Assembly: GCF_000014445.1 (NCBI RefSeq)
Contig: NC_008531.1
Span: 961,001 to 1,025,000, forward strand
Length of the DNA: 64,000 nucleotides
Direction of reading: 5' to 3'
Source of the DNA: Leuconostoc mesenteroides subsp. mesenteroides ATCC 8293
GTDB taxonomy: Bacteria; Bacillota; Bacilli; Lactobacillales; Lactobacillaceae
The notes under the pieces are model-generated. The model was not told the DNA's origin. It worked only from the letters and a program-made list of their open reading frames with translations, and did no database searches. Numbering within the stretch: position 1 is the first letter of the stretch; every line of letters starts with the position of its first letter. A program made the position numbers and the translations under genes. Positions 1 through 64,000 of the stretch are shown here, one piece after another.

Positions 1-2
1 TC

Positions 3-689
3 AATTATTTCGCTATGGTCAATATGAGTGGACTTGGCGATGTTGTCGAACAACTTGGTGGCGTACAAGTCAAGTCACCCTTAACGTTCACCTTTAGCCA
101 AGAAACTGCCCACGAAAGTGGCAAAGATCTGTATCAATTTACTGAGGGTTCTAGTACATTCAAATACGCTGCTGATGGTGAAACCTTTAAAAGCTATAGT
201 AAAATGAATGGACAAGCAGCCTTAGCGTTTTCTCGAATGCGATATCAAGATCCAAAAGGTGATTATGGTCGAACTGAACGACAACGCTTATTATTGCAAC
301 AAATTATTAGTAAAGTTAAGAAAAATCCAGCTCAAGTAGTTAATTTAAAATTCATAAATTCGACGACTAAAAACATTGCTTCTAATCTAAAATCGGAAGA
401 TATGTTGAAATTAGGTACTAATTACATTAGTGCCTCAAAGCATATTGTTTCATATACTGTTCAAGGACAAGGTGAGACATTTGAAGGTATCTCATACCAA
501 CGTGTTACCACTGCACAGCGACAAGCAATAACAAATAAAGTTAGAAGCAGTTTGAACTTAGAAGCAGCTACAACTGGAAATGAATTTGGTAGTAATATTA
601 CAGAAAACAATTTAGCTCAAGTAGGTACCGCAGATCAATTGTATCCAGAAAACAATACTGACGAAAATATGCAGTTGCGTGAAGAGTAA
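3..689 (+). CDS. LytR-CpsA-Psr (LCP) family cell-wall protein, C-terminal part
   Basis: The reading frame is already open at the first base, so the gene starts before the window. The visible part resembles the second half of the LCP domain: NYFAMVNMSGLGDVVEQLGG matches the family's region where a conserved glycine-rich turn follows the hydrophobic core, and the arginine-rich stretch around FSRMRYQDPKGDYGRTERQR is the typical LCP phosphate/lipid-binding segment. Family members are membrane-anchored enzymes that attach wall teichoic acid or capsule polymers to peptidoglycan. The tail is acidic and low complexity. A strong terminator follows directly. The family call is firm; the substrate is not knowable here. 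Confidence 0.85.
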   Translation, partial: NYFAMVNMSGLGDVVEQLGGVQVKSPLTFTFSQETAHESGKDLYQFTEGSSTFKYAADGETFKSYSKMNGQAALAFSRMRYQDPKGDYGRTERQRLLLQQIISKVKKNPAQVVNLKFINSTTKNIASNLKSEDMLKLGTNYISASKHIVSYTVQGQGETFEGISYQRVTTAQRQAITNKVRSSLNLEAATTGNEFGSNITENNLAQVGTADQLYPENNTDENMQLREE

Positions 690-701
690 ATATAAAATTA
701 G

Positions 702-734
702 AAAAAGACATGTTAGGTAACATGTCTTTTTTTT
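702..734 (+). terminator. Rho-independent terminator after the LCP gene
   Basis: The stem AAAAGACATGTTA pairs with TAACATGTCTTTT across a two-base loop, followed by a run of T. It ends the LCP transcript. Confidence 0.85.
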
Positions 735-986
735 ATAAATATAATTAAAAAGCAGCCTTGGGAGAGACTGATTTTCTGGGAGAGAAGAGAATATTATCTT
801 ATAGGGAGAAAGAAAATATATTCTTATATAAATAGTGGAGTATACCTCTGTTAAGGTATGTACTCATAATACCGCTAAAATGTTAAATGAATATAAAAAT
901 TAGGAAGAAATTGTTTTCCATTGAGCCACGAAATAAATTAAAGACAGGTATTGATTTATGTTGATTATAAGTGGTAACATCATTGT
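735..986. other. Intergenic stretch with one stem-loop
   Basis: No credible coding sequence is visible. It holds purine-rich repeats of GGGAGAG type (about 770-810) and an imperfect hairpin at 837-865 (GGAGTATACCT against AGGTATGTACTC). No function is assigned. Confidence 0.3.
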
Positions 987-1012
987 TATAATGTTAGTTA
1001 GCTAACTAACAT
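984..1012 (+). promoter_or_regulatory. Extended -10 promoter overlapping a perfect 22-bp palindrome (MarR operator)
   Basis: TGTTATAAT at 984-992 is an extended -10 box. A perfect 22-bp palindrome at 991-1012, with half-site ATGTTAGTTAG, overlaps its last bases. MarR proteins bind such dyads and repress their own gene, so autoregulation of the regulator/efflux pair is inferred. The start codon lies 27 bases further on. Confidence 0.75.
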
Positions 1013-1038
1013 TTAATGATAAAGAAGGACTATTTGTA

Positions 1039-1482
1039 ATGACATCTATAGGTAAATTATTCAAAATTGGGCAACGTAATCTTGTAAGAGATCTTGATAC
1101 ATTGGCCGTAACTCACGGGGTGACTGGTGCGCAATTGTCGGCAATTGACTTTATCGCTGACAATAAGTACGTCACACAAAAAGATATTGAACAAGAATTT
1201 CATATAAAAGCTTCATCTGTAGCAACTATGATAGACCGAATGGTAGAGAAAAAAATGGTTGCAAGAGTACCAAATGAAAAAGACAAAAGAGTTAATGAAA
1301 TACACCTCACGGCGTCAGGAGCAAAAATTAATAAAATCGCTAAACAAATTATTAGCTCTCATGATGAAAATATTTTACGGCCTTTTTCAGCAGGTGAACG
1401 GAAAACTATAATTAAATTTTTAAAATATGTTGCAGAAGATAACAGCAATCACTCACTAGAAGGAGAAAAAAATGGAAAATAA
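1039..1482 (+). CDS. MarR family transcriptional regulator
   Basis: At 147 residues it has the usual MarR length. The winged helix is recognisable: YVTQKDIEQEFHIKASSVATMIDRM is the recognition region and ARVPNEKDKRVNEIHLT is the wing with its DKR motif. The palindrome over its promoter is its likely operator. Its 3' end overlaps the start of the downstream efflux gene by 11 bases, so the two are translationally coupled and the transporter is the probable target. MarR repressors usually release DNA on binding phenolic or other toxic ligands; the ligand here is unknown. Confidence 0.9.
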   Translation: MTSIGKLFKIGQRNLVRDLDTLAVTHGVTGAQLSAIDFIADNKYVTQKDIEQEFHIKASSVATMIDRMVEKKMVARVPNEKDKRVNEIHLTASGAKINKIAKQIISSHDENILRPFSAGERKTIIKFLKYVAEDNSNHSLEGEKNGK

Positions 1483-2821
1483 AGTTTCAACTAAAAATGC
1501 AATGGCTATTATAGCAGTAGCGTTGGTTTCTTTTTCTGGCATTATGGCAGAAACGGCTATGAACGTTACATTTCCTGTTTTAACAAGGTATTTTAGCACA
1601 TCGCTCAATTCGATACAGTGGGTAACGACCGCATACTTACTCTCTGTAACAATTATGATCACAACAAGTGCCTATCTGAATAAAAGGTATAATACCCGTT
1701 ATTTATGGTTAGCCAGCCTTATTTTCTTTGCTACAGGAACTTTAGTGGGCGGGTTGGCCAGTAATTTACCAGTATTGTTAATTGGCCGTGTGTTAGAGGG
1801 TTTAGCAGCGGGTATATCAATGCCCCTAATGTTTAACTTGATCGTTCAACTAGTACCAAGATCGAAGATAGGCGTATGGATGGGTATCGGTTCTATGGTT
1901 GTCAGTTTAGCCCCTTCATTTGGTCCTACATACGGTGGTGCTTTGATTGATACTCTTGGTTGGCGATCAATATTTTTCATTCTTTTAATTGTGCCGATTA
2001 TATCGTTGTTGTTGGGGTGGAGAACTATCGATAACAGTAAAGAAACACAAGCCAATGTTTCTTTTGACGTCCTTGCTTTCGGCTTATTATCTGTGTCATT
2101 AATTACGGCTTTGATATTAATTAATCAATTAGAAAATGGGACTGTCAATATATTACTTCTAGGGGTCACCATTGTTAGTTTAACAGGATTTGTAATTAGA
2201 TCACTAACTTCAAAACAAACTTTTTTGAACATCAGATTACTCAGTAACAGTAAATTTCTATTCCTGCTAATTCCCGTTGTTTTATATATGTTTGCAAATT
2301 TGGGTATTAACCTTCTGCTGCCAAATTATTCGCAAAAAATCTTAAATACGTCAAGCTTTTGGGCAGGATTCTCTTTATTGCCTGGAACGTTACTAGGTGG
2401 GATCTTAAATCCTTATTTTGGCCATTTATATGATAAGCATGGAGATAAAACGCCACTTTTGGTAGGAAATACGATCTTTGGGATTAGTCTATTGGTCATG
2501 GCCTACTTCACTAAAAATCTTGGAATCATAGCGTTCATAATCATGTATATGATTTTCACATTTGGGCGTAATATGGCTTTTAGCATTGGAATGACAGCAT
2601 CTATTGATGAATTGAGTAGAGATAAAAAGACGGATGCCACTGCTATTTTACAATCAGCGCAAATGTTTATGGGTGCATTAGGCACTACTGTTGCAGCTTT
2701 ATATGGCGCACAAAAATCAGGCCTAGCTGTTGGGTTCCAACATTTCCTATGGTTGCTTTTCTTTATTTCACTTGTTATTTTCATTATGTTCTTTGCTCGA
2801 CAAAAAACAGGGAACAAATGA
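1472..2821 (+). CDS. MFS drug efflux transporter, DHA2-like
   Basis: This 449-residue integral membrane protein is made of closely spaced hydrophobic helices. The first helices carry the typical GRVLEGLAAGISMPL segment and the antiporter-type motif near SFGPTYGGALIDTLGWR, placing it in the H+-coupled multidrug exporter branch (EmrB/LmrB-like, usually 14 helices). GAAGGAG ahead of the ATG sets the start. It is co-transcribed with the MarR gene, which probably controls it. The substrate is unknown. About 185 bases of untranslated sequence, including a riboswitch, separate it from the next gene. Confidence 0.85.
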   Translation: MENKVSTKNAMAIIAVALVSFSGIMAETAMNVTFPVLTRYFSTSLNSIQWVTTAYLLSVTIMITTSAYLNKRYNTRYLWLASLIFFATGTLVGGLASNLPVLLIGRVLEGLAAGISMPLMFNLIVQLVPRSKIGVWMGIGSMVVSLAPSFGPTYGGALIDTLGWRSIFFILLIVPIISLLLGWRTIDNSKETQANVSFDVLAFGLLSVSLITALILINQLENGTVNILLLGVTIVSLTGFVIRSLTSKQTFLNIRLLSNSKFLFLLIPVVLYMFANLGINLLLPNYSQKILNTSSFWAGFSLLPGTLLGGILNPYFGHLYDKHGDKTPLLVGNTIFGISLLVMAYFTKNLGIIAFIIMYMIFTFGRNMAFSIGMTASIDELSRDKKTDATAILQSAQMFMGALGTTVAALYGAQKSGLAVGFQHFLWLLFFISLVIFIMFFARQKTGNK

Positions 2822-2895
2822 AATCTCTATATTAGACAGTAAAAAAATAGCATGATACAATTGTATTATGAATTAATGTGTTTTCATATTTAACA

Positions 2896-2990
2896 ACCTT
2901 GCGGGAGTAGCGGCGCATGTGCGTGGGAAACTGACTTACTAGATTATTTACAGTCTAGCGGCCAACCTTAAACAGCAAGACGCAAAGAAT
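2896..2990 (+). promoter_or_regulatory. Mn2+-sensing yybP-ykoY riboswitch
   Basis: The two signature strands of this class are present. GCGGGAGTAGCGGCG at 2901-2915 carries the conserved GGGAGTAGC loop, and CAGCAAGACGCAAAG at 2973-2987 carries the second conserved loop (CAGCAAGAC). CTTTGCG-type pairing between CCTTGCG (2897-2903) and CGCAAAG (2981-2987) closes the P1 stem. In Lactococcus lactis the same riboswitch precedes the P-type ATPase gene yoaB and turns it on with Mn2+. No terminator lies between the aptamer and the start codon, so translational control is more likely than termination; this last point is inference. Confidence 0.85.
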
Positions 2991-3018
2991 ATTTTCTCTT
3001 AAAGGAGTGTATCAAAAT

Positions 3019-5709
3019 ATGAGCACAAAGTCGAAAGAGGTAGATGACGACGTTCCGTTATCGTCCTCAGCAAAGTTTCACCATCAGGAATGGTCTAAGA
3101 TAGTTAATGATTTACATGCAGATTATCCTAGCGGACTATCAGACGAACAAGTAAATAATCGCTTACAAAAAAACGGCTATAATGAGGTTAATCCAAAAGT
3201 TATCCCGAAGTGGTTGATTTTTTTGCGGCAATTTAATAATGTTATTGTCTATATTTTAGTGGTAGCTGCGCTGTTAACGCTTTTTATGCAACATTATGCA
3301 GATTCAGTTGTTATTGCATTAGTTGTATTAATTAACGCGTTAATTGGCTATTTACAAGAAGTGAATGCCAGTAATGCGCTAGATAAAATAAAAAATATGT
3401 TGTCTGTTGAAGCCACTGTTATTCGAGATGGTGAACGATTTGATGTTCCAGCTCGAGAATTAGTACCTGGTGATTTAGTCTACCTAGAGGCCGGGGATAA
3501 TGTCCCTGCTGATTTACGAATTATAGATGCTGATAACTTACGTATTCAAGAGTCGTCTCTAACAGGAGAAGCTGATTCTGTCCTCAAAAATGAAGCTATT
3601 TTATCCGAGCGTGTGCCCCTAGCCGAGCGTAGTAACATGGCTTATGCATCAACAGCTGTGACTAACGGTAGTGCCACCGGAATCGTGGTAAACACTGGTG
3701 TTCATTCACAGATTGGCCAAATTTCTCAAAGTGTTGCCGATGTTTCAGATAAAAAATCACCACTAACACGAGAATTAGATAGTTTAGGCCATGGTATTTC
3801 TTGGTTAATTATCGTTGTGGCTATAGTCATGTTTGCCTTGGGTTGGTTTTTCAAAATATATGACATATCCACCTTGATTATGGCTATTATTGCAATGATT
3901 GTCGGTGCAATGCCGGAAGGATTACCAGCAGCTACGTCAATTATATTAGCAACCGGTGTTCAAAAGTTAACCAAAAAGAACGCAATTGTGAAAACATTAC
4001 CTGCTGCTGAAACCCTAGGTGCAATAGACATTATTGCGTCTGACAAAACAGGGACATTAACAAAAAATGAAATGACCATTCAAGATATTATCGTTGGTGA
4101 AAATCATTATACAGTCACTGGGACTGGATATGCACCCGATGGTGGCATTTTTATAGGGAATAAGCTTGTCGATGCAACACAAGACAAAAACCTTGAAATG
4201 TTTTTAACAATGGGACATCAAGCAAATGATACTTTTTTGACCGAAGAAGCAGGTATCTGGACCATCAACGGCGAACCGACTGATGCTGCCTTTCTGTCGG
4301 CCTATTACAAGGCCTTTGGACAAAAAGTACCTAAATTAAAAGAGTTGGATCGTATTCCGTTTGATTCTGACTACCGATATATGGCACGTTTAGTTGAAAA
4401 TAAGCATCAACAACGATTTGTCGCCATAAAGGGTGCGCCAGACAGATTATTCACACTAGCCCGGAAAGATTCAAATTTTGACTACGAGTATTGGAAAAAG
4501 GTGTCAGCAAAGTTTGCCAAATCTGGAAAACGTGTAATTGCTGTTGGATATGTTGATGTGGATTCAGATACATCAGAAGTCCTTCACGAAACACTTGCAG
4601 CTGAAGGCGTGACATTCTTAGGATTAGCCGCTATTATTGATCCACCACGACCCGAGGTTGTTGATGCTATTAGCGACATGCGCGAGGCTGGTATTCGCGT
4701 CAAAATGATTACCGGCGATAGTCCAGATACGGCCAAAGCAATCGCTCAACAACTTGGTTTGGCCGACCAAATTGAAGCTGTTACTGGATCAGAAGTTGAA
4801 GCAATGACGGATAATCAGTTGGCTAAGGTTGTTACAAATTATGATGTCTTCGCACGAACTACACCACAAGATAAGTTACGTATTATATCTGCCTATCAAG
4901 CAAATGGATTAGTAACTGCCATGACTGGTGATGGTGTTAATGATGCGCCAGCATTAAAAAAAGCTGATATTGGTGTAGCAATGGGGATTAAAGGTACTGA
5001 TGTTGCGAAAGATTCGGCGGATATGGTATTAGCTAACGATGATTTTTCAACAATTAAAGTGGCTATCGAGCAAGGCCGACGTTTATACGATAATATTAGA
5101 AAAACAATCTTATATTTGTTACCTACTAGTTTTGCTGAGGGGTTGATTGTTGTCTTTAGTATATTATTGCGCCAGCCAATGCCTTTAACTGCAACGCAAT
5201 TATTATGGATTAACTTGGTTTCTGCTTTGACGTTGCAATTAGCGTTTATATTTGAGCCAGCTGAACCAGGATTGATGAAACGCCCACCGCGTAAAACAAC
5301 GGCCAAATTGATGAGTCGATACGATGTTTTCCAAATGGTTTATGTCAGTGTCATTATTGCAGCAGTGGCTCTTGTTGTTTTTGAACATTTAGATGATATC
5401 ACAGGTTTTGCGGTAGCCAGTACAATGGCTGTTAACATACTTATTTTTGGTAAAATTTTCTATATGTTTAATATCAGAACAGCGGCTCCAGCGCTAAGTA
5501 AGACATTCTGGACAAACCCAATGGCATTCGTGGCTATCGGTGCTATGATTATTTTACAGTTACTATTTACGTATGTACCATTTATGCAAGGTGTATTCTC
5601 TACAGCTGCGTTATCGCTTTCTGATTGGTCTTTCATCATCTTAACAGGATTGATTGTTCTAATCGTAACAGAATTAGATAAGTATCGTCGTATGATTGTA
5701 AAACGATAG
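3019..5709 (+). CDS. P-type cation ATPase, probable Mn2+/Ca2+ exporter (YoaB-like)
   Basis: The start is ATG 3019, 11 bases after AAAGGAG; the GTG at 3007 lies on the ribosome site itself. The product of 896 residues has all P-type landmarks: actuator TGEA near residue 180, PEGLPA in the fourth membrane helix near residue 299, DKTGTLT with the phosphorylated aspartate near residue 342, and TGDGVNDAPAL near residue 636. PEGLPA and the length indicate a P2-type (SERCA-like) pump. The Mn2+ riboswitch upstream argues that Mn2+ is a real substrate. It sits in the plasma membrane and would export excess metal. Confidence 0.9.
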   Translation: MSTKSKEVDDDVPLSSSAKFHHQEWSKIVNDLHADYPSGLSDEQVNNRLQKNGYNEVNPKVIPKWLIFLRQFNNVIVYILVVAALLTLFMQHYADSVVIALVVLINALIGYLQEVNASNALDKIKNMLSVEATVIRDGERFDVPARELVPGDLVYLEAGDNVPADLRIIDADNLRIQESSLTGEADSVLKNEAILSERVPLAERSNMAYASTAVTNGSATGIVVNTGVHSQIGQISQSVADVSDKKSPLTRELDSLGHGISWLIIVVAIVMFALGWFFKIYDISTLIMAIIAMIVGAMPEGLPAATSIILATGVQKLTKKNAIVKTLPAAETLGAIDIIASDKTGTLTKNEMTIQDIIVGENHYTVTGTGYAPDGGIFIGNKLVDATQDKNLEMFLTMGHQANDTFLTEEAGIWTINGEPTDAAFLSAYYKAFGQKVPKLKELDRIPFDSDYRYMARLVENKHQQRFVAIKGAPDRLFTLARKDSNFDYEYWKKVSAKFAKSGKRVIAVGYVDVDSDTSEVLHETLAAEGVTFLGLAAIIDPPRPEVVDAISDMREAGIRVKMITGDSPDTAKAIAQQLGLADQIEAVTGSEVEAMTDNQLAKVVTNYDVFARTTPQDKLRIISAYQANGLVTAMTGDGVNDAPALKKADIGVAMGIKGTDVAKDSADMVLANDDFSTIKVAIEQGRRLYDNIRKTILYLLPTSFAEGLIVVFSILLRQPMPLTATQLLWINLVSALTLQLAFIFEPAEPGLMKRPPRKTTAKLMSRYDVFQMVYVSVIIAAVALVVFEHLDDITGFAVASTMAVNILIFGKIFYMFNIRTAAPALSKTFWTNPMAFVAIGAMIILQLLFTYVPFMQGVFSTAALSLSDWSFIILTGLIVLIVTELDKYRRMIVKR

Positions 5710-5737
5710 TATATAAATAAAGTTATTATTAAAAAAA

Positions 5738-5778
5738 TGGCAATCACAACTTAACTGACCTGTGATTGTTATTTTTTT
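5738..5778 (+). terminator. Rho-independent terminator after the P-type ATPase
   Basis: GGCAATCACA pairs with TGTGATTGTT across a 12-base loop and is followed by seven T. Confidence 0.85.
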
Positions 5779-5906
5779 GTGATGAAAACCTTATAAAAAA
5801 ATCACATTGAAGGAATGACTCTTTCTGAAAAAACTTTTTAACTTAATTTAACCTGATATCGATATAATCAAGCTAGTAACTAAACTATAAAAGGCAGGAT
5901 CAAGCT

Positions 5907-6338
5907 ATGGTTAAAAATTCAACTACTGAGTATACTTTTATAAAAGCGCAAATTGATCTGGTTATTCATAATATTGTTAGTAATAAATACAATGAGGAAC
6001 TGACATACTACGATGTTTTATGGCTCCCTGATTATTTAACCAACCCAGACAGCAAAGAGCTATGGCAATCATTTCAAGATAATTTAGAAAAAATTTCTTT
6101 TATAGCTATGAATATTGGTTTGCCGAACCCCAATGCCGATGTCGATTTGGTAATCGTTAAAATGAGTAGTGGTGAAATAAATCCAAATGCGATAAAATAT
6201 TTTGAAGTAGGTAAGCGAAAAGATTATTTAGCGATGCAATACCCGCATATAATGGACAAAGACAACGACACTTTATTTAATGCTTGGGATGAGGCTAACA
6301 ACTCGTATAATTCAAAGGAAACATCCGCAACCGTTTGA
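5907..6338 (+). CDS. Hypothetical protein, 143 residues
   Basis: I do not recognise the family. The protein is soluble, acidic and rich in aromatic residues (YYDVLWLPDYLTNPDSKELW, KRKDYLAMQYPHIM). AGGCAGG precedes the ATG and a TATAAT box lies at 5863-5868. It is a single-gene unit with terminators on both sides. No signal peptide or membrane segment is visible. Codon use resembles that of its neighbours, so it is probably a real gene. Confidence 0.6.
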   Translation: MVKNSTTEYTFIKAQIDLVIHNIVSNKYNEELTYYDVLWLPDYLTNPDSKELWQSFQDNLEKISFIAMNIGLPNPNADVDLVIVKMSSGEINPNAIKYFEVGKRKDYLAMQYPHIMDKDNDTLFNAWDEANNSYNSKETSATV

Positions 6339-6378
6339 ATTTTAAGTGACTATCTGATCGGAAATACCAGATTCAAAT

Positions 6379-6413
6379 AAAAAAACAACTATCACTGCAT
6401 AGTTGTTTTTATT
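6379..6413 (+). terminator. Rho-independent terminator
   Basis: AAAAACAACTAT pairs with ATAGTTGTTTTT around a six-base loop, with a T run. Confidence 0.8.
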
Positions 6414-6447
6414 TACCAGCTATTTCAATTTCTATTCGAAAAAACTA

Positions 6448-6478
6448 TTGACTTGAAGTCCACTCCAAGGGTTACACT
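6448..6478 (+). promoter_or_regulatory. MerR-type promoter with 19-bp spacer and dyad
   Basis: The -35 TTGACT (6448-6453) and -10 TACACT (6473-6478) are separated by 19 bases, the over-long spacer typical of MerR-activated promoters. The spacer contains the dyad CTTGAAGTCCACTCCAAG (6452-6469), close to the operator of the AdhR/NmlR-like branch. The regulator is expected to be the merR gene just downstream of the reductase, which is frameshifted. Confidence 0.8.
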
Positions 6479-6510
6479 TAATGTATTCACTAGTAAAAAA
6501 GGAGATTATC

Positions 6511-7389
6511 ATGGATTACAAGACATTAGCTAGTGGCATTGAGATGCCCTTACTGGGATTTGGTGTTTTTCAAGTTCAAGAAAAAGGGGCTGCCAAACAA
6601 GCAGTACTCGATGCCATCAAAACAGGTTATCGATTAATTGATACAGCGGCCAGTTATGGTAATGAGCGAGAAGTTGGCGAAGCGATTTTGGAAGCAATCA
6701 ATCAAGGCATAGTAAAACGTGAGGAATTATTCGTCACATCAAAGATGTGGGTTCAAGATGTTTCTGCACAGCAGGCAACTGCCGCCATCCAATCTTCATT
6801 ACAACGTTTAAATTTAGATTACTTAGATTTATACTTGATACACCAACCTTATAATGACGTATTTGGTGCGTGGCGAGCAATGGAATCTGCGTATCGATCC
6901 GGCCAGTTAAAAGCTATCGGGGTCTCAAATTTTGATATTGCACAGTTAACTAACTTAGCAGAGTTTTCAGATATAAAACCAATGCTAAACCAAATCGAGG
7001 TAAACCCATTTCAGCAAAATAAGAAGGACATTACGTACTTTAGTCAATACGGTGTTCAGGTCGAAGCTTGGGCACCATTTGCAGAAGGTAAAAATGATCT
7101 GTTTTCAAATATTCTACTGCGGAAAATTGCTGACAAGCATCATAAATCGATTGCACAAATTGTACTTCGTTGGCTAACACAACGAAATATCATAGTAGTT
7201 GCTAAATCTGTTAAGCCGGAAAGAATGGCGCAAAATCTTGACATTTTTGATTTTAAATTAACGCACCAAGAATTAGCAGAAATTGAAACATTAGATACGA
7301 ATAGTAGCCAGTTTTTTAATCATGCAGATCCGGACATGATTAAATGGATGGCTAACCGTGAAATTAGTTATGATGTTACATTTAACTAA
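6511..7389 (+). CDS. Aldo/keto reductase
   Basis: ATG 6511 follows AAGGAG at a good distance; an earlier in-frame ATG at 6481 lies at the promoter edge and is unlikely. The 292-residue product shows the catalytic tetrad in order: Asp and Tyr in LIDTAASYGNE, Lys in TSKMWVQD and His in YLIHQP. The C-terminal AKSVKPERMAQN is the NADPH-binding loop. Such enzymes reduce reactive aldehydes and ketones in the cytoplasm. The MerR-type promoter and the adjacent merR gene suggest an aldehyde or electrophile response, as in the AdhR system of Bacillus. Confidence 0.9.
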   Translation: MDYKTLASGIEMPLLGFGVFQVQEKGAAKQAVLDAIKTGYRLIDTAASYGNEREVGEAILEAINQGIVKREELFVTSKMWVQDVSAQQATAAIQSSLQRLNLDYLDLYLIHQPYNDVFGAWRAMESAYRSGQLKAIGVSNFDIAQLTNLAEFSDIKPMLNQIEVNPFQQNKKDITYFSQYGVQVEAWAPFAEGKNDLFSNILLRKIADKHHKSIAQIVLRWLTQRNIIVVAKSVKPERMAQNLDIFDFKLTHQELAEIETLDTNSSQFFNHADPDMIKWMANREISYDVTFN

Positions 7390-7409
7390 CTGAGCTGGAG
7401 GTGTTGCTA

Positions 7410-7779
7410 ATGAATATCAAAAAAGTTGCTGAAATAACTAAACTATCAGCAGATACAATTCGGTATTATTGGTCCGGTACCTAGACAAGAAAATGGTATT
7501 AGAAATTTTAATGATCGTAGTTTAAATCAGTTAAAATTTGTAAAAATCATGAGAAACGCTGGTATGAGTATTGAGGCATTGAAGCAGTACATCGATTTAA
7601 TATATGAAGACAATGATGCTACAATACCTGCCCGCAAAGCCATGTTAGTAGAAGCAGCTAATGAGATGACCGAAAAAATTAATAATTTAGTGACTGCTCG
7701 TAGTTATCTCACTAATAAGATAGATAACTATTACGGCCATATGCGTACAGTTGAAAACAAACTGTTTCAAGATAAATGA
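7410..7779 (+). pseudogene. MerR family regulator, frameshifted near the N-terminus
   Basis: The gene opens with ATG 7410 after CTGGAGGTG and reads MNIKKVAEITKLSADTIRYY, a typical MerR helix-turn-helix. It then breaks: reading IGPVPRQENGIRNFND resumes in another frame. Comparison with the family (RYYE-x-IGL) suggests a deletion of about eight bases around 7470-7474, which puts a TAG at about 7482. The rest (MRNAGMSIEALKQYIDLI and a coiled dimerisation helix) is intact to 7779. It is the probable activator of the upstream reductase and is now inactive unless translation restarts at 7549 without the DNA-binding half. Confidence 0.85.
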
Positions 7780-7888
7780 TGTTTACTATATATTAGCCAG
7801 AATGCGAGATAAAAGGACTTGAAATTCCTGTTTTAATTAAGATATTTTAACACGTGAATATTGAAAAATATATGTAATAATTTGTTGC

Positions 7889-7916
7889 TTTACATACCGA
7901 CCAGGCAGTATATACT
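7889..7916 (+). promoter_or_regulatory. Promoter with a TetR-like imperfect dyad in the spacer
   Basis: The -35 TTTACA and -10 TATACT are 16 bases apart. The spacer reads TACCGACCAGGCAGTA, an imperfect dyad of the ACCGNCC/GGNCGGT type bound by many TetR repressors. No TetR gene is adjacent, so control by one is only a suggestion. Confidence 0.45.
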
Positions 7917-7947
7917 AAAGATATCAATTATTCAAGGAGTACAAAAA

Positions 7948-8412
7948 ATGTCTGTTGAAAACGTTCGTCAATTTTTCAAAAAATATCATTTAGAGAACCG
8001 AATCGTAGAACACGAGAACATTGGTGATACGGTTGAACACGCTGCCGAGTTGTTGAAGTGTGAGATAAAACAAATTGCCAAATCCATGACCTTCATCGTG
8101 GCAGAAAATCCAATTTTGATTGTTCTTGCAGGTGACAAAAAAGTAGATAATAGAAAATTCAAATCAACGTACAATTCACGACCAAAAATGATTCCTTTTG
8201 ATCAGGTTGCGGACAGAATTGGACACATCCCTGGTGCGGTAACACCATTTGCAATCAAATCAGACGTAAAAGTATACTTAGACGTATCTCTAAAGAGATT
8301 TGAAACTGTTTTTGCTGCAGGCGGTAGTACAAATAGTACAATCGAATTATCAATAGATGAGCTTGAAAACTATGCTCATCCCCTAGACTGGGTAGATGTA
8401 GGGAAAGACTAG
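7948..8412 (+). CDS. YbaK/ProX-type aminoacyl-tRNA deacylase domain protein
   Basis: ATG 7948 follows CAAGGAG; an upstream in-frame start at 7861 would run through the promoter. The 154 residues carry the YbaK fold pattern: an N-terminal EHENIGDTVEHAAELL segment, the conserved lysine in QIAKSMTF, VLAGDKKVDNRKF, and the glycine loop HIPGAVTPFA. Family members hydrolyse misacylated tRNAs (for example Cys- or Ala-tRNAPro) in the cytoplasm. It appears monocistronic, with the LysE gene following 58 bases later. Confidence 0.85.
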   Translation: MSVENVRQFFKKYHLENRIVEHENIGDTVEHAAELLKCEIKQIAKSMTFIVAENPILIVLAGDKKVDNRKFKSTYNSRPKMIPFDQVADRIGHIPGAVTPFAIKSDVKVYLDVSLKRFETVFAAGGSTNSTIELSIDELENYAHPLDWVDVGKD

Positions 8413-8470
8413 TGAATGCACTTGCTAAACAAACCGTTTAGCGACTGCGAACGGGAGGCAATCAATACGA

Positions 8471-9043
8471 ATGACAGTAAATGATTGGATAACCTTTATA
8501 TTAGCTAGTACCGTTATTATAATTTCCCCAGGTCCTTCTGTAATATATGTAACAACAAACAGTATGACTAATGAGATTAAAACAATGATGCCATTGATTA
8601 TAGGACTCACTGCAGGATATTTTTGTGGTATGGGCATCTCTTTAATATTTATAAGTAGCTTACTCAAAATTTCATCCTACTCATTGGTCGTGTTAAAAAT
8701 AATTGGTTCTGGCTATTTAACGTACTTAGCCATCCAAATGTGGACTCGTAAGCAGATTAATCAAGATAGCAGAAAACCAACATTCATACGAGGTGTGCTC
8801 ATTGCTATCAGTAATCCTAAGGCACTATTATTTTATACAACTTTTTTCCCGCAATTTGGTCATACTCAAGTTGATATGGTATATCTAGCACTATGTTATG
8901 GCATATTAAGTTTTATAGTGGATTTTTCGAATATGTTAATTTCTCATTTTGTTAGCAGAGGGATTAGCATGAACTCTTTAATGTGGATTAATCGATCCGG
9001 AGCATTATTGCTATGGCTTACTACTTTAAAGATCTGGCTGTGA
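8471..9043 (+). CDS. LysE/RhtB family amino-acid exporter
   Basis: This 190-residue membrane protein has about six hydrophobic segments. The N-terminal signature ISPGPSVIYVTTNSM is the conserved ISPGP motif of the LysE/RhtB family, and AISNPKALLFYTTFFPQF is the second conserved block. GGGAGG ahead of ATG 8471 supports the start. It likely exports an amino acid or a related metabolite; the substrate cannot be told from sequence. Confidence 0.85.
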   Translation: MTVNDWITFILASTVIIISPGPSVIYVTTNSMTNEIKTMMPLIIGLTAGYFCGMGISLIFISSLLKISSYSLVVLKIIGSGYLTYLAIQMWTRKQINQDSRKPTFIRGVLIAISNPKALLFYTTFFPQFGHTQVDMVYLALCYGILSFIVDFSNMLISHFVSRGISMNSLMWINRSGALLLWLTTLKIWL

Positions 9044-9082
9044 ATAACCAGAAGTTAGTTCCAACTGTTTTTTTTAGCACAT

Positions 9083-10042
9083 TTAACCAATAACGTTTTT
9101 GGCTTCTCCTGATAAATATGCATTTAAATTATCTACGGTTATGCGTAATAATCTTTCACGAGTCTCTAATGGTGCCCAAGCGATGTGAGGTGTAATAAAG
9201 CAATTTTTAGCTTTTAATAAAGGATTGTCTTTTTCAATTGGCTCTTTTTGGACAACATCTGTAGCTAAGGCATAAACTTTTTCATTATTTAGTGCCTCGG
9301 CTATGTCATTTTCACTAATAAGTTTTCCACGGGCTGTATTGATTAAAATCACACCATCTTTCATTTTTGAGATAGTAGTCTTGTTAATTAAATTAATCGT
9401 TTCTGGTGTTTGAACAACATGAAGACTAATAATATCCGCTTTTTGGAAAAGCTCATCTAAAGAAACTTGGTTGACCCATTTTTGGGTTGCAACACTAGGT
9501 CGATGATTATAAAAAATAACTTTCATTGAAAAAGCATTGGCTAATTCTGCCACTTTTTGAGCAATTCGACCATAACCAATGAGCCCTAATGTTTTACCTT
9601 TCAATTCAAATAGCGGTTTATCCCAAAATGTAAAATCATCGACACTAGACCATTTCCCATCATGGACCAATTGGTTATGTAATCCAACCTGACCAGTTAT
9701 TTCTAGTAATAATGAAAAGGTAAATTGCGCGACAGCATCCGTAGCATAAGTAGGCACATTCGTCACAATAATGTTGTGGTTGTTTGCACTATCAATATCG
9801 ACAACGTCATAACCTGTTCCCATAATGCCAATATATTTTAACTGTGAAGCACGACTGATTACACTATCATCTAGTGGGGTCTTATGTGTTATCACAACTT
9901 CCGCATCATCGATTCTCTGCAAAATTTCAGTGTCATTATCTACTGATGTACGGCTATAAAACTCAAAGTCGCCCAAATTTTTTAACGTTTCCCAATTTAA
10001 ATCTTGATTGAGATTATAACCATCTAAAAGTACAATTTTCAT
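9083..10042 (-). CDS. D-isomer-specific 2-hydroxyacid dehydrogenase (NAD-binding)
   Basis: The 319-residue protein has the family's bilobal plan. The nucleotide-binding motif is GLIGYGRIAQKVAELA around residues 150-165, followed by INTARGKLI (substrate-binding Arg), the Glu near VQKEPIEKDNPLL and the catalytic His in FITPHIAWAP. It resembles glycerate/hydroxypyruvate or other D-2-hydroxyacid dehydrogenases more than the dedicated D-lactate dehydrogenase. It is transcribed towards the LysE gene and has its own start with AGATATAAG upstream. The exact substrate is uncertain. Confidence 0.85.
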   Translation of the reverse strand: MKIVLLDGYNLNQDLNWETLKNLGDFEFYSRTSVDNDTEILQRIDDAEVVITHKTPLDDSVISRASQLKYIGIMGTGYDVVDIDSANNHNIIVTNVPTYATDAVAQFTFSLLLEITGQVGLHNQLVHDGKWSSVDDFTFWDKPLFELKGKTLGLIGYGRIAQKVAELANAFSMKVIFYNHRPSVATQKWVNQVSLDELFQKADIISLHVVQTPETINLINKTTISKMKDGVILINTARGKLISENDIAEALNNEKVYALATDVVQKEPIEKDNPLLKAKNCFITPHIAWAPLETRERLLRITVDNLNAYLSGEAKNVIG

Positions 10043-10345
10043 AACTTATATCTCCGTTTCTTTGAGCCATTTGAATAAATCTTTTACTACAAGGATCTGA
10101 AAAGTAATTTAGTCATATTTTATCACTTATGACCTATTAACCATGATTTTTAAACTTTAAGACTAAGAATAGGGGATTGTCGCAAGAATTATTTCGTGAA
10201 TATCAACACCGCGGGGTTTTGAGTCCTTAACCGTGCTCAATTAAAATAAAGTGGTAAAATGAAACAAATGAACGCTAATTGTTTGTTATCATATGATTTC
10301 AGACGGAGTTCCGACGCGGATGCTTATCATATAGGAGGAAACTAA
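10043..10345. other. Intergenic region between divergent genes
   Basis: No gene is visible in this 303-base region. It must hold the leftward promoter of the dehydrogenase and the rightward promoter of the short-chain dehydrogenase, but I could not assign -35/-10 boxes with confidence. Confidence 0.3.
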
Positions 10346-11209
10346 ATGTCAAGGAATGAAGAAAAAATTTGGCTTGTAACGGGTGGATCAACTGGATTTG
10401 GACGTAAATTAATTGAAGAATTAATTGCAAAAAAGATTCCAGTCGTAGCTACCGCAAGAAATTTATCAGCATTTAATGATTTAGAAACGAATGAGGATGA
10501 TTTGCTACTTAAAGTACAATTGGATGTCACAAACCAAGAACAAGTCAACAATGCTGTCCAGTCAACGCTCAATAAGTTTGGAAAAATTGATGTTCTGGTT
10601 AATAACGCTGGCTACGGATACTCAGGTTCGATCGAAGAATCAGATGAAACTGCAGTCCGCCAAATGTTTGAAGCAAATTTTTGGGGAGCTAGTGCGATGA
10701 TTCGTGCAGTGTTACCAGCTATGAGAAAAAACAGATCAGGATTAATTATCAATGTCACATCAATAGGTGGTTTACTAGCGTTACCCACCTATGGTTATTA
10801 CAATGCAACCAAGCACGCCTTAGAGGGATTAGGTAAGGCACTATCATTAGAAGTTGAACCTTTTGGTATTAAGGTAACAAATGTCGAGCCTGGTCCCTTT
10901 AGAACTGATTGGGCAGGCAGATCACAATTTTCTGCCAAACATTCAATTAACGATTATGAAAATACGCCAGCAAGAACATCTGAGGAAGCTTCACATGCCA
11001 GATCAGGCGAACAAACTGGCTCTCCTGAACTAGCTGCAAAGGCATTTATTAAAATCGCTGCCTCTGACAATCCGCCTTTGCATTTTATTGCCGGTCAAAA
11101 TGCTTTTAAACGTGAACAAGAAGAAATTTCTAATATTCAACATGATATGCAAAAATGGCAAGAGGATTCAACCCATCTGGACTATGGCGACGAGACATAT
11201 TGGCAATAG
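10346..11209 (+). CDS. Short-chain dehydrogenase/reductase (SDR)
   Basis: The 287-residue protein has the classical SDR motifs: the cofactor loop TGGSTGFG at the N-terminus, NNAGYGYSG near residue 85, the catalytic Ser in NVTSIGG and the Tyr/Lys pair in YYNATKHAL. It is longer than a minimal SDR because of a C-terminal extension rich in charged residues. TAGGAGG precedes the ATG. It stands alone. The substrate is unknown. Confidence 0.88.
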   Translation: MSRNEEKIWLVTGGSTGFGRKLIEELIAKKIPVVATARNLSAFNDLETNEDDLLLKVQLDVTNQEQVNNAVQSTLNKFGKIDVLVNNAGYGYSGSIEESDETAVRQMFEANFWGASAMIRAVLPAMRKNRSGLIINVTSIGGLLALPTYGYYNATKHALEGLGKALSLEVEPFGIKVTNVEPGPFRTDWAGRSQFSAKHSINDYENTPARTSEEASHARSGEQTGSPELAAKAFIKIAASDNPPLHFIAGQNAFKREQEEISNIQHDMQKWQEDSTHLDYGDETYWQ

Positions 11210-11231
11210 ATGGGAAGAGAGTTAACAGACC

Positions 11232-11351
11232 GTTATTTTTGAAGAAGTTGGGGGTTATTTTGAAATTGTTCGAAAAAATTTTACGTTTGAATCCGATAAA
11301 TGGATAAACAAAGAAGTTTATCGCTATAACTTACATGAAAATAATTTATAA
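11232..11351 (+). pseudogene. Short coding remnant
   Basis: An open stretch without a start codon reads VIFEEVGGYFEIVRKNF, then a charged tail ending at TAA 11349-11351. It has protein-like composition but only about 39 codons, so it looks like the C-terminal stub of a lost gene. The family is not recognised. Confidence 0.3.
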
Positions 11352-11393
11352 CAACTGTTTAGATTCAAAATCATAAGAGTTACTTAAATGGCC

Positions 11394-11418
11394 TATCCTG
11401 ATTATCAGGATTTTTTAT
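11394..11418 (+). terminator. Rho-independent terminator
   Basis: ATCCTGA pairs with TCAGGAT around a three-base loop, followed by six T. Confidence 0.75.
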
Positions 11419-11572
11419 TTTACGAACAATTACATTTTTGTTGTTACAATGAATACTTTCTCCCATTCGATGGCCTCTTAGCGTCTGAAATGGTGCTATA
11501 ATTACACTTAATATTATTTTTATGACATAATCATGGGTTAGAAAGCGTAAAACCGCAATTAATAAACTACTA

Positions 11573-12181
11573 TTGACTGCTTACGGGTTCTCAACAGATA
11601 AAATCAAACGTGCTGCACTAGGATTGCTTAATATAGAACATTCTAGTAAAACATGTATTATATCTACTTCTAGACCAGAAGAAAAAGAGAAGCATCCACA
11701 AATGCAACAAATCAGAAATGATTTATTAGAATTTAGACTAGATCAGGTTGATTTTCTTGATGTGGAGTTTGAAAGTGCAAAGAAACTATATGGCTATGAC
11801 TTGATATTTTTGAATGGTGGTTATCCATTTTATCTACTACATTTCTTGAAAAAAAGTGGTGCTGACCACATTTTAAAAGACATTAGTAGGACTGGGGTTC
11901 CAATTTTTGGGCTAAGTGCTGGATCGATTGTAATGGGACCTTCCATCGAATATTTGCAATATCTTTATCCAGAGGACAACCAATTTAATGATACAGATTT
12001 AACAGGTTTGAACTTAACAAGTACTACAATTTTCCCGCACTTCAAAGAAATGTTAACGCGTGATGCTGATATTGATAAAAAACTAACTTCGTATGAAAAT
12101 ACAACTGGAGTTAAAATCATGAGGCTTAATAATGATCAAGCCTTATCGTGTCATTGCAAAGATAAAGTTCTGATTGATTAA
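11573..12181 (+). CDS. Peptidase S51-like / type 1 glutamine amidotransferase-like protein
   Basis: The nucleophile elbow GLSAGSIVMG (Ser) and the motif IFLNGGYPFYLL identify the S51 (dipeptidase E-like) family; the conserved C-terminal His lies in FPHFKEM. Members cleave small Asp-containing peptides or are uncharacterised. The start is doubtful. TTG 11573 is the first common start codon, but the family normally begins five residues earlier, and that codon is ATT (11558), not ATG; no clear ribosome site is present. An extended -10 box (TGCTATAAT, 11494-11502) lies upstream. Either the start codon has been lost or a rare start is used. Confidence 0.7.
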   Translation: MTAYGFSTDKIKRAALGLLNIEHSSKTCIISTSRPEEKEKHPQMQQIRNDLLEFRLDQVDFLDVEFESAKKLYGYDLIFLNGGYPFYLLHFLKKSGADHILKDISRTGVPIFGLSAGSIVMGPSIEYLQYLYPEDNQFNDTDLTGLNLTSTTIFPHFKEMLTRDADIDKKLTSYENTTGVKIMRLNNDQALSCHCKDKVLID

Positions 12182-12273
12182 ATACCGAATTGGAAACCCT
12201 ATATATCAAATAACGATTTAATCTCAAAATCCTAACTTTTCGCGTTATACTCAACTTCTTTTAAAGAATAGTG

Positions 12274-12358
12274 GAACAGGGGTTGTGCTGAAAAAATTAC
12301 AGATACGCTCAATACAGAACTCGAATCATTAATTGACAATTCACTATCATCCATTTAA
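12274..12358 (+). pseudogene. C-terminal coding stub
   Basis: An open stretch without a start reads ITDTLNTELESLIDNSLSSI before TAA 12356. It is probably the end of a degraded regulator or hypothetical gene. Confidence 0.2.
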
Positions 12359-12393
12359 ACTTTACTTATAAATAATAAGTTGAGGAAAAGAAT

Positions 12394-13044
12394 TTGTTCA
12401 ATAAAAAATTAAGATCGTATTCTTTTCGTCTTTGTTTGTCTATTGTTGGCACCATTATCATTGCCTTTGGGATTATTTTATTCCGTTTGGCGAACACGGG
12501 CATTGATCCAGCAACAGCAGCAGATGTTGGTATATCAGATACCTTCCATTGGAATTTAGGGAACTATCAGCTTGCATTTAATGCGCTATTGTTCCTTGGC
12601 ATTTTGTTTTTCGATCAAACACAGTTTGGCATCGGAACATTAATCAATATGTCGTTACCAGGATACATTATCGCTTATTTTACACCGAAGTTTGAACCTA
12701 TAGTTGGGCGTTGGTTTGGAAGCTTTTCTTATCTTGAAAACATATTTTTATTTGTCATTGGTATGTTTTTATTTTCATTAGGAATTGGCATATATACAAG
12801 TGTAAATCTTGGTGTTTCCCCGTACGATGCGGTTGCGCCATTGTTCAACAAAAAGAAATGGGCCAGTTATCGTCTGACAAGGTCTGTTCAAGATTTGTTC
12901 TTTTTTGTAGTTGCCATTATATTTGGTGGGCCACTGGGTATTGGAACTTTTTTGATTGCCACGTTAACTGGCTATATTGTACAATACTGGCGTCAGCTAT
13001 TTAAAAAAATAAAACACCACATGCAAAAAACGCACAGCTTTTAG
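12394..13044 (+). CDS. YczE/YyaS/YitT-type membrane protein
   Basis: The 216-residue integral membrane protein starts at TTG 12394 behind GTTGAGG. It is built as two similar halves: FGIILFRLANTGIDPATAADVG and LGIGIYTSVNLGVSPYDAVAP each contain a hydrophobic helix followed by a G-(V/I)-(D/S)-P motif. This duplication is typical of the YczE/YitT group, small membrane proteins without an established biochemical role. A hairpin at 13028-13054 (AAACGCACA/TGTGCGTTT) overlaps the stop codon and may help end transcription, though it lacks a T run. Confidence 0.75.
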   Translation: MFNKKLRSYSFRLCLSIVGTIIIAFGIILFRLANTGIDPATAADVGISDTFHWNLGNYQLAFNALLFLGILFFDQTQFGIGTLINMSLPGYIIAYFTPKFEPIVGRWFGSFSYLENIFLFVIGMFLFSLGIGIYTSVNLGVSPYDAVAPLFNKKKWASYRLTRSVQDLFFFVVAIIFGGPLGIGTFLIATLTGYIVQYWRQLFKKIKHHMQKTHSF

Positions 13045-13086
13045 TTGTGCGTTTCGTCATTCAAAAATTAAATACAATTTATCCTC

Positions 13087-13115
13087 TTGCCAAACAGAAC
13101 GTTTGTTCGTATAAT
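13087..13115 (+). promoter_or_regulatory. SOS promoter with LexA box
   Basis: The -35 TTGCCA (13087-13092) and -10 TATAAT (13110-13115) have an ideal 17-base spacer. The LexA box AGAACGTTTGTTCG (13096-13109), one base off the Bacillus consensus CGAACN4GTTCG, fills the spacer, so LexA binding would block the polymerase directly. Confidence 0.85.
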
Positions 13116-13147
13116 GAATTATACAGCTTTTGTTTTGGAGACAGCAT

Positions 13148-14470
13148 ATGGTAAACAAGCAGAAAATTGAATACAACTACACGCAAGAGGAACGACGTGT
13201 GATATTTATGATTGATTCTAAAAGCTTTTATGCCAGTGTTGAGTGTGTGGAACGTAACTACAATCCATTGAAAGCCTTACTTGTTGTGATGTCAGAACAA
13301 GAAAATACCAACGGCGGTTTAGTCTTGGCATCTTCACCAATGGCCAAGAAAATACTGGGTATCACTAACGTTACCCGACAACGTGATATTCCTGTTTGTC
13401 CGGACTTAGTGATTGCTCATCCGAGAATGAACCTTTATATTCAAGAAAATCTACGTATTAATAACATCTATCGACAATACACTGATGATGCGCACTTATT
13501 GCCATATTCTATTGATGAATCTATCCTTGATATGACACATTCTTGGCAGTTATTTGGCAAAACACCAGCAGAAGTTGCTTTCAAAATACAACAACAAGTT
13601 CGGGACGAAACAGGCATCTATTTAACTGTTGGTATTGGTGATTCACCAGTCTTAGCTAAATTGGCGCTTGATATTGAAGCTAAACACGCAAAAAATTTAA
13701 CTGGCATTTGGCATTATGAAGATGTACCAAATAAATTGTGGCCAATCACACAACTAACTGATGTTTGGAGTATTGGTTCACGAACTGCGCGTAAGCTAAA
13801 TTTGATGGGTATTCACTCAATGTATGACTTATCTCACCAAGATCCATATCTATTTCGTTCGAAACTGGGATTAATGGGTGAACAATTGTTAGCTTTGTCT
13901 TGGGGTATTGACCGATCTGATCTGACTGAAACAATCAGGCCCAAAAATAAATCATATAGTAATTCTCAAGTTTTACCACGTGATTACGGCCAACAAGCTG
14001 AGATTGAAATCGTGATTCGAGAAATGGCGGATCAAGTTGCCACAAGAATTCGTGCCCACCAAAAGCAAACTTGCTTAGTTAGCTTGTTTATTGGTTATTC
14101 TTTTTCTGAAAGTGAGAAACAAGAATCACATGGCTTTAGAAAACAATATCGTATTAGTCCCACTAACGATACCAATGCATTAATGGCTGTTATGATCAAC
14201 CTCTTCAGAAAGCACTGGCGAGGCGAGATTATTAGACACATCGGGATTGATTACGGTGGACTAGTTGATGATACTGGAGTACAGCTTAATCTTTTTGAAC
14301 AACCTGAACACATCCTTAAAACAAACAAAATTGATCAAGTTGTCGACGAAATTCGTCAACGTTTTGGTACTACAGCTTTGATGCGGGCTATGTCTAAAGA
14401 AGTCGGTGGAACAGCCATTAACCGAGCTAGTTTAGTTGGCGGACACAACGGAGGTAACAGTTATGACTGA
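13148..14470 (+). CDS. Y-family DNA polymerase (UmuC/UvrX-like), SOS-induced
   Basis: ATG 13148 follows GGAG; the 440 residues cover the whole family. FMIDSKSFYASVE near the N-terminus holds the first metal-binding Asp, and SIDESILDMT near residue 120 holds the catalytic Asp-Glu pair. The little-finger domain follows, and GVQLNLFEQ near residue 380 is a sliding-clamp binding motif (QLxLF). These enzymes copy damaged DNA with low fidelity. A LexA box covers the promoter. It overlaps the YolD-like gene by eight bases. A second, broken copy lies at 47100. Confidence 0.92.
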   Translation: MVNKQKIEYNYTQEERRVIFMIDSKSFYASVECVERNYNPLKALLVVMSEQENTNGGLVLASSPMAKKILGITNVTRQRDIPVCPDLVIAHPRMNLYIQENLRINNIYRQYTDDAHLLPYSIDESILDMTHSWQLFGKTPAEVAFKIQQQVRDETGIYLTVGIGDSPVLAKLALDIEAKHAKNLTGIWHYEDVPNKLWPITQLTDVWSIGSRTARKLNLMGIHSMYDLSHQDPYLFRSKLGLMGEQLLALSWGIDRSDLTETIRPKNKSYSNSQVLPRDYGQQAEIEIVIREMADQVATRIRAHQKQTCLVSLFIGYSFSESEKQESHGFRKQYRISPTNDTNALMAVMINLFRKHWRGEIIRHIGIDYGGLVDDTGVQLNLFEQPEHILKTNKIDQVVDEIRQRFGTTALMRAMSKEVGGTAINRASLVGGHNGGNSYD

Positions 14471-14843
14471 CAATGATGATTTCACTACGATAATCAATCG
14501 CTACTTCCAAAACGATTACCGAGAACGAGGAAAAATTAAATGGAACGGCTACTTTCTGTCCGACCACACTTCTTCTTTAACCAAAGAGGGCATTCAACGA
14601 AATGCAATAACTAAGAAATTACCCGCAATATCACTAAATGATGCGCAAGATATTTTACGACACGCTTCTGCTAATTATCATGCCGTAACCGTTCAACAAA
14701 ATATTAAAGATAACGAAGGAAATCTGATCCCTAATGTGACTGGTTTAATAAATGGTTTTTCCGAATTAGGTGTCTATATTGACCACCAATTCATAGCCTT
14801 TGAAGACATTAGAACAGTGGTAAGAAAAAATGAATCCAATTGA
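14463..14843 (+). CDS. YolD-like protein
   Basis: ATG 14463 follows GGAGGTAACAG. The 126 residues carry the YolD pattern DYRERGKIKWNGYFLSDHT near the N-terminus. In Bacillus, YolD-type genes pair with UvrX/YqjW polymerases, and here the start overlaps the polymerase stop. The arrangement indicates an accessory role to the translesion polymerase under LexA control; the mechanism is not established. Confidence 0.75.
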   Translation: MTDNDDFTTIINRYFQNDYRERGKIKWNGYFLSDHTSSLTKEGIQRNAITKKLPAISLNDAQDILRHASANYHAVTVQQNIKDNEGNLIPNVTGLINGFSELGVYIDHQFIAFEDIRTVVRKNESN

Positions 14844-15081
14844 AAATATTATCACAGAGATTAATTCTTTATTCACTAAACAACCTAATACTATTTATGA
14901 AGTACGATTGGTTAATCAGCGATATGCTAAAAAAGTTAATGTGTTCTTTGAATATTATCGGATTGGACATGCGACTCATTCACAGCAGATTGCTCGTTTA
15001 AATGATGAATATCGATCTCAAATACCAGAGTTAGCGACAATGATTCATCAGGCTACTGGCCTGACGGTTAACACCAACTAA
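14830..15081 (+). CDS. Small hypothetical protein of the SOS operon
   Basis: This 83-residue protein begins inside the YolD-like gene (14-base overlap), so it is translationally coupled and the third member of the LexA-regulated unit. It is predicted soluble, with a helical middle (EYYRIGHATHSQQIARLNDE). I do not recognise the family. Its position suggests a role in damage tolerance. Confidence 0.65.
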   Translation: MNPIENIITEINSLFTKQPNTIYEVRLVNQRYAKKVNVFFEYYRIGHATHSQQIARLNDEYRSQIPELATMIHQATGLTVNTN

Positions 15082-15247
15082 TTTATTCGTGAATTAATTA
15101 TCATCTAAAGTTGTTTTTAGATTCAGTATGCTCTATACTATTCGTCTTATAAACACTTCAGCCTCGGTAGATAGGGTGATTACAATAATTAATTGAATAA
15201 TGTTTGCTCCTTCAAATCCGAGTATTACTGTTAGCTACTTCACTAAT

Positions 15248-15303
15248 TTGATATTCTATCCTAGTTGATATACAATTTAGTTATCATAATGAAAGCGCTT
15301 ACA
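15248..15303 (+). promoter_or_regulatory. pox promoter with cre (CcpA) site
   Basis: The -35 TTGATA (15248-15253) and -10 TACAAT (15271-15276) are 17 bases apart. TGAAAGCGCTTACA at 15290-15303 fits the cre consensus TGNAANCGNWNNCA and sits just after the transcription start. Carbon catabolite repression by CcpA is therefore likely, lifting when preferred sugar runs out. Confidence 0.85.
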
Positions 15304-15333
15304 ACGTTTTTGTTTTTAGGAGGCCAGGTTAGA

Positions 15334-17154
15334 ATGTCAGATAAAAAAATATCAGCTGGGTTAGCAGCTTTGAAGGTCATGGAAGGATGGGGTGTTCATA
15401 CTATATATGGTATTCCTTCCGGAACATTAAGCGGGTTGATGGATGCTATGGGACATCCTGAAAATAATATTAAGTTTTTGCAAGTTAAACATGAAGAAGT
15501 TGCTGCAATGGCCGCCGTGATGCAATGGAAATTCGGTGGAAAATTAGGCGTCGCTGTTGGATCAGGTGGTCCAGGGGCTACTCATTTGATTAATGGCTTA
15601 TATGATGCAGCTATGGATAATACGCCTGTATTAGCAATTTTGGGGTCAAAGCCAGTTCGTGAATTAAACATGGATTCCTTCCAAGAATTAAATCAAAATC
15701 CAATGTATGAAAGTATCGCTGTTTACAATCGTCGCGTAGCTACTGCCGAACAATTGCCTCATTTGGTTGATGATGCAATCCGTACGGCGATTGCCAAGCG
15801 TGGTGTGGCTGTTCTTGAAATACCTGCAGATTTTGGATTTTCACAAATTGATGCCAATTCGATTTATTCAACACCACTGTATTCATCAGGCCCAAAGTAT
15901 AAAGAATACAAATCAGCACCTGTCGATAATGCTGATATTGATGCTGCTGTTGAACTATTAAACCAAGCAAAACAACCAGTTATTTATGCTGGTGTGGGTA
16001 CCATGGGTCATGGCTCAGCTGTACAAGCATTATCTCGCAAAATAAAGGCGCCCATTATCACGACCGGTAAAAACTTTGAAACTTTTGACTGGGACTTTGA
16101 GGCCTTTGCTGGTTCAAATTTCCGAGTAGGGTGGAAGCCAGCCAACGAAGCTGTTCTCGAAGCTGACACTGTCTTATTTGTTGGAACAAACTTCCCATTT
16201 TCAGAAGTTGAAGGGACATTCCGTAACGTTGACAAGTTTATCCAAATTGATAACAATCCTGCAATGCTAGGTAAACGCCATCAAAATGATGTTGCCATCC
16301 TCGGTGATGCTGGTGAAGCAATTGATGAAATACTTGCCAAGGTTTCCTCGGTTTCAGAATCACCTTGGTGGCAGGCTAACATTAAAAATATACAGAACTG
16401 GCGCGATTATATGACCAAACTTGAAAAAAAGACCGAGGGCGACCTACAAGCTTACCAAGTTTATAATGCAATTAATGAGCATGCAGCAGATAACGCTATT
16501 TTCTCAATTGATGTTGGTAACGTAACACAGCTATCAGTTCGTCATTTGCACATGACACCTAAAAATATGTGGCGCACGTCACCATTGTTTGCGTCAATGG
16601 GTATTGGTCTACCGGGAGGTATTGGTGCCAAGAACACTTATCCAGATCGTCAAGTTTGGAATTTGATAGGTGATGGTGCCTTTTCAATGACGTATCCAGA
16701 TGTTGTGACAAATGTTCGCTACAACTTACCAGTCATCAATGTTGTCTTTACCAATACGGAATATGGCTTCATCAAAAATAAGTACGAAGATACTAACACC
16801 TACAACTTCGGCGTTGACTTTACAGATGTTGATTATGCCAAAATAGCCGAAGCCCAAGGGGCGATTGGATTGACAGTAAGTCGCATTGAAGATATTGATC
16901 GCGTCGTTCAGGAAGCGCTTAGCTATTATGGTAAAGGCCGTGTCGTGGTGATTGATGCAAAAATCACTAAGGATCGTCCAATCCCTGTTGAAACATTGAA
17001 GTTAGATAAAAGTTTGTATAGTGCAGAAACTGTTAATGCTTATAAAGAAAAATACGAAGCGCAGGAACTCGTCCCATTCCGTGAGTATTTGGAATCAGAG
17101 GGACTAACTTCAAAATATATTAAAGACAGTAATGACAATAAGTACAGTTTCTAA
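15334..17154 (+). CDS. pox: Pyruvate oxidase
   Basis: ATG 15334 follows TAGGAGG; in-frame codons back to 15265 lie inside the promoter. The 606-residue thiamine-diphosphate flavoenzyme has the catalytic Glu in KHEEVAAM, the Gly-rich [17 protein letters not shown], and the metal/ThDP motif [11 protein letters not shown] ending in [13 protein letters not shown]. It converts pyruvate, phosphate and O2 to acetyl phosphate, CO2 and H2O2, giving extra ATP via acetate kinase in air. The family includes acetolactate synthases, but the closest pattern is lactobacillar Pox/SpxB. It is monocistronic and cre-controlled. Confidence 0.92.
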
Positions 17155-17238
17155 CAAGATACTTTTTGATGTTTAAATGCATTTTGTTTATACCTTGCCA
17201 CCACCAATCCAATCTATAATGCTAACTAGTATGTATCA

Positions 17239-17268
17239 TTTGACAAAATTTATAGACGATACTATAAC
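17239..17268 (+). promoter_or_regulatory. Promoter of the small heat-shock gene
   Basis: TTGACA (17239-17244) and TATAAC (17263-17268) are 18 bases apart. I saw no CtsR or CIRCE operator nearby. Confidence 0.6.
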
Positions 17269-17306
17269 ATAGTTGTAGACATAAAAAATTTGATGGAGGT
17301 GTAAAT

Positions 17307-17729
17307 ATGTCAAACAATTTAATGCAACGTTTTAGTTCTGATGATATTTTTGATTTTATGAATCAGGCTATGCATCCTTGGTCCGATCAACGTTTACTAC
17401 CAAAGTCGATCAAGACTGATGTGATTGAGAAAGATGATCGTTTCACCGTTACTGCAGAATTAGCTGGGGTAAACAAAGACGACATCAACATTGATTACAA
17501 GAATGACCAACTTTTGATTAGTGCTAAACGTGATGAATTCAAGGATCACACTGATCATGACGGTAATATTTTGCAGAGTGAACGGACCTACGGATCTGTG
17601 TCCCGTGCTTACTATTTGCCAGGGGTGGACTCAAGCAAGATTACAGCAAAATTCGCAAATGGCGAATTGCGCGTTGAATTGCCTAAGCAAGCAACTGAAC
17701 AATCAAGTACTAATATTAAGATTGACTGA
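17307..17729 (+). CDS. Hsp20 family small heat-shock protein
   Basis: The 140-residue protein has the alpha-crystallin domain from about residue 35 to 135: TAELAGVNKDDINIDYKNDQLLI and the conserved FANGELRVELPK with its A-x-x-x-N-G-x-L signature. It is an ATP-independent chaperone that holds denatured proteins and, in the related Oenococcus Lo18, also stabilises membranes. TGGAGGTG precedes the ATG. A single-gene unit with its own promoter and terminator. Confidence 0.93.
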   Translation: MSNNLMQRFSSDDIFDFMNQAMHPWSDQRLLPKSIKTDVIEKDDRFTVTAELAGVNKDDINIDYKNDQLLISAKRDEFKDHTDHDGNILQSERTYGSVSRAYYLPGVDSSKITAKFANGELRVELPKQATEQSSTNIKID

Positions 17730-17796
17730 TCTATAACTCGGTGTTTCTATTAATTCGTCCTTTGTATTAGCCGTTGAGGCATTAATTGATACAAGT

Positions 17797-17829
17797 AAAA
17801 AAGCTCGTCCGGATGGATGAGCTTTTTTT
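17797..17829 (+). terminator. Rho-independent terminator after hsp20
   Basis: AAAAAAGCTCGTCC pairs with GGATGAGCTTTTTT around a tiny loop, with a T run. The A run on the other side may let it serve the opposite gene too. Confidence 0.85.
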
Positions 17830-17890
17830 GTATTGGGCATATTACATTTTTATGTTGGGCATCCACTTATATCAAAGACTTCATGACTTA

Positions 17891-18526
17891 TTAGATGCTT
17901 TCTAAAGCTTCAAATATAGGTGTATCACCATCACTCATTTTTATAACTTGATCTATTGTTGAATTGTGATTCAAAATGTCCGCTAATGTTGCGCCAACAT
18001 TTTGAATTGAATTCTTCGTTAGCGCCTTATCATTCAAGCTAATTTTATTGGTTCCTGGTATGTCTACGAGTGCAGTTGCTTGTAAAATCGTATAATTAAG
18101 TTTCGTTTGTTTCACAAGATAATTATCCGCAAAAAATTTAGCGATATTATAATTCATCAAATCAGCCATTGCTGGATTATGCCATTTATTAGGTTCAAGT
18201 GAATATGCTGAGCTCAGCATGATATATCTAGAAACACCATTCGATTCAGCTATATTCATTGACTTGACTGCACCAAAAGCATCTGTTTGTAACAAGTCTT
18301 TATTGCGCGATCCGGCTACAAAATAAATTGCGTCAATGTCTTCAACTTTTTGAGATAAGGTTTCAATATCATCATGTAAATCAAAATTGATCGCAGTGAT
18401 ATTTTTGTGTTTCATTGTCCTTTCGGGGTTTCGTGATCCAGCTATAATTTCGTGATGTTGATTAATCAGGTGCTTGATTAACTCTTGACCAACACGACCA
18501 TTAGCACCAATAACAAATATTTTCAT
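17891..18526 (-). CDS. NAD(P)-binding protein, atypical SDR (NmrA/YwnB-like)
   Basis: The 211-residue protein starts with the Rossmann loop IGANGRVGQELIKHL and contains YIMLSSAYSLEPNKW where extended/atypical SDRs have their Ser-Tyr region. This group (YwnB/YtfG-like) includes NAD(P)H sensors and quinone or flavin reductases. AGGAAATAAAAA precedes the ATG on the minus strand. It stands alone. The substrate is unknown. Confidence 0.8.
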   Translation of the reverse strand: MKIFVIGANGRVGQELIKHLINQHHEIIAGSRNPERTMKHKNITAINFDLHDDIETLSQKVEDIDAIYFVAGSRNKDLLQTDAFGAVKSMNIAESNGVSRYIMLSSAYSLEPNKWHNPAMADLMNYNIAKFFADNYLVKQTKLNYTILQATALVDIPGTNKISLNDKALTKNSIQNVGATLADILNHNSTIDQVIKMSDGDTPIFEALESI

Positions 18527-18983
18527 TTTTTATTTCCTCAAATTAGGCTCATTTTTGAACATACCTTACTATATGTGAGTTTAACATAATTTATATTTTT
18601 GTGTTGCTAAGCACTTTCATTTAGAAAATGAATAACTGGCTTAAGAATTAAATACGATGTTCACTTTTGAAAGAACGATAAAAAGATTTTGTGAATGATT
18701 TTTGAGGACGAGACAATTGTATAATCCTTTGACTTTCCCCTCCAGATAGATGATGATTTTTTCCCTTACATATAAATGGTCACCACTTACATTTACACAC
18801 TGACCTGTCGTCAAGTATTTTTACCTCTTGTCGTAATTCTTATCTCAACAGTTATATTTTTCAGTATGATATTGAGTGTTGAAAGATATTTCTAATGTAG
18901 AAATTTTGTTGATCCGGTTTGTTTGTTGTGTAAATTGTCATTTCATACTAACCAAAATTTATGTAAAGAAGGGAAGTATCATC
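18527..18983. other. Intergenic region between divergent genes
   Basis: These 457 bases contain no gene that I can support. An open frame from 18876 runs into the next gene but lacks a ribosome site. The region should carry both divergent promoters; none could be placed firmly. Confidence 0.3.
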
Positions 18984-19496
18984 ATGGCTGATATACTAAA
19001 ATTTATTTTCGAAATCATTAACAACACACCGTTCTGGGTATGGGTTGTTTTAATTATACTAATTAAACGAGGTACGTCATTAATAAATGACAGTCCTGCT
19101 TCTATTGGAAGATCAATCATAATGCCTTTTATTTTCGTTATTTGGGGTTTAAATACAGTAGTAAACAAATTTTCTTCTCCAAATACATTGCTGAGTTTTT
19201 ACTTAGTAGCATTGATTTTAGGATTTTTGTTCAGTTACTTACTTTATATGCGACGATCTTTTTATGTTGAAGATGGCCAATTAATTCAGGAGGGTAGTAC
19301 CTTACCTTTAGTTATTATGCTAACCAATTTTCTAGTAAAATATATTCTAAACGTTATTCTCGCTATCCATCCAGTACTTTACACTCAGATGAATTTCAAC
19401 ATTTTTTATGGTATTGTTTCTGGGTTCACAGTTGGATTATTCTTTGGCGGCATTTATAAAACGCTTATGGCAAAGAAACAATTTTTGAAGTCATAG
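18984..19496 (+). CDS. Hypothetical membrane protein, 170 residues
   Basis: ATG 18984 follows GAAGGGAAG; the longer frame from 18876 is rejected for lack of a ribosome site. Five or so hydrophobic segments are visible, beginning with FWVWVVLIILIK. The charged stretch YMRRSFYVEDGQLIQEGSTLP separates two membrane halves. It resembles small integral membrane proteins of unknown function common in lactic acid bacteria. Confidence 0.65.
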   Translation: MADILKFIFEIINNTPFWVWVVLIILIKRGTSLINDSPASIGRSIIMPFIFVIWGLNTVVNKFSSPNTLLSFYLVALILGFLFSYLLYMRRSFYVEDGQLIQEGSTLPLVIMLTNFLVKYILNVILAIHPVLYTQMNFNIFYGIVSGFTVGLFFGGIYKTLMAKKQFLKS

Positions 19497-19642
19497 TGAA
19501 AGGGGCTATTCCAGTCCCCAAGATCATGCTTCATTACACCATCGTAACCGTAAAACATAAACAAAGGTTCATGTAACTAATTACGCGTGTCTTTTGACAG
19601 AGGTTGCAAAATAAGATATACTCGGTTAATAATTGAATAGTA

Positions 19643-19716
19643 AATAACTAGGGGCGCCAATTGGCTGAGAAGAACCCTTTGAACCTGAGATGGATAATGC
19701 CAGCGGAGGAAAGTGA
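19643..19716 (+). promoter_or_regulatory. TPP (THI-box) riboswitch
   Basis: The aptamer core is nearly consensus: ACTAGGGGCGCC, GGCTGAGAAGAACCC, TTGAACCTGAGATGGATAAT and GCCAGCGGAGGAAAGT in order. Thiamine pyrophosphate binding folds this region. The GCCAGCGG strand (19699-19706) is complementary to CCGCTGGC (19781-19788) in the terminator loop downstream, which offers an alternative pairing for transcription control. Confidence 0.93.
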
Positions 19717-19768
19717 ATTGTGTGATGCAACAGTAACTGGTTAGCAATACATATTTAAAGCAATTTTT

Positions 19769-19804
19769 GAGCACTTTTGTCCGCTGGCAAAAGTGCTTTT
19801 TTTG
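19769..19804 (+). terminator. Riboswitch-controlled terminator
   Basis: GCACTTTTG pairs with CAAAAGTGC, followed by eight T. Its loop CCGCTGG can pair with the aptamer's 3' strand, so with ligand the terminator forms and without it readthrough is favoured. Confidence 0.88.
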
Positions 19805-19816
19805 TGGAGGTAAAGC

Positions 19817-20164
19817 ATGGATTTAACAAAAGTTACTCAACAAATTGCGTCGCAGCAAGATGATTTATTAGAATTGGTAAAGCAGTTGGTTGCTTTTGAG
19901 ACCCCAGCGCCACCAGCGCGTAACACACGTGAGGCTCAAAATTTTGTTGCTGACTACTTACGGCCTTTAGGATTTGATATTGATCAATGGGCATTATATG
20001 ACAACGATGACATTGTGGTTGGAACCAAAAACGGTGATTCGACATATCAGAGCTTGATTATTAATGGACATATTGATGTTGCCTCGTTAAACCCTGATGA
20101 GCAATGCTCTGCTACTAAGCAATGTAAAAAAGCGCGACAAAGGCGGCATCACAGACAAAACTAA
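19817..20164 (+). pseudogene. M20-family deacylase (thiamine-salvage type), truncated
   Basis: The first 95 or so residues match the N-terminus of ArgE/DapE/YlmB-type zinc deacylases: LVAFETPAPPARNTREAQNFVADYL and the metal-binding motif IINGHIDV. Homology stops near 20097, in NPDEQCSATKQC, and about three quarters of a normal 400-residue enzyme is absent. TPP control points to thiamine salvage, as for YlmB, which deformylates a pyrimidine precursor; that is inference. GTGGAGG precedes the ATG. It cannot be active, since the second metal ligands and the lid domain are missing. Confidence 0.8.
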
Positions 20165-20420
20165 AATTGCATCTAGCCCTGAGGAAATAAAATTGACCCC
20201 CAAGCCGTGGTTCGACAATGTCAACCCAAATATAACAAAGAAGCACATAGGTGATCAGATGCCAGTGCGGGGTGGCTCGTTTAATAAAATTAGTCGTTTG
20301 TGGCGGCAGGACATCCGTGCTGAGACAAATGCAGAACGTCAATTCTTAAGAAATCAAAAAAAAGTTGAACAAGAAAAGGCTAACGAAGAATACGAGTCAG
20401 AAATATCCAGAAGATTGTAA
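20097..20420 (+). CDS. Hypothetical protein or chimeric remnant, 107 residues
   Basis: The frame starts at ATG 20097 within the broken deacylase. The product is very hydrophilic and ends in a charged, probably helical tail (RQFLRNQKKVEQEKANEEYE). It has no recognised domain. Because the deacylase loses homology at the same point, this sequence was probably joined there by deletion or insertion and may be the C-terminal end of another gene. No good ribosome site precedes it. Confidence 0.35.
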   Translation: MSNALLLSNVKKRDKGGITDKTKIASSPEEIKLTPKPWFDNVNPNITKKHIGDQMPVRGGSFNKISRLWRQDIRAETNAERQFLRNQKKVEQEKANEEYESEISRRL

Positions 20421-20690
20421 GGAGAAAAATTTTCTTGTCAAATGGTTTTTTAGCATCTGTGAAAATTACAGATAAAAGCATTATAATAGTTTACCCTCGA
20501 TAAATAATGTAATGACAATATCTCGCACCCTTTTAAAAATTTTTCATTTTAGATTAATTAATAACAAAATTAAAATAAATAAATAATTTATTCCATATAT
20601 TAATTAGCTTTTTTATAAGACATTAAAAGTCCGTAGCGATTATTTGAGTACAATTTCGTATTTCAAAAAAATATAAAAAAGGTCAATCTA
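20421..20690. other. A+T-rich intergenic sequence
   Basis: No coding potential is seen in this 270-base stretch before the operator of the next operon. Confidence 0.3.
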
Positions 20691-20727
20691 TGTTAGATTA
20701 TCTAACAGGAAATGTGAATACTATAAT
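20691..20727 (+). promoter_or_regulatory. Operator-like palindrome and -10 box of the biotin/oxoprolinase operon
   Basis: TGTTAGATTATCTAACA (20691-20707) is an almost perfect dyad about one helical turn upstream of TATAAT (20722-20727), overlapping the -35 position. It would suit a repressor. No regulator gene lies in the operon, so the binding protein is unknown. Confidence 0.6.
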
Positions 20728-20772
20728 AATTTGTGATAAATTCTAATCATATCATAAGGAGGGTTGTATTCG

Positions 20773-21174
20773 ATGAAACTAGAAGATATTAATTACATTG
20801 TGAAAATTTTAAATGAAAATAACTTGACCCATATTTCTTTTAGGAATGGTGACTCTAAAATTAGTGTTTCAAAAAATATTCTTAGCAATTTTCAAAGCGG
20901 TGTGAATGCTGAGTCAGAGACAGAAAAACAAGTACCTACTAGTGAGTATATTACATCGCCTACGGTCGGAACTTTCTATGTTTCATCTGACCCAGAGTCA
21001 ACACCGTTTATTTCTGTTGGACAAAAAGTAACAAAGTCAACAGTTGTAGGTATTGTTGAAGCTATGAAAATGATGACTGATGTTTTAGCAAACAAGGATG
21101 GTTTAATAGCTGAAATTTTAGTTTCAGACGGTGAATCAATTGAATACGGTCAAAAGTTGTTTAGGTTATCGTAA
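20773..21174 (+). CDS. Biotin carboxyl carrier protein (BCCP)
   Basis: ATG 20773 lies nine bases after AAGGAGGG; the TTG at 20764 touches that site and is rejected. The 133-residue protein has an N-terminal helix, a flexible linker and a C-terminal biotinyl domain with the EAMKM motif (VGIVEAMKMMTDV), whose Lys is biotinylated. It resembles AccB but is placed with biotin carboxylase and PxpA/B/C rather than with accD/accA. Its stop overlaps the next start by one base (TAATG). The partner reaction is probably not acetyl-CoA carboxylation. Confidence 0.9.
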   Translation: MKLEDINYIVKILNENNLTHISFRNGDSKISVSKNILSNFQSGVNAESETEKQVPTSEYITSPTVGTFYVSSDPESTPFISVGQKVTKSTVVGIVEAMKMMTDVLANKDGLIAEILVSDGESIEYGQKLFRLS

Positions 21175-22514
21175 TGGGTGAAAAATTTGTAGACAATTTC
21201 AAAGTTTTAATTGCAAATCGAGGAGAAATAGCTGTTAGAATAATTCGTGCTGTCAAAATGTTAGGATTTCAAACCGTTGCGGTATATTCGTCAGCAGACA
21301 AAGACTCATTACATGTAGCAATGGCGGATGAATCAGTACAAATCGGTCCGTCTAATGTTGCAGATAGTTATTTGAATCAAAAAGCAATTTTAGCAGCGGC
21401 TGAGATCACACATGCAGATGCGATTCATCCAGGATATGGTTTTTTGTCAGAGAATCCTAATTTTGCCAAGCAGGTTGAAGAAATGGGAATCGTCTTTATT
21501 GGTCCAACTAGTGAAGTTATCGCACAAATGGGTGATAAAGAAAAAGCCAGGCAATTTATGTCAGAGGCTGGAGTTCCTATTGTTTCAGGTAGTGATAGTT
21601 TTTTTGAAGATGTTGATATTGGTTTTAAACAGGCAAAAAAAATTGGATATCCAGTTATGCTAAAGTCAGTAGCTGGTGGTGGCGGAAAAGGTATGCGTCT
21701 AGTATCAAATCAAGACAGTTTTAAATCGCTTTTTGAGGTAGCCCAGAGTGAAATCATGGCGTCAGTTGGTGATCCACGGATGTATCTTGAGAAATTTGTT
21801 TCTAAACCGCGTCATATTGAAGTACAAATCCTAGGTGACGGTTTAGGCAATGCCATAGTTTTGGGGGAACGAGACTGTACGATTCAAAGTCACCATCAAA
21901 AAGTAATCGAAGAAGCTCCTAGTCATTTACTGGATGAAACGACACGAAAAAAAATGTTAGCAGTTTCTCTAAATGCTGTAAAAAGAATGGCTTATCGAAG
22001 TGCAGGCACTTTTGAATTTTTATATCAGGGTCCTGGAAAATTTTATTTCATGGAAATGAATACAAGAATTCAAGTTGAGCATGCTATTTCTGAAGAAGTT
22101 TCAGGAATCGATATTGTATCAGCTCAAATTCAATTAGCAAGTGGTCGAAATATAAATGACATTTCAATTGGCTCAAAAAACAATTATGCTATTGAGGCAC
22201 GCGTGTCCGCTCTATCCGCAGGCACAATTACTGGATTACATTTGCCCACCGGATTAGGAATTAGAATTGAAACGGCTGTGTATCAAGGATATAAAGTACC
22301 TCCATATTATGACGCGATGATTGTAAAAATTATTGCAACTGGCATGACTCGGCATGAGACATTAAAAAGATTGCAGATAGCGATAGAAGAGACAGTTATA
22401 TTAGGTGTGGACACAAATTTAGATTTGTTGATGAGAATTATTATTCACCCCGACTACATGTCAGATAAGAATAAAACAGACATTGACTGGTTGGATTTTC
22501 AAATGAAAGAATAG
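21174..22514 (+). CDS. Biotin carboxylase subunit (AccC-like)
   Basis: The 446-residue protein is a complete ATP-grasp biotin carboxylase: IANRGEIAVRIIRA at the N-terminus, HPGYGFLSEN, the ATP-binding loop KSVAGGGGKGMRLV, and the catalytic region EMNTRIQVEH. It uses ATP and bicarbonate to carboxylate biotin on the BCCP encoded just upstream. No carboxyltransferase of the AccAD type is near. The KipI/KipA-type proteins downstream are homologous to the carboxyltransferase part of urea carboxylase, which makes them candidate partners. Confidence 0.92.
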   Translation: MGEKFVDNFKVLIANRGEIAVRIIRAVKMLGFQTVAVYSSADKDSLHVAMADESVQIGPSNVADSYLNQKAILAAAEITHADAIHPGYGFLSENPNFAKQVEEMGIVFIGPTSEVIAQMGDKEKARQFMSEAGVPIVSGSDSFFEDVDIGFKQAKKIGYPVMLKSVAGGGGKGMRLVSNQDSFKSLFEVAQSEIMASVGDPRMYLEKFVSKPRHIEVQILGDGLGNAIVLGERDCTIQSHHQKVIEEAPSHLLDETTRKKMLAVSLNAVKRMAYRSAGTFEFLYQGPGKFYFMEMNTRIQVEHAISEEVSGIDIVSAQIQLASGRNINDISIGSKNNYAIEARVSALSAGTITGLHLPTGLGIRIETAVYQGYKVPPYYDAMIVKIIATGMTRHETLKRLQIAIEETVILGVDTNLDLLMRIIIHPDYMSDKNKTDIDWLDFQMKE

Positions 22515-22526
22515 GAAATTTTTAAA

Positions 22527-23297
22527 ATGACACCAACAGAATTTAGAAAAAAAGTGAGAAATAACGAATTTCAAAAGCCAACTGCTGGGATGTGCCCAGG
22601 ATATGCTCAAACAAATTTAATTGTTCTTCCTTGAGAAGATGCATACGACTTTCTATTATTTGCTCAGCGTAATCCTAAACCTATTCCCATCCTGGAAGTC
22701 ACAGAAGTAGGAAGCAGAGAGTTGCAAACATTAGGGAATGACATTGATGTTGCTACAGATTTTCCAAAATATCGTATTTATCGAAATGGCAAAATGGTTG
22801 ACGAATATTTGTCCGTTGTAGACTTTTGGCGTGAAGATTTGGTTAGTTTTTTGATAGGATGTAGTTTTTCCTTTGAGGATTTACTAGTCGATGCAGGCAT
22901 CGAAATTCGTCACATTACTGAAAAAGCAAATGTGCCAATGTTCAATACAAATATTCCCTTAAAGCAAGCGGGTAAATTTTCGGGGAATATGGTTGTAAGC
23001 ATGAGGCCTATAAAAAGTAGTCAAATAGCTACAGCGGTTAATGTAACGAATCGGTTACCAGGCGTTCATGGTGCTCCAATTCAGATTGGAAATCCAGCAG
23101 AAATTGGTATATATGATCTTGCCCATCCAGATTATGGTGACGCGGTTACCATTAATGAAAATGAAATACCTGTGTTTTGGGCATGTGGTGTAACGCCACA
23201 AGCAGCAGTAATGGCTTCGAAACCAAAATTTGCCATTACACATTCACCAGGACACATGTTGATTACTAATATATCAAATAAGGACCTTAGCGTGTGA
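22527..23297 (+). pseudogene. DUF1445 family protein (YcsI-like), interrupted by TGA
   Basis: The frame opens at ATG 22527 with [21 protein letters not shown], meets TGA at 22632-22634 after LIVLP, and continues in the same frame as [20 protein letters not shown] to 23297. The rest is a complete DUF1445 sequence, including [20 protein letters not shown] and [11 protein letters not shown]. The family (putative hydro-lyase or D-glutamate cyclase-like) accompanies ycsF/ycsG/kipIA in Bacillus. Relatives have a sense codon, often Lys, at the TGA. A product restarting at 22722 would lack about 65 residues. Confidence 0.85.
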
Positions 23298-24058
23298 ATA
23301 AAATGATAAAAGTGGATTTTAACTCAGATTTAGGAGAAAGTTTTGGAAATTATAAAATTGGCCTAGACAGTGAAATTTTACATCAAGTTACTTCTGCAAA
23401 TGTTGCTTGTGGATTTCACGCTGGTGATGCGTCAATTATGGCTCAGACTGTTCAACTAGCACTTGACAAAGGTGTTGCAATTGGAGCTCATCCAGGCTTT
23501 CCAGATTTACAGGGTTTTGGTCGACGTAAAATTGAGATGAATACATCAGACATCACGGATATAGTGGCTTACCAAGTTGGCGCTCTGTCTGCTTTCACCC
23601 CTGATCACAAATTGCATCACGTTAAAGCTCATGGTGCTTTATACAATATGGCAGCGAAAGATCGACTAATAGCTGATGCTGTAATAACTGGAATTAAGTT
23701 AGTTGATCCGCAAACAATTGTATATGGATTGGCCAACAGTGAATTAATTAAAGCAGCACAAAATGCCAATATGAAGTTCGCTCAAGAAGTATTTGCTGAT
23801 AGAAATTACCAATCTGATGGGTCTCTTGTTCCACGGTCACAGCCAAACGCCGTTATTTCAAATCCAGCGGAAGCTGCTCAGCGAGCCCTTGAAATGGTGG
23901 AAAAAAAATCCGTCGTGTCTGTTACCGGGGAGGTTGTGCCTCTAGCGGTGGATTCTATTTGTGTTCATGGTGACAACCACTCTGCTGTGGACTTGGCCAT
24001 AGAGATTAAAAAACTGCTTCTTGAGAATCAAGTTACAGTGACCAATAAAATCTGTTAA
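23294..24058 (+). CDS. pxpA: 5-oxoprolinase subunit A (LamB/YcsF family)
   Basis: The 254-residue protein has the LamB/YcsF hallmarks: [14 protein letters not shown] at the N-terminus, [29 protein letters not shown] and the C-terminal [12 protein letters not shown] 23294 is chosen because it overlaps the preceding stop and lies nine bases after AAGGA; ATG 23303 is the alternative. With PxpB and PxpC it forms the ATP-dependent bacterial 5-oxoprolinase that opens pyroglutamate to glutamate. Confidence 0.9.
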
Positions 24059-24070
24059 GAGGATAAAAAT

Positions 24071-25303
24071 ATGGATCAAAACAAAATAAAAAGCAACTCA
24101 GAGTTGTCAATTAATAAAAGAAGCGCACGTTCTGTTGCGATGGGAGCAGCATTTGTCATGGCAATGGCTGCTGTTGGCCCAGGATTTTTAACACAAACAG
24201 CGACCTTTACAAGTCAATTAGGACCGAGCTTTGGGTTCGCAATTTTAATAACAATTTTGATTGACATTGTTGTGCAAATGAATATTTGGAGAATTATTAC
24301 TGTATCTGGAAAACATGCGCAACAAATTGCTAATGATATTTTCCCTGGATTAGGCTACTTTTTAACTTTTTTAATTGTGGTCGGTGGTTTCTTTTTTAAT
24401 ATTGGAAATGTTGCTGGAGCAGGACTTGGTTTAAATGTTTTGTTTGGTATATCAGCCGAAAACGGAGCTGTCATTGCTGCCGTTTTGGCAATAATTGTAT
24501 TTGTTGTCAGAAATGCATTGCTAGTAATGGATCGCACAGTACAAGTGCTAGCTGTCGTAAAAATTGCAGTTTTAATTTATATTTTGTCTGTTACTACTGT
24601 CCCTGTTAGTTCAGCAATCAAACATACCTTTTTACCAAGTAATATAGATTTTTATTCGATAGTAACTATTGTTGGTGGTACAGTAGGGGGCTACATTTCT
24701 TTCGCAGGTGGTCACCGTTTGTTAGAGGGTGGAGTGCATGGACAAAAAGGATTGAAATACGTAAATGAGGGCGCGCTTTCAGGAATTGGAATTGCATCAG
24801 TAATTCGTGTCATGTTATTTTTAGCCGGGCTGGCAGTCGTAATGGCTGGTCATAAGTTAGATCCCTTGAATCCAGCAGCTGATATTTTTAAAATTGCAGC
24901 TGGAAACTTTGGTTATAAGTTCTTTGGTTTACTGTTGTTCGCTGCTGGCATGACTTCCATTCTCGGATCGACATTCACATCAGTGTCATTTATGAATTAT
25001 TCACACTCTCCTGAGGGTGCCGTAAAATTTCAAAAGTACCGTCCATACCTTGTCATTGGTTTCATTGCTGTTTCAACCTTAGTATTTTACATTGTAGGTA
25101 AGCCCGCTCAAATTTTAGTTGTAGTTGGTGCGATTAATGGGCTAATTTTACCTATTGCTTTGGCCATTTTATTGATTGGGGCATATAAAAACAAAATTAT
25201 GGGTACTGATTATAAGCATCCCATACTACTAAGCATTTTTGGCTGGATTGTGGTCCTATTCATGGCATTTGCTGGCATCGAAACGCTCATTCATACATTA
25301 TAA
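24071..25303 (+). CDS. Nramp family transporter (YcsG-like)
   Basis: The 410-residue protein has about eleven hydrophobic helices and the Nramp-like opening GPGFLTQTATFTSQLGPSFGFA. The canonical metal-binding DPGN of true Mn2+/H+ Nramps is replaced by GPGF followed by TQTAT, which suggests a non-metal or altered substrate. Bacillus ycsG occupies the same position beside ycsF and kipIA, so uptake of the operon's substrate (perhaps 5-oxoproline or a related organic acid) is a reasonable inference. Confidence 0.8.
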   Translation: MDQNKIKSNSELSINKRSARSVAMGAAFVMAMAAVGPGFLTQTATFTSQLGPSFGFAILITILIDIVVQMNIWRIITVSGKHAQQIANDIFPGLGYFLTFLIVVGGFFFNIGNVAGAGLGLNVLFGISAENGAVIAAVLAIIVFVVRNALLVMDRTVQVLAVVKIAVLIYILSVTTVPVSSAIKHTFLPSNIDFYSIVTIVGGTVGGYISFAGGHRLLEGGVHGQKGLKYVNEGALSGIGIASVIRVMLFLAGLAVVMAGHKLDPLNPAADIFKIAAGNFGYKFFGLLLFAAGMTSILGSTFTSVSFMNYSHSPEGAVKFQKYRPYLVIGFIAVSTLVFYIVGKPAQILVVVGAINGLILPIALAILLIGAYKNKIMGTDYKHPILLSIFGWIVVLFMAFAGIETLIHTL

Positions 25304-25314
25304 AAGGGGTCTAA

Positions 25315-26031
25315 ATGAATTCAAAAGTTATTTTTTCTGGTGACACAAGTATTAACGTTGTATTTGAAAATGTTGTTTCAGAAAAAATTAGCAATCAAGT
25401 ACTATCGATAGCTAAATTAGTAGAGAGGCAACATATAAATGGGTTGGTGGATATTATACCCGCTTATCGAGAAGTTACATTTGTTTTTGATCCACTTGTT
25501 CTAGATATTGCATCATTTAAGCATTTTTTAGAAAAGCAATTAAACAAAATGGATGGTGAAATAGTTGATAAAAACGGAAGACACTATGATATACCTGTAC
25601 TTTATAATGATGAAGTGGGATTAGATTTGCTAGAGGTTGCTAAATATCATGGGTTATCTCTAGAAGAAGTAATTCATCTTCATACGGCACAAGCATATAG
25701 AATTTATATGTTAGGATTTTTACCCGGTTTTGCATATCTTGGTGGCTTAGATGCAAAGCTTCATACACCTCGTAAAAATACACCAAGACTAAGAATTCCT
25801 GCTGGTTCTATTGCTATTGGTGGGGAACAAACAGGATATTATCCTGTTGACTCTCCGGGCGGTTGGCAGATTATTGGTCAAACACCATTAGTTATGTTTG
25901 ATTCGAATCGACCTGAAATAAAACTTCATGCTGGAGACAGGATGAAGTTTTATGCAATAGATAAGCTTGAATTCCAAAAATTGAAAGGTACGCATTTTGA
26001 TGATTTTGTTTCTAAGGAGAAAACGCTATGA
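25315..26031 (+). CDS. pxpB: 5-oxoprolinase subunit B (KipI / AHS1 family)
   Basis: The 238-residue protein matches the AHS1/KipI family: IPAYREVTFVFDPL, the VLYNDEVGLDL strand, and YRIYMLGFLPGFAYLGGLD followed by TPRKNTPRLRIPAGSIAIGGEQTGYYP with the conserved GGEQTG. It pairs with PxpC, whose ATG overlaps its TGA. AHS1 and AHS2 domains also form the carboxyltransferase half of urea carboxylase, relevant here because biotin carboxylase subunits are in the same operon. Confidence 0.92.
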   Translation: MNSKVIFSGDTSINVVFENVVSEKISNQVLSIAKLVERQHINGLVDIIPAYREVTFVFDPLVLDIASFKHFLEKQLNKMDGEIVDKNGRHYDIPVLYNDEVGLDLLEVAKYHGLSLEEVIHLHTAQAYRIYMLGFLPGFAYLGGLDAKLHTPRKNTPRLRIPAGSIAIGGEQTGYYPVDSPGGWQIIGQTPLVMFDSNRPEIKLHAGDRMKFYAIDKLEFQKLKGTHFDDFVSKEKTL

Positions 26032-27041
26032 ATACTATAAAAATCATAACACCTGGAATGCTAGCGACGGTTCAAGATGATGGTAGAATAGGTCACCAGG
26101 GTGAAGGGTTTTTGAATTCTGGCGTTATGGACATTTTTTCTTATCAGATTGGTAACGCACTTGTGGGTAATAAATCGACAGATAAACCTGCTAGTATTGA
26201 GTTTGGCGTAACTGGGGGTAAGGTAAAATTTTCGAGTAGCACTATTGTAGCTATAACTGGTGCACGTGTAAATGCAAAGCTAAATGATGCTAGGGTGAGT
26301 CAGGATATTCCAATTTTAGTCAATGAAAATGACGTATTGGACTTTACGCAAATTATAGAAGGACGATTTGTATATTTGAGTGTTGCTGGTGGTATTCAGG
26401 TGCCAAAAGTTATGGGATCGCATGCGACTACTTTGGCCGTTAATTTGGGTGGTTTTAATGGAAAAAGATTAAAAAGTGGTGATGTATTGAATATTTTAGA
26501 CGCGTCTCAGGCTTTTAATTACAATACTGTGAAGCTATTACCAAAAATGCCATTAAACCTAATTAGTTTAATTAAGACAAAGAAAATTCGAATTGTGCCC
26601 GGTCCTGAATATGACTGGTTTTCGGAGGATGAATGGCAAAAACTATTAAATAAACCATTTCACTTAGGCAAGCATATTGACCGTATGGGATACCGCATAG
26701 AAGGGCCAATGATTATTTTTAAACCAGAAAATTTATTGTCAGAAGCCAATATGAATGGCGCAATTCAAATATCTCGCGACGGGCAACCAATTGTTTTATT
26801 AGCGGATCGCGCTACTCATGGAGGATATCCTGTCATTGCTAAGGTTATCATTAGTGATTTAGGTACACTTGCGCAATGGCCACAACATAAACCAATACAT
26901 TTTGAAAAGGTGTCATTAAATGATGCTTGGTTGGCTTCAGCGGAGAGAGCTGAGGTAGTACAAGGTATCTATAAATCGAAGCCATGGGAAATTTTATTAC
27001 ATACTCGAACCATGGCGAATAAAATCAAACGTTTTTTTTAG
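26028..27041 (+). CDS. pxpC: 5-oxoprolinase subunit C (KipA / AHS2 family)
   Basis: The 337-residue AHS2/KipA protein starts with KIITPGMLATVQDDGRIGHQGEGF and contains VPGPEYDWFSEDEW and DRMGYRIEGP with the SEANMNGAIQI block, all typical. An ATGA overlap couples it to pxpB. Databases often label this family 'biotin-dependent carboxyltransferase', which in most genomes is only a homology label, but here biotin carboxylase and BCCP genes are actually co-transcribed. Confidence 0.92.
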   Translation: MNTIKIITPGMLATVQDDGRIGHQGEGFLNSGVMDIFSYQIGNALVGNKSTDKPASIEFGVTGGKVKFSSSTIVAITGARVNAKLNDARVSQDIPILVNENDVLDFTQIIEGRFVYLSVAGGIQVPKVMGSHATTLAVNLGGFNGKRLKSGDVLNILDASQAFNYNTVKLLPKMPLNLISLIKTKKIRIVPGPEYDWFSEDEWQKLLNKPFHLGKHIDRMGYRIEGPMIIFKPENLLSEANMNGAIQISRDGQPIVLLADRATHGGYPVIAKVIISDLGTLAQWPQHKPIHFEKVSLNDAWLASAERAEVVQGIYKSKPWEILLHTRTMANKIKRFF

Positions 27042-27056
27042 AAAGGACACGAAAGA

Positions 27057-28229
27057 ATGTTAGCAAAACGAGTCGACAGTTTAGAAGCGTCTCCAACGTT
27101 GGCAATGGGAAAAAAAGCTAAGGACATGATTGCTGATGGCATTGATGTCGTTAATTTAAGTCAAGGTGAGCCAGATTTTAATACACCTGACAATATTGGC
27201 AGAGCGGCACGGATTGCTATCAAAGATCACCTGACTGATTCCTATACAGCTACAAATGGATTAGTTGAACTCAAAAATGCTGTGGTCGCTGCAGCAAAAA
27301 GAGATTACAATGTTTCCTTATTAACCGATCAAGTTGTGATTACGACTGGCGCAAAACTTGCCCTGTATGCATTGATGCAAATATTAGTTGATCCCGGAGA
27401 CCTAGTTATAACTTCTGCCCCTTTTTGGGTTAGCTATTCAGAACAGGTCAAATTAGCCGGGGGATCTTTTAAAGCTATTGTTTCTTCTGATCCACAATTC
27501 AAGTTAACAATAGATGTTCTTAACAAATTAGAAGAAAAGCCTAAAGTAGTTATACTAAATACACCCAACAACCCAAGTGGCGCTGTTTACTCAAAGAATG
27601 AATTAGAATCAATTATTTCGTGGACAAAGACTAATGACGTATATCTAATTCTAGATGAAATTTATGGCAAATTAGTTTATGGCGACACAGTATTTCATTC
27701 TGGATTGTCACTAGAATCTCTTGTAAACAGTAAAATGATTATTATTAATGGCGTTTCTAAAGCATATGCGATGACTGGATGGCGTATTGGTTGGGCAATT
27801 GCTGATGTTTCTATAACGCATGCAATGACTAAAATATTAGGACACTTGACCTCAAATCCAACTGTAGTAGCACAGTATGCAGCAATTGAAGCATTGAACG
27901 GGCAACAAAAAAGTGTCGAAACAATGAGAAAATCGTTTGAAAGTAGACTAAATTTTTTGTATCGGGATTTGTCTGAAATTGATAATATCAGCATACCTTT
28001 TAAACCATCTGGATCATTTTATATTTTTTTCAAAATTGATAGTAAATTTATGAAAAAGAATAATTTTAAAAATACCAACGAAATCTCAATGGCACTGCTA
28101 TCTGAGGAAAAACTAGCTATTCCTTCGGGTGAGGGATTTGGAATGCCCGGTTACCTTCGATTAAGTTATGCCAAATCAGAAGCCGAATTAATTGAAGCGG
28201 TTAAACGATTAAAACACTTTTTTAGCTAA
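27057..28229 (+). CDS. PLP-dependent class I aminotransferase
   Basis: The 390-residue protein is a fold-type I aminotransferase of the aspartate/aromatic group. NLSQGEPDFNTP is the substrate-binding loop, NTPNNPSGAVY and ILDEIYGKLVYGD bind the cofactor, and the PLP lysine lies in NGVSKAYAMTGWRIGW near residue 235. PGYLRLSYA carries the substrate carboxylate-binding Arg. It follows pxpC by 15 bases in the same unit. It could move the amino group from glutamate made by the oxoprolinase; that is inference. Confidence 0.88.
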   Translation: MLAKRVDSLEASPTLAMGKKAKDMIADGIDVVNLSQGEPDFNTPDNIGRAARIAIKDHLTDSYTATNGLVELKNAVVAAAKRDYNVSLLTDQVVITTGAKLALYALMQILVDPGDLVITSAPFWVSYSEQVKLAGGSFKAIVSSDPQFKLTIDVLNKLEEKPKVVILNTPNNPSGAVYSKNELESIISWTKTNDVYLILDEIYGKLVYGDTVFHSGLSLESLVNSKMIIINGVSKAYAMTGWRIGWAIADVSITHAMTKILGHLTSNPTVVAQYAAIEALNGQQKSVETMRKSFESRLNFLYRDLSEIDNISIPFKPSGSFYIFFKIDSKFMKKNNFKNTNEISMALLSEEKLAIPSGEGFGMPGYLRLSYAKSEAELIEAVKRLKHFFS

Positions 28230-28278
28230 AGATAAATTATTAAAACCATCAAGGTTTATAAATTGAGTGGAAGAAAAA

Positions 28279-29210
28279 ATGAAAAAAGTTTTAGTGGCTT
28301 CACAAGTAGATGAAATAGCCAAAACCTTTTTAATACAACAAGGACTTCAAGTGCTTGAAAATAATCAAGAAACTGATAATTGTTTTGATGAGAATCCTGA
28401 GGTTGAAGCAGTATTATTAATGCCAATTAAATTTGATGATAATACAATGAATAAAATGCCAAATTTGAAAATTATAGCGAGGCATGGAGTTGGTTATGAT
28501 AATGTCAGTCTTAGTGCTGCAACTCAGCGTGGAATCGTTGTCACAAACACACCTGGTGCAAATGCTAGCTCAGTGGCCGAGACTGCTTTGATGTTTTTAT
28601 TAATGTCCGGACGTCAATTTGCCTCAAAACTAATCAATTCTAATACCAAAAGTTTAGCTCTTTCAACAGGTAATAGTTTTGGATACGAACTATCTCACAA
28701 AATTGTTGGCATTATTGGGTATGGGAACATTGGGCGGAAAATTGCTCGTCTTTTAAGCGGTTTCAATGTAAAAATTCTCGTAAATGCGAGACATAAATAC
28801 GTAATAGGCAATGGTGAAATGGCTTCATTAGTTGAAATATACGAAAAAGCAGATTATATTGTTTTAGCATTACCTGCAACACATGAAACAACACACATGA
28901 TTAACTCTGCTACGCTAAAACTAATGAAAAAAATGCCGTCTTGATCAATGTCGGGCGTGGTCAGCTTATTGATGAAGATGCATTATATAGTGCGTTAATA
29001 AATAATCAAATTTTTGGAGCAGGCTTGGACGTTACTGAAAATGAGCCTGTGAGTGCACAAAATCCATTGTACAGTCTGCCTAATGTATTTCTTACCCCAC
29101 ATGTTGCAGGACAATCGCGAGAAGCAAAAGAAAACGTTGCCCTCGAAGCAGCTAAAAAAATTACACGGGTATTAAATGGAAGTCAACCAAAACATCAAGT
29201 AAATAATTAG
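28279..29210 (+). pseudogene. D-2-hydroxyacid dehydrogenase (phosphoglycerate dehydrogenase-like), frameshifted
   Basis: The first part (ATG 28279, GTG 28267 less likely) reads as a D-2-hydroxyacid dehydrogenase with the NAD motif GIIGYGNIGRKIARLL. At 28924-28933 a run of seven A in ATGAAAAAAATGCC should be eight to keep frame. The frame ends in TGA 28942, while INVGRGQLIDEDAL, the catalytic Glu region ENEPVSAQNPLY and the His in FLTPHVAGQ continue in the next frame to 29210. One lost A explains everything. The intact enzyme would be about 310 residues and would act with the aminotransferase on 2-oxoacids. Confidence 0.88.
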
Positions 29211-29572
29211 TCCTAGTTTAGATGCAAAAAACATATTATAAAATTAAAACGAAATACTTAATTAAAAAATCTGCAGTACCTGTGAAAAAGAATCGTTCAT
29301 GTTTTTAGTTCAAGAGTGAAAAGTAAGGATTCAACTTTTTGTATAATTTTCAAGGACATTGAAGTCGAATGAAAATCAAATTATCAACTCAACAATTCAT
29401 GATCAAAATCCTGATTATTTATTTTTATTTGAAACTAAAACAGTAAAATTCAGATACTCTACTCCATATTAAGTATAATACCAATATTTCACTAACTATA
29501 ATTTAAGTTCTATATTGTCAGAAAATCGTTTCTCTTGGGAATTGATTACAAATCATGAAAAGCTGTTAACTA
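29211..29572. other. A+T-rich intergenic sequence
   Basis: I see no gene here. ATTTCACTAACTA at about 29490-29502 recurs at 60977-60989, so part of it may be a dispersed short repeat. Confidence 0.3.
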
Positions 29573-29606
29573 AAAAACGTCTAGCAAAAAATGTTAGACG
29601 TTTTAA
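29573..29606 (+). terminator. Rho-independent terminator
   Basis: AAAACGTCTA pairs with TAGACGTTTT. It is far (about 360 bases) from the last operon gene, so it may belong to lost sequence. Confidence 0.6.
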
Positions 29607-29771
29607 ATTAACCATAATTAAGTAATATATGATTACTCAAAATTAACTTTCACACTTGTTTCTTTGTCAGTCGACTTGAACAATGTGGTGTAATAATCCT
29701 GCTCTTATGCTAGATTTACGGACAGATTTTCTTCTGCCCTGTAAACTAATAGCATAGGAGCATTTTTTAAT

Positions 29772-30032
29772 ATGATTCGATACAAAAAAGAATTTAAGCA
29801 GTCTCTTGTTGAGATGCACAATCAAGGCCGTTCATATACTGATCTATCCGCTGAATACGGACCTTCGGTCGACTCAATCCGTAACTAGGTCAAGTTGTAC
29901 GCGGTCCACGAAGTGGACGGCGAAAAATGGACGCAAGCTGATGTAAACGCATTACAAAAGGAAAACAACAAACTTCGCGAAGAACTTGAGATTTTAAAAC
30001 GAGCCGCGGTGTTACTTTCGAAGTACAACTAA
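29772..30032 (+). pseudogene. IS3-family OrfA, interrupted by TAG
   Basis: MIRYKKEFKQSLVEMHNQG and the helix-turn-helix around LSAEYGPSVDSIRN are OrfA of an IS3-type transposase. TAG at 29886-29888 replaces the usual Trp. LQKENNKLREELEILKRAA is the leucine-zipper end before the TAA. Confidence 0.8.
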
Positions 30033-30043
30033 CGCAAAATCGC

Positions 30044-30867
30044 GAGTTAGGACTGGAAATCATTGACCGTTCGCTCGCAATGGGACACCGCATAACAAGC
30101 GTTTTATCAGCTTTGAATATAGCTCGAAGCACTATTATCAATGGAAAAATTGGCATCCCAGCCAACAAGAGACGCGTCGCAACGCTCTAAAAACGGCAAT
30201 CAAAGCCGTCTACAACACCAATCGTGGGATCTATGGCTACCGACGCATCGCCGTATTTTTACGGTTCATTTTGAACACTGAAGTTGGTGATCGTTTGGTT
30301 TGGGGGCTCATGAATGAGATGAGCCTTAAATCTCGCATGGTCAGGAAGTCATATAAGAAGCCGACGACGACCACTGACACACCACAAAAGCCCAATCTCA
30401 TGAAGAATTTGGATGATTTGAGTGGCGTTCTAACGACTGACATCACGTACATCCAGCTGATGAATAGAAACTGGGTTTACCTGGCGACGGTCTATGACCC
30501 AGAAAAACGCCGTGTTGTCTCATATGGACTGAGTTCAGAGATGACCAAAGAATTCGCAACATCTGTTGTCGTGAAAGCTCTAAGAGCCAACGGTAAACCA
30601 AAGATGATTCACAGCGACATGGGAAGCCAGTACACTTCAAGTCTGTTCGAAGGAACGTTGCAAAACGCTGGGATAGATCAGTCGCGTAAGGGGCATCCTT
30701 ACGACAACGCACGTATCGAGAGCTTTCATTCGCTCATCAAGCGTGAGCTGATTTATCACGAAGAATACAGAACCATTGATGATGTCAGGTCATCTGTCGA
30801 ATGGTATGTGAACTGGTACAACAACGAACGTATTAATTCACGCACTGAATGGCTTCAAGCCGCCTAG
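30044..30867 (+). pseudogene. IS3-family OrfB (DDE transposase), frameshifted
   Basis: The catalytic DDE core is complete in one frame: TTDITYIQL, HSDMGSQYTS and NARIESFHS. The N-terminal part (IIDRSLAMGHRITSVLSALNI) is one frame away, and a T missing from about 30133 in CACTATTATCAATGG joins it to YYQWKNWHPSQQ. The C-terminus is also altered after INSRTEW. It is inactive. Confidence 0.8.
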
Positions 30868-31140
30868 ACCAATGTTTGGTTTCCTTAATCTCGGTTATCG
30901 GCACTAGCCGGTACGACGCCGTTTATAAGCCGTCACTTGTGAATTTCAAAAATTCGCCTTGTGAAGGCTTATTTGTTGCACGATACAACTTGTGAAATCC
31001 GGCCGGTTCACAATCTATACCACCCGTTTTCTCTCACCGGCAGGGCTAAGCCCTGTTCCACCTACAAAAACACCCAGAACTCACGCCGTTTTAAGCTGAA
31101 ATCCGGGTTTTGAAAAATTTTCGGAGTCCGGCACCTCTCG
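30868..31140. repeat. G+C-richer noncoding patch with inverted repeats and CTTGTGAA copies
   Basis: No gene is visible. The sequence is distinctly richer in G+C than its surroundings. It has three copies of CTTGTGAA (about 30938, 30959 and 30987) plus an inverted TTCACAA, and hairpins such as AAGCC...GGCTT, CAGGGCTAAGCCCTG and GGCACCTCTCGGTGCC (31127-31142). It may be the non-coding end of a plasmid or an imported element. Confidence 0.4.
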
Positions 31141-31410
31141 GTGCCGAAAAAATCTGTCCATAATCTTGACATCAGCGCCCAAGCTCATTTACCCACACAT
31201 CCAAAATTTCCAACGATAGCTTTTAATCGTTCTGAATATGCACGACTTGGTGGTAAGGATTTCTATTCAGTTGATGTGTTGCCACGTAGTTTGGGCAGTG
31301 AAGCGGTTCGATTATTGTTTAACGATCAGCGCTCTGTCCTGGAGCAAACTAAGGCAACAAGCGTGATTGTGCCGTACCGTTTACCTGAATTTTGTGATGA
31401 GACGTGGTGA
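31141..31410 (+). pseudogene. Probable C-terminal fragment of a LacI-type regulator
   Basis: The 89-codon frame has no ribosome site. DFYSVDVLPRSLGSEAVRLLFND and the ending TSVIVPYRL look like the last strand-helix-strand of a LacI/GalR sugar-binding domain. The gene body is replaced upstream by the G+C-rich patch. The family call is tentative. A second LacI gene starts directly after it. Confidence 0.35.
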
Positions 31411-32043
31411 ATTAAAATAATATTGCACGAAAGGCGCATGTCTCAAAAATGACACTTAGCCATGTAATTAATCATCCAGATCAAGTATCACCTGAACTGA
31501 TGGTGCGAGTACAACATGCAATAAAAAAAAGACCGTTGACTATCTGCCAAATCAAGTCGTACGGTCATTAGCCAACCAACGCCATTATGTCATTCGTTTC
31601 TTACTTTTAGAAGATGTTACAACAGTTGAACCGAATTATTGATTCGATTAGCTATAATTTACAACAAAAAGGTTAGACACTGAAAATTAGCTTAGATATT
31701 ACGGCAGAGACACAATCTATTGACGTGAATAATCGAGCAGGCATTGAATAAACGACTGAATATATGTGCCGGCAGGGATATCGTGATATTTATTATATTG
31801 TTTTATCGTTAGATTAGTATTGAACTTAATGCACAATTTCTAATTGCCGACTACGATTATCCGTGCGAGCGATTAGGTTGCACTTGTTGTGCTAAGTGCG
31901 GTTCAGCCGAAATTAGACACCCATAAGGCAAGCGTTTGCCTTAATTATTGAAAAAATTGTTGCACAAATTATTTCTTAAATTGAATCAAAAAACGATAGA
32001 ATTAGGAAATACCAGCATTTCAGCAGCTATAGCTGTTCGATAA
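31411..32043 (+). pseudogene. LacI/GalR-type regulator, decayed
   Basis: Pieces of one LacI protein appear in order in different frames. IARKAHVSKMTLSHVINHPD is the DNA-binding headpiece, DYLPNQVVRSLAN is recoverable one frame away (around 31540-31580), and GNTSISAAIAVR at 31990-32043 is a typical C-terminus. Stops and shifts break it repeatedly and about a third is missing. It faces the maltose operon, whose promoter has a LacI-type dyad, so it was probably its local regulator. Confidence 0.7.
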
Positions 32044-32059
32044 ACAATAAATTTGCATA

Positions 32060-32120
32060 ATGTTATCGTTAACATTGTGCAAACGCTTCCATTAATTATC
32101 CAAATGTTCTATGCTATAAA
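32060..32120 (+). promoter_or_regulatory. Maltose operon control region: LacI-type dyad, cre site, extended -10
   Basis: ATGTTATCGTTAACAT (32060-32075) is a LacI/GalR-type dyad with central CG. TGCAAACGCTTCCA (32078-32091) fits the cre consensus for CcpA. TGCTATAAA (32112-32120) is an extended -10 box. Repression by glucose through CcpA is therefore likely, while the pathway-specific LacI regulator next door has decayed. Confidence 0.75.
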
Positions 32121-32260
32121 ATATAAACGGTTACATATATTGGTGTTCAGAACATGTTCCTGATTTCTAAAAAAACAGTTTCATCACGAATTGTTCATAT
32201 AAATGGTGCATGATTAGAGCAAATCAGTTATGTTTCAAAAAAATTTTGGAGGAAGTAATT

Positions 32261-33613
32261 ATGGTAGATAAGAAAAAAGGGCAGGGTTTGCCAAACCTGC
32301 CGCTAAGCACCATTTGGATGCTGAGTTTTGGATTTTTGGGCGTGCAGATGGCATTTTCATTGCAGAGTTCCCAAATGGGACGTATTTTTCAGACCTTGGG
32401 TGCTGATCCCACTAAGTTAGGATTTTTCTTCATCCTACCACCATTGGCAGGGTTGTTTGTTCAACCACTAGTTGGTTATTTTTCAGATCGCACTTGGACA
32501 AAACGCTTTGGTCGTCGAATGCCTTACCTATTGGTTGGCGCTCTTGTGTCAGTTATTGTGATGTTCTTGTTGCCTAATTCAGGTAGTTTTGGTTTTTCAA
32601 CTACTGCTGGTTTGTGGTTTGGAGCAATCACAATTTTGTTCATGGATTTGAGTTCTAATGTTGCAATGCAACCCTTCAAGATGGTTGTGGGTGACATGGT
32701 TAATGAAGACCAAAAGTCATACGCATACTCAATTCAAAGTTTCTTATCTAATACAGGATCTGTGTTGGCAACCATTTTCCCATTCTTGCTGACAGCGATT
32801 GGTGTTGCTAACACAGCGCCTAAAGGTCAAGTGCCAGCATCTGTAATTATTTCATTCTATGTTGGTGCGTTAGTCTTAGTTGTCTTTTCACTGATTGCAG
32901 TCTTTAACGTGAAAGAATACGATGATGCCACTTATGAGCTATATCATGGCTATGCTTTGAATACACCAAATGATGGTGAAGGTGGCTTCTTGACTTTGTT
33001 AAAGCGCGCGCCAAAAACATTTTGGATGGTTACTTTGACTCAGTTCTTCTGCTGGATGGCATTCCAATATTTGTGGACCTACGGTACTGGTGCTGTGGCA
33101 GACAATATTTTCCATGCAACTGATCCAACAACGGCTGGTTACCAAAATGGTGGAAACTGGTTTGGTATCATGTCAGCGGTTTATGCTATTGCAGCCGTTG
33201 TGTGGTCGTTAGTATTATCAAAGATTCCAGCAAACAAAAACAAAACAGGTTATGCTTTGTCACTATTTTTGGGGGCAATTGGGTTCACATCAGTGTTCTT
33301 TATTCATTCACAGTATTTGTTGATTGGCTCATTTATTTTAATCGGTATTTCATGGGCAGGTATGATGGCATACCCATTCATTATGGTAACCAACGCATTA
33401 CCCGGTGATCACATGGGGACTTATCTAGGATTGTTTAACGGTTCAATTTGCTTGCCACAAATTGTAGCCTCAGTTGCTAGTTTTGCACTATTCCCAGCAC
33501 TTGGTTCACATTTCCCATCAATGATCTTAGTATCCGGAATCTTAATGTTAATTGGTGCTGTTAGTGTTGGGTTTATCAATGAAATTCACAGTAATCCAGT
33601 AGATGCACAATAA
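32261..33613 (+). CDS. MFS/SLC45-like sugar permease, probable maltose transporter
   Basis: ATG 32261 follows GGAGG. The 450-residue protein has about twelve hydrophobic helices and opens with LPNLPLSTIWMLSFGFLGVQ. The first cytoplasmic loop GYFSDRTWTKRFGRRMPYLL is the SLC45/GPH-like motif. This family supplies maltose to phosphorylase pathways in lactic acid bacteria, and the next gene is a maltose phosphorylase, so maltose symport with H+ is the likely role. Confidence 0.88.
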   Translation: MVDKKKGQGLPNLPLSTIWMLSFGFLGVQMAFSLQSSQMGRIFQTLGADPTKLGFFFILPPLAGLFVQPLVGYFSDRTWTKRFGRRMPYLLVGALVSVIVMFLLPNSGSFGFSTTAGLWFGAITILFMDLSSNVAMQPFKMVVGDMVNEDQKSYAYSIQSFLSNTGSVLATIFPFLLTAIGVANTAPKGQVPASVIISFYVGALVLVVFSLIAVFNVKEYDDATYELYHGYALNTPNDGEGGFLTLLKRAPKTFWMVTLTQFFCWMAFQYLWTYGTGAVADNIFHATDPTTAGYQNGGNWFGIMSAVYAIAAVVWSLVLSKIPANKNKTGYALSLFLGAIGFTSVFFIHSQYLLIGSFILIGISWAGMMAYPFIMVTNALPGDHMGTYLGLFNGSICLPQIVASVASFALFPALGSHFPSMILVSGILMLIGAVSVGFINEIHSNPVDAQ

Positions 33614-33690
33614 TGGCTAACGCTTCGGCGTTAATATGTGCGATCGATCGTCGTAGATATTAGCGCTGAAGCTAAGCATTAGAAAAATTG
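33614..33690 (+). other. Intercistronic stem-loops between permease and phosphorylase genes
   Basis: TAACGCTTCGGCGTTA (33617-33632) is a hairpin with a stable UUCG loop, and TTAGCGCTGAAGCTAA (33659-33674) is a second. Neither has a T run, so they more likely stabilise or process the operon mRNA than end it. Confidence 0.45.
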
Positions 33691-33707
33691 AAGAGGTAGA
33701 AAGTCTT

Positions 33708-35966
33708 ATGAAACGAATTTTTGAAGTTGATCCTTGGACAGTTACATCACATGATTTGAATCCCAAAGATAAACGTCTCCAAGAATCTATGACGAGTTTG
33801 GGCAACGAATACATGGGCATGCGTGGCATGTTCGAAGAAGTCTATTCCGGTGACACACATCAAGGAATTTACGTTGGTGGTGTTTGGTTCCCAGATAAAA
33901 CACGTGTCGGTTGGTGGAAAAATGGTTATCCACTTTACTTTGGAAAAGCTATCAATGCGCTAAACTATGTCAAGGCAGACATTTACGTTGATGGCAATCA
34001 AGTTGATTTAGCTAAGAATGATGTGACTGATTTTGAAGTATCATTGGATATGAAAAATGGTGTTTTGAATCGAACATTTACTGTGTTTGGCGTGACGTTT
34101 AAAATCACGCGCTTAGTTTCAGCAGCATTGAATGAACTGGCAGATATTCACTATGAGTTGTCATCTGCTGATGGTCAAGCGCACAAAATTCGTTTTGATG
34201 CTAGTATTGATGCTGACGTTGTCAATGAAGATTCAAATTATGATGAAAAGTTTTGGCAAGTTTTGGACGCAGGTAATGACACTAATTCATCATTTATCGC
34301 TACGCAAACAATTGAAAATCCGTTTGGTGTGCCACAATTTACAGTTGTTGCCCGTCAGAGCTTTGTTGGCGGTGAAAAGCATGGTGTGAACCGCTCTGAA
34401 AAAGAAGTGACTGATAACTTTGACATTGAAGTACCAGCTAAAGGTTCAGTTAGTTTTGAAAAGCGCGTGATTGTGACAACTTCGCGTGATTATGATAGCC
34501 TAGCTCAAGTGATTAAAGCAGGTGAAACACTAACTGCGGATCTTGCCGCACAAACATACGACGACATATACACAGCACATGCACAAGAATGGGCTAATCG
34601 TTGGGAAAAAGCTGATGTTCAAATTGAAGGAGATGATGCGGCGCAGCAAGGTATTCGCTTCAACCTATTCCAGTTATTCTCAACTTACTATGGTAATGAT
34701 CCACGCTTGAATATCGGACCAAAAGGTTTCACTGGCGAGAAGTACGGTGGTGCCACGTATTGGGACACCGAAGCATTTGCCATTCCTGTTTACCTTGGTG
34801 TTGCTGATCCGTCTGTGACCCGTTCATTGCTACAATATCGTTTTGATCAGTTGGATGGTGCATTCCACAATGCCAAAGAACAAGGCTTAAAAGGTGCTTT
34901 GTACCCAATGGTGACCTTTGATGGTATTGAGTCACACAACGAGTGGGAAATTACTTTTGAAGAAATTCACCGTAATTCGACAATTGCTTATGCGATTTAT
35001 AATTATACCAACATCACGGGAGATCACTCATGGCTTGACGGTGATGGCGCACAAGTTTTGTATAATATCGCCCGCTTCTGGGCAGATCGTGTCCACTATT
35101 CTGCCCGAAACGATAAGTACATGATTCATGGTGTCACGGGTCCCAACGAGTACGAAAACAATGTTAATAACAATTTCTATACAAATTGGATGGCTAAGTG
35201 GGTTTTGCAATACTCACTTGAACACTACGATGAAATTAATGCTGATGAAAAAGCTAAGTTGGCTTTGACAGATGAAGAATTAGCAAAGTGGCAAGAAATT
35301 GTTGATAAAATGTATTTGCCAGAGGCTGATGTTGAAACCAAGACAGGTAAAAAGCATATCTTTGTTCAACACGATACATTCTTGGATAAAGATTTGACTC
35401 CAATCGCTGATATGCCACAAGATATTCGTCCAATTAACCAAAACTGGTCATGGGATCGCATTTTGCGCTCACCATATATTAAGCAATCTGATACATTACA
35501 TGCCATGTTCTATTTCCCAGACGCGTTTACAGAAGAAGAAAAGCGTAACAACTTTGAATTCTATGAACCATTGACAGTGCATGAGTCATCATTGTCGCCA
35601 TCTGTTCACTCAATTTTGGCTGCTGACTTACAAATGGAAGATAAAGCAGTTGAAATGTACGAACGTGCGGCCCGTTTGGACTTAGATAATTATAATAATG
35701 ATACGTCAGATGGTTTGCATATAACCGCTATGACAGGTTCATGGTTAGCGATTGTGCAAGGATTTGCCGGCATGCGTGTGCGTGATGGTAAACTCCACTT
35801 GAAGCCATTCTTGCCAAAGAATTGGACAAAATATGCTTTCCGTTTGGTATTCCGAGGTCATGTTTTGGAAGTGTCAGTTGATGGTCAAGGTGCACATGTT
35901 GACTTGATTTCAGGTGAACCATTAGTTATTGACCTATTAGGACAAGATGTCGAATTGACAAAGTAA
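33708..35966 (+). CDS. Maltose phosphorylase (GH65)
   Basis: The 752-residue protein has the length and plan of lactobacillar maltose phosphorylase: an N-terminal beta-sandwich with WKNGYPLYFGKAINALNYV, a helical (alpha/alpha)6 barrel with YWDTEAFAIPVYLG, and the catalytic Glu in TGPNEYENNVNNNFYTN near residue 482. It splits maltose with phosphate into beta-glucose 1-phosphate and glucose, saving one ATP. GAAGAGG precedes the ATG. Permease upstream and mutarotase and phosphoglucomutase downstream complete the pathway. Confidence 0.95.
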   Translation: MKRIFEVDPWTVTSHDLNPKDKRLQESMTSLGNEYMGMRGMFEEVYSGDTHQGIYVGGVWFPDKTRVGWWKNGYPLYFGKAINALNYVKADIYVDGNQVDLAKNDVTDFEVSLDMKNGVLNRTFTVFGVTFKITRLVSAALNELADIHYELSSADGQAHKIRFDASIDADVVNEDSNYDEKFWQVLDAGNDTNSSFIATQTIENPFGVPQFTVVARQSFVGGEKHGVNRSEKEVTDNFDIEVPAKGSVSFEKRVIVTTSRDYDSLAQVIKAGETLTADLAAQTYDDIYTAHAQEWANRWEKADVQIEGDDAAQQGIRFNLFQLFSTYYGNDPRLNIGPKGFTGEKYGGATYWDTEAFAIPVYLGVADPSVTRSLLQYRFDQLDGAFHNAKEQGLKGALYPMVTFDGIESHNEWEITFEEIHRNSTIAYAIYNYTNITGDHSWLDGDGAQVLYNIARFWADRVHYSARNDKYMIHGVTGPNEYENNVNNNFYTNWMAKWVLQYSLEHYDEINADEKAKLALTDEELAKWQEIVDKMYLPEADVETKTGKKHIFVQHDTFLDKDLTPIADMPQDIRPINQNWSWDRILRSPYIKQSDTLHAMFYFPDAFTEEEKRNNFEFYEPLTVHESSLSPSVHSILAADLQMEDKAVEMYERAARLDLDNYNNDTSDGLHITAMTGSWLAIVQGFAGMRVRDGKLHLKPFLPKNWTKYAFRLVFRGHVLEVSVDGQGAHVDLISGEPLVIDLLGQDVELTK

Positions 35967-36022
35967 TAAGCCTGATGATGAGCGAGAAATCGCTCATTTG
36001 CTGTATAGCAGGAAAGGATATC

Positions 36023-37006
36023 ATGAAAGTAGTAGAGAAGGATTTTGGACAATTACCTGACGGAAAAATCGTGACGGCGTTTACCCTAGAAAATATTAAA
36101 CACACACAGATTACTGCGATTTCGTACGGAGCAACTTGGCAGTCATTTTCCGTTGAACATGATGGTGTCAAACAAGAATTATTAGTACAATTTAATGATT
36201 TAGCCACGTATTTAGATAATCCATTCCATTTTGGAAACACAATTGGTCGCGTTGGTGGCCGATTATCAAAAACTGACTATGATATTAATGGGGCACATTT
36301 TACATTAACACCAAATGATCATGACAATGTTTTACATTCTGGCATCAATGGCTTTGATGCGGTTAATTGGCACGGTGAAGCAAGAAATTTGGGTACAGCA
36401 GCGGAAATTAATTTCACACGTACTTTTGATGATGAATTCGCCGGACAATTAGCTGCCCAAGTAACCTATCGATTGGACGATGAGGATCGTCTAGATATTA
36501 TATTTAGTGGCGTTTCAACTGAAAATACATTATTCAACCCAATGACGCACGTCTACTTTAATTTAGTTGGTAAGGATCAAGATATCAGTCAGCATAAATT
36601 ACAAATTGCGTCACATCAACATCTTGAAGTTGATAATCACGCGATTCCAACCGGTAACGTGCTTGATAATCAAAATACAAAATTTGATTTTGCGCATTTG
36701 CACGCCTTGGGACAAGAGCATTATGATGATGCTTGGGTATTAGATCCAAGCCGTCAAGGGGAAGGTGTAGGACTAACTTCACCCGATGAAAGTTTGACCT
36801 TGACAGTGGATTCAGATCGCAATGGTGTTGTTGTATTCACTGCCAATCCTGACGATAGCAGTGACATTAAAACAGCGCTTGCTATTGAGATGCAGACTTT
36901 ACCTGATGCGGTTAATCATGAAGGTTTTGGTGATATTGTTTTGCCAGCAAACGAAACAAAAACTTATACCGTAACTTACCAAATTAAAAAAAATGAGGAT
37001 AAATAA
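36023..37006 (+). CDS. galM: Aldose 1-epimerase (galactose mutarotase)
   Basis: ATG 36023 follows AGGAAAGG; in-frame ATGs at 35975 and 35978 lie over a hairpin and are unlikely. The 327-residue protein shows the mutarotase pattern: NTIGRVGGRLSKTDYDINGAHF, VLHSGINGFD, and the catalytic-region MTHVYFNL. It interconverts alpha and beta anomers of glucose released by the phosphorylase so that glucokinase can use it. The hairpin GAGCGAGAAATCGCTC (35980-35995) precedes it. Spacing to pgmB is two bases. Confidence 0.9.
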   Translation: MKVVEKDFGQLPDGKIVTAFTLENIKHTQITAISYGATWQSFSVEHDGVKQELLVQFNDLATYLDNPFHFGNTIGRVGGRLSKTDYDINGAHFTLTPNDHDNVLHSGINGFDAVNWHGEARNLGTAAEINFTRTFDDEFAGQLAAQVTYRLDDEDRLDIIFSGVSTENTLFNPMTHVYFNLVGKDQDISQHKLQIASHQHLEVDNHAIPTGNVLDNQNTKFDFAHLHALGQEHYDDAWVLDPSRQGEGVGLTSPDESLTLTVDSDRNGVVVFTANPDDSSDIKTALAIEMQTLPDAVNHEGFGDIVLPANETKTYTVTYQIKKNEDK

Positions 37007-37008
37007 AA

Positions 37009-37680
37009 ATGACTAAATTTTCAGATATTAAAGGTTTTGCCTTTGATTTAGATGGGGTTATTGCTGATACGGCGCGTTTCCATGGCGAAGCTTGGCATCA
37101 AACAGCTGATGAGGTTGGCACAACTTGGACACCAGAATTGGCTGAAGGTTTGAAGGGCATCAGTCGCATGGCTTCCTTGCAAATGATTTTGGATGCTGGG
37201 GATCATGCCGATGATTTTTCTCAAGCAGATAAAGAAGCATTAGCAGAAAAGAAAAATCATCATTACCAACAACTCATTTCAACATTGACTGAAGATGATA
37301 TTTTACCTGGCATGAAAGATCTCATTCAATCAGCTAAGGCAGCCGGCTATACAATGTCGGTGGCATCAGCTTCTAAAAACGCACCAATGATTCTAGATCA
37401 TTTGGGATTGACCAAGTATTTTGTTGGCATTGTTGATCCCGCCACTTTGACAAAGGGAAAACCTGATCCTGAAATCTTCGTTCGTGCTGCGGAAGTCTTA
37501 CATTTAAATCCAGAAAATGTTATTGGATTGGAAGATTCAGCTGCTGGTATTGTCTCAATCAATGGCGCAGGTGAGACATCACTAGCCATTGGTAACGCAG
37601 ATGTTTTGTCAGGAGCGGACTTGAATTTTGAGTCTACTTCAGAAGTGACCTTAGCAAATATTGAAGCTAAAATGCAATAG
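37009..37680 (+). CDS. pgmB: Beta-phosphoglucomutase
   Basis: The 223-residue HAD-type protein has FAFDLDGVIADTARFH, with nucleophile Asp13 and acid/base Asp15, the cap-domain region HGEAWHQTADE, VASASKNAP and GLEDSAAGI with the metal-binding acids. It turns beta-glucose 1-phosphate from the phosphorylase into glucose 6-phosphate. It is the last gene of the maltose operon, followed by a strong terminator. Confidence 0.95.
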   Translation: MTKFSDIKGFAFDLDGVIADTARFHGEAWHQTADEVGTTWTPELAEGLKGISRMASLQMILDAGDHADDFSQADKEALAEKKNHHYQQLISTLTEDDILPGMKDLIQSAKAAGYTMSVASASKNAPMILDHLGLTKYFVGIVDPATLTKGKPDPEIFVRAAEVLHLNPENVIGLEDSAAGIVSINGAGETSLAIGNADVLSGADLNFESTSEVTLANIEAKMQ

Positions 37681-37686
37681 ATAACT

Positions 37687-37727
37687 AAAAAGAGTGTCAG
37701 TACATAAAAACACTGACACTCTTTTGT
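37687..37727 (+). terminator. Rho-independent terminator of the maltose operon
   Basis: AAAAGAGTGTCAGT pairs perfectly with ACTGACACTCTTTT around a ten-base loop, in front of a T-rich tail. Confidence 0.9.
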
Positions 37728-37733
37728 TGTTTT

Positions 37734-38000
37734 AATTAACATTTGCCACCGTATTGCCCTGCTTGAGTGTGATATCGGTAAAAGTTACGGTATGCGGTGT
37801 TGTATGTGATCAACGAGAGCCGTAATAGCTAATTCATCCATCTGTGTAAATTTTTACTGCACAGGTGCTAAAATAGGACGTGCTAATTGGGTTAATTCTG
37901 TCCAATCGATGATCACAATTGATAGATTCTCAGAGACAGAAATGCCAACACCTTTTGCACCATTTAGTAATCGAATACTGCTGAGCCAATTGCAGTCGTG
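37734..38000 (-). pseudogene. LacI/GalR-type regulator, C-terminal remnant
   Basis: On the minus strand, SIRLLNGAKGVGISVSENLS and WTELTQLARPILAPVQ are the typical LacI effector-domain end (G-x-x-V-P-x-D-L-S ... LT-x-x-x-P), then a TAA. MDELAITALVDHIQHRIP and TVTFTDITLKQGNTVANVN follow in other frames. The first half of the gene is replaced by an IS fragment at about 38000. It points towards the maltose operon terminator. Confidence 0.7.
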
Positions 38001-38014
38001 AAAGGTTGGGGATT

Positions 38015-38115
38015 CCCATATATTTTGGAAGCATACAAAACATGAACTGAAGTCCAAGCAGCCATTGCATGGTATATCAATTTTTAAAACCAAAATTCCA
38101 TCTCAAATGACGTTG
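38015..38115 (+). mobile_element. IS3-family remnant (end of orfB)
   Basis: About 90 bases, including ACTGAAGTCCAAGCAGCCAT and ATGGTATATCAATTTTTA, match the last part of orfB in the IS copy at 47291-48490 (around 48345-48445). It is the only trace of that copy here. Confidence 0.8.
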
Positions 38116-38154
38116 ACAAGTTGGGAACACATAACTAATTGGTAGAAATGCAAG

Positions 38155-38280
38155 ATGGTAAAAGCTAATCAGTTAGCCAATGCTTTACTGGATGACGTGT
38201 TCAAAAGCGATTTGAAAGAAGAATTTATTAGTTTCAAATTATTAGCACAGGAATTTGATGCCTTTAATACCGATGATTAG
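38155..38280 (+). CDS. Small hypothetical protein, 41 residues
   Basis: ATG 38155 opens a 41-codon frame (MVKANQLANALLDDVFKSDL) ending at TAG 38278, six bases before the next start. It is charged and helical, of the type found in plasmid replication or mobilisation regions. The ribosome site is weak. It may form one unit with the next gene. Confidence 0.4.
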   Translation: MVKANQLANALLDDVFKSDLKEEFISFKLLAQEFDAFNTDD

Positions 38281-38286
38281 GGCGTC

Positions 38287-38553
38287 ATGAATAAAAGTCA
38301 GCGAAAATGTTCTGACAACAAAGAGGATGAGTTCCGCAAGCGTTTAGCTAATCAGCTTTACAAACATTTGGAACAAATTGAAGATACTTCTTTAAGAGAT
38401 ATTGATAAAAATCTAGTTGAATTGCGAAGGCAATTTAATAAGCAAAATCAACAAAGTAAAGTAAATCAGTCTAAACAAGCGCCTAGCCCCAAGGAAAAAA
38501 ATTTTGACACATATTCATCAAATAGTAATATGTTGACAAAATCAAAAGATTGA
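38287..38553 (+). CDS. Hypothetical plasmid-like protein, probably frameshifted at its end
   Basis: The 88-residue product is highly charged and helical (LYKHLEQIEDTSLRDIDKNL), with a Gln/Lys/Ser-rich tail. After the stop at 38551 another frame continues plausibly as IDGAMPILGKVEQEKDQVDD to TAA 38633, so a small shift near 38550 may have split the gene. The family is not recognised. Confidence 0.45.
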   Translation: MNKSQRKCSDNKEDEFRKRLANQLYKHLEQIEDTSLRDIDKNLVELRRQFNKQNQQSKVNQSKQAPSPKEKNFDTYSSNSNMLTKSKD

Positions 38554-38727
38554 TGGCGCAATGCCAATACTTGGGAAAGTTGAACAAGAAAAGGATCAAG
38601 TAGATGATGATCACCAAAAATACAGACAATTGTAAATACTCAATGAAATATCAGTATTTCGATAAAAATTATTGATATTTCGGTGTGAATAGAGACAAAA
38701 ATAAAAGTATGCTTAGGTAGTCAAATA

Positions 38728-39336
38728 ATGGCTGATGTAGAAGAAATTGTTAAATATATGAAAACAGGTGGATTAATCATTCTGGTGGATGATGAAGATA
38801 GAGAAAATGAAGGTGATTTAGTTGGCATTGGAGCAAAAATGAGTCCAGAAAATGTAAATTTTATGGTTACACATGCTAGAGGATTACTATGCACTCCTGT
38901 TGGAGAGAGTATTACACGCCGTTTAGGTCTTACTCAGATGGTGGCAAATAATACAGAGAGCAATGGAACAAGGTTCACTTTTTCGGTTGATGCTGAGACA
39001 GTACATGGCGTTACAACAGGAGTGTCAGCGTTTGATCGTTCAGCAACTATCAGAGTTTTGGCAGATCCATCAAGCACAGAGAAAGATTTTGTTCACTCTG
39101 GACATACATTCCCTCTCAAAGCACTTGATGGTGGGTTTGCAGTTCGGAATGGTCATACTGAGGCTGCAGTAGATCTGGCTAAATTAGCAAATGAGGAGCC
39201 AGTAGGCGCTATTTGTGAGATTCTAAATGAAGATGGAACAATGGCACGACTACCTCAGTTGCTTACTATGTCCAAAAGGTTTAACTTACCACTACTAAGT
39301 ATCAAAGAGTTAACCAACTATATGGAAAAAATATAG
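38728..39336 (+). CDS. ribB: 3,4-dihydroxy-2-butanone 4-phosphate synthase
   Basis: The 202-residue protein is a complete RibB: LVDDEDRENEGDL with the metal-binding acids near residues 20-30, THARGLLCTP, and RNGHTEAAVDLA with the conserved RxGHTE. It makes the four-carbon precursor of riboflavin from ribulose 5-phosphate. None of the other rib genes and no FMN riboswitch are nearby. An acyltransferase gene follows by 18 bases. Ribosome binding before ATG 38728 is weak (AGGTAG). Confidence 0.9.
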   Translation: MADVEEIVKYMKTGGLIILVDDEDRENEGDLVGIGAKMSPENVNFMVTHARGLLCTPVGESITRRLGLTQMVANNTESNGTRFTFSVDAETVHGVTTGVSAFDRSATIRVLADPSSTEKDFVHSGHTFPLKALDGGFAVRNGHTEAAVDLAKLANEEPVGAICEILNEDGTMARLPQLLTMSKRFNLPLLSIKELTNYMEKI

Positions 39337-39354
39337 ATGTAGGAGTGTACGTAA

Positions 39355-39954
39355 ATGAGTTTAACAAATACGATTCTTACACAGTTAACAACAAAAACTG
39401 TAAGTTTTTTTGTTGGCAACGTAAAAGGTTTAGAGAATCTAAAGTTTAATGGGCCGCGTATAATCATCGCTAATCATAGTAGTTACATGGATCATTTTGT
39501 GATTTTATATCTTCTAAAAAAACAAAATCCAAATCAAGCTATTTATTTTTTAACCAAGAAAGAGGCTTTTGAAAAACCATTTTCAAGATGGTGGCATTTA
39601 TCTTTAAATAGTATATCTGTTGACAGGAGGAAAAACGCCATGTCTTCTATGATGGTTCTAAAAGATAAGCTGATCACTGAAAAGGCAGTCGTTGTCATTT
39701 ATCCTGAGGGAACTAGAACCCCAACTGGGAATATGTATTTTGGAAAAAATGGCGCAGAAAGTTTATCCTACGTCACGGGAGTTAAAATGATACCAATTGG
39801 TATGCATGAAAATTTTGATGTTTTACCTAAGTTTTCAATATTTCCGAATTTTAAAAAGATTAGTGTAGCCGTTGGAAATTCAATCCAAATACCAAAAACC
39901 TCCAGAAAATGCTTAGAAGTCAATAAATTGGATTATTTTTATTCAGTTAATTAG
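39355..39954 (+). CDS. 1-acyl-sn-glycerol-3-phosphate acyltransferase (PlsC-like)
   Basis: The 199-residue protein has the acyltransferase motifs NHSSYMDHF (HX4D, catalytic) and YPEGTRTPTG (EGTR, phosphate binding). Family members place a fatty acid on lysophosphatidic acid at the membrane. TAGGAG precedes the ATG. It is probably co-transcribed with ribB, an unusual pairing. The C-terminus is slightly short compared with standard PlsC. Confidence 0.85.
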   Translation: MSLTNTILTQLTTKTVSFFVGNVKGLENLKFNGPRIIIANHSSYMDHFVILYLLKKQNPNQAIYFLTKKEAFEKPFSRWWHLSLNSISVDRRKNAMSSMMVLKDKLITEKAVVVIYPEGTRTPTGNMYFGKNGAESLSYVTGVKMIPIGMHENFDVLPKFSIFPNFKKISVAVGNSIQIPKTSRKCLEVNKLDYFYSVN

Positions 39955-40214
39955 GCGACATTTGAAATGCGATTCCGATTATAAAAATTAATATACGACA
40001 GCTTTCGGGAATTAACCGGATAAATTTAAATTATGGCAGATTGATAAATATGAAATATTGAATAAGTCATCAAATTTTACAGAAATTCAGTACTATTTTG
40101 GCACTTTACAGTCAAAACACTTAAACAGTTAACTTCATTTATAGATATTTGTATTAAAAAGTGATATATACCAATTTAAGTTAACATAAGACTGACTATA
40201 CAAAGTAACGCAGG
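39955..40214. other. Noncoding A+T-rich sequence
   Basis: No gene or clear regulatory element is seen. Confidence 0.25.
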
Positions 40215-40240
40215 GACAGGCTTTCAAGGGCCTGTTTTTT
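40215..40240 (+). terminator. Rho-independent terminator
   Basis: ACAGGC pairs with GCCTGT, followed by six T. It may end the ribB-plsC transcript about 260 bases downstream. Confidence 0.7.
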
Positions 40241-40349
40241 GTTTGTGAAATTGCAAAATTCACAAACTAATTTAAGTACGCATTTTTCTATTTCACAAGC
40301 ACACATTTTTGACATACTTCACAAGCGACTATGTTTTAGACCAATTGCT
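40241..40349. repeat. TTCACAAG-type repeats and the shared GTTTTAGACCAATTGCT element
   Basis: A hairpin (GTTTGTGAA/TTCACAAAC, 40241-40267) is followed by two more TTCACAAG copies. The second (40318-40325) is followed after seven bases by GTTTTAGACCAATTGCT (40333-40349). The same two words, with the same spacing, occur at 46621-46652 ahead of the toxin gene. Confidence 0.6.
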
Positions 40350-40767
40350 GATATTGGAAGCCAAACTAACAATCAAAAAATCATCTACCTGGCTGTCCTT
40401 GGGACAGTGTTCGTACGGAAACGTTCCATTCAATTCAATTTAAAATCGTGAAGAGATTTATTTGAAGGCGTACAAAACATAGCCTGACACAAGCAAAAAG
40501 TGTTCTCCAATGAAAAAATAAATTTAGCAATCCTAAATTTGCCAATTAAATTATAATTAGGAATTGATAACAACTTAGTTTATAATTATAAAAAAAGCGG
40601 GAGTAATTTTGGGAAATATGAAATCACAACGGTAAATGAACTTCTTAAATAAGAGGTGCAGGAAATACCTAAAGGGTAACTGTTTGTCATCGCTTTGATT
40701 TGCTCTTATACTAAAAAATAGGATATTTTTATTCAGTCAGTAAAATGAAAGTATAGAAGTATTTTTT

Positions 40768-41028
40768 ATGTCAATTCGTTATTCACAGGATTTTAAAGAT
40801 TCACTGGTTAATCTTCACAAAAAAACGTTCACTTAAATCAATAGCCGAGGAATTTAGACGTTCAAAGTACTCTATTGCTATTTGTGTCAAACAAGCGACC
40901 CTTGTCATGATTAAGGGTCAGTCAAAGACGTTGAAGGATGTCAAAACAATTAGAGAAACGACTTGTTATTTTGGCAAGAAGAAAATTAGATTTTAAAACG
41001 AGCGGCCATCTTACTAGACAAAGAATAA
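40768..41028 (+). pseudogene. IS3-family OrfA remnant
   Basis: The start MSIRYSQDFKDSLVNLHKK and the segments SKTLKDVK and AAILLDKE match OrfA of the 47291 copy, but frames are shifted at about 40820 and 40945. Its end still reads TTTTAAAACGAGCGGCCATC, without the extra bases found in the two copies near 47-49 kb. Confidence 0.75.
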
Positions 41029-41116
41029 TCCTTGATGTGAGATAAAAAACAATAAGACAGTATTGGTAGAGGATTCATGAACAAAATGATTCAGGTGAGC
41101 TAGAGGGGATATAAAA

Positions 41117-41422
41117 ATGATGATGATTTTACAAAAGTATAGAGTTTTAGTGCGTATTATTGTCTTTATTATTAATATATTAATTTTAGTGATGGCGCTC
41201 GTATCTTTTCTGTGGGTCGAAATTAAATTAGATAGCACCTTAACCGATTTAGATATATCATACTTGATTAGCGGATTGACTTTGTTGTTTATTAGTATGA
41301 GTTTCAATATTAATTTATATTATCTAACTAAAGAAAAAAGATTTATTTTCGATTGGTTTTTAATATCTTTTGTAATTATTGTTGTTCCGATGCTGTATGT
41401 GCTTTTATTTTTGATTATTTAA
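41117..41422 (+). CDS. Small membrane protein, 101 residues (cassette)
   Basis: Three hydrophobic helices are apparent, starting with VRIIVFIINILILVMALVS, then ISGLTLLFISMSF, then FDWFLISFVIIVVPMLYVLL. AGAGGGG precedes the ATG. I do not recognise the family. It lies inside the IS-bounded cassette with the next gene 78 bases on; similar size and topology suggest that the two act together. Confidence 0.55.
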   Translation: MMMILQKYRVLVRIIVFIINILILVMALVSFLWVEIKLDSTLTDLDISYLISGLTLLFISMSFNINLYYLTKEKRFIFDWFLISFVIIVVPMLYVLLFLII

Positions 41423-41500
41423 GGCATTTTGTTTTGACAATGAAATTATTACAGCTAAAAGTTATGTATTTTTAATATGAATAATATGGGAGCCTAATAA

Positions 41501-41881
41501 GTGAAAAAGATAAATAAAAAGCAAAAATTAATTTTAATTAATAATCAACTAGGAATTAGAGTTATAATGCGCATTATTAATGGGCCGTTACTGTTTTCTA
41601 TTTCCTTGTATTTAGTTGGAAATGCATTGGCTGTTATTTCATTATCATCATTGTACAAGATAAATCTACCTTTGTTTGCTGGTATTTTGGTTATATTTTT
41701 AATGATTGCAGGAATACCGTACATTTTACAATACATTACTAAAAGTGCCATATGGATTCATGATTGGTCAGCAACTTTTATGTATTTTTTTCAGATTCCT
41801 AGTATTATCTTTATCATTGTGTTTCAGTTTTCACCTACAGTCATTGGTGAAAGTCTGTTGCAATACTACTTTGGCAAATAA
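41501..41881 (+). CDS. Small membrane protein, 126 residues (cassette)
   Basis: GTG 41501 lies after GGGAGCC. A basic N-terminus (KKINKKQK) is followed by three or four hydrophobic segments, including LPLFAGILVIFLMIAGIPYIL and FFQIPSIIFIIVFQF. The family is not recognised. A strong terminator starts at its stop codon. Confidence 0.55.
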   Translation: MKKINKKQKLILINNQLGIRVIMRIINGPLLFSISLYLVGNALAVISLSSLYKINLPLFAGILVIFLMIAGIPYILQYITKSAIWIHDWSATFMYFFQIPSIIFIIVFQFSPTVIGESLLQYYFGK

Positions 41882-41915
41882 CTTCTAATTCTGTATCAAA
41901 ATTAGAAGTTTTTTG
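41880..41915 (+). terminator. Rho-independent terminator of the cassette genes
   Basis: ACTTCTAATT pairs with AATTAGAAGT, followed by six T. Confidence 0.88.
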
Positions 41916-42115
41916 CTTTTGGGGTCTACTTTTTTATAGTTAAAATGGAGTTTCTTAGCAAATACATTGCTAGATTATATTTTTGACAATTACACCGAAA
42001 ATCATTTTAGTACTTCAAAATTTGATGCATATATTTTCGTTTAATATATTGTAATCATGTAACATTGGGTTATAATTACTGAATAAAAATAGTCCAATTT
42101 ATTGACTTCTGAACA

Positions 42116-42364
42116 ATATTAGATGGCCTTAATTAACGAATTTGTTTTCAGTATCTATCATGTATATAAATAATTAATTCTTGGAATCTACCATTAACAT
42201 AATTTCAGAAGAAAAAAGTCAAATATCTTGAAATACTGAACTTTAATTTTATGAGCTAAATAAAAATAGTGCATTTTTCTAGTATAAGAGCACACATCTG
42301 TCCGTATTTTAAGTACGCTTACTTGGCACTGTTCTGGTTGACGCCGTTCGCGAGCATGTCAGAA
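42116..42364. other. Noncoding region with an isolated IS end
   Basis: CTAAATAAAAATAGTGCA...TAGTATAAGAGCA at 42255-42292 is the left terminus of the same IS3-type element in inverted orientation, without any transposase sequence. It is probably a solo end left by deletion. No gene is seen in the remainder. Confidence 0.6.
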
Positions 42365-43258
42365 TTATGTAAGTGAATATTTGGAAAGAATAGTAAGTAG
42401 CATCCTTTCTTCTGAGGTCAGTAGATGATTTTTTCTAAACGCTATGCTACCAACAAATTTAGGTTGATGATCATCCTTTATTGATAATGTAATTATGTCT
42501 GGCATTGTTGGTTTAACGATATCAGCTAACAAAGCAATACCAAGATTTTCCGAAATCATATTCATTAAAAAATTAATATCGGACGTTTTCATAAAAAATT
42601 TTGGTCTGATATTACCTGTACTAGCAAAATAGGCCATAGCTCGATTATGAATAAAACTAGAATCGAGACCAACAAAGTGTTCGGATTTTAAATCAGAAAA
42701 AGATAAACTCTCCTTCTGAGAAAGTGGGTTTTTACTAGAGACGTATATTTTAAAATTGGCTTGAACGAAAGGTTCCTGCAATAACTCATTAGTAACGTCA
42801 CTATCCAATGAGCCTAATAATGCAATGTCAACATCGCCATCTATTAGTGATTTTTTTAATACATTAGATCCAGCTTCAAAAATGTGCATATTTTGGATAT
42901 TAAATTGCTTATCAAATTCTTTACTAGCCACTGCAATTTTAGCAAAATAGGCACTCTTTAGCATTGGTGGCAAACCAATTGTTGTACTATGTGACTTTAA
43001 GTGATTCAGTTCATGCATGGCAGTTTCTATTTCCGTCGTAATCGAATGGGTGTGTCTATATAATTGTTCACCTGCTGGGGTGAATTTTAGTTCATTTTGT
43101 GAGTTTCCTCTTATAACTAACTTACTTTGGAAGTGAGATTCTAAGCGCTTTAAAGCAGTGCTAATAGATGGCTGGCTAACATTAAATGTTTGGGCGACTT
43201 TGGTAAAACTTTTTTTTGTATATAATTCATTAAAGTATTTGAAATCTTCTGTTTTCAT
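42365..43258 (-). CDS. mleR: LysR-type regulator of malolactic fermentation
   Basis: The 297-residue protein starts at minus-strand ATG 43258 behind AAAGGGG; an upstream ATG at 43288 is less well placed. The N-terminal winged helix (FTKVAQTFNVSQPSISTALKRLE) is classic LysR, and the effector domain includes PMLKSAYFAKIAV and the C-terminal NLGIALLADIV. It is divergent from the malolactic enzyme gene, with a perfect dyad between them. MleR activates mle genes in response to L-malate in relatives; the same is inferred here. Confidence 0.88.
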   Translation of the reverse strand: MKTEDFKYFNELYTKKSFTKVAQTFNVSQPSISTALKRLESHFQSKLVIRGNSQNELKFTPAGEQLYRHTHSITTEIETAMHELNHLKSHSTTIGLPPMLKSAYFAKIAVASKEFDKQFNIQNMHIFEAGSNVLKKSLIDGDVDIALLGSLDSDVTNELLQEPFVQANFKIYVSSKNPLSQKESLSFSDLKSEHFVGLDSSFIHNRAMAYFASTGNIRPKFFMKTSDINFLMNMISENLGIALLADIVKPTMPDIITLSIKDDHQPKFVGSIAFRKNHLLTSEERMLLTILSKYSLT

Positions 43259-43323
43259 TAGAAACCCCTTTATATCAATGACAATCATGATGTATATAAA
43301 ATAAATTTATAGTAAATAGCTAG

Positions 43324-43358
43324 TTTGACTATAAAACAATTGACCATGTATAGTCAAA
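43324..43358 (+). promoter_or_regulatory. mle operator: perfect inverted repeat in the divergent promoter
   Basis: TTTGACTATA (43324-43333) and TATAGTCAAA (43349-43358) are perfect 10-base arms 15 bases apart, as expected for a LysR binding site. TTGACT (43325) and TATAGT (43349), 18 bases apart, could also be the promoter of mleS, so the regulator would sit right on it. Confidence 0.75.
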
Positions 43359-43400
43359 TATGTTGTTAATTAAAATACAAAATTTTTTGGAGGAAATAAC

Positions 43401-45029
43401 ATGACTACAACAGGGTATAGCATTTTGCGTAATCCATTTTTAAATAAGGGAACGGCATTTTCTGCAGCTGAGCGTGAGCAATTGGGCTTAACTGGCACAT
43501 TACCAAGTCAAGTACAAATGATTGAAGAACAAGCAGAACAAGCTTACAAACAATTTCAGGCGAAAAGTCCTTTACTTGAAAAAAGAACATTTCTTATGAA
43601 TTTGTTTAATGAAAACGTGACATTGTTCTATCACTTGATGGATCAACATGTTTCAGAATTTATGCCAATTGTTTATGATCCTATTGTTGCAGAGTCTATT
43701 GAACAATATAATGAAATTTACACTAATCCTCAAAATGCAGCATTTTTGTCAATCGATCATCCAGAAAATATTGAGAGCTCATTGAAGAGTGTCGCTGATG
43801 GCAGAGATATAAAGCTAGTTGTTGTGACTGATGCTGAAGGTATATTAGGCATGGGCGATTGGGGTGTCAATGGTGTTGATATTGCCGTTGGTAAATTGAT
43901 GGTTTACACAGCAGCAGCTGGAATAGACCCGGCAACAGTATTACCAGTAAGCATTGATGCAGGTACGAATAACAAAATATTATTAGAAAATCCTTTGTAT
44001 TTAGGGAACAAACATGAACGTATTGCTGGTGAAAAGTATCTTGAATTCATAGATAAGTTTGTAACTGCTGAACAAAAATTGTTCCCAGCATCATTATTGC
44101 ATTGGGAAGATTTTGGACGTTCAAATGCACAAGTAATTTTGGATAAATATAAAGACAGCATTGCCACATTTAACGATGATATTCAAGGAACCGGAATGAT
44201 TGTTTTGGCAGGAATATTCGGAGCTCTAAATATATCGAAAGAAAAACTAGTTGATCAAAGATTCCTAACGTTCGGTGCCGGTACAGCTGGTATGGGTATT
44301 GTTAATCAGATTTTTTCAGAATTAAAACAAGCTGGGTTATCCGATGCAGAGGCTCGCAGCCATTTCTATCTTGTGGATAAGCAAGGATTATTATTTGATG
44401 ATACTGAAGATTTAACTGAAGCGCAAAAGGCGTTCACACGTTCAAGAAAGGAACTTGTTAACTCTGAACAATTAGACAATTTGGAAGCAGTGGTCAATGA
44501 GATACGTCCAACAGTTTTGATTGGTACTTCAACACAGCCAGGTACATTTACGGAAGCAATTGTAAAATCGATGGCACAAAATACAGAACGCCCAATTATT
44601 TTTCCTTTGTCAAATCCAACAAAATTAGCTGAAGCAACTGCAGAAAACTTAATTAAATGGACTGATGGAAAAGCTTTGATAGCAACTGGTATTCCTGCAG
44701 CGAATGTTACCTACAAAGGAGTGACATATAAAATAGGACAGGGCAATAACGCGTTGATTTATCCTGGTTTAGGCTTTGGTCTTGTTGCCTCAACTGCTAA
44801 GCTGTTAACACAAGAAACAATCTCAGCTGCTATTCATGCATTGGGTGGTCTAGTGGATGCTGATGAACCAGGAGCAGCAGTACTGCCACCAGTTTCAAAT
44901 CTTACTGAGTTTTCACAAAAGATTGCTGAAATTACAGCACAAAGTGTTCTAAAGCAGGGACTTAATCGTGAAAAAATTGCCGATCCAAAGCAAGCCGTAC
45001 AAGATGCTAAATGGTCTGCGGAGTACTAA
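43401..45029 (+). CDS. mleS: Malolactic enzyme
   Basis: The 542-residue protein belongs to the malic enzyme family and matches malolactic enzyme in length and detail. It contains [18 protein letters not shown], the Lys-containing [19 protein letters not shown], metal-binding FNDDIQGTG, and the NAD loop [10 protein letters not shown]. It decarboxylates L-malate straight to L-lactate with NAD+ and Mn2+, without releasing pyruvate. TTGGAGG precedes the ATG. The carrier gene follows 16 bases later. Confidence 0.95.
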
Positions 45030-45045
45030 TTAGGACTTAAATAAT

Positions 45046-46308
45046 ATGACAAAAATAAAAATCAGTGGTGTCAGCTTGCCGTTGTATATTTTGATGCTGG
45101 TCATACTTGGTGTCACAATTTCACTCAACAAGCTGCCACTTAATATGCTTGGTTTAACCTTGTTATTGGTTCTACTTGGTCATCTATTCTACTACATTGG
45201 CAATATTTTACCAGTTTTCAAATCATATCTTGGTGGTGGATCCGTTTTCACCATTTTCGCTTCAGCTGCTCTAGCAACAAGTGGCATCATACCTTCAAAC
45301 GTTGTGAATGCTACTAAGACATTTTTAAATAACCAAGGATTACTAGACTTTTATATCGCCGCCTTAATCGTTGGTGCGATTCTAGGAATGAATCGTAACT
45401 TATTGCTTAAAGCGGCTGTCAGATTTATCCCAGTATCATTAGCAGCCATGGTTATAGGATTCTTTGCTGTTGGTCTCGTTGGTATGTTACTGGGACTTGG
45501 ATTCGGGCATTCCGTAATGTTTGTTTCTATGCCAATGATGGCAGGTGGTATAGGTGCTGGAGCGGTGCCACTTTCGCACATTTATGCTCAAGGTTTAGGT
45601 GTCAGTTCCGCCTCAATGTTTTCTCAACTAATACCTGCCGTTACCTTAGGGAATGTTCTTGCCGTTATTGGTGCAGCATTAATTGCAAAAGTTGGAGCAA
45701 ACACAAAACACGATGGCCATGGTGTTTTATTACCAATCAATGAGGACGAGAAAAGTAAACCAATAAAGAATCTAGACGTTACTCGTATCGGAGTTGGCAT
45801 GATGCTAGCATTTTCGTTCTTCTTGGTTGGCACAATTTTAAATAGTTTTGTTCCAAAAATTCACGCCTATGCTTTTATTATTATCTTAGTTATTATCGCT
45901 AAGGCATTTAATTTGATTCCGGATCAGCTTGAAGAGTCAGTAGTCATGTTTAACAAAATTATAATGGGTAACTTGACACACGCAGTATTGGCTGGCATAG
46001 GTTTGGCGTTAATTGACTTGAATGTATTGGAACAATCATTGACTTGGAAATTTGTTCTTCTCACGCTTACGAGTGTCGTTGTAATGGGTGTTGCGAGTGC
46101 CGTGATTGGAAAGCTATTTGGGCTTTATCCTGTTGAGTCTGCGATTGCTGCAGGAATGGCGGACAATAGTATGGGCGGCACAGGTAATGTGGCGGTATTA
46201 TCCGCTTCAAATCGAATGGATATGATTGCTTTCGCTCAAATGGGAAATCGAATGGGGGGCGCAATCGTTCTAATTTTGGGAGGAGTATTAATTCATTTTT
46301 TGCACTGA
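45046..46308 (+). CDS. mleP: Malate/lactate carrier of the 2-hydroxycarboxylate transporter family
   Basis: The 420-residue membrane protein belongs to the 2HCT (CitP/MleP) family. It has about eleven hydrophobic helices and the two Gly-rich reentrant loops of the family: MPMMAGGIGAGAVPLS in the first half and GMADNSMGGTGNVAVLS in the second, with the substrate-binding Arg in ASNRMDMIAFAQMGNRMGGA. It exchanges malate for lactate, which makes the pathway electrogenic and yields proton motive force. Confidence 0.92.
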   Translation: MTKIKISGVSLPLYILMLVILGVTISLNKLPLNMLGLTLLLVLLGHLFYYIGNILPVFKSYLGGGSVFTIFASAALATSGIIPSNVVNATKTFLNNQGLLDFYIAALIVGAILGMNRNLLLKAAVRFIPVSLAAMVIGFFAVGLVGMLLGLGFGHSVMFVSMPMMAGGIGAGAVPLSHIYAQGLGVSSASMFSQLIPAVTLGNVLAVIGAALIAKVGANTKHDGHGVLLPINEDEKSKPIKNLDVTRIGVGMMLAFSFFLVGTILNSFVPKIHAYAFIIILVIIAKAFNLIPDQLEESVVMFNKIIMGNLTHAVLAGIGLALIDLNVLEQSLTWKFVLLTLTSVVVMGVASAVIGKLFGLYPVESAIAAGMADNSMGGTGNVAVLSASNRMDMIAFAQMGNRMGGAIVLILGGVLIHFLH

Positions 46309-46336
46309 AATACCATAATTAAAAATCATATATAAA

Positions 46337-46393
46337 ATAGCCTCTTCAGCAAGAGGCTATACTCTGAATCGTAATGAAAATTACGATTTTTTT
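46337..46393 (+). terminator. Two stem-loops ending the mle operon
   Basis: ATAGCCTCTT pairs with AAGAGGCTAT (46337-46360). Next, AATCGTAAT pairs with ATTACGATT (46367-46388) ahead of a T run. The second is a full terminator. Confidence 0.85.
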
Positions 46394-46663
46394 ATATATT
46401 TAATGTTGTGTTCGAAGGATTAAATCAACATTTAGATATCTAAGAACAAAAAAAATTGGTAGCTTCTTTAAAGAGTTAGACGACACTATTGGACTTCGTT
46501 ATTTTATGTTAGATTTGCTCAAAGAACAGAAAAAGGTTTCAAAGCGGTTAAAAATAAGGTTGCCAAAAAAACTTTCACAAAGTCTTTGGAAGCCTTATTT
46601 TAATACCTGTTTTTTAAAATTTCACAAGTGTTTGAGTTTTAGACCAATTGCTATTTTAGGGTG
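46394..46663. other. Noncoding region carrying the shared TTCACAAG/GTTTTAGACCAATTGCT element
   Basis: No convincing gene is present. The element at 46621-46652 matches 40318-40349. It ends just before an extended -10 box (TGTTATATT, 46664-46672) that could drive the toxin transcript. Confidence 0.45.
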
Positions 46664-46770
46664 TGTTATATTAGTTAAAGCAATCAAGTTAAGACGGTGG
46701 CTATCCTGAATGGAGGTGGCGCTTATGGTGTAAACACTATAAACACACATTCTAGGAAAGGAGAGGCCTT

Positions 46771-46877
46771 GTGTCCATATCGGACGCGCTACTGGTCATG
46801 TTTGCCTTTGGTGGATTCATCATAAGCTTCTGACTTTTGTAGTTTTGTTAATCGAAAAAATTAGCAAAAAAAAATAA
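46771..46877 (+). pseudogene. Holin-like type I toxin, frameshifted
   Basis: GTG 46771 after AAAGGAGAGG opens MSISDALLVMFAFGGFIISF, the typical start of small 'holin-like' type I toxins, then hits TGA at 46831. One base back, the frame reads LTFVVLLIEKISKKK to TAA 46875, the expected C-terminal half with its Lys-rich tail. Loss of one C near 46829 explains the break. The original peptide would have 35 residues and one membrane helix. The 20-residue product left may be inactive. Confidence 0.75.
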
Positions 46878-46911
46878 CCGTCTTATCTTTGGCTGATAAC
46901 GGTTATTTTTC
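46866..46911 (+). terminator. Bidirectional terminator between toxin and antisense RNA
   Basis: AATAACCGT (46873-46881) pairs with ACGGTTATT (46899-46907). A nine-base A run lies on one side and a T run on the other, so it can stop transcription from both directions. Confidence 0.8.
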
Positions 46912-46985
46912 AAGTAACTAAGATTTAGTCACCGTCGAAACGGGATTGCTAGGAGTCGTAGTTAGCGCTACGGCTCTTTTCTATG
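46866..46985 (-). ncRNA. Candidate antisense antitoxin RNA
   Basis: On the minus strand, TTGTGA (47020-47015) and an extended -10 TGCTATAAT (to 46991) are 18 bases apart and would start an RNA near 46985. It would run through a hairpin (46953-46976) to the bidirectional terminator and overlap the 3' end of the toxin mRNA. This convergent layout is that of TxpA/RatA in Bacillus. No experimental support is available. Confidence 0.6.
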
Positions 46986-47038
46986 TCTTCATTATAGCAT
47001 AGCTTTTGATTTTGTCACAAATTTAATGTTTTGTTCGC

Positions 47039-47067
47039 TTGCTTAATCGAACATTTGTTCGTACAAT
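47039..47067 (+). promoter_or_regulatory. SOS promoter with consensus LexA box
   Basis: The -35 TTGCTT (47039-47044) and -10 TACAAT (47062-47067) are 17 bases apart, with a perfect LexA box CGAACATTTGTTCG (47048-47061) in the spacer. The geometry is identical to that at 13087-13115. Confidence 0.88.
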
Positions 47068-47099
47068 GGATTATACACATTTGTTTTTGGAGGTTGCTG

Positions 47100-47290
47100 A
47101 TGGAAAACGTAATCACAACTGAATATGATTATAGCAAAGAAAAGCGTGGCGTGTTCTTTTTAATTGATTCAAAAAGTTTCTACGCCAGTGTTGAGAATGT
47201 TGAGCGGGGCTTTAATCCATTAAAGGGCGATTTAGTCGTGATGTCTGAACAAGCGAACACGAATGGTGGTCTAGTCCTAGCGGCGTCGCC
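47100..47290 (+). pseudogene. Second Y-family polymerase gene, cut off by an IS
   Basis: ATG 47100 after TTGGAGG opens a UmuC-like N-terminus: TEYDYSKEKRGVFFLIDSKS, FYASVENVERGFNPLKGDLV, MSEQANTNGGLVLAASPA. It is close to the intact protein at 13148. At codon 64 it meets the IS left end (47291) and the frame continues only into IS sequence. The rest of the gene is not found beyond the IS copies. Confidence 0.9.
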
Positions 47291-47357
47291 TGCTCTTATA
47301 CTAAAAAAATGGACTATTTTTATTCAGTCCGTAAAATGAAAGTATAGGAGTATTTTT

Positions 47358-47600
47358 ATGTCAATTCGTTATTCACAAGATTTTAAAGATTCACTGGTTA
47401 AACTTCACCAAGAAGGACGTTCACTTAAATCATTGGCAGAGGAATTTGGACCTTCAAAAGATTCTATTGCTATTTGGGTCAAGCAAGCTACCCCAGTCAT
47501 GATTCAGGGTCGGTCAAAGACGTTAAAGGATGTCAAGCAATTAGAAAAGCGTCTCGCTATTTTGGAGGAAGAAAACGAAATTTTATCACGCATAGCCTGA
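47358..47600 (+). CDS. IS3-family OrfA, 80 residues, with altered C-terminus
   Basis: The helix-turn-helix LKSLAEEFGPSKDSIAIWVKQ and the zipper region KQLEKRLAILEEENEIL are standard OrfA. The ending SRIA* arises from about 24 bases (47580-47603) that replace the usual codons; the related fragment at 41000 keeps ILKRAAILL. OrfA is thereby shortened by some eight residues, and the usual OrfA/OrfB frameshift window is changed. Confidence 0.85.
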   Translation: MSIRYSQDFKDSLVKLHQEGRSLKSLAEEFGPSKDSIAIWVKQATPVMIQGRSKTLKDVKQLEKRLAILEEENEILSRIA

Positions 47601-47606
47601 CAGGCA

Positions 47607-48449
47607 TTGAGCGGCCATCTTACTAGCCAAAAAATAGTCCGTAATGTGGGATTGCCGCTAGTTAACCAATTTTTAGCACAAGGCTACGCGCTTGTGCGTA
47701 TTTTAAGTGCACTTAAAATCAAACCTAGTACCTATTACAACTGGCGCCATTGGCAACCCAGTCGACAAGAAAAGCGTAGAGAATCCCTGAAACCTTATAT
47801 TTTAGACGTTTGGAAAACCTTTAAATTTTATGGTTATCGTCGTATTGCTGCTTATAGTCAACAAACCGACGGTCCGAAAGTATCTGAGTATATGACACTC
47901 AAATTGATGCGTGAATTAGGGATTAAATCCCGCATGCAAAAACGTTATCGCAAACCCAAAACTGTTGTGACGGTTGATCAAAAACCCAATCTGATTAGAC
48001 ACTTGCATGATTTGAGCGGTGTTTGGCAAACAGATATCACTTATATTCAGTTGACTAATCACAGATGGGTCTATTTAGCGACCGTTTTGGATCCTGAGAA
48101 GAGAAAAGTATTGGGCTATAAAATTGGCGATACAATGACAGCCGAGCTAGCCACAAGTGCCTTACAGATGGCGTTAGATAAGCATCGAAAGCCATTAATT
48201 ATTCATTCAGATATGGGGTCACAATACACGAGTGCTGAGTTTAATATTAAATGCCAAAATTATGGCTTGAAACATTCATATTCACTCAAAGGCCATCCGT
48301 ACGATAATGGCCGTATGGAAGCGTTTCATTCAATATTGAAGCGTGAAGAGGTGTATCTGAAGGCATACCAAACATTAACTGAAGTCCAAGCAGCCATTGG
48401 TTGGTATATCAATTTTTATAATCGCAATCGTATCTCAAATGTTGCCTAA
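47607..48449 (+). CDS. IS3-family OrfB, DDE transposase
   Basis: The 280-residue frame has the N-terminal HTH_21-like region (FKFYGYRRIAAYSQQ) and the full DDE core: TDITYIQLTNHRWVYLATV, HSDMGSQYTS and NGRMEAFHS. It normally is made as an OrfAB fusion by -1 frameshifting. A TTG at 47607 is the only nearby start. It cuts and joins the IS ends. Confidence 0.88.
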   Translation: MSGHLTSQKIVRNVGLPLVNQFLAQGYALVRILSALKIKPSTYYNWRHWQPSRQEKRRESLKPYILDVWKTFKFYGYRRIAAYSQQTDGPKVSEYMTLKLMRELGIKSRMQKRYRKPKTVVTVDQKPNLIRHLHDLSGVWQTDITYIQLTNHRWVYLATVLDPEKRKVLGYKIGDTMTAELATSALQMALDKHRKPLIIHSDMGSQYTSAEFNIKCQNYGLKHSYSLKGHPYDNGRMEAFHSILKREEVYLKAYQTLTEVQAAIGWYINFYNRNRISNVA

Positions 48450-48490
48450 GTAACTGAATAAAAATAGTCCAATTTATTGACTTCTGAGCA

Positions 48491-48935
48491 ATAGGTACTA
48501 GGTTTGATTTTAAGTGCACTTAAAATACGCACAAGCGCGTAGCCTTGTGCTAAAAATTGGTTAACGAGCGGCAATCCCACATTACGGACTATTTTTTGGC
48601 TAGTAAGATGGCCGCTCAATGCCTGTCAGGCTATGTGTGATAAAATTTCGTTTTCTTCCTCCAAAATAGCGAGGCGCTTCTCTAGTTGCTTGACGTCTTT
48701 TAAAGTCTTTGACTGACCCTTGATCATGATTGGGGTAGCTTGTTTAAGCCAAATAGCAATAGAATCTTTCGACGGACCAAATTCTTCTGCTAATGATTTA
48801 AGTGAACGGCCTTCTTGGTGAAGTTTAACCAATGAATCTTTGAAATCTTGTGAATAACGAATTGACATAAAAATACTCCTATACTTTCATTTTACGGACT
48901 GAATAAAAATAGTCCATTTTTTTAGTATAAGAGCA
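48491..48935 (-). mobile_element. Truncated inverted copy of the same IS, with orfA
   Basis: The sequence is the reverse complement of roughly the first 445 bases of the 47291 copy, ending at the left terminus AGTATAAGAGCA (48935). It contains orfA on the minus strand at 48626-48868, differing by a few bases. It shares the same inserted segment at the orfA end, so the change predates the duplication. Confidence 0.88.
48626..48868 (-). CDS. IS3-family OrfA in the truncated copy
   Basis: The 80-residue product differs from the 47358 copy at four positions or so (for example IAIWLKQATPIMIKGQ and the ending SHIA). OrfB is missing except for its first codons, so the copy cannot move by itself. 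Confidence 0.85.
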   Translation of the reverse strand: MSIRYSQDFKDSLVKLHQEGRSLKSLAEEFGPSKDSIAIWLKQATPIMIKGQSKTLKDVKQLEKRLAILEEENEILSHIA

Positions 48936-49071
48936 AAAAAAATGCGAAGTTGTTTTGGTAACAAGTTAATTTACATTAAATAAATTAATAATAGAAAAAT
49001 GATGCAATATTTTTTGTATTGTGCAATAATACTGGTTGAGTTAAAAATAAACAGTATTGGAAGTTATAAAA

Positions 49072-51105
49072 ATGTTAAAAGAAAATCAGTCAAAGTGGTC
49101 TTCGGCTGGTGCACTAATTGCAATAGGCATAGTATTTGGTGATATTGGAACTTCGCCATTATATACAATGAATTCTATCTTGAATAGTGCAAAAAGCGCC
49201 CATAATCTTGACACTTTTGTTATTGGTTCTGTTTCATTAGTATTTTGGACTTTAATGTTAATTACTACTATTAAGTACGTTATCATAGCTTTGCAAGCTG
49301 ACAACCATGGTGAGGGTGGTATCTTTGCTCTATACAGCAGAGTTAAAAAACCTAATAAAAAATGGCTATTATTACCAGCTTTAATTGGTGGGGCAGCTTT
49401 GTTAGCCGACGGAACATTGACTCCAGCAGTTACAGTTACTACAGCTATAGAGGGCTTAAAGGGGCAAGGGATAGGCGAATTTATTTTTCCAAATAATCAA
49501 ACCATAGTTTTGTTTGTAGTGACTGTGATTTTATTAATTGTTTTTACATTCCAAAAAGCTGGTACAAAAAAAATCGGAAAAATTTTTGGACCCGTCATGC
49601 TTACTTGGTTCTTGTTTATTGGTTTTTTTGGTCTAGTTAACATCTTTAGTGATCTATCAATCCTTAAAGCTCTGTCACCAACATATGCCATTGCTGTTCT
49701 ATTTAGTCCTGAGAACAAGACTGGAATTTTTATTTTAGGAAGCGTTTTTTTAGCTACTACTGGTGCTGAAGCGCTATATTCTGACATGGGTCATGTTGGT
49801 AAGCATAACATTTATGTTAGTTGGATTTTTGTCTACACCATGCTAATCCTGAATTATATGGGACAGGGTGCCTGGATTATGTCTCATGCTAATCAAGAAA
49901 ATCTGTTGATGCAATCGTCTAATCCATTTTTCGAGATTTTACCAAGTGGGTGGCGGATTTTTGGAGTGGTAATGGCCGCTTTAGCAGCAATCATTGCTTC
50001 TCAAGCTCTCATTTCTGGGGCATACACTTTAGTCAGTGAAGCCATTAATTTAAAGGTCATTCCTCGTTTGCGTACTTTTTACCCTAGTGAAGCAAGAGGG
50101 CAAATGTACATTGGTACTGTGAACTGGCTACTATGCATTATAGGTTTGATTATTGTATGGGCATTCCAAACTTCTCATAACATGGAAGCTGCTTATGGAC
50201 TTTCAATCACAATAACAATGCTGATGACAACGTTGTTACTGTATCAATTTATTAAGCAAGAAATGAAAAATAAAATTTTGGCTTTCTTTTTTGTGGTCAT
50301 CTTTGGAATGATTGAAACCGTATTTTTGATAGCAAGTCTTGGTAAATTTTTACATGGTGGTTATGCAACATTGATTATAATGGTTGCTATTTTAAGCGTT
50401 ATGATGATTTGGTTTTATGGTAATAAACGTCGTGAGGCCATATCTCAACAAAATGATTATCTTTCTTTAAAAGATTACAGAAAACAACTTATTAATTTGT
50501 CGAAAGATAATGAAGAGCCAATCTTTGCTTCGAATTTAGTTTATATTGTAAATATTCATCAAAACTACATGCTAAAAAGAAACATCATATACTCTATTCT
50601 AGGCTCAAAACCTAAAAGAGCTGAAACATACTGGTTTGTTACTATACGCTCATCAAACGATCCGTATGAAAAAAGCTATTCAGTCGATATGTTGGGTACT
50701 AACAATATCGTACATGTTACGTTAAACATTGGATTTAAAGTTGAACCACAAGTCAACATGTACATGAAGCAAATTGCCAATAATCTTGTTAAACAAAATA
50801 TTATAAAACCACAGTTTCCTAAATATACGCTTAATAAGCGAGGAACTGTTGGAGAATTTAAGTATATTATGGCGAATCAAAATTATGAAGATTTACTTAA
50901 TCTACCAGACATTCATACTTGGGACCGCTTTATTATATCTGGTAGATTATGGCTGCAATCACATACTGTTAAACCAAGTAGTTTTTATGGGCTAGAAGTG
51001 AGTGATGTACTGGAAGAAACAGTGCCATTATTTATTAAAGATTCAAACAAAAGTAAAATTAAACTTATTCAAAATGAGGTTAAAAATGTCATCAAGCCTG
51101 AATAA
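49072..51105 (+). CDS. kup: Kup-type low-affinity potassium transporter
   Basis: ATG 49072 lies nine bases after GGAAG. The 677-residue protein has the Kup signature GIVFGDIGTSPLYTMNSI at the first helix, LQADNHGEGGIFALYS, and ADGTLTPAVTVTTAIEGLKG, about twelve membrane helices, and a cytoplasmic C-terminal domain of some 200 residues. It imports K+ with protons. It has its own terminator; no c-di-AMP riboswitch was seen in the 136-base leader. Confidence 0.93.
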   Translation: MLKENQSKWSSAGALIAIGIVFGDIGTSPLYTMNSILNSAKSAHNLDTFVIGSVSLVFWTLMLITTIKYVIIALQADNHGEGGIFALYSRVKKPNKKWLLLPALIGGAALLADGTLTPAVTVTTAIEGLKGQGIGEFIFPNNQTIVLFVVTVILLIVFTFQKAGTKKIGKIFGPVMLTWFLFIGFFGLVNIFSDLSILKALSPTYAIAVLFSPENKTGIFILGSVFLATTGAEALYSDMGHVGKHNIYVSWIFVYTMLILNYMGQGAWIMSHANQENLLMQSSNPFFEILPSGWRIFGVVMAALAAIIASQALISGAYTLVSEAINLKVIPRLRTFYPSEARGQMYIGTVNWLLCIIGLIIVWAFQTSHNMEAAYGLSITITMLMTTLLLYQFIKQEMKNKILAFFFVVIFGMIETVFLIASLGKFLHGGYATLIIMVAILSVMMIWFYGNKRREAISQQNDYLSLKDYRKQLINLSKDNEEPIFASNLVYIVNIHQNYMLKRNIIYSILGSKPKRAETYWFVTIRSSNDPYEKSYSVDMLGTNNIVHVTLNIGFKVEPQVNMYMKQIANNLVKQNIIKPQFPKYTLNKRGTVGEFKYIMANQNYEDLLNLPDIHTWDRFIISGRLWLQSHTVKPSSFYGLEVSDVLEETVPLFIKDSNKSKIKLIQNEVKNVIKPE

Positions 51106-51185
51106 AATTAAAATCAAATTTTATTAATTTGAGTTAGTGGCTGGGCTGACAGGATTGCTGTTCAGTAAATTTAATAGAAAGGTTA

Positions 51186-51215
51186 AAAGGCTGATTAAAT
51201 AATCAGTCTTTTTTA
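51186..51215 (+). terminator. Rho-independent terminator after kup
   Basis: GGCTGATT pairs with AATCAGTC around AAAT, followed by six T. Confidence 0.85.
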
Positions 51216-51224
51216 GTTGTTACA

Positions 51225-51437
51225 ATGACACAAAAAATGATTTATTTTAGCTTTATGTTTGGGGTTTGGCTCGTCTATATTGGGTCTATGCTCCCTATAT
51301 TTTTACTCTTTATGAGTTTGGGTCAATCACTACATGTCGCTATGATAGTTGCCAGTGTTTTGACTTTTTTATTTATTATCGTTCAACGAACCTTTAGAGG
51401 TTTACATTTAATCAATCAAGTACAAAAGAATATTTGA
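51225..51437 (+). CDS. Small membrane protein, 70 residues
   Basis: Two hydrophobic helices (FGVWLVYIGSMLPIFLLFMS and VAMIVASVLTFLFIIVQ) and a short basic tail are visible. The ATG at 51225 directly follows the kup terminator with no clear ribosome site; ATG 51237 is an alternative. A terminator follows. I do not recognise the family. Confidence 0.45.
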   Translation: MTQKMIYFSFMFGVWLVYIGSMLPIFLLFMSLGQSLHVAMIVASVLTFLFIIVQRTFRGLHLINQVQKNI

Positions 51438-51445
51438 GAGAAAGG

Positions 51446-51477
51446 GTAGGCTACTAAATTAGTAGCCTTTTTTATTT
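51446..51477 (+). terminator. Rho-independent terminator
   Basis: AGGCTACT pairs with AGTAGCCT, followed by six T. It ends just before the adhesin start. Confidence 0.85.
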
Positions 51478-51484
51478 AAAAATT

Positions 51485-52276
51485 ATGCAAAATTCAAAAA
51501 CGTATAAATTATACAAATCTGGTAAGCTCTGGGTTGTTGGGGCGGTTGCAGTAGCTGGTGTTGCTGTGAGTGCTAACACTACACAAGTCAGTGCCGATAC
51601 GGTTTCAAATGCTGATGCACAAGCTGTTAAAACTACTGATGCCACGCAAAATGACAAGCAAGCTCAATTAACTGCTTCATCAACTGATACAGCTACGGAC
51701 AAAGCGACAACTGATGATCCCACTAAATCTGCGACCGTTTCTTCAACTGCTGAAAAAAGCACAGTGCCAACAACTGCTGGTACAAGTGTCACGCAAGACC
51801 AAGCATCTGATGCAGTTGATAAGGCACAAGATACAGTAAAAGATGATGCTAAAACTGCATCTAATGCTGGTGTTGATGTCACAACTGGTAAAACAACTGA
51901 TGTCACAATCAGTGATGACGACGCTTCATCAAAAACAGATGAGGTTTTATCTGATTTGAATAAGCAAGACCAAGCTGTTAAAGATGCCACGGCAAAACAA
52001 CAAGCAAACGATCAGGCTTATCAAACGGCAACTACTGAAAAAACTGATGCCACTAAGCAAGGTCAAGCAGATTTGGACAATGCCACATCAGACCTTGATA
52101 AACAAGTTGATACTACTGAAAAAGCTGGTATTAAGGTAAACGTTGAAGTCGCACAATCTTCACCTGAATATAAGGACTTGTCTGGATTAGAGGGTCAAGA
52201 TTTGTTAGACGCAATGGCCTTAAAGTATAAACTTATAAGCATAAGGTGTGAAACAGGAGTTGAAATACTTCTGTAA
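51485..52276 (+). pseudogene. KxYKxGKxW-signal surface adhesin, truncated
   Basis: The N-terminus KTYKLYKSGKLWVVGAVAVA is the KxYKxGKxW-type signal peptide of large Leuconostoc/lactobacillar surface proteins and glucansucrases, with likely cleavage after VSAD. A Thr/Asp/Ala-rich linker and a helical EKAGIKVNVEV segment follow. Homology ends near 52230 in LKYK; the last 15 codons lie in the noncoding element that begins at 52235. Repeats and the wall anchor are missing. No promoter or ribosome site lies between the terminator and the ATG, so it is probably silent. Confidence 0.75.
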
Positions 52277-52620
52277 CATTCCTTGTGCTTATTCTTTTTG
52301 TCAAATACAAATAATTAATAAGAAAGTATTAACATTGAAAATAAGCACAAAAAACACAACTAGATTTACTAGCTGTGTTTCAGTACATTGAAAACTAAAT
52401 ATACTCTTGATTGATAAAATAATGCCTTCGACAACGTTATTAATGAGAATCAAAATTTAAAGTTATTTTCAATAACCTAATTTTATATGATTATCAACGA
52501 TCAATCAAGCGCAGGTACAGAGAGAAAAGTCTGGTACTGTGTTGAAGAAAATCATAAGACCGATGAGATGAGCACTTATAGTGGCATATAAGTTGCGCCT
52601 AAGGCTTATGTCGTGGAATA
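52235..52620 (+). ncRNA. Structured noncoding element A (upstream of a defence gene)
   Basis: It begins with a 12-bp stem ATAAGCATAAGG/CCTTGTGCTTAT enclosing a second stem ACAGGAG/CTTCTGT, then a T run. A hairpin AAACACA...TGTGTTT (52352-52380) follows, then GTACATTGAAAACTAAATATA-type sequence (52383-52403), GAGAGAAAAGTCTGGTA (52521-52537) and a hairpin ACTTATA/TATAAGT (52574-52593). Element B at 61064 has the same parts in the same order. G-U pairs work only for the plus strand. No open frame is present. The class is not recognised. Confidence 0.65.
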
Positions 52621-52765
52621 TCATAGGTGAGTGAAAAACTAAAAAATAAAAAGTGAGTTAATTAATAAAAAGAATGATATGAAACGTGCTATTTATTTGA
52701 ATGTCTCTATTATTACAAAACATATTGTTCTACAATATTCATAAAGTATATTATGGGGAAAATAG

Positions 52766-53947
52766 ATGACAATACGTGACATATTAGAGAAAATTCTAAA
52801 TAACTATTTACAAGAAAAAGACAAGTCTTTCAAAAATAACGAATTTGCTAGACTTTTGAGAAGTGGATTAAAAGAGGCAGTAAGTGATGATTTTCTAGCT
52901 GGAAATATCAGAACAAAGGGATCAGCAGGGAAAGGGAATTGGGCTACAGTTCCATGGATTGGTTTATTTGATGCAGCTATATCTACTTCTGCAACAAAAG
53001 GATTTGATATTGTTTACTTGTTTTCACCAGATATGAGTAGTGTTTATTTATCACTGAATCAAGGGTGGACCTTCTTTAATGATACGTACGGTAGAAATGA
53101 AAAAAACAACATTAGCAAAGTTTCAAGATATTGGCAAAGTACACTAGCTAATAGAACAGATCGTATGACAACTGAACCTATTGATCTAACTAGTTCTTTA
53201 CAAAATAAAAATAACTTAGTATCAGGTTATGAATTAGGAAATATTTTTAGTATCAAATATGATAGTGATAATTTACCCGATAACGATCAACTATTAATTG
53301 ACTTAAAAGATATGTTGTTTTGTTTAAATGAAATTAAAGCTGATTTAATTAATGAAAAAAATCTTCAGCAAAATATTGACTATATACTATCATTAGATTT
53401 GAACTTGAATCCATTGTTGAATAACAATAACATTAAAAAAATAGCTAAAAAAATACCAAAAATCGAGCTGACAGAAACTGACTCAAAAGTAAAAGAACCA
53501 GATAAAAAAGGCCGTACAATTGATTACGATGCACTCCAGAAACAGAACTCAATGATTGGATTTTTGGGCGAGGAAATTGTTTTGAAGTACGAAAAGAATA
53601 TATTAAGTAATGTTCCTGATTTATCCCAAAGAATTGAACACGTTTCCCAAACTAAAGGAGACGGCTTAGGGTATGATATTCTTTCTTTTGATAGCCAAGG
53701 AAATGAAATTTTTATTGAAGTAAAGACCACTACTCAAGGCAAAAACACACCATTTTATATGACTAGCAACGAAGTGAATTTTGCAAACAAGCATCCTGAT
53801 AATTATTTCCTATATAGAGTATATAATTTCGGTAATTTAGTAGAAATGAATAATATTGAATTCTTTAAAATAGCTGGCAGCCAAATGAAGAATATTGATT
53901 TGCAACCAGTAAGCTTTATGGCAAGTGCCAATTATATTGGTAGTTAA
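52766..53947 (+). CDS. McrB-N/DUF3883 domain defence protein
   Basis: The 393-residue protein has an N-terminal domain of the McrB N-terminal (DUF3578) type: KGSAGKGNWATVPWIGLFD, then KGFDIVYLFSPDMSSVYLSL. A Lys-rich linker leads to a C-terminal DUF3883-type domain (about residues 260-375) with GFLGEEIVL, GLGYDILSFD and the nuclease-like core EIFIEVKTTTQG, which carries the D...ExK pattern of PD-(D/E)xK folds. Such fusions sit in restriction loci and probably sense modified or foreign DNA. It is preceded by element A and followed by a KAP NTPase gene. Confidence 0.8.
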   Translation: MTIRDILEKILNNYLQEKDKSFKNNEFARLLRSGLKEAVSDDFLAGNIRTKGSAGKGNWATVPWIGLFDAAISTSATKGFDIVYLFSPDMSSVYLSLNQGWTFFNDTYGRNEKNNISKVSRYWQSTLANRTDRMTTEPIDLTSSLQNKNNLVSGYELGNIFSIKYDSDNLPDNDQLLIDLKDMLFCLNEIKADLINEKNLQQNIDYILSLDLNLNPLLNNNNIKKIAKKIPKIELTETDSKVKEPDKKGRTIDYDALQKQNSMIGFLGEEIVLKYEKNILSNVPDLSQRIEHVSQTKGDGLGYDILSFDSQGNEIFIEVKTTTQGKNTPFYMTSNEVNFANKHPDNYFLYRVYNFGNLVEMNNIEFFKIAGSQMKNIDLQPVSFMASANYIGS

Positions 53948-53998
53948 TTTACGCAATATTGATATAACAAAATACATTTAATGTTAGATGAGGAAAAA

Positions 53999-54946
53999 AT
54001 GTTCAATCCTGATGTTCCAATTAAATCATCCAATGATGATCTACTCGACAGAAAACAATTTGCTAAGCAGCTAGCTCGATCAATTTTAGATTATAAGCAG
54101 AGTGATAGTTTTAACATTGGCCTGTACGGCAAATGGGGATCTGGTAAAACTTCTGTGTTAAACATGACAGTGGAATACTTATTAGATTTAAGTAAAAATG
54201 ATGTAAACAAACCGGAAATTATTAGGTTCAATCCTTGGATGTTTACGGACGAAAGCCAATTAATTAATCAATTTTTCAAGCAACTTTCAAGCAATTTTAT
54301 AGGAAAAAAAGATAAAAAGAAATTAGGAGATCAATTACAAATATTAGGTGATGTTTTGGGATTAACAACGTTTGTCCCAGGAGTAGGGATTCTAGGTACA
54401 GCTGCCTCTAAATTACTAAATATTTTCGGAAAAACATTATCAAATAGTGCGCTAAATAAAAATATACAGAAAATTAAAGATGATTTAGTTTCTGAAATTA
54501 AAAAAAACAATATAAAATTTATTATTTTAATTGATGATATTGATCGGTTGTCAACTATCGATATCCAAAGTGTTTTTAAATTAGTCCAGTCTATTGCCGA
54601 TTTTCCTAATACCATTTACTTATTAGCTTTTGATTATGATATTGTAACTCGTGCTCTTGAAGAAGTTCAAAAAGATAATGGAGAAAGTTATTTAGAAAAA
54701 ATAATACAAACACCTTTTAATCTACCTGTAATTAGTGAAGTAAAAATAACGCAAATTTTTATTAGTGAATTGAATAAGATATTTAAAAACATACCAGAAG
54801 ATAAGTTTGATACTAATGCTTGGGCAGAACTTCTACATGGGAGCATAAGTTATTATCTTCAATCATTAAGAGATTTAGCGAGATTAAATAACACTATCGG
54901 ATCTGGTGCAAACAGTGTGAGAGATGACCATCTAACCAGCTATTGA
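53999..54946 (+). pseudogene. KAP family P-loop NTPase, 3' truncated by an IS6 remnant
   Basis: ATG 53999 follows GATGAGG. Walker A is GLYGKWGSGKTSVLN near residue 43, KAP-specific FNPWMFTDESQL follows, and Walker B is FIILIDDIDRLS near residue 180, then LLAFDYDIV. KAP NTPases are often larger than 500 residues and membrane-linked; one part near residue 125 (VPGVGILGTAASKLL) is hydrophobic. Homology stops around 54930 where the IS6 fragment begins, so the C-terminal half is lost. The context suggests a role in phage defence. Confidence 0.8.
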
Positions 54947-55416
54947 TCAGTGACTAATCGATCAGGCCGACCATTGGTCGTCAAGAGACGCTTCAAAAAG
55001 TGATAGGATGCGGTATAATCGCGGTGTTTTCGTAGCTCAAAATCCATGGTCAAACCGTTACTGTCAATAGCGCGATACAAATAGGCCCAACGGCCTTTAA
55101 CTCGAATATAGGTCTCATCGATTCGCCAACTTTTAGCGTGAGCTGTTTGATGCCGACGCCATAGAGCCTTAAAGATGGGGCCATAGTGATGAACCCAACG
55201 CATGACCGTGGTGTGATGAACAGTGATACCCCGATCCCGAAGCAATTCAACGATGTCACGATAGCTGAGACTGAATCTGAAATAGTAGCCAACGGCTACT
55301 AAGATGATGTCCTTTTGAAAGTGGCGTCCCTTAAAGTGATTCATGCGCGCAATCCCTCGTTTCTTGGCACCCAGTATACTAAAATCAAGTCAGCGAGGAA
55401 AATTTGCACCAGAACC
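54930..55416 (-). mobile_element. IS6-family element, truncated
   Basis: The outer end reads GGTTCTGGTGCAAATTTTCC on the minus strand (55416 inwards), a typical IS6/IS26-type terminus. The transposase is cut after about 134 codons at the KAP gene junction, and the other terminus is missing. Confidence 0.85.
54940..55344 (-). pseudogene. IS6-family transposase, N-terminal 134 residues
   Basis: MNHFKGRHFQKDIILVAVGY, the RFSLSYRDIVELL helix-turn-helix and WRIDETYIRVKGRWAYLYRA, with the first catalytic Asp, identify an IS6 (ISS1/IS1216-like) transposase. It ends at LVTDQ, just where the second catalytic Asp lies, instead of at about 226 residues. Confidence 0.88.
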
Positions 55417-55481
55417 GAAATAAGCTATATGTAGAATTTGTTGCGATATCGTAACAGTAGTTATGAAGAAATTAATTCAAC

Positions 55482-55520
55482 TAAATAAGCCGACCGTCAA
55501 GTATACGATCGGCTTATTTA
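55482..55520 (-). terminator. Bidirectional hairpin terminator
   Basis: TAAATAAGCCGA pairs perfectly with TCGGCTTATTTA around a 15-base loop. It lies after the leftward RNase H-like gene. Confidence 0.75.
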
Positions 55521-55554
55521 TGTCCAAAATGACTGAGAGGAAATGAGTTCGATT

Positions 55555-56001
55555 TTATAGCTTCGTCATCACCGCCGTTAGCGTAGTCGTTGCGGTGGTC
55601 ATCGCGGGATCGTCCACGGGGTGGTAGGTGATGGTGAGGTTGGGAAATTCTTCGATAATGGGAATCAGCGTTTGCCATTGGGGTAGGTCTGGTTGGTCGG
55701 CTTCGGGAACGTCCCAGTTGTTTTGCTGCCAGCTTAAATAACGTTGTTCGCTAATAACCGCCGCCACTTGTTCAGTTGTGGTGTGAATATGAACGGGTAA
55801 ATCATGACGTTTCAACGTGGCGAGTGCGGTGGTCAGAGCACTCAAGGCCAGTGAAGTTTCGGTATGTCCGTAGCCACCGTCGTTTAGCGCTTTTTGATGG
55901 TCAGCATATCTCAGAATGACGACCCAGGCAGCGGGGGTTGTTGCGGTGATGTTGGTCGATTGGTGGTTGGTACTTGCAAGGTAAAGATGAATCGTAGCCA
56001 T
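55555..56001 (-). CDS. RNase H-fold protein lacking catalytic acids
   Basis: The 148-residue protein aligns by pattern to RNase HI: PAAWVVILRYADHQKALNDG (first hairpin), HTETSLALSALTTALATLKR (helix A with its Glu), PVHIHTTTEQVAAVIS (where active enzymes have T-D-S), and ITYHPVDDPAM. The first Asp (usually in a YTDGA motif) is replaced by YLAST, and the second Asp by Thr, so nuclease activity is unlikely. GGAGG precedes the ATG on the minus strand. It is visibly G+C-richer than the flanking island, as is the whole cassette to 60146. Confidence 0.65.
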   Translation of the reverse strand: MATIHLYLASTNHQSTNITATTPAAWVVILRYADHQKALNDGGYGHTETSLALSALTTALATLKRHDLPVHIHTTTEQVAAVISEQRYLSWQQNNWDVPEADQPDLPQWQTLIPIIEEFPNLTITYHPVDDPAMTTATTTLTAVMTKL

Positions 56002-56238
56002 TGTTGGGGCCTCCTTAGTGGTAATGATAATCCATTGAGTGGTTCATCTAATAGCTTTGTAAAAACTAGCCAGCTTCATTTTAAATTAATGAATAATTTT
56101 AATGTGAAACTACAATAGTTACAAAATTTAGTGAATTGCCGGTGCGTATTACTATGATTTTTGGCGGATTATGCTACGATTAAATACATGGATAATTAAG
56201 AAGTTATTAAGCAATAAAGGTGAGCACTGGAGGTTAGC

Positions 56239-57765
56239 ATGCAGACATTAATACAGACGTTTATAGATCGACGCGGGGATTTGCTGACTGCGCTATGGCA
56301 ACACTTGGGGATTTCATTAGCATCATTAGTCATCGCAATGGTAATTGCGATTCCGTTGGCTATTTGGGTCGTTCGACGACCACGGTGTGCCGAGGGATTA
56401 TTACAGCTCACGAGTGTCTTACAGACGATTCCGTCTTTGGCACTGTTAGGGTTATTGATTCCGTTAGTTGGGATTGGAACGGTGCCAGCAGTAATTGCGC
56501 TGGTGATCTATGCTTTACTGCCAATTTTTCAAAATACTTATTTGGGTATCTCAGAAATTGACGCCTCAATTGAAGAGACCGCCGATGCCTTTGGGATGTC
56601 ACGAATGCGTAAGTTGTTTAAAGTTGAACTACCCATTGCCCTACCACAGATCATTTCTGGGATTCGGACCGCGCTCGTCTTAATTATTGGGACGGCTACT
56701 TTGGCCGCTTTGATTGGTGCTGGGGGTCTCGGGACCTTTATCATGCTCGGTATTGACCGTAATGATACCTCGTTATTATTGATTGGGGCTATCTCATCAG
56801 CATTGTTAGCAATTCTGCTGAGTGCGCTCGTTCGGTGGTTTCAAACGGCTAAACCACGCCACGCCTTAATTGTCTTTGTCGGTATTTTAGCTTTACTAGG
56901 TGGTGGCGGGGCTTATAGTGTTTATGCCAATCGAGTTGAAACAATTACGATTGCAGGTAAACTCGGTTCTGAACCAGAAATCTTGATTAATATGTATAAG
57001 CAGCTGATTGAAGCTGAAGATGAGCATGTTCATGTGACGCTCAAGCCTAACTTTGGCAAGACCACGTTCTTATTCAGCGCGTTAAAGAATAATCAGGTTG
57101 ATATTTATCCTGAATTTACTGGCTCGGTGCTGGAGACCTTAGGTAAGGGGAATAACCCAGCTGGTCAAACAGCTAACCAGACCTATCAGCTCGCCAAACA
57201 GCGCCTCGCTAAACAGGAACAAATGACTTACTTGAAGCCGATGCAGTATAACAATACGTACGCATTGGCAGTGACTAAGAAATTTCAACAAGAACATCAT
57301 TTGAAGACAATCAGCGACTTAACGCAAGTTGAATCGATTCTGAAACCCGGAATGACCCTAGAGTTTATTGATCGTAATGATGGCTTAAAAGGAATCAAGA
57401 AGACTTATGGGTTAGACGTGACTGCAAAGTCGATGGAGCCGGCGCTACGCTATGAAGCTATCAGTAAGGGGAAAATCAACTTGGTAGATGCCTATGCGAC
57501 GGATAGTGAATTACGGCAGTATCACTTGGCCTTATTGAAGGATAACAAGCACTTCTTCCCAACGTATCAAGGGGCACCGTTGATGAAGACGAGCTTTGCC
57601 AACAAACATCCTAAGGTCGTTAAAGCGTTGAATAAGTTAGCAGGAAAGATTTCAGAAACTGATATGCAAGAAATGAACTATGAAGTCAATGTTAAGAAGC
57701 AGTCCGCTTCGACGGTTGCACATCGCTATCTTGTGAAGCACGGTTTATTGAAGGAGGGACGTTAA
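56239..57765 (+). CDS. Osmoprotectant ABC transporter, fused permease and substrate-binding protein
   Basis: The 508-residue protein is a two-domain fusion. Residues 1-215 are a permease with about six helices and the inner-membrane loop ETADAFGMSRMRKLFKVELPIALP. After a seventh hydrophobic segment (IVFVGILALLGGGGAYSVYA), residues 235-505 form a binding protein with GKLGSEPEILINMYKQLIE and VDIYPEFTGSVLETL. This is the OpuB/OpuC-like class for choline, carnitine or glycine betaine. TGGAGG precedes the ATG. The ATPase gene follows without a gap. Confidence 0.9.
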   Translation: MQTLIQTFIDRRGDLLTALWQHLGISLASLVIAMVIAIPLAIWVVRRPRCAEGLLQLTSVLQTIPSLALLGLLIPLVGIGTVPAVIALVIYALLPIFQNTYLGISEIDASIEETADAFGMSRMRKLFKVELPIALPQIISGIRTALVLIIGTATLAALIGAGGLGTFIMLGIDRNDTSLLLIGAISSALLAILLSALVRWFQTAKPRHALIVFVGILALLGGGGAYSVYANRVETITIAGKLGSEPEILINMYKQLIEAEDEHVHVTLKPNFGKTTFLFSALKNNQVDIYPEFTGSVLETLGKGNNPAGQTANQTYQLAKQRLAKQEQMTYLKPMQYNNTYALAVTKKFQQEHHLKTISDLTQVESILKPGMTLEFIDRNDGLKGIKKTYGLDVTAKSMEPALRYEAISKGKINLVDAYATDSELRQYHLALLKDNKHFFPTYQGAPLMKTSFANKHPKVVKALNKLAGKISETDMQEMNYEVNVKKQSASTVAHRYLVKHGLLKEGR

Positions 57766-58737
57766 ATGACAACGGCAATTGAATTTCAACACGTCCAGAA
57801 AGACTTTAATGGGCAGACCGTGATTCCCGACCTTAATTTAACGATTGACCAGGGTGAGCTATTTATTTTGGTAGGGACTTCTGGGAGTGGCAAAACGACG
57901 TCACTTAAAATGATCAACTGCTTAGAGCCATTGACGGCTGGTAAAATCCTAGTTAATGGTACTGATACAACCACGATACCAGTCCGAAGTCTACGGTGGC
58001 AAATGGGGTATGTCTTACAGCAAATTGCCTTGTTCCCAACGATGACGGTGGCGCAAAATATCGCCGTGATTCCAGAAATGAAAGGGACAGCTAAGAAGGA
58101 AATTAATCAAACGATTGATGAGCTATTGGCGGAAGTTGGCCTCGATCCAAAGGAATACCGTGACCGGATGCCGTCAGAATTATCCGGTGGTGAGCAGCAA
58201 CGCATCGGTATCTTACGGGCGATTGCGGCGCAACCAGATATTGTTTTGATGGATGAACCATTTAGTGCGTTAGACCCCATCTCGCGGCAACAATTGCAAG
58301 ACTTGGTCTTACGGCTACACGCCCGCTATCACAACACGATCGTCTTCGTGACGCATGATATGAATGAGGCGTTGAAGTTGGGTGACCGGATCGGTGTCAT
58401 GCAACACGGTCAGTTAATACAAGTCGATACGCCGGCTGCTCTGGCTCAGCATCCAGTGAACGACTTTGTGCGGAACTTCTTTGGCGCGAGCCGAGCTAAA
58501 AATGTCTATGATGTCTACGTTGGGCGTGTAGGGCTTATTCAGGGTTATCTCACAGAAAAACCCAGTGTTGCGAGTGGTCGGATTCAATCGTTAGACGTTC
58601 AAGCCACGTTACGCACCGCCTTTACGGCATTGACAGATCACGATTATGTGGCGGTCACGGAAGAAAATCGGGTTGTTGGCTATTTGGATAGCCAACGAAT
58701 CGTGGCTTACTTGAGTCAACATGAAGAAGTATCTTAA
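57766..58737 (+). CDS. Osmoprotectant ABC transporter ATP-binding protein (ProV/OpuCA-like)
   Basis: The 323-residue ATPase has Walker A GTSGSGKTTSL near residue 36, the signature LSGGEQQRIG, Walker B IVLMDEP and the switch His in VTHDM. The last ~70 residues (LDVQATLRTAFTALTDHDYV, then VVGYLDSQRIVAYL) look like a CBS-type module, common in these ATPases for ionic-strength or nucleotide sensing. Its ATG directly follows the upstream stop; it energises the fused permease. Confidence 0.92.
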   Translation: MTTAIEFQHVQKDFNGQTVIPDLNLTIDQGELFILVGTSGSGKTTSLKMINCLEPLTAGKILVNGTDTTTIPVRSLRWQMGYVLQQIALFPTMTVAQNIAVIPEMKGTAKKEINQTIDELLAEVGLDPKEYRDRMPSELSGGEQQRIGILRAIAAQPDIVLMDEPFSALDPISRQQLQDLVLRLHARYHNTIVFVTHDMNEALKLGDRIGVMQHGQLIQVDTPAALAQHPVNDFVRNFFGASRAKNVYDVYVGRVGLIQGYLTEKPSVASGRIQSLDVQATLRTAFTALTDHDYVAVTEENRVVGYLDSQRIVAYLSQHEEVS

Positions 58738-58814
58738 TCGTCAATTAAGGATGAATCAGTTACACTAGGTTGTGATAATTGATGGTCGCTAATGAATTTA
58801 AGGAGGAATTTCGA

Positions 58815-60146
58815 ATGGCGGAACAGTACGATGTTGTTGTGATTGGTGGTGGACCAGCCGGCAATGCCATGGCTAGCGGATTAAAGGCTCAGGGCAAGAC
58901 AGTGTTGATCGTTGAAGCGGATCTGTGGGGCGGCACTTGTCCTAACCGCGGTTGTGACCCTAAGAAAATCCTATTAAGCGCCGTCGAAGCGCGACAAGCA
59001 GCGCAACATTTACAAGGGCAGGGCCTGATTGGTGCGCCCAAAATTGATTGGCCAGCACTGATGGCGCTTAAACGAGGCTATACGGATGGCATCAACGATG
59101 GGACGTTGAACGGACTAAAGGGGCAAGATATTGCGACGTTACATGGTCAAGCGCACTTTCAATCCGACAATCAGTTAGCGGTCGGGGATCGAGTAGTCAG
59201 TGCGACTGATTACGTGATTGCCACTGGTCAGCGTCCGGCGATTCTACCGATTACCGGGCACGAATACTTTAAGACGAGCACTGACTTCTTAGATTTGGAC
59301 CAGATGCCTAAACGCGTGACATTCGTAGGTGGTGGCTACGTAGGCTTTGAATTGGCGACGATTGCGAATGCCGCTGGCGCTGATGTGCACGTGATTCATC
59401 ATAATGACCGCCCGTTAAAAGCTTTTGATGCAGATTTGGTTAAGGATTTGATGGCCGCAATGACGGCTGATGGAATCACGTTTGACTTGAATACGGATGT
59501 CCAAGCAATTACTAAAACGGCGACCGGTCTACAATTGACAGCTGATAATTTCGAGCTGACAACGGATCTGGTCATCAGCTCAGCGGGACGGATTCCGAAC
59601 GCGGACCAGTTAGGTCTAGCCAACGTGGGCGTTACCTTTGATCGGCATGGGATTCAAGTCAACGATCATTTGCAGACGGCCAACCCGCACATTTATGCCA
59701 TTGGGGATGTCAGCGATACACCGGTACCGAAGTTAACGCCAGTTGCAGGTTTTGAAGCGCGTTATCTGGTCGGTGAGTTGACGCATCCCGGCGCAGCCAT
59801 AAAGTATCCCGTTGTGCCAACGCAGGTTTTTGCAGCGCCCAAGTTAGCGCAAGTCGGGATCAGCGCGGCCGCGGCGACTGAGCATCCAGATGAGTATCGT
59901 GTCAATACACTTGATATGACGAAGTGGTTCACTTATTACCGCTTTGGCGCACAACAAGCCCAAGCTAAAGTAGTGGTTGCTAAAGCGAGTGGGCAGGTTG
60001 TGGGTGCTACCCTTCTAAGTGATGTTGCCGACGAGATGATTAACTACTTCACGTTGTTAATTGAAAAACACGTGACTTTACCAGATTTACAACGGTTGGT
60101 ATTGGCTTACCCAACGCCGGCTAGTGACTTACAATATTTGTATTAA
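58815..60146 (+). CDS. Class I pyridine nucleotide-disulfide oxidoreductase (glutathione reductase-like)
   Basis: ATG 58815 follows AGGAGG; an ATG at 58782 is weaker. The 443-residue flavoprotein has the FAD loop VIGGGPAGNAMASGL, the redox pair in WGGTCPNRGCDPKK, the NADPH loop VGGGYVGFELATIA and the second FAD motif HIYAIGDV. The C-terminal dimerisation domain lacks the usual His-x-x-x-x-Glu dyad that I can recognise (VLAYPTPASDLQ), so glutathione reductase activity is uncertain. It is likely a low-molecular thiol or disulfide reductase. It travels with the osmoprotectant transporter in this cassette. Confidence 0.85.
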   Translation: MAEQYDVVVIGGGPAGNAMASGLKAQGKTVLIVEADLWGGTCPNRGCDPKKILLSAVEARQAAQHLQGQGLIGAPKIDWPALMALKRGYTDGINDGTLNGLKGQDIATLHGQAHFQSDNQLAVGDRVVSATDYVIATGQRPAILPITGHEYFKTSTDFLDLDQMPKRVTFVGGGYVGFELATIANAAGADVHVIHHNDRPLKAFDADLVKDLMAAMTADGITFDLNTDVQAITKTATGLQLTADNFELTTDLVISSAGRIPNADQLGLANVGVTFDRHGIQVNDHLQTANPHIYAIGDVSDTPVPKLTPVAGFEARYLVGELTHPGAAIKYPVVPTQVFAAPKLAQVGISAAAATEHPDEYRVNTLDMTKWFTYYRFGAQQAQAKVVVAKASGQVVGATLLSDVADEMINYFTLLIEKHVTLPDLQRLVLAYPTPASDLQYLY

Positions 60147-60239
60147 TGTGTGGTTGAATTAAATCAACGTCCTCGCAAAGTGTTAAACTATGAAACCCCA
60201 TATGAAGTATTTTTTGACAAACCGTTGCACTTAGTTTGA
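60147..60239 (+). mobile_element. IS30-family transposase, C-terminal remnant
   Basis: The last 30 codons read VVELNQRPRKVLNYETPYEV ending FFDKPLHLV*, the typical C-terminus of IS30 transposases (LN-x-RPRK-x-L-x-x-x-TPYE). It lies immediately after the oxidoreductase gene and marks the right edge of the imported cassette. Confidence 0.85.
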
Positions 60240-60262
60240 CAATTCGCCGGAAGTAAAAAGCC

Positions 60263-60439
60263 TTTGACAAATTAGCAATGCCAGATGATCTGGACGACAG
60301 TGTTAGAGAGCAAGCTATTGAAAAATTAAAAAATTCAAATAGTGAAATTTCAGCAACGGAGGAGTTGAATGATAACTATCACATTGGCCCATATTATTTG
60401 ATGGTAAATGTCTTTGGGAAAAATACATCAATAAGTTGA
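60263..60439 (+). pseudogene. mcrB 3'-end remnant
   Basis: The frame reads FDKLAMPDDLDDSVREQAIE and later ATEELNDNYHIGPYYL without a start codon. It resembles the C-terminal end of McrB-type AAA+ GTPases, where a HIG-x-x-YF motif closes the protein. After YYL it runs into mcrC sequence in another frame and stops at 60437. Confidence 0.6.
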
Positions 60440-60912
60440 TAAGGGAAATTTTCTATCATCTAAAAAATAAGTCAGGTATCGATGCGCAGCAATTATTTTC
60501 AAAAAGCAACAATTTTTCCAAAATTGGACGAATTTATCCTGATTTTATTAGTAAAAATAGTAACAAAAGAATAATAGCAGACGCTAAATATAAACCCATT
60601 AAGAACATTGCAAATAAAGACTATTTACAAGTTTTGGCATATATGTTTCGATTTAATGCCAAAATGGGGTTTTACATTTATCCAGCAAACAACAACGAAT
60701 CAGAATCAGATCCTGAATCCAAAATGTATTTGAACGAAGGAACCACTTTTGAAAATAATGTGAAGCATCAAGAAGATATTATTATCACAAAATTGGGTTT
60801 GATAATACCGGACAATAAGGGTTTAACATATTATGAGTTTTCTCAAGAAATGAAATTGAACGAAACCCAACTTGTAAAATCGATAATTAATGATCAAGAT
60901 GTTGGCTACTAA
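60391..60912 (+). pseudogene. mcrC 3' part (McrBC-type restriction nuclease subunit)
   Basis: The frame reads FDGKCLWEKYINKLI and then YPDFISKNSNKRIIADAKYK, the PD-(D/E)xK nuclease core of McrC (PD...DAK), with the supporting YLQVLAYMFRF. The N-terminal two thirds of McrC are missing; a deletion around 60391-60397 joined it to the mcrB end. A TTG at 60436 could start a 158-residue product holding the nuclease core. The intact system would cut modified DNA with GTP. Confidence 0.75.
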
Positions 60913-61063
60913 TTACTTTTATTCTGATCTAAAGTAAAGTATAGATATCCTACTACGCACTTGGTAAAATATCAGTATTTCACTAACTACAGATCGCATA
61001 CTTTTTGGTACGTGAACATTAGATTATTTGTTACTTTGGGGGTTGACCGGAGTCTGTAGAATA
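60913..61063. other. Noncoding spacer before element B
   Basis: No gene is visible. ATCAGTATTTCACTAACTA at about 60970-60988 is a short sequence related to one at 29485-29502. TTGACC at 61043 could be a -35 box for element B, but no good -10 follows. Confidence 0.3.
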
Positions 61064-61515
61064 ATAAGCATAAGGTTTGATATGGGAGCTGAAATGCTTC
61101 TGTAACATACCTTGTGCTTATATTTTTGTCAAAAAGGCTTATTTTATTAAGAAAACCTAAAAAATGCAAAAAAGCACAAAAAAAGACCAGCCAGTGGCTA
61201 GTCGATTATGTACTTTGAAAACTAGATATAAAAATTGATTACTATAAAAATAATGTCCCCACGACCTTATTAAAAAAATCAAATTTGCTTAACTAATCTT
61301 CAATAAGATAATTGTAAAGTATTTTGTGAATTATAGCAATCATGGTTGGCTATGTATTAGCTAACTCGGAGCCTCTAAAAGAGTGAAGAGAGAACAGTCT
61401 AGTATGGTTACGACAATCAACGTAATTTGTTACTCCGTTAGAAAAAATCACAGTACCGATGCGATGTGTAATATTTATTAGCGGATTTATTACACCAAAG
61501 GCTCTGTGTCAATGT
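61064..61515 (+). ncRNA. Structured noncoding element B (upstream of abiH)
   Basis: It has the same plan as element A: outer stem ATAAGCATAAGG/CCTTGTGCTTAT (61064-61121), inner stem ATGGGAGC/GCTTCTGT, T run, hairpin GACCAGCC/GGCTAGTC (61185-61203), GTACTTTGAAAACTAGATATA-type sequence (61210-61230), GAGAGAACAGTCTAGTA, and hairpin TGTAATA/TATTACA (61467-61494). Arm sequences differ from A while pairing is kept. Length is about 450 nt versus 390 for A. It ends about 200 bases before the AbiH gene. The RNA class is not recognised. Confidence 0.65.
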
Positions 61516-61711
61516 AAAACAAGACCTGTGAAAATTAATAAATTTATTCAGAGAATTAATTATTATATTTTGTTTAACATTGTGCTTGATTAAATAGCAG
61601 TAAATAGTGTCCCCAAATATGTTGAAGTATCATAATAATTAATTCATTAATACTTTTCAATTCATATCTACAAGAGTATAATCTTTGTAAAATAATGGTG
61701 GTCCTATAAGT

Positions 61712-62857
61712 ATGCAACGTGAAGAACAATTAATTATTATTGGAAATGGCTTTGATTTAAATAACGGTCTAAACAGTTCATTTAAAGATTTTTTTGAATG
61801 GGTAAATACTGGTTTAGATGAAACATCGCAACGTGTTTGGAATTCTAATTTTTGGAATGAAGTATTTCAAGTAGTTAAGCTATCTGATCCAACTTGGTTC
61901 GATGTAGAAAAGCAAATTGGTGGAGTTATCAAATATTTGCAGCAAGAATTTGCAAGAGAAGAATATTTAAAACCTACTTTTAAAGATGACTTTGGCCATG
62001 TCAAATCAGGACTTTTTCGTCACATAATAGAAAAATCGGAGAAAATTTATTTTTCAGCTGAATATGATACAAATCTAACACTTAATCAAAGTATTCTTCA
62101 CTTGATTGCTACAAATGCTAACTTTATAGGTGATGTTAGAAGGCTGCCTACATCGGTTGATGAAATTATGAAATCTCTGTTTTCTCAACTAACTTATCTT
62201 GAAAAATTACTTAATATGTATTTATTACAAGAAATTGATAAAAATCCAGAGTACTCAAAAATAACTCAGCAAAAGATTTTTACTCTATCCAAATTAGCAA
62301 TTGATAAATCTGATTATAGGGTTAAAGTTTTATCTTTTAACTATACTCCTATTAAATTTGATCCTGATACACATACTTTACCAATTATTGTAAAAAATGT
62401 TCATGGTGAATTAACACCTGCTGTTAGGGGCGACTCTAATATTATATTGGGTATTGATCAATCTTTGTTGTTTAGTGATGGAAATGTACAGTTTTCAATC
62501 GTTGAGTTCACTAAAACGTATAGAACTTTATTCCTTCAAAAACATGTTACTGTTACTGAAAGTTCGTTCATAAACAAGCACATTAAAGTTGTCAAGTTTT
62601 ACGGCCACTCGCTTGGTTCTGCTGATTATTCTTACTTTCAGTCAATTTTTGATGAATTGGATATTTATAATCGAGAAGTCTACTTGTTTTTTTATTATTC
62701 TAATTATGATGAAGTTGACAGAGGACCCGAACAATATGAAAGAGTTTATCAACTTATGTCTGACTATGGTATGTCTATGCAGAATGTTTCTCAAGGTAAA
62801 AATCTTCTGCATAAAATGCAGTTAGAAAACAGAATTTCAATAACGCCATTAACGTAG
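61712..62857 (+). CDS. AbiH family abortive-infection protein
   Basis: The 381-residue protein has the AbiH pattern: LIIIGNGFDLNNGLNSSFKDFFEW at the N-terminus (nucleotide-binding-like GNGFD), VLSFNYTPI and NVHGEL in the middle, and KVVKFYGHSLGSADYSYFQSIFD towards the end. AbiH proteins abort phage infection in lactococci; the mechanism is not established, though the motifs recall SIR2-like NAD-binding folds. It stands alone after element B. The ribosome site is poor (GGTGG). Confidence 0.88.
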   Translation: MQREEQLIIIGNGFDLNNGLNSSFKDFFEWVNTGLDETSQRVWNSNFWNEVFQVVKLSDPTWFDVEKQIGGVIKYLQQEFAREEYLKPTFKDDFGHVKSGLFRHIIEKSEKIYFSAEYDTNLTLNQSILHLIATNANFIGDVRRLPTSVDEIMKSLFSQLTYLEKLLNMYLLQEIDKNPEYSKITQQKIFTLSKLAIDKSDYRVKVLSFNYTPIKFDPDTHTLPIIVKNVHGELTPAVRGDSNIILGIDQSLLFSDGNVQFSIVEFTKTYRTLFLQKHVTVTESSFINKHIKVVKFYGHSLGSADYSYFQSIFDELDIYNREVYLFFYYSNYDEVDRGPEQYERVYQLMSDYGMSMQNVSQGKNLLHKMQLENRISITPLT

Positions 62858-62910
62858 ATAAGTGAAATAAATTAATTACCGGAAAAATTCAAATTGCAAG
62901 GAATATTAAG

Positions 62911-62938
62911 TGAAAACGACGACGTTTTTGCTTTTTTA
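62911..62938 (+). terminator. Rho-independent terminator after abiH
   Basis: AAAACG pairs with CGTTTT around a four-base loop; TGC and six T follow. Confidence 0.65.
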
Positions 62939-62970
62939 TTTGGAATTAAGAAAAAATAGGATTTCACATC

Positions 62971-63120
62971 ATGGTTAATAAGTTTGGTAAGTTTATCACT
63001 ACAAGTAAAAGTACCGGAAAGCTCACATTTGCTGAGTGTAATTTAGTTGGTGCTAATGCAGTTATTGCCAAAAAAGAATGTACTTTGTGTGAATTTTTTG
63101 ATTTAAATACTGAAACATAA
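62971..63120 (+). CDS. Possible small protein, 49 residues
   Basis: ATG 62971 lies nine bases after TAGGA and opens MVNKFGKFITTSKSTGKLTF, ending at TAA 63118 after KKECTLCEFFDLNTET. A C-x-x-C pair is present. The family is not recognised and it could be chance. Confidence 0.3.
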   Translation: MVNKFGKFITTSKSTGKLTFAECNLVGANAVIAKKECTLCEFFDLNTET

Positions 63121-63384
63121 CCAGATTAGCAAAGTCAAAATGACCCTTATGTGTTCGGAATACGGAAGCGATGTGCACATACTTTAGATTATACGTTGCA
63201 CAAAAATTAAAGCACGTCTGTGTCAATTGGATGCGCTAAGCCTAAAATTAAAATTCAGTGATATACTTTATATTGTTAATGGTTTTTATTTAATTCAAGT
63301 GATTCAAGAATAATATAAAAATCAAACATATAATATAATCGTGAATACTTTCAATCAACTTAATTATCTAGTAGGGTGACTAAT
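63121..63384. other. Intergenic sequence
   Basis: No gene or structure is assigned in these 264 bases. TATAAT-like boxes occur near 63330 ahead of the last gene. Confidence 0.25.
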
Positions 63385-64000
63385 ATGAAGTTATTAAAAC
63401 ACAATGTTTTTTTGTTAATAAATCTTTTCAGACAATACTGGAAAGATACTGTAGTTATCTTTCTAGGCTTATTATTTTCAGCATCTGCAATCATATCTTT
63501 TTGTTTAATACTAGGTGTTAATATTCCAATAGTTCATACACCTCAAATTTCTTCATTGAAAGATAAAATAACTGTCTCTTTGTCATTTACAACAGCATTA
63601 TTTGCAATTACTTCTTTTGCGATTAACTCTAACAATACCTTCAAAAAAAATAAACTTGATGCAGACTTCATGCGTTCTAAATACTTCAATTTAAAATTTG
63701 AAAAGTTTGTTAATGATAATGAATTTAAGAAACAGTATGATTATCTAGTCTACGTTGTTCAAGATATGACAAGTATGTATGATGAAAAGCATGAAACGAA
63801 AGTCCCCATTTTAGGAATGCATGAACGAATTGAGAGTAAAGACGAAGAATACTTTTCTTTTCTGAATGAAAGAATATCATTCACAGATATTGAAAAATAC
63901 GAAAAGACTCATGCTGGAAAACTTTTACATATTAAAAACAATATTAGTAAAGTTTTTAATCAAGTTCATCAAGATAGTTTGTTATTTGAAGCGCTGATCA
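63385..64000 (+). CDS. Membrane protein with cytoplasmic domain, incomplete at the window end
   Basis: ATG 63385 follows GTAGGGTGAC. The 205 codons in view encode two membrane helices (VVIFLGLLFSASAIISFCLIL and SLSFTTALFAITSFAI), with a polar loop between, then a long charged, probably helical region (EFKKQYDYLVYVVQDMTSMY). The frame is open to the last base. Position beside AbiH and topology (two helices then a soluble domain) would fit a membrane-acting defence effector, but the family is not recognised. Confidence 0.65.
   Translation, partial: MKLLKHNVFLLINLFRQYWKDTVVIFLGLLFSASAIISFCLILGVNIPIVHTPQISSLKDKITVSLSFTTALFAITSFAINSNNTFKKNKLDADFMRSKYFNLKFEKFVNDNEFKKQYDYLVYVVQDMTSMYDEKHETKVPILGMHERIESKDEEYFSFLNERISFTDIEKYEKTHAGKLLHIKNNISKVFNQVHQDSLLFEALI

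Follow-up and report, generated by a model that had tools for sequence, protein, structure and literature searches.

The 64,000-nucleotide stretch of Leuconostoc mesenteroides DNA analysed here (the window) carries two copies, A and B, of a structured RNA of roughly 480 bases which we regard, with a probability of roughly 0.6, as the leader of a conjugation operon and probably a cis-acting processive-antitermination RNA with an rRNA-type boxA. This value reflects that the nested double stem at the 5′ end (P1) was not called by a terminator scan and that boxA deviates in several copies. The grounds for this reading are an RNA family, its covariation and plus-strand sense, its position before the operon, a boxA matching that of rRNA, and terminator-like hairpins.

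Both elements lie where an earlier note on this DNA had placed them, and its observation of a structured RNA proved real. Their true extent is larger than proposed there (Table 1) and includes a further two-tier hairpin (P5) and a CGTGCYA line. The GAGAGAANAGTCTNG line and the 3′ hairpin (P4) were found in A and B as described, the latter altered in sequence between the copies with its pairing kept. Pairwise alignment of the whole regions gave 74% mean column identity; the likeness over the 5′ half amounts to 72–73%, and a whole-genome search returned A and B as its sole two matches (72% over 251 bp, E 4e-26). Similarity to A begins at 52215–52219 in the nine A-like copies, and this left edge (about 52219) is sharp across loci with differing flanks, often adjoined by ends of the IS30 family. 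On the other side, similarity stops at 52612–52717 in seven of the nine; in the truncated copy L043 it stops at 52508, and in L045 it continues through the cargo gene. An nhmmer search with the 3′ part of A covered 52393–52711.

Table 1. Features of elements A and B and of the genes behind them (window positions unless stated otherwise).
Feature	Position	Strand	Basis or remark
A, whole leader-like RNA region	52219..52692	+	similarity to other copies, nhmmer
A, nested double stem P1 and U-run	52235..52299	+	folding, covariation
A, P1 outer arms	52235-52246 / 52281-52292	+	
A, P1 inner arms	52253-52260 / 52267-52274	+	
A, boxB-like hairpin	52353..52379 (arms 52353-52363 / 52369-52379)	+	also minus-strand terminator-like hairpin
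A, boxA, GTACATTGAAAACT	52383..52396	+	identical to 16S–23S spacer of own genome
A, conserved line GAGAGAAAAGTCT	52520..52532	+	
A, 3′ hairpin P4 plus CCTAAGG	52572..52604 (arms 52572-52580 / 52587-52596)	+	
A, two-tier variable hairpin P5, then CGTGC	52618..52689 (outer arms 52618-52624 / 52674-52680)	+	
Cargo of A, MrcB_N + NOV_C protein	52766..53947	+	PDC-S36, E 1.7e-45
Cargo of A, KAP NTPase (PifA-like)	53981..54946	+	PifA, E 1.9e-64
B, whole leader-like RNA region	61043..61592	+	similarity, nhmmer
B, nested double stem P1 and U-run	61064..61127	+	folding, covariation
B, P1 outer arms	61064-61075 / 61110-61121	+	
B, P1 inner arms	61082-61089 / 61096-61103	+	
B, boxB-like hairpin	61185..61203 (arms 61185-61192 / 61196-61203)	+	also minus-strand terminator-like hairpin
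B, boxA, GTACTTTGAAAACT	61210..61223	+	
B, conserved line GAGAGAACAGTCT	61388..61400	+	
B, 3′ hairpin P4	61467..61495	+	
Cargo of B, AbiH	61712..62857	+	PF14253, E 9.4e-22
Degenerate start of first transfer gene (MVNK family), after AbiH	62924..63117	+	
Intact first transfer gene	G000:C2:1027503-1028282		just past window end

The nested stem P1 is predicted to fold with −29.3 kcal/mol in A and −31.2 kcal/mol in B (z −7.7 and −8.5), and none of 200 shuffles was equally good; the second, boxB-like hairpins reached z values of −4.7 (A) and −3.0 (B). Compensatory change, which the earlier note had claimed for the two copies, was borne out by covariation of the 5′ helices over 26 distinct copies, from which two antisense palindromic matches were left out. 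In the nested stem and the base of the second hairpin, 97.2% of the pairs are standard and 11 of 25 show changes on both sides. This level of covariation, in an alignment that was fitted to the structure, was matched by 0 of 500 shuffles, and slid controls were 29–52% paired. Since G-U is tolerated far more than A-C (61 vs 6 cells, with 11 other mismatches), plus-strand RNA is what is conserved, as had been claimed. Arms picked by hand were also swapped between copies. For the second hairpin, whose arms vary, the native mean was −9.9 kcal/mol vs −4.3 kcal/mol for swapped arms, and 5 of 54 swaps were no less stable than the worse of the two native hairpins; the corresponding counts are 9/66 for P1 inner, 8/20 for P1 outer, 13/88 for P5 outer, 23/106 for P5 inner and 16/40 for P4. 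A candidate pairing AGTCT/AAGGCT was dropped because the second copy in L045 breaks it.

The family comprises 20 loci in 11 of 19 Leuconostoc genomes, with further members in Leuconostoc fallax, a Weissella-like genome and Weissella oryzae; of the 25 genomes listed with matches, those whose matches were all short, with E around 1e-3 to 1e-5, were regarded as chance and left out. Rfam covariance models at gathering thresholds gave no match on A or B, which agrees with the view of an undescribed structured RNA, and on loci L033–L040 only PreQ1, located elsewhere. A known Rfam family was rejected, as only sub-threshold matches to unrelated families appeared (E up to 10), the best being sau-19 on the nested stem of B, which scored 26.7 bits where the cut-off is 80. 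The ROOL/GOLLD type considered in the earlier note was given up as well, neither being among the five sub-threshold matches listed per element. A group I or II intron was discarded: there was no Rfam match, and GAGACTATA...GATATAGTC resembled the letters of the intron core only by eye. Deposited plasmids, phages and IMG/VR contigs gave no match (one search with an exact 19-base pattern only). Among the matches listed from the open literature, the RNA is not described in titles and abstract starts on boxA and conjugative elements, nor in those on Leuconostoc conjugative elements and RNA or on DUF961 and antitermination.

The recurrent neighbour of the RNA is a conjugation operon. Of the three W. 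oryzae copies, two immediately precede the first transfer gene and the third ends at a contig end. In 15 of the 20 Leuconostoc loci this gene lies downstream in the same orientation, no more than 11.3 kb from the RNA start and mostly with cargo in between, and it is split or broken in four of the 15. The first transfer gene or its remains were present in all 11 genomes with the RNA vs one of eight without it, there as a 29-residue fragment (Fisher p 1.6e-4). The operon genes are of the Tn916/ICEBs1 type (Rep_trans relaxase, TcpC, VirB4-like ATPase, cell-wall hydrolase), with different genes scanned in each genome: KxYKxGKxW, CHAP/lysozyme and AAA_10 (VirB4-like) proteins in the window's own genome, TcpC and a Rep_trans relaxase in G001, and Rep_trans in W. 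oryzae. Tn916 has a relaxase and TcpC-type machinery like those of the Leuconostoc and Weissella elements. The relaxase gene lies at the opposite end of the operon from the RNA. The first transfer gene, with a predicted ssDNA-binding (OB) fold, occupies the place of DUF961 at the operon head. It was rejected as a DUF961 protein itself (profile comparison probability 0.7%, no DUF961 match), and the DUF961 helicase-processivity gene had no match near the operon head in the 11 Leuconostoc genomes shown. No integrase was recognised by eye among the ORF starts listed. IS30-type transposases and a RepA_N gene are found nearby.

The genes between RNA and operon are frequently defence genes, and those named in the earlier note, MrcB_N + NOV_C (NOV_C presumably being the former DUF3883) after A and AbiH after B, were correct. 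Across the loci, the genes downstream represent nine or more families unrelated to one another (MrcB_N/NOV_C, AbiH, type I restriction, type II methyltransferase, Tmn, AbiU/AIPR, retron I-C, SIR2 and TrlF/Ppl-like) or have no family match; with such diversity, no constant protein partner of the RNA was found. In 13 of the 20 Leuconostoc loci, a gene of a defence family is present in the 5 kb behind the RNA (11 recognised by direct scans and 2 because their sequences start identically), as against 1 of 10 upstream control genes, counts which are not like for like, as several downstream genes were examined per locus vs a single nearby upstream gene, not always the very nearest. The sole upstream match, HerA, adjoins a SIR2-like gene (by eye). 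In several loci the first downstream gene showed no defence match, and the two W. oryzae copies readable onward lead into the conjugation operon without any defence gene. Some cargo genes seem, by eye, to have their own promoters.

A regulatory leader of the defence genes, that is an attenuator or sensor which senses infection and controls the next gene, is thus an unlikely reading. The excess of downstream defence genes and the stable P1 stem with its U-run at the 5′ end would suit it, but the downstream genes vary in family and distance, non-defence genes come first in several loci, the two W. oryzae copies run straight into transfer genes, and the RNA tracks the transfer gene. The RNA partner of defence genes (guide, sensor or antitoxin) suggested earlier was rejected on the varying cargo and the same two W. 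oryzae copies; a position suited to a leader was supported, and the association with defence genes survives in so far as they are often near, the link being indirect. In the conjugation-leader reading, the defence genes would be cargo of the element, slotted between leader and first transfer gene, so that the RNA seems to precede phage-defence genes.

In A, a hairpin precedes GTACATTGAAAACT in the order boxB–boxA, and the 14 bases of boxA are the same as in the host 16S–23S spacer; the rRNA spacers, too, have a hairpin a few bases upstream of boxA (by eye). The exact sequence GTACNTTGAAAACT occurs at five sites in the 2.08-Mb genome, namely A, B and three rRNA spacers, the fourth spacer having been masked in this search. 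One mismatch adds eight sites, among them four rRNA leaders, and the resulting 13 sites equal the count of the reversed-pattern control. Identity with rRNA was judged in the window's own genome; in Weissella the rRNA spacer reads N, and a search for 16S in W. oryzae gave no match. Across 29 copies, the boxA pattern is exact in 15, has one mismatch in six and is worse or missing in eight: it is two bases off in two W. oryzae copies, at least three bases off in L040, L084 and L085, and absent from the partial copies L041c, L049 and L050. Judged by sequence, hairpin and boxA of A and B are an rRNA-type boxB–boxA site, with predicted binding of NusB–S10. The rRNA leader and spacer antitermination sites share the hairpin–boxA order, and with A the 14-base boxA, whereas the Leuconostoc RNA precedes protein-coding transfer genes and its boxA is embedded in a larger unrelated fold. 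A boxA leader as a general trait of conjugative elements in the family was rejected: at 28 DUF961 loci of other such elements no hairpin–boxA leader was evident by eye within 1.5 kb on each side, with a short boxA-like match at five of them.

Six transfer-operon stretches (87 kb) contain 19 strong terminator-like hairpins on the same strand, 11 of them inside genes, and three on the opposite strand. In six control stretches (101 kb) there are 10 on both strands together, with one inside a gene on its own strand in a count made on both strands. Locus L095 has 21 such hairpins vs 8.9 expected (both strands); the operon part of W. oryzae has 10 vs 7.1 expected (sd 3.0), which was not significant in the first scan. 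One in-gene terminator is common to four related elements and may reflect related coding sequence. Around the RNA itself, the scan called only minus-strand hairpins; it called P1 in none of A, B and W. oryzae, and the terminator-like nature of P1 is therefore a judgement by eye. The second, boxB-like hairpin has a T-run behind it when read on the minus strand, was called as a terminator in all three and could serve insulation. Near the 3′ ends of A and B the scan gave no plus-strand terminator, and one closing the W. oryzae leader was not supported. No promoter for the whole RNA was found, the scans of A and B showing no plus-strand match just before P1; promoter-like matches on both strands numbered 6 around A (4.2 expected, sd 2.1) and 9 around B (5.0 expected, sd 2.9).

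These minus-strand calls would fit a plain insulator of back-to-back terminators, P1 for the plus and the second hairpin for the minus strand, with boxA as an rRNA-derived leftover and no antitermination; terminator T1 of Tn916 is such an insulator (PMC11658703). We consider this doubtful, because P1 went uncalled, the G-U tolerance points to a plus-strand RNA, and boxA, the 3′ domain with GAGAGAANAGTCT, P4 and P5 are not expected to be kept for insulation alone. It is improbable that the sequence works as structured DNA of the mobile element (as an end, oriT or single-strand origin) and not as an RNA. The sharp left end, the abutting IS30-family ends and the predicted OB fold of the first transfer protein speak for it; the predominance of G-U over A-C cells, the role of boxA as an RNA signal in rRNA and the relaxase gene at the far end of the operon speak against it, as oriT adjoins the relaxase gene in this relaxase class. 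That the conjugative element encodes a small RNA acting freely in trans (guide, antitoxin or sponge), as the size, the elaborate fold and the apparent separate promoters of some cargo genes might suggest, is very improbable given the lack of a fixed protein partner, the cis position at the head of one operon and the missing plus-strand terminator call at the 3′ end.

As the 5′ leader of the conjugation operon in Tn916/ICEBs1-type elements of Leuconostoc and Weissella, the element would be transcribed as one RNA. P1 with its U-run, resembling an intrinsic terminator, would end transcription entering from outside and thereby shield the operon; as P1 lies upstream of boxA, boxA cannot help read-through of P1. 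The second hairpin and GTACATTGAAAACT would copy the host rRNA boxB–boxA site and equip RNA polymerase with an rRNA-type complex of NusB and S10 together with NusA and NusG, so that the polymerase would cross the cargo and the intrinsic terminators within the transfer genes. For an rRNA boxA alone, read-through of intrinsic terminators is not established; the discussion of E. coli in PMC4807359 concerns Rho-dependent termination.

The 452-nt canT RNA of Tn916 acts in cis and processively, in an element where one terminator lies within orf15 (PMC11658703). It resembles the present RNA in its length of about 450 nt, predicted structure, position before a conjugation operon and terminators inside that operon. 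In Tn916 the antiterminator is upstream of T1 only after circularisation, whereas here P1 precedes boxA in one unit; "boxA" is absent from the main text of PMC11658703, and the likeness is one of role. In the conAn system of pLS20 (ConAn1 protein and conAn2 RNA), compared by description, a long conjugation operon with many intrinsic terminators likewise begins with an RNA (PMC8955417). The put RNA of HK022 and the EAR RNA of the eps operon are also cis-acting processive-antitermination RNAs (PMC8955417, PMC11658703); neither was among the Rfam matches listed for A and B.

The chances are about even that these elements represent a new class of element-borne RNA imitating the rRNA antitermination site, by which host machinery would be borrowed to cross the element's own terminators, with defence genes in the first slot of the operon and cargo and transfer genes readable as one terminator-proof transcript. 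The supposed defence RNA would then be replaced by a leader of gene transfer, and conjugation of lactic acid bacteria would gain a direct, testable link to rRNA antitermination. The analysis adds a covarying RNA family absent from the Rfam copy searched, and it marks a cargo slot for known and unknown defence genes, in which several proteins without a family match are found.

The earlier note had described A and B as two mutually similar structured RNAs. This was borne out by a search of the whole Leuconostoc mesenteroides ATCC 8293 genome with A, which matched A and B only, and by the folding of P1, a nested double stem with a U-run that was far more stable in both elements than in shuffled sequences. 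Comparison with Rfam assigned A and B to no known family above threshold: at the gathering score no match fell on either element in the whole window, and permissive scans of A and B gave nothing but sub-threshold matches to unrelated families, among which sau-19 on P1 of B scored best (E = 0.016; 26.7 bits, cut-off 80). A TPP riboswitch and rli28 (56.3 bits) passed the gathering score elsewhere in the window. The latter lies downstream of a citrate-type transporter gene (named by eye), and in a related genome a truncated A-type element (L043) was found behind the same transporter gene.

In 26 distinct copies, 97.2% of the pairs in P1 and in the base of the second, boxB-like hairpin were standard, in an alignment fitted to the structure and thus biased in favour of pairing, and 11 of the 25 pairs showed changes on both sides. 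These pairing and covariation values were matched by none of 500 shuffles, and pairing fell to 29–52% when the partners were shifted by 1 to 3 columns. The alignment contained 61 G-U cells, 6 A-C cells and 11 other mismatches; the ratio of G-U to A-C, although derived from kindred sequences rather than independent events, supports the plus-strand sense proposed for the RNA. The arms of the second hairpin and of P5, a two-tier variable hairpin, vary between loci with pairing kept, and swapping arms picked by hand between copies was destabilising (second hairpin, from −9.9 to −4.3 kcal/mol; P5 inner arm, −3.7 to −0.5 kcal/mol; P5 outer arm, −4.9 to −1.2 kcal/mol). The same test on the 3' hairpin P4 was weak, as 16 of 40 swaps equalled the worse native hairpin in stability. 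The A/B RNA is a real, new and covarying RNA family.

Copies were sought with B as query over 298 related genomes. A covariance model built on the 5' domain was run against 398 genomes, 14 of which gave matches, and against the 19 genus genomes. Together these searches revealed 20 loci in 11 of the 19 genus genomes, and further copies in Leuconostoc fallax KCTC 3537, Weissella oryzae SG25 and genome G150. Three types were distinguished, the A-like, the B-like and one more, besides a single chimera; some copies are truncated. One L. fallax contig carries three copies within 10 kb, one of them partial, each followed by different genes, in one case RloC/PrrC-like fragments (by eye). Solitary 3' halves were found ahead of a Tmn-like gene (L045) and a McrB-like gene (L050), and the 3' half may be functional by itself. 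At the left end of the RNA, the ends of various insertion sequences, mostly terminating in TTGAC or TTGCA, abut about one same base, 17–18 bases before P1, and two scanned genes nearby encode IS30-like transposase domains; the abutting ends may reflect target preference or hitch-hiking.

Positions of the RNA elements and of neighbouring features
Feature	Location	Strand
Element A	window 52219–52692	+
Element B	window 61043–61592	+
TPP riboswitch	window 19640–19728	
rli28 match	window 46657–46857	
McrC-like open frame	window 60436–60912	
Three RNA copies, L. fallax	L041: 7249, 11700, 16550	
Solitary 3' half	L045:10761–10962	
RepA_N and SSB genes	L101:12838–14834	
Insertion sequence ends abutting the RNA	L033–L038, L041a, L042, L044–L047, window 61019–61047	

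Two of the W. oryzae copies of the RNA stand about 450 nt ahead of a gene starting MINAFKSLSLLG, behind which come genes for surface proteins and for conjugation; a third copy lies at a contig end. Relatives of this first transfer gene (MVNKF...) comprised 46 proteins (E up to 0.001), the source names among the matches listed being all Leuconostoc or W. oryzae, and the Leuconostoc genes lie downstream of the RNA, mostly with cargo between. At 15 of the 20 genus loci the gene has the same orientation as the RNA and lies no more than 11.3 kb from the RNA start, being split or broken in four (G009:3604, G010, G011, G018:C433); the five loci without it are A, G012:1858359, G018:C887, G016:981859 (truncated RNA) and G001:1550009. 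For the product of this first gene, profile tests ruled out a DUF961 protein, and the predicted structure (pLDDT 79.5) resembled ssDNA-binding OB-fold proteins with low TM-scores. Pfam identified CHAP/lysozyme and AAA_10 (E = 3e-93) conjugation proteins in the L. mesenteroides genome. In G001 it recognised TcpC (3e-22), a Rep_trans relaxase (9e-25) and, weakly, an FtsK-like protein; Rep_trans was also recognised in W. oryzae. B stands at the head of an apparently continuous operon extending past the window end. A lies within a scrambled copy; on its left is a disrupted surface gene, by eye of the KxYKxGKxW type, akin to those of the conjugative element. On another stretch (L101), the relaxase and an IS30-like transposase are followed downstream by genes for a RepA_N replication initiator and an SSB, which suggests that the element may replicate plasmid-like.

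The conserved TTGAAAACTA line of the RNA is an rRNA signal, boxA. In Gram-positive bacteria this sequence serves as boxA, a reading supported by where it occurs within the rRNA operons: in L. mesenteroides a hairpin precedes GCACATTGAAAACTGAAC in the 16S leader and GTACATTGAAAACTGAATAG in the 16S-23S spacer, an order also kept in further Leuconostoc rRNA operons (by eye). Exact GTACNTTGAAAACT occurs in this genome only in A, B and three spacers, the fourth spacer being masked; at one mismatch the total of 13 equalled that of the reversed-pattern control, so this list alone is not evidence. Over 29 copies, boxA was exact in 15, had one mismatch in 6 (including W. oryzae L086) and two in 2 (L087, L088), and was worse in 6 (L040, L084, L085 and the partial copies L041c, L049, L050). 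In E. coli, boxA is described as binding NusB-S10 (PMC4807359).

A simple scan of six transfer-operon stretches (87 kb) detected 19 strong same-strand terminator-like hairpins, 11 of them in genes, and 3 on the opposite strand, and six control stretches (101 kb) contained 10 on both strands together, one of which fell within a same-strand gene. One hairpin within a gene of about 150 codons is common to four related elements, a recurrence which may reflect related coding sequence. An independent terminator scan found 21 against 8.9 expected in the L. mesenteroides element (both strands), but 10 where 7.1 were expected over a portion of the W. oryzae operon.

A defence-family gene lies within 5 kb downstream of the RNA at 13 of the 20 genus loci. 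Direct scans established 11 of these; the other two, the retron of G018:C887 and the type I restriction gene of G014, were assigned from identical sequence starts. The cargo comprises MrcB_N/NOV_C, AbiH, type II methyltransferase, type I restriction, TrlF/Ppl-like, AbiU/AIPR with SIR2, retron I-C, Tmn and Dsr1-like SIR2 families. The other seven loci carry proteins without family match (L035, L036, L039), DUF3990 (L042) or a protein outside the family scans (L033), or are truncated or degenerate (L043, L040). Upstream, 1 of 10 single nearby genes gave a defence match, although this control is not strictly comparable. Immediately upstream of B lies an open frame that by eye looks like the nuclease portion of McrC. 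A role of the RNA in defence as such, as first suggested, is unsupported, and the cargo families vary between loci; the defence genes are cargo of the conjugative element. In the libraries tried, no family matched above cut-off the first gene of L036/L039 (220 aa), a 280 aa protein of L035 and a minus-strand 472 aa protein of L038, which are candidates for unknown defence genes.

Tn916 is described as having an insulating terminator, T1, further terminators within its operon, and canT, a 452-nt RNA acting in cis and processively (PMC11658703); in pLS20, the conAn2 RNA is reported to work with the protein ConAn1 (PMC8955417). Compared with these leaders, the rRNA-type boxB-boxA of the present RNA is new. 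Several observations do not yet fit antitermination: promoter scans at A, B and the W. oryzae leader gave no clear promoter, P1 stands before boxA and was not called by the terminator scan, the second hairpin doubles as a minus-strand terminator, and boxA is damaged in some divergent copies. The combined evidence fits a processive-antitermination leader, and the most plausible reading of the RNA is as an antitermination-type leader belonging to a conjugative element that carries defence genes in its cargo slot.
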